From positions 1 to 23,933 of IMG/VR virus record IMGVR_UViG_3300048625_000039: a DNA stretch of 23,933 nt. One strand, 5' to 3'. Positions 1-23,933 of this stretch are shown here, in pieces. The position numbers and the translations under genes are program-made. Origin of the DNA: a virus. Below the pieces are notes generated by a model, which searched no databases, was not told where the DNA came from, and saw nothing but the letters and a program-made list of their open reading frames with translations. Within the stretch, counting starts at the first letter, position 1; every line of letters starts with the position of its first letter.

Positions 1-538
1 TCTTTACAACGATGCAATCATCTGGCGCGTGTAGGACAAATCGCTGATAAGTCTCGTCTGATTCAAGTTCAGGGTTAAAGCTAATCCAGATTTCAGAACC
101 AGGCTTGCGAATGGTAGGAATCAACACATTCCAGCTTAGACGACTAGTTGTCTGAGCTTCTTCTACCCAACAAATATCAACGCCTTCATAAGACTTAACG
201 TTGGCTACGTTGTTTTTCAGGCCAACAAAGCTGAACTCTGAGCCATTCTTGCCTTTGATGCTTGTTTGCGTGATCTCATAGAAACCCATCAAACCGAGCG
301 ATTCAATCTGGTCGCACAACAGTTTATGCACTGAGTCACGAATTGAAGTCTGAAACTCACGGGCGCAAAGAATACGCAACTGGTCTTTGGCCGCTTTAAT
401 CAGCAATGCACGAGCAATACCCCATGACTTAGCACCACCACGGCCACCATAAAGAACTTTGTAGCGTGACTTCTCAAACAAGCATTGCAGCTTGATGGGA
501 AATTGTGCATTAGCAATGGCGGTGTTTACTTCGCTCAT
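1..538 (-). CDS. terL: Terminase large subunit, N-terminal part (runs off left edge)
   Basis: ATP-dependent packaging motor and nuclease that fills the prohead with DNA. Only the first 179 codons are visible. Translating the minus strand from the ATG at 536-538 gives an N-terminus MSEVNTAIANAQFPIKLQCL. A textbook Walker A (GGRGGAKS, about residues 31-38) follows, then a Walker B-like stretch ending DICWVEEAQ. This order is typical of the PBSX/Terminase_3-type ATPase; the C-terminal nuclease domain lies outside the window. The start overlaps the terS stop by four bases (ATGA), which supports both the start choice and translational coupling. The Walker motifs make the family secure. The exact headful versus cos mechanism cannot be told from this part. 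Confidence 0.95.
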   Translation of the reverse strand, partial: MSEVNTAIANAQFPIKLQCLFEKSRYKVLYGGRGGAKSWGIARALLIKAAKDQLRILCAREFQTSIRDSVHKLLCDQIESLGLMGFYEITQTSIKGKNGSEFSFVGLKNNVANVKSYEGVDICWVEEAQTTSRLSWNVLIPTIRKPGSEIWISFNPELESDETYQRFVLHAPDDCIVVK

Positions 539-942
539 TCCTCTGCTGGCTTCACAAACGTCACGTTGATGCCTGAAAGCAAAGGCGCACCATCAGCACC
601 CGTGATCTCAGTCTTTGTGCTTTCACGGTACTTTTTAGGAAACCTTGCAGCCATTGACCTTGCCCAAATACCTGAGTTCAGCCTATCGCTTTCTTTGTTT
701 TCGATCATGTAAGCCTGCGCTTGTTCTTCCCACCAGTAAAGCTCCATGTCTTTAGCTATGCCGATGGCTTCTCGAAATTCTGGATGCTCATCCATCCAAC
801 GGTACAAAGTAGCAGTTCCAACGCCCAACATAGCACCAATAGCTTCAGTTGATTTTCCTATCTTGCCAAGGCTAATAGCCTCCTCACAATAAGAAGGGTC
901 GTAAAGGCTTGGTCTACCTACGGGGCGTGTAATTTCGGTCAT
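535..942 (-). CDS. terS: Terminase small subunit
   Basis: DNA-recognition subunit that brings the packaging motor to the phage genome. The 135-aa product begins MTEITRPVGRPSLYD and carries a helix-turn-helix region at about residues 10-58: repeated short helices, AIGAMLGVGTATLYRW as the likely HTH, then DEHPEFREAI. The arrangement 'GRPS.Y....' plus HTH plus 'HPEF' is usual for phage small terminases. The C-terminal part (about 95-135) is probably the oligomer/TerL contact region. It lies directly upstream of terL with an ATGA overlap and downstream of a 48-aa gene with another ATGA overlap. Both the position and the fold argue for terS; sequence in this family diverges quickly, so the call rests partly on context. 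Confidence 0.88.
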   Translation of the reverse strand: MTEITRPVGRPSLYDPSYCEEAISLGKIGKSTEAIGAMLGVGTATLYRWMDEHPEFREAIGIAKDMELYWWEEQAQAYMIENKESDRLNSGIWARSMAARFPKKYRESTKTEITGADGAPLLSGINVTFVKPAEE

Positions 943-1085
943 TTTTTCTTGGCTGGCTTTTTAGCAGCCTCACGTTTTTCAGCGTAGGCAATTGCGACTG
1001 ACTGTTTCACAGGCTTTCCAGCCTTGATTTCAGCCTTTACGTTAGATTCAAATGCCTTCTTGCTGGCTGATTTCTTCAGGGGCAT
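939..1085 (-). CDS. Small basic protein, DUF6496-like (48 aa)
   Basis: A short lysine- and alanine-rich protein starting MPLKKSASKKAFESN and ending in a run of basic residues (AAKKPAKKK). The pattern 'K..S.K.....N...E..AGKP.KQ.VAIAYA' matches my memory of the DUF6496 group of phage microproteins, whose function is unknown. A highly basic tail would suit nucleic-acid or capsid binding, but that is inference. Its stop overlaps the terS start (ATGA at 939-942). Its 5' end overlaps the next upstream small gene by 38 bases in another frame. It is too short for many gene callers, yet the coupling and typical sequence support it. Confidence 0.75.
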   Translation of the reverse strand: MPLKKSASKKAFESNVKAEIKAGKPVKQSVAIAYAEKREAAKKPAKKK

Positions 1086-1215
1086 CTTGTGTCTCCAGTT
1101 GGGCTAATTGCCATTTGCATTGTTCCAAAGCGCCGTTAATCATGTGTAGATTAACTTCCATTTGCTTGCCTTGCGCCATTAGTTCATCCATGCGCTTTTG
1201 AATTTGCTCTTTCAT
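1048..1215 (-). CDS. Small coiled-coil protein (55 aa)
   Basis: The translation MKEQIQKRMDELMAQGKQME is followed by VNLHMINGALEQCKWQLAQL and an acidic tail. Heptad-like spacing of hydrophobic residues suggests one long helix or a coiled coil. Short proteins of the form 'MKEQIEKR...EL..Q..Q......N...GA...C..WL..LE' are common in phage late operons just upstream of packaging genes; none that I know has an established function. The start overlaps the upstream stop by ATGA at 1212-1215. The 3' end overlaps the DUF6496-like gene out of frame by 38 bases. Confidence 0.65.
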   Translation of the reverse strand: MKEQIQKRMDELMAQGKQMEVNLHMINGALEQCKWQLAQLETQDAPEEISQQEGI

Positions 1216-1334
1216 TTATCTTCTCCAGTTACTACGTTTGCTTGCTTATACAGTCGAGGTCGCTTTTTTGGGTCTTTTTTCTCTAGCATTTTGCCGAGTT
1301 TCCAAAGCAGCCATTGAATCTTACGTTTGAGCAT
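1212..1334 (-). CDS. Very small basic protein (40 aa)
   Basis: The translation starts MLKRKIQWLLWKLGKMLEKK and continues with a basic stretch rich in Lys, Pro and Arg. The first 18 residues form an amphipathic helix with W, L and M on one face. No family is recognised. Support comes from gene geometry: the start lies 14 bases inside the end of the GroES-like gene, and the stop forms an ATGA overlap with the next gene. Base use fits the neighbours. It could be a membrane-surface or nucleic-acid binder, but the sequence alone does not decide. Confidence 0.5.
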   Translation of the reverse strand: MLKRKIQWLLWKLGKMLEKKDPKKRPRLYKQANVVTGEDK

Positions 1335-1620
1335 CTTCCGGTTCCTCTACGAAACAAATATCTTGCCAAGACATTTTCAGACATTTCTGCTCATCAATGG
1401 TCAAAGGCTCAAACTTCAAATATTCGTCTTTGTATTCTTTGCCTGCTGTGCCAAATCGAACACGGTCACCCATCTTTAAGCCCATCCTTGCGGCTTCGTC
1501 ACCCATAGCAACAACGTAGCCAACGGATTCAACTTCTTGCATCATGCTAATGTCAATGGTCGATGTAATGCGTGGTTCAGGCTTAACGATGATCTTGTCA
1601 CGCAATGGCTTGATATTCAT
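1321..1620 (-). CDS. groES: GroES-like co-chaperonin
   Basis: A 99-aa Cpn10-fold protein of about the normal bacterial GroES length. The N-terminus MNIKPLRDKIIVKPEPR matches the conserved GroES opening 'M.I.PL.D...VK'. The section around residues 33-60 (VGYVVAMGDEAARMGLKMGD) contains the characteristic 'G.VVA.G......G...GD.V.F' barrel signature. GroES caps the GroEL folding cage; phage versions (for example T4 gp31) replace the host cap to help fold large capsid proteins. The mobile-loop region is represented by residues about 17-32 (ITSTIDISMMQEVES). The gene sits in the late operon close to terminase, so a capsid-folding role is plausible. It overlaps the upstream Cys-rich gene by four bases (ATGA). 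Confidence 0.88.
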   Translation of the reverse strand: MNIKPLRDKIIVKPEPRITSTIDISMMQEVESVGYVVAMGDEAARMGLKMGDRVRFGTAGKEYKDEYLKFEPLTIDEQKCLKMSWQDICFVEEPEDAQT

Positions 1621-1835
1621 TCGGCCACCTTGCGCGTATATTTACGCTTTGGCAATGAATCAACAACAGGCAGCGCCAGCATTTCAGGAACTGGTTCAGC
1701 GTACCCTAAAGCATAAAACTCACCGCAACGCTCGTTGGGTGATCTGTTTTGGTAAGCTGGAAAACGGCGACACGTTCCCATTGAATGACCACTATCTACA
1801 AAGTGGTCACATGATTTACAATTCTTTTCAACCAT
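1617..1835 (-). CDS. Cysteine-rich small protein, probable zinc-binding (72 aa)
   Basis: The N-terminal half holds four cysteines and two histidines: CKSCDHF, then GHSMGTCRRFP, then ERCGEF. This is the CxxC...C...C arrangement of a small metal-binding knuckle common in phage microproteins of unknown role. The C-terminal half is a Pro/Leu linker and a basic tail (KRKYTRKVAE). A good ribosome binding site (AAGGAG, eight bases before the ATG) fixes the start. It follows a hairpin (1866-1895) and is coupled to groES by an ATGA overlap. Confidence 0.72.
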   Translation of the reverse strand: MVEKNCKSCDHFVDSGHSMGTCRRFPAYQNRSPNERCGEFYALGYAEPVPEMLALPVVDSLPKRKYTRKVAE

Positions 1836-1865
1836 ATCAAATCTCCTTATTTGCTGTGGCTAGAG

Positions 1866-1895
1866 GCCCATTCAGTCCTTCCCGACTGTTTGGGC
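1866..1895 (-). other. Intergenic hairpin in the late operon
   Basis: A perfect two-part stem lies in the 69-base gap between two late genes: GCCCA pairs with TGGGC and CAGTC pairs with GACTG. The stems are separated by a symmetric AA/AA internal loop and closed by a six-base loop (GGGAAG on the minus strand). There is no T-run after it, so it is not an ordinary terminator. An RNA-processing, stability or pausing role is possible; nothing in the sequence decides. Confidence 0.5.
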
Positions 1896-1904
1896 TTCGT
1901 TATT

Positions 1905-2117
1905 TTAGCGGTATTCGCTGCGGTTGTGTGTGTAGCAAACGCCTTCGGTGCGGCCAGTGTTGAACAGTTTGTCCTTGCCGGTTGCATCTTCTTTACCCAT
2001 AGCGACACCGCCAACGAGTTTTTCTTTGCGTTCACCGCTGCGGTCAGACGAAGTTGCGCCCTTTGGTTCGCGTTCGCCTGTCATGCCTTTGGCAGCTTTG
2101 GTATCCATTTTACCCAT
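1905..2117 (-). CDS. Small hydrophilic phage protein (70 aa), first gene of late operon
   Basis: The translation begins MGKMDTKAAKGMTGEREPKG and ends with FNTGRTEGVCYTHNRSEYR. It is Gly-, Lys- and charge-rich with no membrane segment and low predicted hydrophobic-core content. The 'SGERKEKLVGGVAMGKEDATG' style resembles unnamed small proteins in other environmental phages, but I cannot give a function. AAGGAA eight bases upstream sets the start. It is the promoter-proximal gene of the leftward late operon, directly below a sigma70-like promoter. Two other long frames overlap this region on either strand; this one has the ribosome site and the phage-like sequence. Confidence 0.68.
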   Translation of the reverse strand: MGKMDTKAAKGMTGEREPKGATSSDRSGERKEKLVGGVAMGKEDATGKDKLFNTGRTEGVCYTHNRSEYR

Positions 2118-2144
2118 GATATTTCCTTAAGAAATTGTTTGTCT

Positions 2145-2173
2145 GGTGACTTTACGCCCTAAGTGGCATAATT
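2145..2173 (+). promoter_or_regulatory. Possible extended -10 promoter for the isolated plus-strand gene
   Basis: The plus strand has TGGCATAAT at 2165-2173, an extended -10 (TGn plus CATAAT), with a weak -35 (TGGTGA, 2145-2150) at 17-base spacing. The start point near 2180 leaves a short leader with AGGAG at 2188-2192 before the ATG at 2201. It occupies nearly the same DNA as the leftward promoter. Confidence 0.4.
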
Positions 2174-2178
2174 GTCAA
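2149..2178 (-). promoter_or_regulatory. Sigma70-like promoter for the leftward late operon
   Basis: Reading the minus strand, a perfect -35 TTGACA (2173-2178) is followed after 18 bases by TAAAGT (2149-2154, four of six matches to TATAAT). Transcription would start about 2142 and give a roughly 25-base leader carrying AAGGAA before the ATG at 2117. The perfect -35 makes this the best promoter in the window. It overlaps the -10 of the opposite-facing promoter. Confidence 0.55.
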
Positions 2179-2200
2179 ACATATTATAGGAGTTTTTTCA

Positions 2201-2428
2201 ATGGCTACAAACTTTAAATTCAGTGGTAACAAAACCGCAAAAGCAACGCCTGGCGGCCACTACGTCATGGAACGCGAGTACAAAGCAGAGGCACGAAAGA
2301 TTGCAGCCATTGAAAAAGAACTCAAAGAACATGAGAAAACTGACGCCGCTCATGCTCACCCCATGCGCCGCAGCCATGAGGCACAGAGCCAAAAATCGGC
2401 TCCTTTGCCCAATATGCGCAAGTACTAA
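2201..2428 (+). CDS. Isolated small charged protein (75 aa)
   Basis: The product begins MATNFKFSGNKTAKATPGGH and has a strongly charged helical middle (YKAEARKIAAIEKELKEHEK) followed by a His/Arg-rich tail. It has no membrane segment and no recognised family. A clear AGGAG lies eight bases before the ATG. It is the only plus-strand gene between the two leftward operons, with its own candidate promoter and a hairpin terminator just past its stop. Its stop overlaps the stop of the facing YbcO-like gene by four bases. Position against the late promoter would suit a regulator, but that is inference from context only. Confidence 0.72.
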   Translation: MATNFKFSGNKTAKATPGGHYVMEREYKAEARKIAAIEKELKEHEKTDAAHAHPMRRSHEAQSQKSAPLPNMRKY

Positions 2429-2739
2429 TCCAACTCCTTAGGCCATTTCCCTTGGCCTTTTAGTCGGCTTACTGTTTTTTGATAAGCCATTTGCCACAAT
2501 GATCGTCGCTGCTCTTTGTTGAGCCTAGCGCCTGAATCTAGTTCCATGTGGCATTTTTGGCATAGTGCGGCTGTAAATTCATCGCTTGCCTTGATTCCAC
2601 GGCCCTTATTTCCCCAATCTGACCAATTACTGTGGGCAGCTTGGGTTTCGCCTTCTATGTAGCAGTTTTGACAGGGTAGGCTTGCTACGTTTTTCAAATG
2701 CTTTACGCTGCGAAAATAGTTGAACTTTGGAATCATCAT
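2425..2739 (-). CDS. YbcO/DUF1364-like HNH-fold nuclease of the nin region
   Basis: The 104-aa product contains the metal-binding core of the treble-clef/HNH group: LPCQNCYIEGETQAAHSNW in the first half and AALCQKCHMELDSG further on (two CxxC pairs, AAHSNW and CHMELD). The terminal region QRRSLWQMAYQKT is also typical. Such proteins (YbcO/DUF1364, also called Ref-like in a loose sense) are phage nucleases usually found with NinB, as here. The start is placed at the ATG that overlaps the upstream stop by ATGA (2736-2739); a second ATG follows directly. This is the last gene of the long leftward early operon. Confidence 0.75.
   Translation of the reverse strand: MMIPKFNYFRSVKHLKNVASLPCQNCYIEGETQAAHSNWSDWGNKGRGIKASDEFTAALCQKCHMELDSGARLNKEQRRSLWQMAYQKTVSRLKGQGKWPKELD
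2440..2461 (+). terminator. Weak rho-independent terminator for the plus-strand 75-aa gene
   Basis: Twelve bases after the stop codon, AGGCCA and TGGCCT form a perfect six-base stem with a seven-base loop (TTTCCCT), followed by TTT. The T-run is short, so efficiency is uncertain. It lies inside the 3' coding end of the convergent YbcO-like gene, so it could also act as that gene's stop-region structure. Confidence 0.45.
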
Positions 2740-3197
2740 GCGATTTCCACCACGTTTTTTCCATGGCTACGAATGTAGTTTGCAGTTTTAAGAATCATCT
2801 TTTCGTACTCTGACCGAGCAATGCTTGTGCGTTGAAGGTCGTGATATTCCCAAACGTCTTTCACGGCTTTGATGCCAACGCCAGACAATCCCATCTTCTT
2901 TGTCTCTTCATAGCGTTTTGCAGCCTCATACAAGGCTTTCTGGGCGCTTTCGCAGTAAGGCAATACCTCTGGACCAATTCCGCTTTTTCCCATTGTCTCT
3001 GCAATGTTAAGCACGTCCGCAAGCCATCGCCAATCTTCTACGGTTCCACGGCCATGAACCATGTTGTCAATTGCTGCAAGTTCACAAAGACGCAACTTGT
3101 CTAAAGATTGTTTGTCAGCAATAGCAGCGCCAGCGATTGCGTGAGCCACTGGATTGATGTTAGTTGACCAAACACGGCGTTTGCATTGTTTTCTCAT
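2736..3197 (-). CDS. Conserved phage protein of unknown function (153 aa)
   Basis: The product starts MRKQCKRRVWSTNINPVAHA and is almost wholly helical. It includes LRLCELAAIDNMVHGRGTVE and DVLNIAETMGKSGIGPEVLP. I remember similar proteins ('MRK..KR.VW...NP..HAI.GA') in betaproteobacterial phages next to nin-type genes; their role is unknown. A longer reading exists, starting 24 codons upstream. The start at 3197 is preferred because it forms an ATGA overlap with a 56-aa gene and matches the family beginning. The stop is coupled to the YbcO-like gene by ATGA. Confidence 0.75.
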   Translation of the reverse strand: MRKQCKRRVWSTNINPVAHAIAGAAIADKQSLDKLRLCELAAIDNMVHGRGTVEDWRWLADVLNIAETMGKSGIGPEVLPYCESAQKALYEAAKRYEETKKMGLSGVGIKAVKDVWEYHDLQRTSIARSEYEKMILKTANYIRSHGKNVVEIA

Positions 3198-3364
3198 TCT
3201 GTAACCACCGTAAAAACTTTGCTTTTGCTGAAATGATGCAAACATTTTGAAGTGCGAATGGCGCACCAATCACGGCCAAGGCTGCGGCCTTTGACTTTTA
3301 TTATCTGGCTACCCATCAAAATCACATCGCCTGTTTTCAGTTGAAAAAATGTCTTTTCTTTCAT
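3194..3364 (-). CDS. Small basic beta-rich protein (56 aa)
   Basis: The translation MKEKTFFQLKTGDVILMGSQ continues with IIKVKGRSLGRDWCAIRTSK and ends VFTVVTE. Alternating hydrophobic residues suggest a small beta-barrel of KOW or SH3-like size, which is an inference from pattern only. No family is recognised. Both ends form ATGA overlaps: the start with the ninB stop (3361-3364), and the stop with the start of the 153-aa gene (3194-3197). That geometry is the main support. Confidence 0.65.
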   Translation of the reverse strand: MKEKTFFQLKTGDVILMGSQIIKVKGRSLGRDWCAIRTSKCLHHFSKSKVFTVVTE

Positions 3365-3774
3365 ATCGTTTCCTTTAGTTCAATACCATTTTCAGCACAC
3401 CAAGCCAACAAGAATTCAACAAACTCGCTTGCTTGTTCTTTTGTGAAGTTTCTTGTTTGCATCCCAAGCTGGACAATGCCATCACCAGACAAATTAGGTA
3501 TTACTTTGCCTGCTGACAACCCTTTTTCTTTGCAAAACTCTTGGACTAAAAGTCGTTTCCAGTCTTCCGATGACCACTTAGCGCCCATGTGCTGCGCTTG
3601 TTTGGCAATGTCACCAATGATGGCGTGAAATTTCTCGTTTTGTTCGTTGCTTCTTTGTTTGTATTTGATTTCTACCTGAAATTGCTTTCCAGCTTTCAAT
3701 CCGTTAAGACACTTTGACCAAGCATCACGAAATGCCGCAAGTCCTTGCTGTTCATCATCTAAATAAAATTTCAT
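3361..3774 (-). CDS. ninB: NinB-like recombination protein
   Basis: Lambda NinB (Orf) is a recombination mediator that binds single-stranded DNA and can replace RecFOR. This 137-aa product has the family hallmarks: RSNEQNEKFHAIIGDIAKQ at about residues 41-59, then KWSSEDWKRLLVQEF, and a C-terminal helix pair TKEQASEFVEFLLAWCAENG. Its length is close to lambda NinB (about 146 aa). It lies between a homing-endonuclease-like gene (ATGA overlap upstream) and a small unknown gene (ATGA overlap downstream). It complements the ERF/YqaJ set on the other strand. Confidence 0.9.
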   Translation of the reverse strand: MKFYLDDEQQGLAAFRDAWSKCLNGLKAGKQFQVEIKYKQRSNEQNEKFHAIIGDIAKQAQHMGAKWSSEDWKRLLVQEFCKEKGLSAGKVIPNLSGDGIVQLGMQTRNFTKEQASEFVEFLLAWCAENGIELKETI

Positions 3775-4268
3775 GCGCGTAACTCAGGGCTGAATGTGTG
3801 AAATTTCTTTTTTCCATCAATGTATGCTTGATGAGCTTCTTCAGGCGTTTTGTAGTAACCAAGACTTTTTGTTTTTCCATCTATCATGATCTTTGCTTGC
3901 CAGTTCTTTGTTTTTGGATGAAAGTAAGCACCTTTAAAACCTGACATTGCCTTGGTTTTTATGCTTATGTTTTGCAAGTTTTGACCATAAGTTGCACAAC
4001 GCAAATTGACAATTTTGTTGTTTAACTTGTTGCCATCTATGTGGTCAATAGCAATGGGCCATTCATTATGTTCATAGAACCAAGCCAATCTATGCAGATA
4101 GTACAAATGCCCATCAATGTGCATCCGTACATATCCATTCTTAGCTGGTTTAGCTATTACCAAACCAGATTTGATGTTTGCAACAGAAACAAGCCTAAAG
4201 AAATTGCCAGTTTCTTTGTCATAGGAAACAAGTTCTTTCAATCGTTCGTTTGTAAGATTTGATTTCAT
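3771..4268 (-). CDS. HNH endonuclease with AP2-like DNA-binding domain
   Basis: A probable free-standing homing endonuclease. Residues about 58-100 hold the HNH core: LHRLAWFYEHNEWP, then the DHIDGN motif at 75-80, NKIVNLR, and ATYGQNLQN. Residues about 109-157 form an AP2-like unit (SGFKGAYFHPKTKNWQAKI, SLGYYKTPEEAHQAY). The first 50 residues resemble the usual 'L...L.YD..TG.F.R' lead-in of this group. The stop overlaps the ninB start by ATGA. A 24-base gap precedes it after the DUF6378 gene, with a poor ribosome site. Such genes are mobile and often inserted between functional genes without harming them. Confidence 0.9.
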   Translation of the reverse strand: MKSNLTNERLKELVSYDKETGNFFRLVSVANIKSGLVIAKPAKNGYVRMHIDGHLYYLHRLAWFYEHNEWPIAIDHIDGNKLNNKIVNLRCATYGQNLQNISIKTKAMSGFKGAYFHPKTKNWQAKIMIDGKTKSLGYYKTPEEAHQAYIDGKKKFHTFSPELRA

Positions 4269-4292
4269 AATAGCATTGTATCATGATATTTC

Positions 4293-4547
4293 TTACTTGA
4301 GTCTATCTGCTTCCAAAGTAGCGTAGCCAGCAATGTCGTGCCAATGGTCATGAACGTTTGGGTTGCCGTTCAAAATGCGAGCGATCTTGTGAGCAATCAT
4401 GTCCAAAGCTTCTCGTTGTGTTGCAGATAAAACACCATAACCATGTGCATTGAACATTTGACATTTGATGCTTTGAGCAATCAATGCGTGAGTTTCAAAA
4501 TTGCCATGTGTCTTTTGGCGTTCTTCCAATGTGTCTTCAATGCTCAT
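4293..4547 (-). CDS. DUF6378-like phage protein (84 aa)
   Basis: The sequence runs MSIEDTLEERQKTHGNFETH, SAT(Q)REALDMIAHKIARIL, and HDHWHDIAGYATLEADR. The 'ER...HG.F', 'QREALDMIA.KI.RI..G' and 'DHW.DIAGYA.L' blocks are the signature of the DUF6378 group. Its function is not known; the His/Asp pattern resembles nucleotide-handling MazG/HD-type helices, but I do not claim activity. It is coupled to the upstream nuclease gene by ATGA. The first codons (ATGAG...GAAGACACATTG) resemble the start of the repeat protein at 5896-6390. Confidence 0.85.
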   Translation of the reverse strand: MSIEDTLEERQKTHGNFETHALIAQSIKCQMFNAHGYGVLSATQREALDMIAHKIARILNGNPNVHDHWHDIAGYATLEADRLK

Positions 4548-4807
4548 ATCACCCCAATCATTCTTAAAGCCTCTTCAGGCCCTTCAATTCGTTCTAACCT
4601 ACCACCAATCCACTCTGCAAAAAACTCTTGTTGTAACTTCGTTAATCGCTTTGTGGGGCCTGTTTTAACTTCAACCAAGTATGTTTGACCGTTGTAGCCA
4701 ACCAAAAGATCAACTGGCAGGCTAATAATCCAAACGTAAGCGCCAGCAGATCGCAAGGCACTAACGATTTGATCTTGGTTTTGGTCAACCCTTGCTGCCC
4801 TTCTCAT
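4544..4807 (-). CDS. PD-(D/E)XK (VRR-NUC-like) nuclease
   Basis: An 87-aa product beginning MRRAARVDQNQDQIVSALRS. The nuclease core reads LPVDLLVGYNGQTYLVEVKTG: Asp33, Glu46 and Lys48 give the D...ExK active site, and LTKLQQEFFAEW supplies the following helix with Gln. VRR-NUC proteins are small structure-specific nucleases found alone in many phages; some act on branched DNA. The usual 'G.PDLLVG' is here 'LPVDLLVG', a small variation next to the catalytic Asp. It overlaps its neighbours by ATGA on both sides (DUF6378 downstream, DUF551-like upstream). Confidence 0.85.
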   Translation of the reverse strand: MRRAARVDQNQDQIVSALRSAGAYVWIISLPVDLLVGYNGQTYLVEVKTGPTKRLTKLQQEFFAEWIGGRLERIEGPEEALRMIGVI

Positions 4808-5007
4808 GATTCATCCTTTTTAAACTTTGGCAAAGGAGCCCAATGTGTAAAGTATGTATCGCCCTTTTCTAGCTTTCCATACATTGCTACACCTGTTTTT
4901 CGTGCAATCAGTTGAACTTTTACGTTTCTTGGGCATGATGCAATTGGTTGCCAAAAGTAGTTTTTATCTACTGCAGCGTTTCCTGTTGAATCAGTTTGTG
5001 GTGTCAT
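4804..5007 (-). CDS. DUF551-like small protein (67 aa)
   Basis: Residues 18-60 follow the DUF551 pattern: a leading 'W.PI...P' (FWQPIASCPRN), a central strand VKVQLIARKTG, and a terminal 'THWAPLPKF'. DUF551 proteins are short phage and prophage proteins of unknown function. The first 17 residues (MTPQTDSTGNAAVDKNY) look disordered. The ribosome site is formed by the end of the upstream gene (AAGGACTAAGACATG), where the upstream stop lies between the ribosome site and the start. Confidence 0.8.
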   Translation of the reverse strand: MTPQTDSTGNAAVDKNYFWQPIASCPRNVKVQLIARKTGVAMYGKLEKGDTYFTHWAPLPKFKKDES

Positions 5008-5010
5008 GTC

Positions 5011-5892
5011 TTAGTCCTTAATGCTGTGGGCAATAACAGGACCGAGCTTTTGCAACTGATAGCCGTGTTGTGTTTTCAAAAGCGTCAATCCAGCGTTGCT
5101 GATTGCCAGCAAAACCCCCTTTGGTATTTCATCCGTCAGCGGCTTGCGTTGTTGTGGTGTGGTGTAGTAGGCAGATTCAAGTATCTTCCGAACATTGTTG
5201 TCAAGCGTGAAACCTTCAAGCACCGTGAACACAGCGTCTTTTAAAGACTGCGCCACAGGCTCACCCTGCTCTTGCTTTACTGAAAAAGAATTCGCCCTTG
5301 CAAATCTAACGCCAGCATGAAAAGAGGCGTAGTTGTCCGATTGCTCTGCCGCAATTTCAACATCATTAGATTCAGGCTCAAGCCAAAATAGTTCACCAAT
5401 TTGCTCTGCCGCGTATTCACCAAAATTGTTTCCGTCCCACTTAACCAGCGTCTTTCCTGACGTAGAAGTAGCCCACACAACACAAAGTTCATCGGTTTCA
5501 ATACAGCGCAAAATATTCCCTCGGCGTAGTTTCACAGGCTCACCCTGCTCTTGCTTTAACGATTCAAAGAATTCATCGTTATTAATTTGGCCTTCCCACT
5601 TTTGCTTTGGCTTCTTTTGTTCGGCTAGTGCCTCCAAAATACCAATCACATCTCCCACTGTTGCACCATCTCCAGCGCGTTCAAGAATGGCAAGCAGACA
5701 ATATCCAACATCTTCAAACTCTCTGATACGTTCTTTGCTCACAAGCTCACCCTGCTCTTGCTTGGCTAGTGCTTCTTCTATAGCTGCAAGCACGTTTTCA
5801 TTGACCAATCCAATGCCAATCGAACGCAAGCACCATTGTTTGATGTGATTCAGTTCATCAAGCGCCAGCTTCATTGTTTCTTCGGTGTTCAT
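5011..5892 (-). CDS. KQEQGEPV-repeat protein 1 (293 aa), unknown function
   Basis: The first of three tandem related genes in sequence order, and the last transcribed. The N-terminal helical part (MNTEETMKLALDELNHIKQW ... AAIEEALA) leads into KQEQGELVS at about residue 44. Further copies KQEQGEPVK and KQEQGEPVA occur near residues 113 and 207. The C-terminal end has YYTTPQQRKPLT followed by a short helical tail. Between the repeat tags lie unrelated segments, for example a beta-rich stretch (LRRGNILRCIETDELCVVWA). Proteins with 'EPVAWM ... YTTPPQR' tags are widespread in phages of Burkholderiales-type hosts, but no function is established to my knowledge. The ribosome site AAGGAG precedes the upstream stop (GGAGTAAGACATG). 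Confidence 0.82.
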   Translation of the reverse strand: MNTEETMKLALDELNHIKQWCLRSIGIGLVNENVLAAIEEALAKQEQGELVSKERIREFEDVGYCLLAILERAGDGATVGDVIGILEALAEQKKPKQKWEGQINNDEFFESLKQEQGEPVKLRRGNILRCIETDELCVVWATSTSGKTLVKWDGNNFGEYAAEQIGELFWLEPESNDVEIAAEQSDNYASFHAGVRFARANSFSVKQEQGEPVAQSLKDAVFTVLEGFTLDNNVRKILESAYYTTPQQRKPLTDEIPKGVLLAISNAGLTLLKTQHGYQLQKLGPVIAHSIKD

Positions 5893-7075
5893 GTCTTACT
5901 CCTTAATGTCGTGGGCGTCTTCAACCATATCAATCAAAATAGATGGTGCATCCCATTTAGGCTCGTATTTTTTAAACTTTATGAGCAAGTCAAGTCGTTG
6001 CTTATGTGTCAGCGGTTTGCGTTGTTGTGGTGTGGTGTAGAGAGGAATTGTGTAAGTTGATTTTTCAAGGCCAGTGTCTAAGCGTTGCAAAACTCCACCA
6101 TAGGGGTTCATCCACGCCACAGGCTCACCTTGTTCTTGATGGGCTAACTCAGCCTCAAGTTCATCAATACGCTTTGCCATACGCTGTTGTTCTTTAATCA
6201 TCTCAGCTATTGCATCGCGCTGAAACATCCACGCTACAGGCTCACCCTGCTCTTGCTTGACCATATCGAGGTTGTCCTCGCAATGGTTGGCTAGTGCTTC
6301 TTCTAGGGCTTTGATGGCGGCATTTGTTTTTGAAAGTTGTGAATCTTCCAATGCGTCAAGCGCCAGCTTCAATGTGTCTTCGACACTCATGTCTTACTCC
6401 TGCTTCTCTTGTCGGGCGGTCAGTCCTGATGTCATGTTGTCAATCTGCGTGAGCACGCCAATGAGGTTATCAAAAGGCTCCCACTGTGGCGCGGTGGATT
6501 TGTAGTGCTTTTTCCAAATAGCGTCTGCAAGTCGCCTTGCATAACCATAGGCATCAGGTTGCTGTAAAGATGTTGTGGGCAAGTTTGTGTAGAGGGGCTG
6601 CCAATTCCCGCCGTGAGGTGCGCTATCAAATTTAGGCTTGACCCGCTTGTCAGTATATTCAAACATCCACGCCACAGGCTCACTCTGCTCTTGCTTGAAT
6701 TGTGGTGTGGTGTAGAGCTTGTCACCATCTTTTAGCAACAAACCTTGATTTGGAATTAAGTCAACGTGACCTATGTCATCATCTTCATGGAACACACCCA
6801 CGGGCTCACCCCCGCGCGTAGCGCTTTGCTCTTGCTTTGGTTGTGTGTACACATCTTCCGTCAATAACTGATTAGCAATTTTTGCAATATGTGGCAAGCT
6901 GTTGATAGTTGTACTACCAGTAGCTATGTCGTAAATTATGCAAATTAAATCTCTTTGTTGTTTCGTGAATGGTCGTTGTTTTGTTTTCTTATTGGCTTCG
7001 GGTTTGTAGTCCCAAGGCTCACCAATGTAATTTTTTGCTACAGGCTCACCCACGTTTACGCTTTGCTCTTGCTTG
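5255..7075. repeat. Eight dispersed copies of a ~23-base tag encoding KQEQ(G/S)EPV
   Basis: On the plus strand the consensus ACAGGCTCACCCTGCTCTTG plus CTT appears at about 5255-5278, 5534-5557, 5741-5763, 6119-6139, 6236-6258, 6674-6697, 6800-6838 and 7040-7075. The last two carry GC-rich insertions between the halves (encoding ATRGG and VNV between QS and EPV). A second tag (TTGTTGTGGTGTGGTGTA, encoding YTTPQQ) occurs at about 5150-5166 and 6021-6038, and a shorter form near 6701-6715. All copies are in the same reading frame of three adjacent genes. Confidence 0.85.
5896..6390 (-). CDS. KQEQGEPV-repeat protein 2 (164 aa), unknown function
   Basis: The middle paralogue. The N-terminus MSVEDTLKLALDALEDSQLS shares 14 identical bases (AAGCTGGCGCTTGA) with the start region of protein 1. 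Repeat tags KQEQGEPVAWM (about residue 46) and HQEQGEPVAWM (about 85) flank a coiled-coil segment (IAEMIKEQQRMAKRIDELEA). A second variable segment ends in PLYTTPQQRKPLT and a C-terminal domain (HKQRLDLLIKFKKYEPKW ... DMVEDAHDIKE). The last residues and the stop/ribosome site/start junction resemble those of protein 1, which points to gene duplication. Function is unknown. The ribosome site is CAGGAG, just before the upstream stop. Confidence 0.82.
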   Translation of the reverse strand: MSVEDTLKLALDALEDSQLSKTNAAIKALEEALANHCEDNLDMVKQEQGEPVAWMFQRDAIAEMIKEQQRMAKRIDELEAELAHQEQGEPVAWMNPYGGVLQRLDTGLEKSTYTIPLYTTPQQRKPLTHKQRLDLLIKFKKYEPKWDAPSILIDMVEDAHDIKE

Positions 7076-7215
7076 GCTAGTGCTTGGTCAATTCTTTCAA
7101 TTGCTTCATCAGCTTCATGTGCAATCATGTACGGTTGATTGCCAAGCGGTGTCTCATGTCGGTAGCGCCAAATGATTTGACGCGCCAGTTTTGCAGCAGA
7201 TTTCAAATCACTCAT
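6394..7215 (-). CDS. KQEQ-repeat protein 3 (273 aa), unknown function
   Basis: The longest-diverged paralogue, first transcribed of the three. The N-terminus MSDLKSAAKLARQIIWRYRH leads through a helical domain into ALAKQEQSVNVGEPVA. A long segment (TKQRPFTKQQRDLICIIYDI) precedes PKQEQSATRGGEPVG, then a short segment ends in YTTPQFKQEQSEPVAWMFEY and a C-terminal domain of about 80 residues. An earlier TTG start six codons upstream exists. The ATG at 7215 is preferred because AGGGGA lies seven bases before it. The first seven bases overlap the end of the upstream HNH gene. Confidence 0.8.
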   Translation of the reverse strand: MSDLKSAAKLARQIIWRYRHETPLGNQPYMIAHEADEAIERIDQALAKQEQSVNVGEPVAKNYIGEPWDYKPEANKKTKQRPFTKQQRDLICIIYDIATGSTTINSLPHIAKIANQLLTEDVYTQPKQEQSATRGGEPVGVFHEDDDIGHVDLIPNQGLLLKDGDKLYTTPQFKQEQSEPVAWMFEYTDKRVKPKFDSAPHGGNWQPLYTNLPTTSLQQPDAYGYARRLADAIWKKHYKSTAPQWEPFDNLIGVLTQIDNMTSGLTARQEKQE

Positions 7216-7711
7216 ATCTATTCCCCTTTGCAATGTTTTGTGATGCCGTAATCACTTGTAGATTGTGCTGAGAATGAAAGCCTGAAACATTCTTGCCTTG
7301 CAATGGAGCAATGTGATCTACATGAAACTTAACGCCGCCTCTGCTTAAAACTTCAGCGACTTCGTACCACATTGCAATCTCTTGTTTGTCAGCCCAAGCT
7401 GGTGTTAGTTTTATCTCTGCCGCCCTGCGCTTTGCAGACCTTGCATTGACAACAGCCTTGTTGGTTTTTGCATAACAACTTACGTACTTTTGTTTTTTCT
7501 CTTTGTTTTCTAAGTACCAGTTCTTAGCATTAGCTTTTACTGTTTCAAGAAGAAAGTCACGATTCTTTTGCTGCCAAATTGAAATCGTAGCGTTTCTGCA
7601 TGATTTGCAATGACTTAAATAGCCATCTTTGCTAACTTTCTGTCTGTAAAAGTCAGCCAGATTTTTTTCAACAAGGCATTTGTTGCAAGTTTTTTTAGCT
7701 TCTTTACTCAT
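7208..7711 (-). CDS. HNH endonuclease with N-terminal zinc finger
   Basis: A 167-aa probable homing or accessory endonuclease. Cys9, Cys12, Cys35 and Cys38 (CNKC ... CKSC) form an N-terminal zinc ribbon of the kind seen in many phage HNH proteins ('C..C...K....F'). A basic coiled middle (about 60-100) links to the HNH core: FHVDHIAPLQG at 129-139, then FHSQHNLQVITASQNIAKGN. The start forms an ATGA overlap with the upstream 79-aa gene, and the 3' end provides the ribosome site of repeat protein 3 (AAGGGGAATAG). It lies next to the KQEQ repeat array, which may mark a recombination hot spot. Confidence 0.88.
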   Translation of the reverse strand: MSKEAKKTCNKCLVEKNLADFYRQKVSKDGYLSHCKSCRNATISIWQQKNRDFLLETVKANAKNWYLENKEKKQKYVSCYAKTNKAVVNARSAKRRAAEIKLTPAWADKQEIAMWYEVAEVLSRGGVKFHVDHIAPLQGKNVSGFHSQHNLQVITASQNIAKGNRYE

Positions 7712-7947
7712 GGCAATTCCTTAATAGATACATTAATTCCAATTAATTCACAAGGTTGAAAAGATTTAACAACAACAGTTTTTCCTTCTAATTCTTTTTC
7801 TGGCATTTCATCAAAATCAGCATTTACGGTTAAATCAACCCTCAATGTTTGACCAACATACATTTTTGGATCATCAGTTTCAATAACTTTGCAAATGCTA
7901 GTCAATCTATCTTCATCAAATTTTTTTACAAATAAAACTGTTGTCAT
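7708..7947 (-). CDS. Unknown small protein (79 aa)
   Basis: The product MTTVLFVKKFDEDRLTSICK continues with alternating hydrophobic residues (YVGQTLRVDLTVNADFDEMP, KTVVVKSFQPCELIGINVSI), suggesting a compact beta-rich fold. No family recognised. It is embedded in a chain of ATGA overlaps (upstream 34-aa gene, downstream HNH gene), which supports it being translated. Confidence 0.65.
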   Translation of the reverse strand: MTTVLFVKKFDEDRLTSICKVIETDDPKMYVGQTLRVDLTVNADFDEMPEKELEGKTVVVKSFQPCELIGINVSIKELP

Positions 7948-8048
7948 AGCGGAGCCTCTGGCAGTTGCGCACGTTGTGCTTGTTGATACGCTTTTTCTTG
8001 TGCTTTAGTCCAAGGCACTGCTGGATAGCTAGGAAAAGGCCAACTCAT
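7944..8048 (-). CDS. Microprotein rich in Pro, Trp and Gln (34 aa)
   Basis: The translation starts MSWPFPSYPAVPWTKAQEKA and goes on with a Gln/Arg helix (YQQAQRAQLPEAPL). The start and the stop both form exact ATGA overlaps with flanking genes, so the frame fits the operon precisely. No family is known to me. It is too short for most gene finders. The N-terminal Pro/Trp motif followed by a helix is the sort of layout used for docking on a partner, but that is only a guess. Confidence 0.55.
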   Translation of the reverse strand: MSWPFPSYPAVPWTKAQEKAYQQAQRAQLPEAPL

Positions 8049-8359
8049 AATTGCTCCAATGCAGTATCAATTGCAACAAGTGCTTTTTCTTCCAATTCAA
8101 AGTTTGAATGATGCAAGTCAGTGGCCGTGTGCGACAAAGCAACACGTGCAAGCACCAAAGCATTTTTAGGTTCTTGTCCGTCAACAATACGAATCAATGC
8201 TGCAATCATGTCTTTGGCTTGATCTTTTGTCAGCGTTGCATGGCATCGGCCACCATCAACGATAAGACTTAACCAGACGCCATCTTCATGCGCGTCAACA
8301 TTGATGTGACGCTCGCGCTTAGTTGTTTCAATACGGGTTTCCATTTCATAGCCTTTCAT
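8045..8359 (-). CDS. Unknown protein (104 aa)
   Basis: The product begins MKGYEMETRIETTKRERHIN and contains DGVWLSLIVDGGRCHATLTK followed by DQAKDMIAALIRIVDG and a C-terminal helix. The central part looks like a beta-hairpin followed by two helices. No family recognised. Two ATG starts are possible: 8359 forms an ATGA overlap with the upstream stop, while 8344 has a better-spaced AAAGG. I list the longer form. Confidence 0.65.
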   Translation of the reverse strand: MKGYEMETRIETTKRERHINVDAHEDGVWLSLIVDGGRCHATLTKDQAKDMIAALIRIVDGQEPKNALVLARVALSHTATDLHHSNFELEEKALVAIDTALEQL

Positions 8360-8529
8360 TTACGTTCATTAACTCGTTCTCTTACAGCTTCAATCAATCC
8401 CTTAAACAATTCAGGATGTTCGTCCTCAAGTTCTTGCGCCCGTTGCTTGGCGTAAGCTACCCAACCCTTCTGCAAAACCATCTTGGTCAGATGTTCTACT
8501 TGCTGGTCGAATACTTGGTTGAAATCCAT
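8356..8529 (-). CDS. Small helical protein (57 aa), overlapping the 68-aa gene
   Basis: The translation starts MDFNQVFDQQVEHLTKMVLQ and continues KGWVAYAKQRAQELEDEHPE and LFKGLIEAVRERVNERK. Regular charged helices and the 'AYAK.RA.E......P.LF..L' pattern resemble short phage proteins I have seen near replication genes; function unknown. The stop forms ATGA with the 104-aa gene. Its first 104 bases lie inside the C-terminal end of the 68-aa gene in another frame. Confidence 0.62.
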   Translation of the reverse strand: MDFNQVFDQQVEHLTKMVLQKGWVAYAKQRAQELEDEHPELFKGLIEAVRERVNERK

Positions 8530-8632
8530 CTAGGTCGCCTGTCAGTTCAAGTGCTTTGTTGATTGTGTCTAGATTATAAGACAGATTATGCTTGATTCCA
8601 TCAAGAATTTTGTGGGCTTCAAAATAATTCAC
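8426..8632 (-). CDS. Small protein with N-terminal 'LTGD' unit (68 aa), 3' end overlapped
   Basis: The N-terminal half MNYFEAHKILDGIKHNLSYN followed by LDTINKALELTGDLDG resembles short phage proteins that normally end soon after 'ALxLTGD'. Here the frame continues for about 33 residues of low-complexity, Ser/Arg-rich sequence that lies opposite in phase to the 57-aa gene. The start forms ATGA with the PAPS-reductase-like stop. The N-terminal half looks real. The tail may be only read-through of the overlap. Confidence 0.55.
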   Translation of the reverse strand: MNYFEAHKILDGIKHNLSYNLDTINKALELTGDLDGFQPSIRPASRTSDQDGFAEGLGSLRQATGART

Positions 8633-9369
8633 TTGTACTCCGATTCAGCCATGTGACAAAAAATTGAACATTCGATGTTTTGTTCTTTTGGATAGTCGCC
8701 TGCATCTGGTGGCAATTCGTCAAGGTAAACCCGTTCACCCTTTGATTTCGTAATGCTTGCGCCAATGTTTCGCTCAAGTTTTGCCATGCGTTCAAAGTGT
8801 TGCGGAAAATCCACACGAATCTTGTTCCAGTAACCAGCTCCACCTTTTACGCAACCAATGCAGTTGTTGTTGTGATAGCCAAGGCGATACATCTCAGGCA
8901 ATTCAATGTTGGCGTTTTGAAGCATTGCCAGACAGTCTTCCTTAGAAAGACCTTTGTCAATCAATGGTGTCCAAATATCCACATCATTGTTGGCATCAAT
9001 AAAACGGTCTAGGCGGTGCTGTTCTTCAGCGGTATAGCCAAACACTTGACGGTCTGTTAGTTGTTCAAATTTCTGGCGAACTTCTTTTTTCAAGAACTTT
9101 GTGCATGGAGCGCCAGCAATTCCAACAATGTAGCGATTCTTTTCAAAAACGTTAAAAATGCTGCCCTGATATTTTTCGTTTCGCAGAATCTGAATTTCTT
9201 GACCAAACCAAGTTTCACATTCTTTTAAAAATCGCTTGTTGTCTGGATGTTCTTCTGCCACCTCGGTATAAGCAATGATTAAAGGCAATTTGCCAGCGTT
9301 TTCAGATATAGCAAGTTTTGTCGCGACTGCGCTTGCGGCTCCGCAGCTAAACCAACAAACTATTCTCAT
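8629..9369 (-). CDS. PAPS-reductase/ATP-pyrophosphatase family protein (246 aa)
   Basis: A PP-loop family protein. The N-terminus MRIVCWFSCGAASAVATKLA carries the PP-loop (SCGAAS, residues 8-13), followed by LIIAYTEVAEEHPDNKRFL. Later blocks typical of phage members are GAPCTKFLKKEVRQKFE, RQVFGYTAEEQHRLDRF, and a paired-cysteine segment GYHNNNCIGCVKGGAGYW (Cys170, Cys173). Classical members reduce PAPS for sulfur assimilation; related PP-loop proteins modify nucleosides or DNA. The phage role is unknown. A longer frame exists upstream, but the ATG at 9369 with GGAG before it, and a TAATG overlap with a 28-aa gene, fix the start. Confidence 0.85.
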   Translation of the reverse strand: MRIVCWFSCGAASAVATKLAISENAGKLPLIIAYTEVAEEHPDNKRFLKECETWFGQEIQILRNEKYQGSIFNVFEKNRYIVGIAGAPCTKFLKKEVRQKFEQLTDRQVFGYTAEEQHRLDRFIDANNDVDIWTPLIDKGLSKEDCLAMLQNANIELPEMYRLGYHNNNCIGCVKGGAGYWNKIRVDFPQHFERMAKLERNIGASITKSKGERVYLDELPPDAGDYPKEQNIECSIFCHMAESEYK

Positions 9370-9455
9370 TAGTGACTCCAAACAAAAATAGTGCATGAAA
9401 TAAAGTAGCCAAGCCACAAACCTAATGCAAAAATAAAACTTTCTCTTGTGTTCAT
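9369..9455 (-). CDS. Single-span membrane microprotein (28 aa)
   Basis: The translation begins MNTRESFIFALGLWLGYFIS and ends CTIFVWSH. One hydrophobic segment of about 18 residues covers most of the chain, after a charged N-terminus. It has a strong ribosome site (AAGGAG), an ATGA overlap with the replication gene and a TAATG overlap with the PAPS-reductase-like gene, so the frame fits the operon exactly at both ends. No family is recognised. It is absent from ordinary gene calls because of its length. Confidence 0.62.
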   Translation of the reverse strand: MNTRESFIFALGLWLGYFISCTIFVWSH

Positions 9456-10225
9456 GCTTGCACTCCTTTGCGTAACTCTGCCAATCGAGCCAATGTCTCC
9501 AAAGAAGGCGGTACAGCTTTTTTACGGTCTTCCTCAATCTTGCGTAAAGCAGCATCTTGGTTTGGCGGTGTTGGTGTTGTGACGTGGGCCACATCGTATT
9601 TGTTGGCAAAGGCTTTAGGGGCAGATTGACTGCGAATCCAATTACGCCAAGTTGCTTCCCAATTCAACTTATTACCACCAGCACCAGGCTTAGAAATCCA
9701 AAAGTCTTTAAAGCTGTCAGCGACCTTGTTTACCAAAAGATCAGGACGTTCATTTTCTGCCCATGCTTTCCAAGCTTCAGGCAAAGACCAATCGATAGGC
9801 AGGCGGGAACCGCGCTGCGTCTTTATCTTTGGTTCTTGGTTATTGGTTATTGGTTCTTGGTTAGGGTTTTGTTTGGAAACCACTTGGGTTTCTTGTGGGT
9901 TAGCTTTGGGTCTACCGCCTAGCTTTCCAACCTGCCTGTTTCTCTCAGCTTTGGCTTGATATGTGGCAATTGTTTCATCACATCTCTTGTGATACCAATA
10001 ATCTTTCTCCACATCAAAATCAAAAAATTCCTCAAGAACTGTTTGAACTGCGCCAATCTGTTTAGCCATTCGGATGCGTCTGGCAACCTCTTGGGTTTTG
10101 TTTGGGATTGGTTTTTCCTGTGTGTAATACAGGTCAAGAAGTCGGCGAAAAGCCAAGTCTTCTTCATTGCTCAAATGAGCCGTGTCGTGAATGTAGTCAC
10201 TCACATGGAATGGGTAATAGTGCAT
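9452..10225 (-). CDS. DUF1376-type replication initiation protein (257 aa)
   Basis: Residues 1-85 are a DUF1376 domain: HYYPFHVSDYIHDTAHLSNE, then DLAFRRLLDLYYTQEKPIP, and a winged-helix-like continuation. A low-complexity linker of Asn, Gln, Pro and Glu (about 118-135) coincides with five heptamer DNA repeats. The C-terminal part (DSFKDFWISKPGAGGNKLNW, EATWRNWIRSQS) is the usual end of phage replisome organisers and helicase-loader-linked proteins. It probably binds the origin and recruits a helicase, perhaps like lambda O. No obvious helicase or polymerase gene is seen in the window. The leader upstream is strongly structured. Confidence 0.82.
   Translation of the reverse strand: MHYYPFHVSDYIHDTAHLSNEEDLAFRRLLDLYYTQEKPIPNKTQEVARRIRMAKQIGAVQTVLEEFFDFDVEKDYWYHKRCDETIATYQAKAERNRQVGKLGGRPKANPQETQVVSKQNPNQEPITNNQEPKIKTQRGSRLPIDWSLPEAWKAWAENERPDLLVNKVADSFKDFWISKPGAGGNKLNWEATWRNWIRSQSAPKAFANKYDVAHVTTPTPPNQDAALRKIEEDRKKAVPPSLETLARLAELRKGVQA
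9829..9863 (+). repeat. Five tandem heptamers TTGGTT(A/C), origin-iteron candidate
   Basis: The plus strand reads TTGGTTC, TTGGTTA, TTGGTTA, TTGGTTC, TTGGTTA without interruption (35 bases). Because seven is not a multiple of three, the reading frame cycles, giving the linker NQEPITNNQEP in the replication protein. Tandem iterons inside the initiator gene are how lambda and its relatives build their origin. Simple-repeat slippage is the alternative. Confidence 0.7.
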
Positions 10226-10329
10226 AAATCCCGCTTTTTAACAACCCCTTTGGAAAGAAACGGCGGCAGGAGAAGGGGTAACTCTTTTCAGTTGGGTAGC
10301 AACTCCCAACCTAGCCGTGTTTCAAAAAA
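10226..10329 (-). promoter_or_regulatory. Structured leader between mazG-like and replication gene
   Basis: This 104-base gap holds no gene. On the minus strand GTTGGG and CCCAAC can form a six-base stem; the inner AGTTG can instead pair with CAACT, and the two folds exclude each other. Further on, ACCCCTT pairs with AAGGGGT over a 22-base loop, and ACGGC can pair with GCCGT around the first hairpin. No strong ribosome site is seen before the downstream ATG. An RNA control or processing element is likely; the kind is not recognised. Confidence 0.5.
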
Positions 10330-10635
10330 TTATACCTGTTTTACAAAGATGCCTTCAGCATTCATGTAACCCTTGCGATCTTTGATCTGTTCATAAGCAG
10401 CTTCTAAGCAGTCAACCAAGTTGACATCAAGCAAAGCACAAACGTTAATCAGGCAAACAACAACGTCACCAATCCCATCTACGATTTCAGCATGATCATT
10501 GGCAACAAGCCCATCGCGTAGTTCATCCATCTCGCTCATTGCTTTTTTCCATTGAGCAATGGGTGTGCTGTTAGGAATGATCTTTCGATCTTCTGACCAA
10601 CGAATGATTTTAAGTTCTGTTTCTGCGTATGACAT
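10330..10635 (-). CDS. MazG-like nucleotide pyrophosphohydrolase (101 aa)
   Basis: All-alpha NTP pyrophosphatases cleave (d)NTPs to monophosphates; phage forms probably adjust nucleotide or ppGpp pools. The product starts MSYAETELKIIRWSEDRKII. The metal-binding blocks are KAMSEMDELRDGL (ExxE-like) and EIVDGIGDVVVCLINVC (helix with the distal Asp pair), as in short MazG-like phage proteins of about 100 aa. A longer reading from a TTG exists. The ATG at 10635 is preferred because it shares TAATG with the stop of the upstream microprotein. Confidence 0.82.
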   Translation of the reverse strand: MSYAETELKIIRWSEDRKIIPNSTPIAQWKKAMSEMDELRDGLVANDHAEIVDGIGDVVVCLINVCALLDVNLVDCLEAAYEQIKDRKGYMNAEGIFVKQV

Positions 10636-10781
10636 TAGAAGCAACTCGTTGTGCAATAGTTACCAGTACAAGTCGTTGTGCAAGTTGTTGGTTTGCCATT
10701 GACCCAATAGGTGTGTGTTGATGTTTGTGCGCTGGCGCTCATAGCCAACATTGTGAAGATGATTGCGATTGCTTTTTTCAT
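10635..10781 (-). CDS. Secreted cysteine-rich microprotein (48 aa)
   Basis: The translation begins MKKAIAIIFTMLAMSASAQT, a compact signal peptide: positive N-terminus, hydrophobic core, and an A-x-A site before Gln19. The mature chain is about 30 residues and rich in Thr and Cys (GKPTTCTTTCTGNYCTTSCF), with four cysteines that could form two disulfides in the periplasm. A strong AGGAG precedes the ATG. The start forms ATGA with the Cro-like stop, and the stop forms TAATG with the MazG-like start. No family I can name. A role at the envelope, such as blocking superinfection, would fit but is speculative. Confidence 0.72.
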   Translation of the reverse strand: MKKAIAIIFTMLAMSASAQTSTHTYWVNGKPTTCTTTCTGNYCTTSCF

Positions 10782-10942
10782 GGTTTAACTCCTTTGAACC
10801 ATTTGGGTTTGATGACTCTGAGTTGCCAGAGTCGCGCTTTAGGAACAGTTTTCCATGCTGAAATAGCAGGCTGACTAATCCCTAAGATTTTGGCAAGCTC
10901 ATTCTGTGAGCCTGCTAGTTTGATAAGCTGTTCTTTGGTCAT
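10778..10942 (-). CDS. Cro-like helix-turn-helix repressor (54 aa)
   Basis: The product starts MTKEQLIKLAGSQNELAKIL. The helix-turn-helix is AGSQNELAKILGISQPAISAW (about residues 10-30), the form 'GSQ..LA..LGISQPA.S.W' seen in Cro/YdaS-type proteins. The C-terminal part (KARLWQLRVIKPKWF) is the usual dimer strand. It probably represses the divergent promoters between it and the plus operon. A longer frame from 11023 exists, but this start begins at the family's normal position. There is almost no leader and no visible ribosome site, so the message may be leaderless. Confidence 0.82.
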   Translation of the reverse strand: MTKEQLIKLAGSQNELAKILGISQPAISAWKTVPKARLWQLRVIKPKWFKGVKP

Positions 10943-10953
10943 AGCTGAAATGT

Positions 10954-10983
10954 AACATAAGCTAGATTGTTGTTGCAAAGCAA
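10954..10983 (-). promoter_or_regulatory. Candidate promoter for cro-like gene
   Basis: On the minus strand TTGCTT (10978-10983) and TATGTT (10954-10959) are spaced by 18 bases. Initiation near 10947 would leave only about five bases before the ATG, consistent with the lack of a ribosome site. The -35 sits inside a 15-base palindrome. Confidence 0.42.
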
Positions 10984-10985
10984 CA
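10971..10985. promoter_or_regulatory. Palindromic operator candidate
   Basis: TGTTGCAAAGCAACA is a perfect inverted repeat with a one-base centre, the size expected for a Cro-type dimer. It covers the -35 of the leftward cro promoter, which would give autoregulation. I do not see a second exact copy near the rightward promoter. Confidence 0.5.
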
Positions 10986-11011
10986 CATGTGAAATATTTT
11001 TTGTTTTTCTG

Positions 11012-11038
11012 TTGAATGCTCATAATCTAGGCTATATT
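11012..11038 (+). promoter_or_regulatory. Candidate rightward early promoter
   Basis: TTGAAT (11012-11017) and TATATT (11033-11038, five of six) face right, with a short 15-base spacer. Transcription would begin near 11045 and run into the 55-aa membrane protein and the recombination genes. The short spacing makes the exact hexamers uncertain. Confidence 0.42.
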
Positions 11039-11083
11039 ACACACATCCCGCAGCGCAACGCAAACGGTAACTTAGGAAACACA

Positions 11084-11251
11084 ATGAAACCTTCTTACTT
11101 TCAAACCCCCCGCACTCTTGAAGATTCCACGTTTTATTCATGGGCTGACCCAATCATGAAACCAGACACGGAAAAAACACATCCAGCAGATACGGTTATC
11201 TACATCTTGTTGGCAATCACAATCGTCTTAGTTTTTTGGGTGCTCAAATGA
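11084..11251 (+). CDS. Small C-terminally anchored membrane protein (55 aa)
   Basis: The product starts MKPSYFQTPRTLEDSTFYSW and ends with one membrane segment (TVIYILLAITIVLVFWVLK). The 'PRTL....F......I' N-terminus plus a terminal span is a layout I recall as first gene in early operons of similar phages; function unknown. AGGA lies nine bases before this ATG. A longer reading from 10967 would run through the promoter and is rejected. The stop forms ATGA with the ERF start. Confidence 0.75.
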   Translation: MKPSYFQTPRTLEDSTFYSWADPIMKPDTEKTHPADTVIYILLAITIVLVFWVLK

Positions 11252-11796
11252 AACAAATCGCAACAGCTTTAGTCAAGGCTCAAAAAGCCTTTGGTCCTGC
11301 TTTAAAGACCGCTACAAACCCGCATTTTCGTTCACGCTATGCTGACCTATCCGCTTGCGTTGAAGCTGTCATTGACGCTTTAAACGATAACGGAATTGCA
11401 ATGATTCAGAAATGCTACGACTGCAATACAGGAATCATGGTTGAGACTGTGTTTATTCACGAATCAGGTGAAATGCTTGAATGCGGTATTTTGCAAGTTC
11501 CTGCCAGCAAACAAGACCCACAGGGTTATGGTTCTGCGCTTACTTACGCTAGGCGCTACAGTTTGATGGCAGCTTGTGGAATTGCTCCAGAAGATGATGA
11601 TGGCAATGCAGCTAGTCGTAAACCAACAATTGACAGCTCAATAATGGCTGACCATATCACGGCTATTCAAGACGCAACTGACGAAGCATCATTAAAAGCA
11701 GCTTACCAATCAGCTTACAAAGCCTGTGGCATAGATGCAAACTGGCAGAAAAAAATTATTGCAGTTAAAGACGCAAAGAAAGCGAGTTTGAAATGA
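11248..11796 (+). CDS. erf: ERF-family single-strand annealing protein
   Basis: ERF proteins (P22 Erf) anneal complementary single strands during phage recombination and genome circularisation. The 182-aa product has the family core: FRSRYADLSACVEAVIDALN, NGIAMIQKCY, and the hallmark GSALTYARRYSLMAACGI followed by APEDDDGNAA. The C-terminal region (about 125-182) is a helical tail of the type that binds partners. It is coupled by ATGA to the gene on each side, and sits with the YqaJ nuclease and an SSB-like protein as a complete annealase-exonuclease set. Confidence 0.93.
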   Translation: MKQIATALVKAQKAFGPALKTATNPHFRSRYADLSACVEAVIDALNDNGIAMIQKCYDCNTGIMVETVFIHESGEMLECGILQVPASKQDPQGYGSALTYARRYSLMAACGIAPEDDDGNAASRKPTIDSSIMADHITAIQDATDEASLKAAYQSAYKACGIDANWQKKIIAVKDAKKASLK

Positions 11797-11975
11797 TGAT
11801 TGAGTTTTACAAAATGAAACAGCCAAGCACATTGGTTTCAATTGACCAATACGGAAAAATTCATATTTTTTGGGATGCTATTGAAGAAAAAGCAAAAGAA
11901 TACAAGCCACAAGGTTATAACGAAACAAATACGGCTTGGGCGTATGTTTTGATAAAAGTAAGGGATGAATCATGA
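11793..11975 (+). CDS. Unknown small protein (60 aa)
   Basis: The translation reads MMIEFYKMKQPSTLVSIDQY, then GKIHIFWDAIEEKAKEYKPQ and a helical end. It resembles a small alpha/beta unit and has no recognised family. Both ends form ATGA overlaps, with erf and the YqaJ gene. Being between the annealase and the nuclease, it may belong to the same recombination complex, but nothing in the residues proves it. Confidence 0.68.
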   Translation: MMIEFYKMKQPSTLVSIDQYGKIHIFWDAIEEKAKEYKPQGYNETNTAWAYVLIKVRDES

Positions 11976-12604
11976 TTGAACAAGGTTCACCAGAATGGTT
12001 TTCTCAACGTTTGGGCAAAGTGACCGCCAGCCGTGTTGCTGACGTTATTGCAAAGACTAAAACGGGTTACAGCACCAGTCGCGACAACTACATGGCTCAA
12101 TTGGTATGTGAAAGAATGACCAACACCGTGGCCGAATCGTATTCCAATGCAGCAATGCAATGGGGCACAGAAACAGAACCATTGGCGCGTGCAGCGTATG
12201 AGGCTTATGCTGACGTTTTAGTTGATGAAGTTGCCATGATCAATCATCCAACGATTGAGGCTGCTGGCGCTTCTCCTGACGGTCTTGTTGGTGATGTTGG
12301 TCAGCTTGAGATTAAGTGTCCAAACACATCAACGCACATTGATACACTTTTAAGTCAATCTGTGCCGTCAAAGTACAACACGCAAATGCAATGGCAAATG
12401 GCTTGTACTGGTAGATATTGGTGTGACTTTGCATCTTTTGACCCAAGGATGCCAGAAGACCTTCAATTGTTTGTAAAACGTGTTGATCGTGACAACGCTT
12501 ACATTGCAATGCTTGAAGAAGAAGTCAAAAAGTTCTTGGTTGAACTGGATGGCAAAATTAAGAAACTTAACGAACTGAAAGAGAAAAATGGCAATTATTT
12601 ATGA
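11972..12604 (+). CDS. YqaJ-type viral recombinase nuclease
   Basis: A lambda-exonuclease-like PD-(D/E)XK nuclease that resects double strands 5' to 3' to feed the annealase. The 210-aa product opens with EQGSPEWFSQRLGKVTASRV, the conserved substrate-end motif. The active site follows: ASPDGLVGD (catalytic Asp) and LEIKCP (ExK), then NTQMQWQMACTGRYWCD. The length is close to lambda Exo (226 aa). A clear AGGG lies before the ATG, and the start overlaps the upstream stop. The last 17 bases overlap the SSB-like gene. Confidence 0.93.
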   Translation: MIEQGSPEWFSQRLGKVTASRVADVIAKTKTGYSTSRDNYMAQLVCERMTNTVAESYSNAAMQWGTETEPLARAAYEAYADVLVDEVAMINHPTIEAAGASPDGLVGDVGQLEIKCPNTSTHIDTLLSQSVPSKYNTQMQWQMACTGRYWCDFASFDPRMPEDLQLFVKRVDRDNAYIAMLEEEVKKFLVELDGKIKKLNELKEKNGNYL

Positions 12605-12842
12605 AGTCACAGTGAAAGCTGGAACTTACCAAAAAGACGGACAAGAAAAAGTCCGTTATCAACGAATTGGCAGCGTGATTGAAACCAAAAAAGGCCAAAT
12701 GTTAAAGCTTGATCAAATGCCTTTGGTTGAAGGTGGTTGGTCTGGTTGGGCTTACTTGTTTGAACCACGCGAAGGCGATCAAAAGTCAATGCCAAAAAAT
12801 CATGGTAATTCAGTATTTCCAGACGAAGACGTACCATTTTGA
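12588..12842 (+). CDS. Putative SSB-like protein with DVPF tail (84 aa)
   Basis: The product starts MAIIYEVTVKAGTYQKDGQE and has a beta-rich body (KVRYQRIGSVIETKKGQML, GWSGWAYLFEPREG) compatible with a small OB fold. It ends FPDEDVPF, an acidic tip with terminal Pro-Phe like the DDDIPF tail of bacterial SSB, which recruits repair proteins. Position directly after the YqaJ nuclease supports single-strand DNA binding. Bacterial SSB is about twice as long. The call rests on the tail and the context rather than a full domain match. Confidence 0.6.
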   Translation: MAIIYEVTVKAGTYQKDGQEKVRYQRIGSVIETKKGQMLKLDQMPLVEGGWSGWAYLFEPREGDQKSMPKNHGNSVFPDEDVPF

Positions 12843-12847
12843 TTAAC

Positions 12848-12932
12848 GGGGGAAAGCGGATGTTTGTGGATACCATCACGACTTGAAATCGTGGGTAATG
12901 GTTGCAATGCCACAAAACGTAGCGAGTACCCC
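12848..12932 (+). ncRNA. Structured RNA segment after the SSB-like gene
   Basis: This lies in a 107-base gap (12843-12949) without a gene. Four nested stems can be drawn. GGGG near 12849-12852 pairs with CCCC at 12929-12932. ATGTTTGTGG (12860-12869) pairs with CCACAAA plus CGT (12910-12920, one bulged A). ACCAT (12872-12876) pairs with ATGGT (12898-12902). CACGA (12877-12881) pairs with TCGTG (12889-12893) around a seven-base loop. A GGTA bulge (12894-12897) is complementary to TACC (12927-12930), so a pseudoknot or a switch is possible. No T-run follows. It matches no riboswitch or ribozyme consensus I know. The downstream ATG has only a weak ribosome site. Confidence 0.6.
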
Positions 12933-12949
12933 ACCTACAAAGAACCAAT

Positions 12950-13219
12950 ATGAAACAAAATGAGTTTGACAGTTGGCTAAAAGAAAACAGCAAAATCTTT
13001 GAATCGTTTTGCCAAGAAGCTTTGAAAGCAAAAACAAAAGGATTTAATCATTATTCAGCAAGAACAATTATTGAGTTTTTGCGGCATCACACAAACTTGC
13101 GTGAGGCATCTGGTGGATTCAAGATCAACAACGATGCAGTGCCGTACATGGCTCGATTGTTTTGTAAGCAATACCCACACGCGCATGATTTGTTTGAACA
13201 TAGGAGTTCATCAAAATGA
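12950..13219 (+). CDS. Conserved phage protein of unknown function (89 aa)
   Basis: The product begins MKQNEFDSWLKENSKIFESF and continues with FNHYSARTIIEFLRHHTNLR, GGFKINNDAVPYMARLFCKQ and YPHAHDLFEH. The blocks 'F.HYSA..I...R', 'G(F)KINN..VPY.ARLF' and 'P....F..R' match a common phage family of unknown role, which I recall as near 90 aa. It is the first gene after the structured RNA, with a poor ribosome site. The stop forms ATGA with a 25-aa gene. Confidence 0.78.
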   Translation: MKQNEFDSWLKENSKIFESFCQEALKAKTKGFNHYSARTIIEFLRHHTNLREASGGFKINNDAVPYMARLFCKQYPHAHDLFEHRSSSK

Positions 13220-13293
13220 ATGAGATCAGTGATTACCACCTTCTTGCTGCTTTGATTGTGGCTGCTATTTTTTGTGATTGGATTTTGTCGTGA
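13216..13293 (+). CDS. Single-span membrane microprotein (25 aa)
   Basis: The translation is MNEISDYHLLAALIVAAIFC plus DWILS: an acidic N-terminus then one hydrophobic span. The start forms ATGA with the upstream stop, and its stop overlaps a GTG start of the next gene. At 25 residues it is below normal calling limits; support is the geometry at both ends and the clean membrane profile. Confidence 0.5.
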   Translation: MNEISDYHLLAALIVAAIFCDWILS

Positions 13294-13550
13294 TCATTAA
13301 CGCATTTCATCCTGACTATGTAAAAACATACATGCCAGGCTTTCTTACGCAAATCAAAATTGATGCAGACAGAAAAGCCAATGGCGAAAAGTTTGGCTCA
13401 AAGTCAAAAGCAACAAGGGAAACTGTTTATGGAAAAACCGTCAACACGATTAACAATTTTCCAAAAACACAAAAACGCGTGTCTACCGATGTGACGCAAT
13501 TTCACATTTATTCAAAAGCAGGAACAGCAAACACAAAGGCCAAAAAATGA
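13290..13550 (+). CDS. Unknown basic protein (86 aa), GTG start
   Basis: From the GTG at 13290 the product begins with (M)IINAFHPDYVKTYMPGFLT and continues with a basic region (ADRKANGEKFGSKSKATRET) and a Lys-rich end. No family recognised; the charge suggests nucleic-acid binding. A TTG start lies four codons upstream. The GTG is preferred because it overlaps the preceding stop (GTGA). The stop overlaps the next microprotein start (ATGA). Confidence 0.62.
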   Translation: MIINAFHPDYVKTYMPGFLTQIKIDADRKANGEKFGSKSKATRETVYGKTVNTINNFPKTQKRVSTDVTQFHIYSKAGTANTKAKK

Positions 13551-13651
13551 CAAACATTATTGTCTTATCAACAATTTTGATTCTTGGCGCTATTCTTTTT
13601 ACTTTTGTAATGTTGTCTTTAATTTCAATTGCGTTGGCTTTTGAAGATTAA
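13547..13651 (+). CDS. Membrane microprotein (34 aa), end of early plus operon
   Basis: The translation is MTNIIVLSTILILGAILFTF followed by VMLSLISIALAFED. Nearly the whole chain is hydrophobic, enough for one long or two very short spans, with an acidic end. The start forms ATGA with the upstream stop. The stop codon overlaps the endolysin stop on the other strand by four bases, so the two operons meet tail-to-tail without a gap. Function unknown. Confidence 0.58.
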   Translation: MTNIIVLSTILILGAILFTFVMLSLISIALAFED

Positions 13652-14172
13652 GCAATCATGTTTTTAGAGGTGGCTTCAACGTTATCAACACGGGCGAGCC
13701 AACCTTTAATAAACTTAACTTGCGATGGATTCTTGTCCACAATGGCTTTGTAAAACGATTCTTTAGCCGCGCTGAATTGTTCAATGATTGTTTTTGGATT
13801 CATCTTGGCAACAGCAATCATTGTGTTTGAACCAATGACTCCATCGTCAACAACGCCAACAGCTTGTTGTAAAAACTTACTGGCGCGTCCTGTACCTGCA
13901 TTGACTGCAAAATCAAACACAGCGTAATCTAGGCCAACTGGCAAATCATCGCCATGAACCTTGTCCCAATACATCTTTTTGTAAAAAGGCTTTACAACGT
14001 CTTTTGTCAATTCTTTCATTTCACCGTCATGAATAGGACGGCCAAGATAAGAAGACCAAGCAGCTTTAGTGACGCCAAGATTAGTTTCACCACCCGCATC
14101 ATTGGCGTCATTTACATATCCACCTTCGCTTGTCATAAGCAAAGAAAATGAAGAATCAAAATTGCTTTTCAT
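13648..14172 (-). CDS. Endolysin, glycoside hydrolase family 108-like
   Basis: Cell-wall muramidase for host lysis. The 174-aa product has the GH108 signature SEGGYVNDANDAGGETNLGV near the N-terminus, with Glu16 of 'EGGY' as the likely catalytic acid, followed by TKAAW. The C-terminal half (VGLDYAVFDFAVNAGTGRAS, LQQAVGVVDDGVIGSNT) is the associated PG_binding_3-like part. The length is typical. There is no signal peptide, so export should rely on the holin. A start eight codons upstream is possible; this ATG follows the holin stop directly (TAATATG). Last gene of the late operon. Confidence 0.93.
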   Translation of the reverse strand: MKSNFDSSFSLLMTSEGGYVNDANDAGGETNLGVTKAAWSSYLGRPIHDGEMKELTKDVVKPFYKKMYWDKVHGDDLPVGLDYAVFDFAVNAGTGRASKFLQQAVGVVDDGVIGSNTMIAVAKMNPKTIIEQFSAAKESFYKAIVDKNPSQVKFIKGWLARVDNVEATSKNMIA

Positions 14173-14173
14173 A

Positions 14174-14638
14174 TTAGTGTTTGTGTGATGCACCAAAGTA
14201 ATAGGTCAAGATCAACATAAATGCTGCATCAAGCTGGCCAAGCAAACGAGTAACGATTTCACGCATATCTGACGACACGCTGTGATTAATCAAAAACCAT
14301 TGCACAGTACCCCAAAAAGCAAATACACCAACGGCCAATAAAGGCGTTACAACTTTGCTATACCAAGGCGCTGTTGTACTTGTTGCAATCTCAGTGCCAT
14401 TCTTACGCGCATCTGCCACGTCAGCAGCGTCAATCTTTGCATATTCCAGTTCTAACTCTTGGAGTTTTTGCACCGCCACAGGGTCAGTTGTAATAGCTTT
14501 GGAAATCTCCTCAACAGTCTCTCCAACGCCCAACCTGTTAGCGATACTAGAGACAGCAGCAGCCCCAAGAGGACCAGCAACAACACCGGCAAGAGTAGGT
14601 GCAATATTTTTAAGCAATCCGCTAAGAATTTCATTCAT
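14174..14638 (-). CDS. Holin, 3-TM GTA-holin type (154 aa)
   Basis: Forms the membrane lesions that let the endolysin reach the wall. The N-terminal third is a hydrophobic Gly/Ala helix (IAPTLAGVVAGPLGAAAVSS), then a charged linker (about 40-85), then two spans: VVTPLLAVGVFAFWGTVQWF and AAFMLILTYYFGAS. The 'APW.....P' before the second region and 'YFG.S' at the end are typical of the Holin_3TM/GTA-holin group. It lies just upstream of the endolysin gene. The start forms an overlap with the 54-aa gene. Confidence 0.85.
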   Translation of the reverse strand: MNEILSGLLKNIAPTLAGVVAGPLGAAAVSSIANRLGVGETVEEISKAITTDPVAVQKLQELELEYAKIDAADVADARKNGTEIATSTTAPWYSKVVTPLLAVGVFAFWGTVQWFLINHSVSSDMREIVTRLLGQLDAAFMLILTYYFGASHKH

Positions 14639-14795
14639 CTTCTTTCCTTTTCAGTTCTTTCAACTTGCGTTCAACTTGCATTTGTGCTTTTTTGATTCTT
14701 TGAATTTCGACCTTGCCATCACCTAACGCTTGGCAACAATACTGAATACCGCTATATGCAGCGCGTAAGGCAGCAATAGCGGTAAGCGGGTCCAC
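14631..14795 (-). CDS. Small lysis-cassette protein with coiled coil, GTG start (54 aa)
   Basis: The frame opens with GTG (14793-14795): (M)DPLTAIAALRAAYSGIQYC then CQALGDGKVEIQRIKKAQMQ and a Lys/Glu-rich helix to the end. 'DPLTAIAA...A...I' is a beginning I know from short proteins in phage lysis modules. The helical, charged C-terminus could serve a spanin or scaffold role, but there is no signal peptide or lipobox. It overlaps the holin start by eight bases. There is no ATG option of similar length. Confidence 0.55.
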   Translation of the reverse strand: MDPLTAIAALRAAYSGIQYCCQALGDGKVEIQRIKKAQMQVERKLKELKRKEDE

Positions 14796-14796
14796 A

Positions 14797-15000
14797 TCAA
14801 AGACCGATCAAGCGCTTGAAGAATGTGGCAGCAGCACCAGGGCCAAACAATACAGCAGCCAAAACAGCATAAATAAGATATTCCATCTTATCCATGCGCG
14901 ACTTACCGACTTCCAATGATTTGTTTATCGACTCGTAACGCATTGCACAAATTTCTTCATGCGTAGACAAACGGGCTTCGGTTGAATCAATAGTTGACAT
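14797..15000 (-). CDS. Small membrane protein of lysis region (67 aa)
   Basis: A helical, charged N-terminal half (DSTEARLSTHEEICAMRYES, INKSLEVGKSRMDKMEY) precedes one membrane span (LIYAVLAAVLFGPGAAATFF) and a short basic end. The 'ARLSTHEE.CA.RY' motif followed by a coiled coil and a span is a common layout for unnamed phage lysis-associated proteins; XhlA-like haemolysins look similar. The ATG shares TAATG with the tail-fibre stop. Probably part of the lysis cassette. Confidence 0.7.
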   Translation of the reverse strand: MSTIDSTEARLSTHEEICAMRYESINKSLEVGKSRMDKMEYLIYAVLAAVLFGPGAAATFFKRLIGL

Positions 15001-15542
15001 TATGATTTTTGGATAAAGGCCAGTGAATAGTACAAAGGCAAGTTTGTACCGATGTTTGATGTGACCGAAGATGTAAAGCCACCCGTATTGCCAACGGCAA
15101 AAGTTTGGCCGCTACCAACAACAAAACGGTCACGCAAATCAGGCGTTCCGTTTGTTCCGTCACAGATTACATAACCGGCAGGAATAGAACCAATGCTGCC
15201 AGACCACATGATAATTCCACCAGCAGGCACAGCGGACACACTAGGCGTGATACCAATAATGCCATACAAGTTGTCATAAGTTTGAATAACAGAATTACTT
15301 GAGTCAGTCAAAACAAACTTGTATGTAGAGCCAGATGTAAGCCAGATTTCTTGTGGTGGACGGCCATCAGTGCCCAATTGAATCGGGTTTGTGTTTTGAA
15401 TCGTTCCAGCCGAATCTGTATAGGTTGCAGAAGGCGTTGTTGAACCGGCTTGATATGTGTACAGAAAACCACCATTAAGGGGGATTCCTGTGGTGGTAAA
15501 GAACTGAAAGCCGTTACCAATGGGCGAAAGATTTACTGCCAT
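15000..15542 (-). CDS. Tail fibre/collar protein (180 aa)
   Basis: Residues 1-90 carry the podovirus fibre-head unit: GGFLYTYQAGSTTPSATYTD, then NPIQLGTDGRPPQEIWL and YKFVLTDS. Residues about 105-180 form a phage tail-collar domain, with GSIGSIPAGYVICDGTNGTP, DLRDRFVVGSGQ and the final YSLAFIQKS. Tail-collar domains support receptor-binding tips. The protein is short for a full fibre, so it may be one piece of a tip complex. It follows the injection genes and precedes lysis, the usual order in this phage type. Confidence 0.85.
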   Translation of the reverse strand: MAVNLSPIGNGFQFFTTTGIPLNGGFLYTYQAGSTTPSATYTDSAGTIQNTNPIQLGTDGRPPQEIWLTSGSTYKFVLTDSSNSVIQTYDNLYGIIGITPSVSAVPAGGIIMWSGSIGSIPAGYVICDGTNGTPDLRDRFVVGSGQTFAVGNTGGFTSSVTSNIGTNLPLYYSLAFIQKS

Positions 15543-15544
15543 TT

Positions 15545-17557
15545 TTACTCCTTACCAATGTTTTTAATTTTAACGCCTGCACCAGGACGCAAAGATTCTG
15601 AGACTGATTTTTTTGCTGCACGTTCTTGCATTAATTGCCGAGCAGGTTCAACAAATCGACCAACAATAGGCGTTTGTTCTGCAAGTTTTTTACCGTATTG
15701 AGCAGCCAAAGAAACAGCCGTGTTTGATTCGTTTACAAAAGCGCCAGCAGGACGGGCCTCAATTAATTGACCTGTTTTTGCAATCTTCTTAAGGACTTGC
15801 GCTTCTTCACCAAACAAAGGAAAAAGTTTCTTGTTTGTTTCTAATGCTTCAATGTGTTTTGCAAATTTAGCAGGCTTAAAGTTTCCGCTTGTATCTGTTG
15901 AATCTTTAATGATGATATCTAATGCACCAGAGCGCAAATTCTGCAATGCTGTTGGGTCATCAAATAACTCCATTGTCTTGGCAAAATCTTTGTTTTTAGA
16001 TCGCAATACAGCGCTTTGAATAAAGTCTTTTGTATCTGTCTTACCGTTAACCAAATCTGCATAAACTTTGTTGTATGCCGGACTTTCACGGTTAAGAACG
16101 TCAAATTCTGATTTAGCTGTTGCTCGTGCTTTATCAGCCAAAGCTTTTGCTTCAACAGTTTCTCCAATCAAAGGCAACTTTTCAAGTTCACCACGAACAA
16201 GCGTTAACGCATGAACTGCATTACCATCATCTGCGCGTTGTGCTTTACGAGTTTCACGCGCAATTTGAGTTCTAAGATTCTCATACTGTGCAAAGTTCAT
16301 TGGCTTACCTTCTTGGTAAGTTTTGACTTTGTTTGCAATTACAGATGGCAAAAAATCAATGTCTTCTTTTTCAGAAAGAACTTTCATTGTGTTGTCAGCA
16401 AATGACTTACTATCAACTTGAATTTTTCCAGCGCCAAATTCGTCCAATGCTTGATAGGCTTTGTTTGTAGCCTGTTCATTCTGCTTAATCTTTTGATCAA
16501 TAAAATCCATTGCACCTTCTGCATTTGACACATAGTCAAAAGCCACATCTGGAGCAATTTTTTCTTTAACAACATCAACGTTTTCCAACAATGCTTTGTT
16601 TTGTTGATTCAAAGCCTCTGTCAAACGTGGGTCTTGTCCTCTTGCATTTCGCTCATTAGAGATCAATGTCGGGTCTTGCATTGCCTGACCTTTTGTCAGA
16701 CGAACAGGAACAGGCAAACTATCTGCAACAACGTAATGTTCCAAAGCCTTTGGATTGATAGTCGCTGGATTTTCTTTGGCCAATTGAGCGGCCAATTCAG
16801 GTGTAGCTTGAGCAATGGCAGCGTCTAAAGTTGCTTTGTTTGTTGTAGCAGCAGCACCGCCTGACTGCATACCAGAAGGCTGAGTTTTTGCAACTGATTC
16901 AATGCGAACAGTCGGCAAAGCTGCTTTGGCTTCTGCCAATCCACGGGCAACATGTCGAGCTATGCCTGGCGCTGCAATCATGGCTGCATTAATAGCATTT
17001 TGAACGTCTTGAACTGGCAGACCAAACTTCTTGGAGATTGATTCAGCGCCTTCGTTGATGTGTTCACCAATATATTGCATTGCTTGCGTTGGCAATGCTT
17101 GTTGATATGCTTGCGTTCCTGCTGTACCTGTAAGTTTTCCAACAGGTTCAGCCAATTTACCAGCAACTTTTTGTGATGCTGCTGTAGCCTCTTCTGGCGA
17201 CAAACCAAACAGACGACCAGCGCCATATCCGACAGTGCCTGCAATCATCGATGGAGCACTACCAATAACGTCTAATGCACTTGCCGCAAATGCTGGCGCT
17301 TGTTGCTTCGCTTTAAACAAGTTTTGCATGGTTTGAGAAACCAAACCTTGTTCTTGTGCAGGCTGTGCGGATTGTGCTTGTTGTGGCGCTGCATTGTTAA
17401 GAATCAAAGAACCCAATTCGTCAGGCCCTTCTTCTTGTGGTTGCAATTGTGGATTTCGTCCACTCATGGCACTCTTTTTAGGAGCGATGATATTAGACCT
17501 GTCTAACTCTTGGTTAGCGGGCTTTTGTCCAAGAATCAGTTGGCCTAATTCATCCAT
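15545..17557 (-). CDS. Putative internal virion/DNA-injection protein (670 aa)
   Basis: A large, mainly helical protein rich in Ala, Gln and Lys. The N-terminus carries two DELGxLIL motifs (MDELGQLILGQ and PDELGSLILN, about residues 1-11 and 45-54) that often start podovirus ejection proteins. A Gly/Ala hydrophobic stretch at about 95-120 (VIGSAPSMIAGTVGYGAG) could insert in a membrane. The rest is long helical repeats with charged spacers and no recognised enzyme motif. Position in the block of three large proteins between gp10 and fibre matches P22 gp16/gp20-type injection proteins. Assignment is from layout and composition, not domain match. Confidence 0.68.
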   Translation of the reverse strand: MDELGQLILGQKPANQELDRSNIIAPKKSAMSGRNPQLQPQEEGPDELGSLILNNAAPQQAQSAQPAQEQGLVSQTMQNLFKAKQQAPAFAASALDVIGSAPSMIAGTVGYGAGRLFGLSPEEATAASQKVAGKLAEPVGKLTGTAGTQAYQQALPTQAMQYIGEHINEGAESISKKFGLPVQDVQNAINAAMIAAPGIARHVARGLAEAKAALPTVRIESVAKTQPSGMQSGGAAATTNKATLDAAIAQATPELAAQLAKENPATINPKALEHYVVADSLPVPVRLTKGQAMQDPTLISNERNARGQDPRLTEALNQQNKALLENVDVVKEKIAPDVAFDYVSNAEGAMDFIDQKIKQNEQATNKAYQALDEFGAGKIQVDSKSFADNTMKVLSEKEDIDFLPSVIANKVKTYQEGKPMNFAQYENLRTQIARETRKAQRADDGNAVHALTLVRGELEKLPLIGETVEAKALADKARATAKSEFDVLNRESPAYNKVYADLVNGKTDTKDFIQSAVLRSKNKDFAKTMELFDDPTALQNLRSGALDIIIKDSTDTSGNFKPAKFAKHIEALETNKKLFPLFGEEAQVLKKIAKTGQLIEARPAGAFVNESNTAVSLAAQYGKKLAEQTPIVGRFVEPARQLMQERAAKKSVSESLRPGAGVKIKNIGKE

Positions 17558-18939
17558 TAGAGTTCTCCAGTATCAGTCAATTTCTTGATGTTATTGTACT
17601 TTTGATAGAACTGTTGACGCTCTTGAGGATTGTTTCCAAGCAAACGATCAATTTCCGTTTTACGCTTAACAGGGTCTTTGACGTTTTCAAAAACGCTCAT
17701 GGCTTCAAACACTTTTGAATCAGCGTTTTGTGACCATTGTTGTTTGAAAGAATTCAAGTTACTGTCACCGTATTTTTTAGCAAACTTAGAAGCAGCAGTT
17801 GCTTGCATATCCAAGTTTGTCAGATCGGCATAGGTACGGCGAGCAATCTTTTTAAGCACTTCTGGCGGGTAAGTTTCGTCACCGCTTGCCATACGCATCA
17901 ACTGTTTGCCAGCGTCAGTTTCCATTGAACCGCCCATAGCTTGCATGTTGGAAATCTGCACGTTAGCCAAGTCTTTGCTAAGTTGCTTGTATTTTTCATC
18001 ACCCAAAGCGCCTTTGATTGAGCGAGTCGCTGCACCAAGAACACCAGTTGAAAACAAGTCTTCACGTTCAATTTTTCCGGCAGCGTCAATAACTTCATCC
18101 AAGTTGCGGCGCGACTTTGACAAATCTGTTTGTCGTGTTGTCAAATCATTACGATACTTTGCGCCACGCTCGGCGTCAGCAACTTCATTGGGCAATACAG
18201 GACGCACATCACCAGCTTTACGAACAGGATATTGCAACCCCATTTGCGTAGATGTGACTCCTTGTGGTTGAACAATTTGAGGTTGACCGACTTGAGGCTG
18301 TTGAGAATTAATGCCAACTTCTCGAATAGTTCCAGAACCAGATTGATAAGTAGCAGGAGCACCGGCAGGACCGTTAACAAGTTGAGGCGTTTGCAAAGCT
18401 TGTTGACCAGTAGCGCCAAGACCACTTTGAACAATATTGCCAATTACTTGTTTGATAGTTCCATGACCTTTTTCAGCTTGAGCGTATAAAGGACCAAAAA
18501 CACCATTAACAAGTTCTTTTGGAATTCCAAAAGTTGAAGTGCGTTGTTCGGCTTCTTTCAAAGCACTCATTACTTCTTTCTTGTCACCTTTTTGAATTCT
18601 TGGGTCATTCAGAATACCACCTGCTAAACCATACAACGCCGCAGTCTGTGTTGCACTTAAATTTAATTCAGATGTACCCGTTTCAGCAGCAGCTTTTTTA
18701 ACAGCCAAAGGATTAATCTTTCCAGCTTGTTCAATAGCCATTTGTTTGGCTTGAACTTCCAATGGATTAACTTGTTTAGCTTGTTGAATCTCCATTTGAG
18801 CCTTTTGAATGGCCAAAGGATTGATTTCTTGTGACTGTTGATAGGCTTGGATGCCTCGCGCCGTGTTAATCATGTCAGCAAGATTTGTCCCCTGTTGAAC
18901 ATTAGGGCCAAGGTTTGTGTTGAATTGATAATCTGCCAT
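17557..18939 (-). CDS. Putative internal virion/injection protein with 18-residue repeats (460 aa)
   Basis: The first 90 residues contain three consecutive 18-residue repeats starting INPLAIQKAQMEIQQAKQ, VNPLEVQAKQMAIEQAGK and INPLAVKKAAAETG (about residues 39, 57 and 75). They form a regular helical or coiled-coil stalk. A Gln/Gly/Pro-rich region follows (about 190-240), and the C-terminal half is helical (MQATAASKFAKKYGDSN). No enzyme motif. Stop and start overlap with the 670-aa gene (TAATG). By position it is the middle one of three injection-type proteins. Confidence 0.65.
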   Translation of the reverse strand: MADYQFNTNLGPNVQQGTNLADMINTARGIQAYQQSQEINPLAIQKAQMEIQQAKQVNPLEVQAKQMAIEQAGKINPLAVKKAAAETGTSELNLSATQTAALYGLAGGILNDPRIQKGDKKEVMSALKEAEQRTSTFGIPKELVNGVFGPLYAQAEKGHGTIKQVIGNIVQSGLGATGQQALQTPQLVNGPAGAPATYQSGSGTIREVGINSQQPQVGQPQIVQPQGVTSTQMGLQYPVRKAGDVRPVLPNEVADAERGAKYRNDLTTRQTDLSKSRRNLDEVIDAAGKIEREDLFSTGVLGAATRSIKGALGDEKYKQLSKDLANVQISNMQAMGGSMETDAGKQLMRMASGDETYPPEVLKKIARRTYADLTNLDMQATAASKFAKKYGDSNLNSFKQQWSQNADSKVFEAMSVFENVKDPVKRKTEIDRLLGNNPQERQQFYQKYNNIKKLTDTGEL

Positions 18940-18948
18940 TATTTTTCC

Positions 18949-20475
18949 TTATACGGGAGCCTGAACAGTTCCACGTTGATTCAACAATGAAGCCAATGTG
19001 TAGTTACCTGTAGCGTTGTTAATCGCATTGGTGTACGCATTAGCGCTGCCAACAGTACCCGAAGCTTGAGCCGCAGCACTACCAACACCTAATTGAGATG
19101 CTGCATTTGTTGCATTTGTTGCGGCTGCATTTGTTGCCGATTGACCAGTTTGACCAATGCCTGCAATGCCTGCCAATGTGTTGTAAATGTTGCTGCGTTG
19201 ATTCTGATAATTGGTAAACGCGTTTTGATATGCGTTACCTGCATAGTTTTGCGTGTAAGTATTCAGACCCTGCAACGCATTACCACCCAAAGCACCACCA
19301 CTTGCATTTGCAGCGCGTTGGTTAGCCATTTGACCTTGCTGCAACATGAAGTCGTAGTTAGGCGCTAAACCGGCTTTCAAGTCAGCAGCATTAAATTGGT
19401 GTGTCAGATAATCAGATGCGCCGGTCGTGTTTCCGATTGGATTACCGTTTGCATCGTATTGAGTTGTGGAACCACTTCCCAAATTAGCCAATTGATTCAA
19501 CGCACCGTACCCAGACGCACGATATGGGGCCTGTTGAGCGTTAATGGTATTGAAGTTTGCTTGTTGTTGTGCAAGTGCTTTTGCGGCTGCATCAGCTTGA
19601 ATTTGTGCAGCTTCTTTTGATGCTGTTGAAGACAAGTAACCACCAAGCAAACCAGAACCAGCATTGATTGCAGCCATGTCACCTAATGCGCTTCCAGTCA
19701 ATGTACCAGCGCCAGCAGCAGCAGCGCCAGTTCCTGCACCAATACCAGCAGAAGTCAAAGCAGCACCAGCATTATTAGCAGCCGCAGCAGAGCCTAAACC
19801 TAATCCTGCACCTATACCGGCAGTGCCAGCATTAGACAATCCGCTAGTCAATCCTTCAGCACCCAAGACGCCACCAGCAGCACCCAAAGTGCTAAGACCT
19901 TGAGCACCACCCATCTCAGCAAGACTTGTTCCAGTACCAGCAGCCAAACTTGGCGCACCAGTTGTTGCCGCAAGGTCTAAGCCAGCGCCAGGCGTAGCTG
20001 AAATACCACCGCCTGTATATCCAGCGGCCATATCAGCAGCAGAAGTTCCACTAGCCATTCCTTCGGTTGTTCCTGCAACATTGCCAAGCGTTGTAACTTC
20101 GGGAGCAACATAAGCAGAACCAGCAGGCAAAGCAGCGATTTCAGGAGCAATGTTAGCAGCAGCTTCTGGAGCAACGCCAGCAGAACCAGGCACAACGGCT
20201 CCACTTTGATCAATCCAAGCACCAATTTCAGGAGCGTAATAAGCGCCAGCGGCAAGCAAAGCAGCGCCGGTCCAACCGCCTGGCACTACATCACGAACAG
20301 TCCTATCAATTCCAGCGCCTAAATCCTCAACAGTGTTAACGGCACCGCCAACAACGTTAGAAACTGCATCAGTGACCGCAGAAATAGGATTACCACCGCC
20401 CTCAAGCGTCATTCTGCCGCCAATAGGCTTAAAAGCATTGATTGGCAGTTCACCGAAAAAAGCGTTGTATTTCAT
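18949..20475 (-). CDS. Putative DNA transfer protein, Gly/Ala-rich (508 aa)
   Basis: A 508-aa protein whose middle (about 40-280) is an extreme Ala/Gly/Thr-rich sequence of the kind expected for flexible or membrane-inserting proteins. The C-terminal region is more specific: QFNAADLKAGLAPNYDFML, QGQMANQRAANASGGALGGN, and AYQNAFTNYQNQRSNIYNTL. That C-terminus is typical of podovirus DNA-transfer/gp7-like proteins that line the injection channel. The start overlaps the acetyltransferase-like stop (ATGA). Codon repeats (GCAGC runs) create a long false frame on the plus strand. Confidence 0.75.
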   Translation of the reverse strand: MKYNAFFGELPINAFKPIGGRMTLEGGGNPISAVTDAVSNVVGGAVNTVEDLGAGIDRTVRDVVPGGWTGAALLAAGAYYAPEIGAWIDQSGAVVPGSAGVAPEAAANIAPEIAALPAGSAYVAPEVTTLGNVAGTTEGMASGTSAADMAAGYTGGGISATPGAGLDLAATTGAPSLAAGTGTSLAEMGGAQGLSTLGAAGGVLGAEGLTSGLSNAGTAGIGAGLGLGSAAAANNAGAALTSAGIGAGTGAAAAGAGTLTGSALGDMAAINAGSGLLGGYLSSTASKEAAQIQADAAAKALAQQQANFNTINAQQAPYRASGYGALNQLANLGSGSTTQYDANGNPIGNTTGASDYLTHQFNAADLKAGLAPNYDFMLQQGQMANQRAANASGGALGGNALQGLNTYTQNYAGNAYQNAFTNYQNQRSNIYNTLAGIAGIGQTGQSATNAAATNATNAASQLGVGSAAAQASGTVGSANAYTNAINNATGNYTLASLLNQRGTVQAPV

Positions 20476-20873
20476 AATTTATGCTCCACCAAGATGTAAC
20501 GTTGATTAAAACCCAATCTGCGCCACAATCTTGCGACTGATTCTCTCACACCACCTTGTATTTTAGTCGCACCATGCGCCTTTAAGATAGTCTGAAATTG
20601 GTTAAAAGTGTCCGAATTCGTGATGTTTTTACCGCCAATTGCCGTAATAAACGCAACACGATCATTTGGCATATTTGTAAACTGGATACAAACAACCCCA
20701 ATCATTTTTTCATCAAAAACGCCAATCGTTAACCATTGACCTGAAGAAAGATAGAGTCTTACTTGATCAATAGTGAAATCTCCACCAGAATGAATCAAAG
20801 ATTCCTTAATGAAAGGTTCAATGTCAACCCATCTTTGAGCAATTTGATCTGGAGATATACGATAAATTTTCAT
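20472..20873 (-). CDS. GNAT-like acetyltransferase-type virion-region protein (133 aa)
   Basis: The fold pattern is GNAT-like: an N-terminal helix pair (MKIYRISPDQIAQRWVDIEP), strands GQWLTIGVFDEKMIGVVCIQ, and a C-terminal segment with ARLWRRLGFNQRYILVEHKL, where 'LWRRLGF' is the usual last strand-turn. The acetyl-CoA loop (Q/R-x-x-G-x-G/A) is weak here, with GGVRES nearby, so activity is doubtful. Similar proteins are found in podovirus operons between gp10 and injection proteins. Function there is unknown; a structural role is possible. Confidence 0.7.
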   Translation of the reverse strand: MKIYRISPDQIAQRWVDIEPFIKESLIHSGGDFTIDQVRLYLSSGQWLTIGVFDEKMIGVVCIQFTNMPNDRVAFITAIGGKNITNSDTFNQFQTILKAHGATKIQGGVRESVARLWRRLGFNQRYILVEHKL

Positions 20874-21110
20874 TTAAGGATTGTAATAAGGAACCTTAAA
20901 AGGCTTCCCATTTACAGTTACATTAATGAAACCAACCGGCTGCGCTGGCAACGTTGCAGAGCCAGTCGTGGCAGTTGTCGCAGATGAAAAGTTCAACAAA
21001 TTCAAAAAGAACTGTTGCCATGCCCGAGTCGGGCGTTTTGTAGCCCCATCCAAAAATTCGCTTTGTGGATAAGGGTTAACTTGCGGCGAACTATAGAGTC
21101 CATTTGCCAT
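20874..21110 (-). CDS. Small virion-region protein (78 aa), unknown
   Basis: The product starts [20 protein letters not shown] and ends VGFINVTVNGKPFKVPYYNP. It is Pro/Thr/Ala-rich with a short helix (AWQQFFLNLLNF) in the centre and a beta-hairpin-like end. The last strand 'VTVNG.....PYY' reminds me of small podovirus proteins next to gp10, but no function is known. It has a TAATG overlap with gp10, and its stop directly touches the next ATG. Confidence 0.65.
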   Translation of the reverse strand: MANGLYSSPQVNPYPQSEFLDGATKRPTRAWQQFFLNLLNFSSATTATTGSATLPAQPVGFINVTVNGKPFKVPYYNP

Positions 21111-23098
21111 TAATTTTCACCTTCACTTGCTTTCAAGTTGGCCGAAACAATGACTGCATTTACAGGGTCAGTGATTGAAACTTCAAAGACACGATCACGC
21201 GCCATTCCAAGTCTGCGCCAAATAGCACGATTCTTAAAACGTCCCATTTGACCAATGGAAACATTATAGTATTTGGTCCATGTAGAACCGCCATCATTAG
21301 ACCAACGCAACATAGCCTGTGGGTTTGTTGTTGTTGTCAAGTTGTTTACAGCGGCTTGAAGACCAATCACAAACTCTTGAAGCGGTCCAATCACAAAATT
21401 GGCATTTGCGTAAATGATCAATGGTGAATTTACGAAAATGTCGCCTGTTGGTTGTGACAATCCAGTCGTTCCAACGCCAGGCTGGAACTGAATCTGCAAC
21501 TCATCAAAGTATTGGCGTTGAAAGTCTGTTACCAAATGCGGTGCGCGGCGCAATCTGCGAACGTTTTGACCGTTATCGGTGTAGTTCTTTTTGTCCAGTT
21601 CATAGATGCGACCATTTTCATAGTCGCCAACAAGAACCATTCCTTGAAATACAGCGCAACAGTTGCCACGGTGACGCTGGTAAGAATTATCGTCAGCCGT
21701 GTAAAGCCATTTGTGCCACATTTGCGTTGCAATGTCGTAAGCCCATGTAAGCTGCAACGTTGGAAACGTCACGACATAAACTTCATGGCCTTCAAGCTGG
21801 TAAGTCCAAGCAATAGCGTCATCAACGTATTGGTTAGCCAATGTGTTCTCAACAGCGTGAGTAGAAATACGGGCAGGCTTATAGCCTTGCATTTGCATGA
21901 TTTGAGCTTGACCACGATTGTTACGAGAAACGTAAGCAAACGAATCACCCAAACGATACAAAGAGAAAGGTGCAGCAATACCGTGTTGGGTAGAAGTGCC
22001 AGGGATGCGCTGGAACGGAAACGGCACAGCGCCAACGTCAGTCCATACTTCCGAAGAAACTTCGCCCAACAAATAGACTTCACGGTGGTCAACAATCAAA
22101 GCCACCAAATCGTCAGGAGCGCCATCTTTTAATGAATAGCTAGTCTGAGGCGAGATAGGCGAAAGAAGGTCAGTAGACCCCCATTGCTGCGTTGTAGGAT
22201 TGTTGTAAACAATGTAGTTGTCCATTACGTCAACGGTGTTAGCACCGCTAAACGCACCATCAGTAGATGGCAAAACAGAAAAGTTAATTGCGTACATGGT
22301 TTCGCCAACAGCAACCGTACTTGCCACGCTTATCGTGTAAGTTCCAGTTCCACCAGTACCAGTACCCAAAGCAGTAACAACAGTTCCAGCCGTTACGCCA
22401 GCACCTTGAATTGTTTGACCAACGTAAATTGTTCCTGTCGCTACGGCAGAAACAGTCATCGTCGTGCCAGCAATTGTGGCTGTGAACTTAGCGCCTGTGG
22501 CTGTGGAATTCAGACTTCTAGCCGTTACAGTTTGCGAAATGTTGACCGTATATGTACCTGCGCCACCAGTGCCAGTACCCAAAGCGGTAATCACAGTTTC
22601 ATTGGTAACGCCAACGCCATACAACGACTGACCAACTGCTAAAGTGCCGCTAGACACGCTTGAAACGGTCAGGGTAGTGGTAGACACAGAACCAGTAAAC
22701 ACAGCATTGGCAGGGCTAGAAATGCGCCATGTGTAGCGATAAGCACCGTCTACCAAGTAAACGTTTACGCCGTTATCAGTAATTCGCACCTGACCAGCAG
22801 ATGAATTCAAAGTACCAATAACAGAAGGCACTAAGTCAGAAGTCAGCGCGTAAACATACGGGCCAGACACCACAACCATTTGTGAGCCACCAGAAACAGT
22901 GTGCATCCCACGGACTTCTTGCGTGTTAGGCAAAACTGCCTTCAAAGTAAGTCCAGGCGTAGGATAAAGAGCCACGACACCATGAGTGCCAGGCTGTTTT
23001 AACGGGTCAATTTCAGGAAAGAAATTAATGCACTCTTGACTTTCCTGATAGATAGAAGGCGAAGTGTAACTAGGCCCAACGAAACCGAAGTCAGCCAT
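21110..23098 (-). CDS. gp10-like packaged-DNA stabilisation protein with duplicated insert (662 aa)
   Basis: P22 gp10-type head-closure protein, linking the portal/gp4 ring to the tail needle side. It opens [20 protein letters not shown] and [20 protein letters not shown], both characteristic ('S......E..INFFPE'). Later segments [18 protein letters not shown] and [15 protein letters not shown] match the beta-propeller-like repeats, as does FPFQRIPGT. Residues about 134-191 and 205-262 form two 58-residue copies of an insert (FTGSV.../FTATI...), not expected in gp10. P22 gp10 is about 470 aa, so the extra length is partly this insert. The ribosome site lies inside the upstream HNH gene, which overlaps the start by eight bases. 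Confidence 0.88.
22313..22699 (-). repeat. Two 58-residue coding repeats within gp10
   Basis: Copy 1 covers 22526-22699 and copy 2 covers 22313-22486, separated by 13 codons. Both read FT....TTxTVS.V.(S/T)GT..VGQ, then ...G.GVT..TV(I/V), then [13 protein letters not shown] and a final S.TV. They align without gaps. The glycine-rich GTGTGGxGTYT turn is the best-kept part at DNA level as well. Confidence 0.85.
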
Positions 23099-23678
23099 TG
23101 TATGTGACCCCTCTTAAAAGTCTTTTGATACAAGAATAGCTAACGCCATGTTCTTTAGCAATAGCAACTGCTGTTTTACCGTTTTCTTTTTCTTGTTTCA
23201 TTTGTTGCACTTGTTCTTTGCTAAATTTGCTGTTTGGATTCTTTTCACCAGAAAAGTCGGCATGTCGATTTTTACTATCCCTGTCACGAATGTTGTCTAA
23301 CTGACTTCCAACAAACAAGTGAGATGGGTTACAACAAATTGGATTGTCGCACTTATGCAACAAAAACCCTTGTGTATCTCTATCTACTTTTGGAGCAGCA
23401 AGATTGATTTCATTTGGGAATTCAAGCCAAAAGATAACTCTATGTGCGTAATATCTTCCACCTTGAAATCTAACTCTGCCATATCCTTTCTCAGTTATTT
23501 GACCTAACCAAGGCCAACATTCATCGTTTGATTTTTTGTCAACCTTTGCCCACAAACTTGTAACATCATTTGGCTTGCATCCAGCATTTTGTGCTTTTGC
23601 TTTACCTTTGTTAGATTCAGAAATTTTTCTTTTGTGTTCTTCAGATAAAGGTTTACGTTGATAGTGACCACTTGGCAT
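23091..23678 (-). CDS. HNH homing endonuclease with NUMOD3 and HTH
   Basis: Residues 8-26 ([19 protein letters not shown]) are a NUMOD3 DNA-contact motif. Residues about 52-131 hold the nuclease: [50 protein letters not shown] and DNIRDR, where His108/His120 and Cys residues form the HNH zinc-type core. Residues about 148-192 give a terminal helix-turn-helix ([32 protein letters not shown]). Such genes spread between related phages by cutting empty sites. It sits between gp4 and gp10, overlapping the gp10 start by eight bases. GGAG five bases before the ATG. Confidence 0.93.
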
Positions 23679-23722
23679 AAAGACTCCTTTTGTAAAAGTC
23701 TTATTTTACACCTAATTGGTTT

Positions 23723-23933
23723 CTATATGAAGCCCCCAGAAAGGATCCAGCCCGCGTCCTTGCTGCGTCCAACCAGCAAAGCATCAGGATAACGAGCAAC
23801 TTGCAATGGCTTCATATTAGTCCTTTTTACAGTGGCCTTCGCTTGTGCAGCGAAACCCTGAATCATACTAATTTGAGTTTGTGAAGATTTACCATATTGA
23901 GGCATCAAACGTTCTGCCAAGCACCAGCGCAAA
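23723..23933 (-). CDS. gp4-like head-completion protein, C-terminal part (cut by right edge)
   Basis: Only the last 69-70 codons are present, and the frame is open to the window end. The sequence LAERLMPQYGKSSQTQISMI, then AAQAKATVKRTNMKPLQVAR, and a tail (YPDALLVGRSKDAGWILSGGF) parallels the C-terminus of P22 gp4: 'NLA.R..P.Y......I...A......L' followed by a loose Pro/Arg tail. P22 gp4 is the head-completion ring protein placed just upstream of gp10, which fits this order exactly once the HNH gene is removed. The match is from memory of the pattern and the position. Confidence 0.65.
   Translation of the reverse strand, partial: LRWCLAERLMPQYGKSSQTQISMIQGFAAQAKATVKRTNMKPLQVARYPDALLVGRSKDAGWILSGGFI

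What the first reader, a model, noticed from the sequence alone, without database searches (positions are those of the whole stretch)
5011..7215. Three tandem genes built from KQEQGEPV tags with unrelated segments between them
Eight copies of a ~23-base coding tag, plus YTTPQQRKP tags, punctuate three adjacent paralogues. Between tags the protein segments differ in length, fold pattern and sequence. The N-terminal ~45 residues and the gene junctions are also shared. This is the architecture expected if tags act as in-frame recombination joints that swap or add cassettes. 'EPVAWM...YTTPPQR' proteins are common in phages, but I know of no function or explanation for the modular tags.
Basis: partly seen in the sequence, partly recalled or inferred. 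Interest (0 to 1): 0.66.

Follow-up and report, generated by a model that had tools for sequence, protein, structure and literature searches.

The report
Phage genes built from swappable cassettes
Three neighbouring phage genes belong to a large, uncatalogued family in aquatic phages whose members are assembled from interchangeable protein pieces joined at short sequences frozen at the DNA level, so the joints appear to be where phages swap pieces in frame.

Summary
Three coupled minus-strand genes (5011-7215) carry eight KQEQ(G)EPV tags, YTTPQQRKP tags and shared gene junctions.

From IMG/VR I gathered 232 non-redundant tag proteins and cut them at the tags. 46 internal cassettes recur. In 76 cassette pairs at least 70% identical, the median cassette identity is 94%, while the flanks are 21% and 28%, the level of random pairs; only 2 pairs look vertically inherited. 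DNA identity falls to background within about 15 nt outside the tags.

The tags are frozen as DNA. In a degenerate scan, 109 of 146 KQEQGEPV sites use one of 2048 possible codings. Contig pairs whose other shared genes have only 40% codon identity still show 93% in the tag. Conserved C-termini (IKE*, KEKNT*) encode the next gene's Shine-Dalgarno site, a third joint. Cassettes are under purifying selection (omega 0.16).

No Pfam, PHROG, NCBIfam or PADLOC family covers these proteins. The window phage encodes ERF, YqaJ and NinB recombination proteins, so homologous recombination at the joints is the likeliest mechanism (inferred). What the proteins do is unknown; lambda Ea22 is the nearest described analogue. 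Interest 0.72.

The parts
6394..7215 (-). Tag gene 3 (first in transcription order), 273 aa: N-cassette | KQEQ-SVNV-GEPV | cassette | KQEQ-SATRG-GEPV | cassette | YTTPQ | KQEQSEPV | C-cassette
   Evidence: its C-cassette is an internal cassette in L250 and its AWMFEYTDK..GGNWQPLYT stretch recurs in L288 and L085
5896..6390 (-). Tag gene 2, 164 aa: N-cassette with NHCEDNLDMV | KQEQGEPV | coiled-coil cassette | HQEQGEPV | cassette | YTTPQQRKP | C-cassette
   Evidence: NHCEDNLDMVKQEQGEPV recurs in L007 and L010 and NHCEDNLDMV in L006; the C-cassette recurs in L006, L009, L116
5011..5892 (-). Tag gene 1, 293 aa, four Q/Y joints
   Evidence: its N-cassette recurs in L147 and L237 before other cassettes; KWEGQI-NDEFFESL recurs in L025 before another cassette; RRGNILRCIETDELCVV relatives in L012, L095, L116
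4804..5007 (-). Fourth gene, DUF551-like by eye (..THWAPLP..), 67 aa; stand-alone here, fused as the C-terminal part of a tag protein in L281 and of a longer protein in L209
   Evidence: Pfam gave no DUF551 hit
5740..5763 (-). Q joint KQEQGELV
5533..5556 (-). Q joint KQEQGEPV, exact 24-mer
5254..5277 (-). Q joint KQEQGEPV, exact 24-mer
6235..6258 (-). Q joint KQEQGEPV
6118..6141 (-). Q joint HQEQGEPV
7039..7074 (-). Q joint split by insert: KQEQ-SVNV-GEPV
6799..6837 (-). Q joint split by insert: KQEQ-SATRG-GEPV
6673..6696 (-). Q joint KQEQSEPV
5140..5169 (-). Y joint YYTTPQQRKP
6013..6042 (-). Y joint LYTTPQQRKP
6700..6717 (-). Partial Y joint LYTTPQ
5889..5903 (-). Gene junction AGGAGTAAGACATG: stop of gene 2, Shine-Dalgarno site and start of gene 1
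6387..6401 (-). Gene junction AGGAGTAAGACATG: stop of gene 3, Shine-Dalgarno site and start of gene 2
11236..11796 (+). ERF-family single-strand annealing recombinase
   Evidence: Pfam PF04404 E=1.3e-21
11972..12604 (+). YqaJ-family viral exonuclease
   Evidence: Pfam PF09588 E=1.4e-30
3361..3774 (-). NinB (lambda Orf-like) recombination mediator
   Evidence: Pfam PF05772 E=1.2e-24

Best explanation
These are members of a mosaic family of accessory phage proteins assembled from interchangeable in-frame cassettes. Three kinds of short DNA joint bound the cassettes: the Q joint (..ATCAAAGCCCTAGAAGAAGCACTAGCCAAGCAAGAGCAGGGTGAGCCTGTGGCGTGG), the Y joint (CTCTACACCACACCACAACAACGCAAGCCGCTGACGGATGAGCAG) and the gene junction (..GCCGCCCACGGCATTAAGGAGTAAGACATG, or ..CTCAAGGAGAAGAACACATGA). 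When two phages, or a phage and a prophage, meet in a cell, recombination at any matching pair of joints replaces, adds or removes a cassette or a whole gene without breaking the reading frame or the ribosome-binding site. Phage annealing recombinases (ERF or RecT with YqaJ exonuclease and NinB) are the likely agents. Repeated crossovers in the joints, possibly with selection for their function as joints, keep the tag DNA nearly identical between otherwise diverged phages. Shown: mosaicism, breakpoints at tags, tag DNA conservation, embedded Shine-Dalgarno sites, purifying selection on cassettes, recombinase genes. Inferred: that crossovers occur in the tags, and which enzymes do it. Conjecture (about 0.35): the proteins are early host-interaction or regulatory adaptors like Ea22.
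For: 76 internal cassette pairs at least 70% identical: median cassette 0.94, left flank 0.21, right flank 0.28 (random pairs 0.28 and 0.33), only 2 vertical-like, 31 at different ordinal position. Examples: L027 x L057 95% DNA over 156 nt with both ends at tags; L079 x L024 148 nt 93%; N-cassettes L045 x L073 and L058 x L048 99%; C-cassette L019 x L029 98%. DNA identity about 0.8 in cassette and tag, 0.40-0.43 in the first 15 nt outside, 0.30 beyond, near baseline 0.27-0.28. Tag codon freeze: heterozygosity 0.08 of background; 109 of 146 sites one coding. One-locus-per-contig control: 1080 contig pairs with codon identity 0.40 in other shared genes, 0.44 even in runs of at least 8 identical residues, against 0.927 in the tag. 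202 of 202 tag cores lie in an open frame. AAGGAG in 70 of 74 IKE* and 48 of 53 KEKNT* C-termini, next start mostly at +6 or at -1. Omega 0.16. ERF, YqaJ and NinB in the window; ERF in 15, RecT in 4 (3 over the curated cut-off) and YqaJ in 12 of 34 long tag contigs. Stand-alone genes appear as cassettes: L305, and window 4804-5007. Phage annealing proteins, an Erf among them, recombine short or diverged homology (PMC3945230, PMC2327257).
Against: No crossover has been observed directly; nearly all evidence is from metagenomic contigs and no isolate phage was found. Many tag contigs show no ERF or RecT hit, though they may be fragments. Tags are also conserved as protein, so a protein role in addition cannot be excluded. 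The generic HSP-end test is only moderately enriched (18.7% against 11.4%, sd 1.3). The catalogue was collected largely through the tags, so mosaics lacking tags are under-sampled, and pair counts are not independent.
Confidence: 0.8

Rival explanations
1. The tags are conserved because they are functional protein motifs (edges of a small beta unit, or an interaction motif), and recombination is incidental.
For: In the model of canonical member L175 the strands begin at EPVAW and end at PLYTT, so tags lie at predicted domain edges (moderate confidence). Tags are always in frame.
Against: Protein selection does not explain one coding in 109 of 146 sites or 93% tag codon identity where other genes have 40%. 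Cassettes between the tags are unrelated and exchange.
Confidence: 0.08
2. A dedicated cassette-exchange system: tag DNA is the recognition sequence of a specific recombinase or nuclease, as in shufflons.
For: Strong nucleotide conservation and several distinct joint types. HNH/endonuclease VII-like genes flank the array.
Against: All window tags are direct and in frame. No specific recombinase gene was found among the window proteins scanned, though co-occurrence across contigs was not tested systematically. A sister dialect (QPEQEPVAW) uses 36 DNA versions in 112 sites yet also swaps cassettes, which suits homology rather than a fixed recognition site.
Confidence: 0.08
3. Artefact: metagenome assemblers join unrelated phages at the repeated tags.
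For: Nearly all evidence is from assembled metagenome contigs, and tags are exact repeats of 24 nt or more.
Against: The same tag proteins recur whole in contigs from different samples (L007/L008, L034/L035, L079/L082, L039/L041, L013/L014, L166/L167). Tags are shorter than typical read lengths (general knowledge). Arrays keep intact frames and Shine-Dalgarno junctions. Cassettes show omega 0.16.
Confidence: 0.03

Closest known systems
Ea22 family of lambdoid phages (Ead_Ea22, IPR025153; PMC7093339, PMC10834534)
   Same: Early, accessory, mosaic phage proteins with a shared N-terminal/coiled-coil part, unrelated C-terminal parts including portable DUF551, and a short common C-terminal end.
   Different: No Ead_Ea22 or DUF551 Pfam hit in 90 tag proteins. 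The passages read describe no repeated internal tags for Ea22. Here three joint types are frozen as DNA and genes occur in tandem.
Short conserved boundary sequences between phage modules (discussed in PMC3029335)
   Same: Short shared sequences at mosaic boundaries proposed as sites of homologous recombination.
   Different: Those were proposed for junctions between modules and cannot be identified at most boundaries; here they lie inside genes, repeated and in frame, as well as at gene junctions.
Relaxed homologous recombination by phage Rad52-like proteins (PMC3945230, PMC2327257)
   Same: Likely mechanism: Erf, RecT and Red proteins recombine short or diverged homology; the window encodes ERF and YqaJ.
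   Different: Those studies concern existing related or diverged sequences, not repeated joints inside genes.
Domain mosaicism of phage proteins (PMC10684548)
   Same: Ongoing shuffling of protein fragments between phage proteins.
   Different: That survey concerns annotated core functions; its text has no occurrence of 'linker', and it expects more mosaicism in proteins of unknown function.

Membership tests
Ead/Ea22 family (Pfam PF13935) | Match to the Ead_Ea22 profile | tested here: not met
   No hit in window proteins or in 90 tag proteins at E<=0.01
Ead/Ea22 family (Pfam PF13935) | N-terminal part, coiled coil, variable C-terminal domain | tested here: inconclusive
   Helical layout predicted, with a long helix at 58-83 in gene 2, but pTM only 0.40-0.49
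DUF551 (Pfam PF04448) | Match to the DUF551 profile | tested here: not met
   Window 4804-5007 shows a THWAPLP end by eye but no Pfam hit; none among 90 tag proteins
Phage boundary-sequence mosaicism | Same short DNA sequence at the boundaries of unrelated modules | tested here: met
Phage boundary-sequence mosaicism | Crossovers shown to occur within the boundary sequence | not testable with these tools
   Needs recombination assays or phage crosses
Shufflon / site-specific inversion system | Inverted recognition sites with a dedicated recombinase | tested here: not met
   Window tags are all in one orientation and tag cores are in frame; no such recombinase among the window proteins scanned
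Diversity-generating retroelement | Reverse transcriptase plus template and variable repeats with adenine-directed point changes | not tested
   Variation seen is whole-cassette replacement; no reverse transcriptase search was made across contigs
In-frame mobile peptide elements (Rickettsia palindromic element type) | An element inserted into otherwise conserved genes | tested here: not met
   The constant part is the tag and the sequence between is variable

The most novel reading that the evidence does not exclude
A phage counterpart of phase-matched exon shuffling: a gene pool shared across diverged phages in which in-frame DNA joints are maintained because they permit cassette exchange, giving rapid re-assembly of multi-domain accessory proteins, probably directed at host or competitor functions.
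Probability: 0.4. Interest if true: 0.87.

Novelty: new variant of a known kind. Interest (0 to 1): 0.72.

Why it matters
Short conserved boundary sequences were proposed long ago as a cause of phage mosaicism but cannot be found at most boundaries. This family offers many natural examples, inside genes, with defined joints, so the hypothesis becomes directly testable. It also describes a widespread phage protein family that Pfam, PHROGs and NCBIfam do not hold, perhaps because its mosaic structure defeats profile clustering. Finally, it supplies a catalogue of small portable phage segments (some zinc-ribbon-like, coiled-coil or DUF551-like by eye) whose targets are unknown.

Tried and rejected
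Direct homologues: megablast of the region against annotated phages, no match; tblastn of genes 1 and 2, no match, gene 3 one weak partial hit; plasmids, none with a family member as query. Pfam, PHROGs, NCBIfam and PADLOC gave only isolated hits, no family-wide match. Solved structures by sequence: no significant match. Foldseek: best PDB match E 0.55, and in BFVD significant matches only to uncharacterised Caudovirales proteins; models have pTM 0.40-0.49, so no fold is claimed. RNA element: no Rfam match, no tRNA. Bacterial hosts: three relatives in beta-proteobacterial records, and the tag within 2 mismatches was absent from 399 genomes of that order, so the host is unknown. A first HSP-end test with flanks was contaminated by overlapping neighbouring genes and was replaced. 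The first paired codon control counted some contigs twice and was replaced. Literature: no relevant paper contains EPVAW, QEQGEPV, YTTPQQR or YTTPPQR.

Full report
OBSERVATION. The window is a 23.9-kb virus record. Three minus-strand genes, 6394-7215, 5896-6390 and 5011-5892, carry eight Q tags (KQEQ(G)EPV) and two full plus two truncated Y tags (YTTPQQRKP). The 24-mer behind the Q tag occurs five times within 3 mismatches and the Y core twice, against 0.00 expected in shuffles. Two Q tags are split by short in-frame inserts (SVNV, SATRG); other phages have further such inserts, for example RSDSEHL and RSVSEQL.

FAMILY. The proteins match no family in Pfam or PHROGs with significance and, apart from one weak partial hit, nothing in 50,697 annotated phage records. 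A scan of IMG/VR with gene 2 found 85 relatives, and further scans raised this to several hundred loci, some from the same contigs. I catalogued 232 non-redundant proteins. The usual layout is MSKEAMKLALEAL...IKALEEALA | KQEQGEPV(AW) | cassette(s) | LYTTPQQRKP | LTDEQI...ARAIEAAHGIKE. A scan of 90 longer members against Pfam, PHROGs, NCBIfam and PADLOC gave only scattered hits to one or two members.

SHUFFLING TEST. Cutting the 232 proteins at tags gives 286 internal segments of at least 18 residues in 219 clusters; 46 clusters recur. For 76 homologous pairs at least 70% identical, the median identity is 0.94 in the cassette but 0.21 in the left and 0.28 in the right neighbour; random N- and C-segments score 0.28 and 0.33. 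Only 2 pairs have both flanks at least 70% identical, and 31 pairs sit at different ordinal positions. At DNA level identity is about 0.8 across cassette and tags, then 0.40 and 0.43 in the first 15 nt outside and about 0.30 beyond, close to the 0.27-0.28 baseline. Swapped cassettes are bounded Q-Y (59), Q-Q (14) or Y-Q (1). Individual exchanges are striking: 95% identity over 156 nt between L027 and L057 with both ends at tags, 99% N-cassettes shared by L045/L073 and L058/L048, and a 98% C-cassette shared by L019/L029. The window's own segments behave the same way: the N-cassette of gene 1 recurs in L147 and L237, its KWEGQI-NDEFFESL piece in L025, the C-cassette of gene 2 in L006 and L009, and the C-cassette of gene 3 as an internal cassette in L250.

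THE TAGS ARE CONSERVED AS DNA. Codon heterozygosity is 0.08 of background for KQEQGEPV, 0.16 for LYTTPQQRKPL and 0.05 for IKALEEALAK. As control, with one locus per contig, 1080 contig pairs whose other shared genes have codon identity 0.40 at identical residues, and 0.44 even within runs of at least 8 identical residues, have tag codon identity 0.927. Such pairs are not independent, but the contrast is very large. All 202 tag cores found lie in an open reading frame, so tag-to-tag joining preserves the frame.

THE GENE JUNCTION IS A THIRD JOINT. C-termini ending KE* (mostly IKE*) carry AAGGAG in 70 of 74 genes, with the next start usually six bases after the first base of the stop; those ending KEKNT* or similar carry it in 48 of 53, overlapping the next start as ATGA. 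The conserved C-terminal residues therefore double as the Shine-Dalgarno site of the next gene. The window shows AGGAGTAAGACATG between genes 3 and 2 and between 2 and 1. Window 4804-5007 is a stand-alone gene here and in many relatives, but forms the C-terminal part of a tag protein in L281 and of a longer protein in L209. A stand-alone gene in L305 is likewise an internal cassette elsewhere.

REAL PROTEINS. Pooled over 42 cassette pairs, dN/dS is 0.16, so cassettes are under purifying selection. The model of canonical member L175 has two N-terminal helices, a three-strand unit running from EPVAW to PLYTT, and two C-terminal helices; the window gene 2 model has a long helix for its coiled-coil-like cassette. 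Joints thus fall at predicted domain edges, but confidence is moderate and no informative fold match was found.

MECHANISM. The window phage encodes ERF (E=1.3e-21), YqaJ (1.4e-30) and NinB (1.2e-24). Among 34 long tag contigs, possibly fragments, 15 have ERF, 4 RecT (3 over the curated cut-off) and 12 YqaJ. Phage Rad52-like proteins, an Erf among them, recombine short or diverged homology better than RecA during lambda growth (PMC3945230), and the minimal homology quoted for Red and RecA is around 30 bp (PMC2327257); the Q, Y and junction joints with their conserved shoulders are roughly 30-57 nt. A sister dialect, QPEQEPVAW, occurs in at least 112 contexts with 36 DNA versions, swaps cassettes too (11 pairs, median 0.91 against flanks 0.27 and 0.40), and 20 of its 86 cassettes have homologues in the catalogue of the first system. 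Different dialects doing the same thing suit homology-driven exchange within connected pools better than a fixed recognition sequence.

ASSEMBLY ARTEFACT. Several tag proteins occur whole in contigs from different samples, frames and ribosome sites are intact, and tags are shorter than usual reads (general knowledge). This makes artefact unlikely, but no isolate or long-read genome was available.

FUNCTION. Unknown. The nearest described analogue is Ea22 of lambdoid phages: early expressed, mosaic, coiled coil with unrelated C-terminal domains including portable DUF551, favouring lysogeny (PMC7093339, PMC10834534). Membership is not supported, as no Ead_Ea22 or DUF551 profile matches. I think host-interaction or regulatory adaptors most likely, at perhaps 0.35, by analogy only.

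NOVELTY. Boundary-sequence recombination and domain mosaicism are known ideas, and a search of the open literature found no relevant mention of these tags. Repeated, in-frame, DNA-frozen joints inside tandem genes appear to be a new variant. Absence from this library is not proof of novelty, since most subscription papers are not held.

Noticed in passing
window 7039-7074, 6799-6837; L065, L219, L029, L232: Small recurrent in-frame inserts between QEQ and GEPV (SVNV, SVSV, SATRG, RSDSEHL, RSVSEQL, RSDSEHLSAECV). They look like mini-cassettes marking a second breakpoint inside the Q joint.
   Followed up: partly
   Followed up: partly
L342 (MW202879.1) 1350-2663: A family member lies in a stretch of a public phage record where no gene is annotated.
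   Followed up: no
window 7208-7711 and 3771-4268: Endonuclease VII/HNH-like gene directly upstream of the array (overlapping the start of gene 3) and an HNH-AP2 gene downstream. Nuclease genes at exchange boundaries have been reported (PMC10448857, title and abstract only).
   Followed up: no
L191 3548-4324; L012, L018, L027, L033, L292, L336: Cassettes that look like small known domain types: an HTH-like segment in L191 and several CxxC zinc-ribbon-like segments. Judged by eye.
   Followed up: no
L013/L014 versus L016: Sister phages identical over 635 nt of one tag gene but with a different upstream half, and a first-gene cassette 93% identical to one in the neighbouring gene: a likely recent rearrangement within an array.
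   Followed up: partly

Follow-up and report, generated by a model that had tools for sequence, protein, structure and literature searches.

The question raised by this locus is what fills the gap at positions 12843-12949 between two plus-strand genes of the window, by which we mean the whole stretch of 23,933 nucleotides of viral DNA that was analysed (IMG/VR record IMGVR_UViG_3300048625_000039). The upstream gene (12588-12842) encodes an 84-aa protein of phrog_18187, of unknown function, with an acidic C-terminal tail of the SSB kind (..PDEDVPF), and we infer that it acts as an SSB; the downstream gene (12950-13219) encodes an 89-aa protein of phrog_13625, also of unknown function, and the operon further codes for an Erf-like annealing protein and a RecE/YqaJ-type exonuclease. 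An earlier note, made from the letters of the window alone, read the gap as a strongly folded RNA of nested stems that fits no recognised consensus. Our analyses demonstrate that the gap does carry a conserved structured RNA, and this element is almost certainly a member of an RNA family without a match in Rfam. The family is widespread among phages, and the decisive pattern of the window RNA, a constant base bearing an exchangeable tip, is visible only by comparison with relatives. Elsewhere in the window, three adjacent minus-strand proteins (5011-7233) have repeats such as KQEQGEPVAW and TTPQQRKPLT in common.

The whole element, as delimited by the covariance model R1, spans 12845-12935; it and all its parts lie on the plus strand. 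Its closing stem, P1, begins 5 nt past the stop codon of the SSB-like gene and pairs GGGG (12848-12851) with CCCC (12929-12932). Above it lie an internal loop of GAAA (12852-12855) opposite GAGUA (12924-12928), a GC/GC clamp (12856-12857 with 12922-12923) and a second internal loop of GGAUG (12858-12862) opposite (A)YGYA, here ACGUA (12917-12921). Stem P2 (UUUGUGG, 12863-12869, with CCACAAA, 12910-12916) then carries the interior of the apical cassette (12870-12909), in the window a hairpin with the stems ACCAU (12872-12876)/AUGGU (12898-12902) and CACGA (12877-12881)/UCGUG (12889-12893). ACC follows directly 3' of P1 (12933-12935), and the start codon of the 89-aa gene comes 17 nt past the 3' strand of P1. 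All stems listed in the earlier note are present in the window sequence, among them a ten-pair stem that joins AUG (12860-12862) with CGU (12918-12920) to the seven pairs of P2 and leaves A12917 bulged; the GC clamp had been overlooked.

What was not borne out is the exceptional stability of the fold. The region 12833-12960 has a folding energy of z = -0.50, with 59 of 200 shuffles folding equally well, and the exact gap 12843-12949 one of z = -1.12, with 29 of 200 shuffles equally good; these values are ordinary and not significant, and folding energy was rejected as evidence for the window RNA. The negative observations of the note fared better. A tRNA search of the window was negative, and an intrinsic terminator is rejected for want of a T-run, ACCUACAAAG standing 3' of P1 in the window and ACC being the family consensus there. 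Readthrough of the ssb stop codon was also rejected: although the frame of the window gene happens to run on through the element, stop codons interrupt it in relatives, L006 among them.

Comparison with relatives defines the constant base as P1, the GAAA/GAGUA loop, the GC clamp, the GGAUG/(A)YGYA loop, the start of P2 and the trailing ACC. The compensatory changes on which the earlier note had staked its proposal are found in homologous gaps, in both P1 and P2. In an alignment of 62 sequences (A2), every pair of the two stems changes on both sides (144 cells; 0/500 shuffles), while the GC clamp never varies and the GAAA, GGAUG and GAGUA strands are invariant. A2 was pre-filtered for pairing, and the unbiased test is that of P1 in 115 non-identical copies, chosen by core letters alone from among the IMG/VR matches listed: there, P1 pairs at four of four positions in 100 copies, against a mean of 24 and a maximum of 37 with the arms swapped, and once copies with GGGG are left aside, in 58 of 73 against 7.8. 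The non-Watson-Crick combinations in P1 are unequal, with G-U counted 20 times and A-C four times among the 115 copies, and the sense strand therefore appears to be the one that folds; the asymmetry fits RNA and is also compatible with single-stranded DNA.

Judged by its letters, the GAAA/GAGUA loop looks like a bulged-G (loop-E/sarcin-ricin) motif, in which GAA likewise stands opposite AGUA beside a closing stem, with the two strands in the order seen here; such a motif is a building block only. Parts of the base can be missing. The GGAUG loop is absent from the platform variants of L004, L070 and L096, which keep GAAAG..AGUA and ACC, and in the copy of Alcaligenes phage CASP1 it is the GAAA/GAGUA loop that is missing and the GGAUG loop that is present. 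ACC stands 3' of P1 in 65 of the 115 copies and in all 8 platform variants examined. A short variant behind ssb, GGGGTGAAAGTCAGCAATTTGCAGTTGCCAATGGCGAGTAGCCCC, keeps GAAAG..GAGUA (L019, L025, L026, L030, L032-L038), and a pattern scan for it returned only 9 IMG/VR stretches.

The extent of the family emerged from several searches. A search of IMG/VR with the proteins of both window neighbours yielded 55 loci, in which the gap behind the SSB-like gene repeatedly reads GGGG-n-GAAAGCGGATG-[variable]-GYAGCGAGTA-CCCC-ACC, a few bases past the stop; all five loci sharing the 89-aa downstream gene (L001-L005) carry the element, three in the full form and L002 and L004 as a variant. Scanning IMG/VR with the core-only pattern gave at least 120 matches where an estimated 2 or so are expected by chance, and two narrower patterns gave at least 120 each. 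At least 305 distinct copies were collected, mostly one per phage record and in a few records two; the IMG/VR sample consists of the matches listed and is incomplete and uneven. With the covariance model R1, the window copy scores 57.9 bits (E 6e-16, such E-values being rough), the window being among the 62 training sequences of the model. In bacterial genomes the element is rare: three of 399 Burkholderiales genomes, including the seed, have it, and a scan of genome_contigs gave 30 matches against an estimated 29 expected, about ten of them genuine-looking by their pairing and the rest chance.

Two GenBank phages carry the element, both recovered by BLAST with about two dozen joined elements. 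In MW202710 it is flanked by a gene annotated as single strand binding protein on one side and by one for an NTP-pyrophosphatase on the other. In CASP1 (L396 2700-3584) it lies in a stretch of about 880 nt that has no annotation and leads up to two tRNA genes; this CASP1 stretch also contains several other closed units. BLAST of the whole window gap against phages gave no match, that of one single element chance-level matches only, and that of the elements against plasmids none. The earlier note had recognised no known RNA consensus, and indeed the Rfam search of the window element returned nothing; across the family, no Rfam 15 family matches the element at gathering or permissive thresholds, the only hit being the cassette of L013 (3280-3351), which scores as tRNA at 33.4 bits and in which ARAGORN calls no gene. 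Matches to the int-alpA RNA (RF02996) occur on the minus strand near the ends of two loci (L002 26-103, L024 117-193). A literature search for the sequence or motif, with most subscription journals outside its reach, brought up nothing relevant, and by novelty we mean absence from Rfam 15 and from the searched literature. Simple scripts supplied the gene calls, the assignment of SSB tails and the grouping into alleles.

The earlier note had taken the nested stems as one fold of the whole gap. Of this, the base stands as conserved; the tip is an exchangeable cassette, and the inner ACCAU and CACGA stems are part of this variable cassette, which was matched in no other locus compared. A pseudoknot or switch between GGTA and TACC, proposed in the same place, lacks comparative support because GGTA sits in the variable cassette. 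Across 19 sister loci, identity averages 0.74 upstream, 0.92 in the core, 0.83 in the downstream gene and 0.60 in the apical part, where shuffled sequences give 0.53, and in 12 of the 15 sister pairs with downstream genes more than 0.9 identical, apical identity is below 0.6. The reverse is also seen, phages with flanks no more similar than those of unrelated DNA sharing near-identical cassettes: within single alleles, 33/36, 25/28 and 14/15 pairs are flank-unrelated, and in an allele of eight members the six copies listed have the same 29-nt cassette to the letter (14 of its 15 testable pairs flank-unrelated). One allele family of 8 sequences forms a three-way junction, two hairpins of which covary (0/500 shuffles). 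These observations show that cassettes are exchanged and that at least some of them are under selection. The copies collected fall into 184 cassette alleles, or 164 unrelated groups by a stricter comparison. Similar cassettes are also found on platforms without the GGAUG loop (L062, L074, L248, L110); given these and the absence of the other loop in CASP1, the evolution of the base is separate from that of the tip, each behaving as a module.

The explanation that we prefer, plausible though short of an even chance, is that the base is a stable platform and the cassette an exchangeable recognition module, acting as its payload. The base would mount, dock and stabilise the cassette within the phage mRNA, and the cassette, as the working part, would recognise something outside the phage's own neighbourhood, with a host factor, a defence component or the product of a competing phage as candidates. 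Cassettes would turn over and spread between phages as targets differ between hosts or shift in an arms race. We count for this explanation the covariation of P1 and P2, the conserved cassettes with unrelated flanks, the exchange between sisters, the separability of base and tip, the lack of any adjacent protein family that tracks the large flank-unrelated alleles and the predicted promoters at P1 described below. Against it, the 184 alleles in 164 unrelated groups exceed any list of conflict targets that we could name, single copies often have unremarkable fold energies, and the position of the element relative to the next gene suits a cis-acting leader at least equally well. Our searches turned up no cassette target.

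Such a leader is the main rival, a real if somewhat doubtful possibility. Its specificity would be exchangeable, the cassette sensing a factor and the base relaying its state to the following gene, at the level of transcription or translation, in the manner of a nut site or riboswitch. The element lies in the sense direction, its end usually 5-30 nt before a start codon, and in 164 of 231 copies an ORF of 45 aa or more begins 3-45 nt past P1, compared with 67 at a control point 250 nt further on and 35 on the other side. Transcription signals can be read in the same way. In the copies not of the SSB type, TATAAT-like hexamers peak 0-9 nt before P1, with 36 copies there against 1-3 per 5-nt bin elsewhere; the count was restricted to this set because the stop regions of the SSB type are AT-rich, which yields part of the TATAAT signal. 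Several of the promoter-like sites have TTGACA at the proper spacing, and in about 25-30 copies the predicted -10 box would place the 5' end of the RNA at P1. While position thus favours a leader, the genes downstream are varied, where a riboswitch would be expected beside functionally related ones, the same cassette occurs with different neighbours, and the ribosome site lies outside the fold. Within 5-14 kb around most copies, no protein family tracks the cassette near the large flank-unrelated alleles (1-4), and no candidate for a cognate protein proved consistent there. In addition, some copies sit in arrays of RNA-like units with no gene start adjacent. The variety of downstream genes and the independence of cassette and neighbourhood disfavour the leader.

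The arrays are of some interest in themselves. Closed RNA-like units are strung together in L145 (7600-8330), L129 (3978-4600), L108 (50-330), L070 (7860-8290) and L096 (12730-13160), and some adjoin tRNA genes. P1 itself continues into an outer stem, AGUCCCCA..UGGGGAUU, in both L129 and L145; a unit resembling an H-type pseudoknot (CGCC..CCGG..GGCG..CCGG), whose stems co-vary by eye, lies just downstream of the element in L058, L062, L070, L090 and L096, and another unit, with GGGUUAGCGCC..CACUGCUUUAUGUGAG, recurs in L084, L108 and L145.

The gene preceding the element often resembles that of the window. In a context set of 255 flank-non-redundant copies, 241 of them testable, it has an SSB-like acidic tail in 90, against 3.2% of the genes in the same loci, and the element often follows the stop codon of such genes by 3-10 nt. 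The upstream genes of other carriers encode recognised ssDNA-binding proteins, representative families of which (phrog_7364, Enc34-type PF10991, DUF669/phrog_6015 and RecT phrog_561) are mutually unrelated; SSB itself is for this reason an unlikely recogniser of the constant base. AbpAB is reported to be a defence system triggered by phage SSB (PMC10732053), and in its light the SSB association of the element is suggestive, no more. Genes like those of HNH homing endonucleases stand between ssb and the next gene in L020, L023, L040, L043, L047 and L049-L053, and a hairpin of very high conservation, TTAGCTAACTCGACGGAGGACAGGGGGGATTGAACCTCCCCCTTGCTAAC, stands ahead of each of these genes; the RNA element lies 3' of the HNH gene in L043 and L053.

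A second alternative is that the element serves mRNA stability or processing, the base blocking exonucleases or marking a cleavage that parts the abundant ssb mRNA from that of the next gene and the tip being free to vary. Its frequent position close behind genes with SSB-like tails and the constancy of the base suit this idea; if the tip were free, however, cassettes would not stay near-identical, or covary, in phages that are unrelated, and copies also occur at promoter-driven 5' ends and in arrays, which makes it improbable. Less probable again is a small self-cleaving ribozyme with the two invariant internal loops as its core: invariant loop nucleotides between two sequence-free helices are what such a core might look like, but Rfam has no ribozyme match, either loop can be absent in relatives, and the conserved cassettes would be left unexplained. 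A hairpin acting at the DNA level, as a single-strand origin, a primase site or a site of recombination linked with DNA coated by SSB, accords with the neighbouring SSB-like, exonuclease and annealing-protein genes and is nonetheless very improbable, given promoters placed to start RNA at P1, a tRNA as the cassette of L013 and copies in arrays beside tRNA genes.

Among known systems, lambda nut (boxA/boxB) joins a constant part for host factors to a hairpin that differs between phages. There, the cognate protein varies with the hairpin, whereas here no such protein was found near alleles 1-4 in the 5-14 kb covered per phage. Type III antitoxin RNAs (ToxI) and their phage mimics, structured RNAs in phage-host conflict, are tandem repeats; that class, whose repeats lie beside a toxin gene, was rejected, the element being present in one copy per phage record as a rule and the window holding no repeat array. 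Antisense action on the phage's own contig was rejected on a mean longest match of 9.24, against 9.11 with shuffled cassettes, and general tRNA mimicry on T-arm-like hairpins in only 5 of 184 alleles (0.4 by chance), so that it concerns few alleles only. HK022 put RNA is, like lambda nut and the element, a phage RNA element within transcripts; it is about 70 nt long, consists of a pair of stem-loops and has RNA polymerase as its target (PMC9378689), and was rejected as a model for what is a single closed hairpin. VIPR vrRNAs, also phage-encoded, combine a constant structured part with a hypervariable one and are linked to phage-phage conflict, but they carry 9-16 YNNGG tandem repeats (PMC13142463), and 0 of 306 elements have three or more. 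RNA anti-CRISPRs (Racr), small phage RNAs that act by mimicry, imitate CRISPR repeats (PMC10651486); the element would be comparable to them as a small phage RNA.

Returning to the base as platform and the cassette as payload, a wider form of this explanation, held yet more tentatively, is that phages share a standard RNA platform and load it with interchangeable payloads, hundreds of which would pass between unrelated phages in the way of gene cassettes and act on molecules of hosts or rivals, a modular RNA arsenal. If the explanation is true, a large family of RNAs is missing from Rfam and from the searched literature, and we know of no described RNA built in this way, with a conserved base and an apical domain that is replaced wholesale and common to unrelated phages. 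The cassettes each have the look of an RNA module shaped by natural selection, and the family would then be a ready-made library of binding RNAs, the targets of which would expose strongly selected factors of hosts or phages. With Alcaligenes phage CASP1, a carrier exists in culture and the family can be put to the test. Overall, the exchange of cassettes on a common base suggests that phages carry interchangeable RNA tools.
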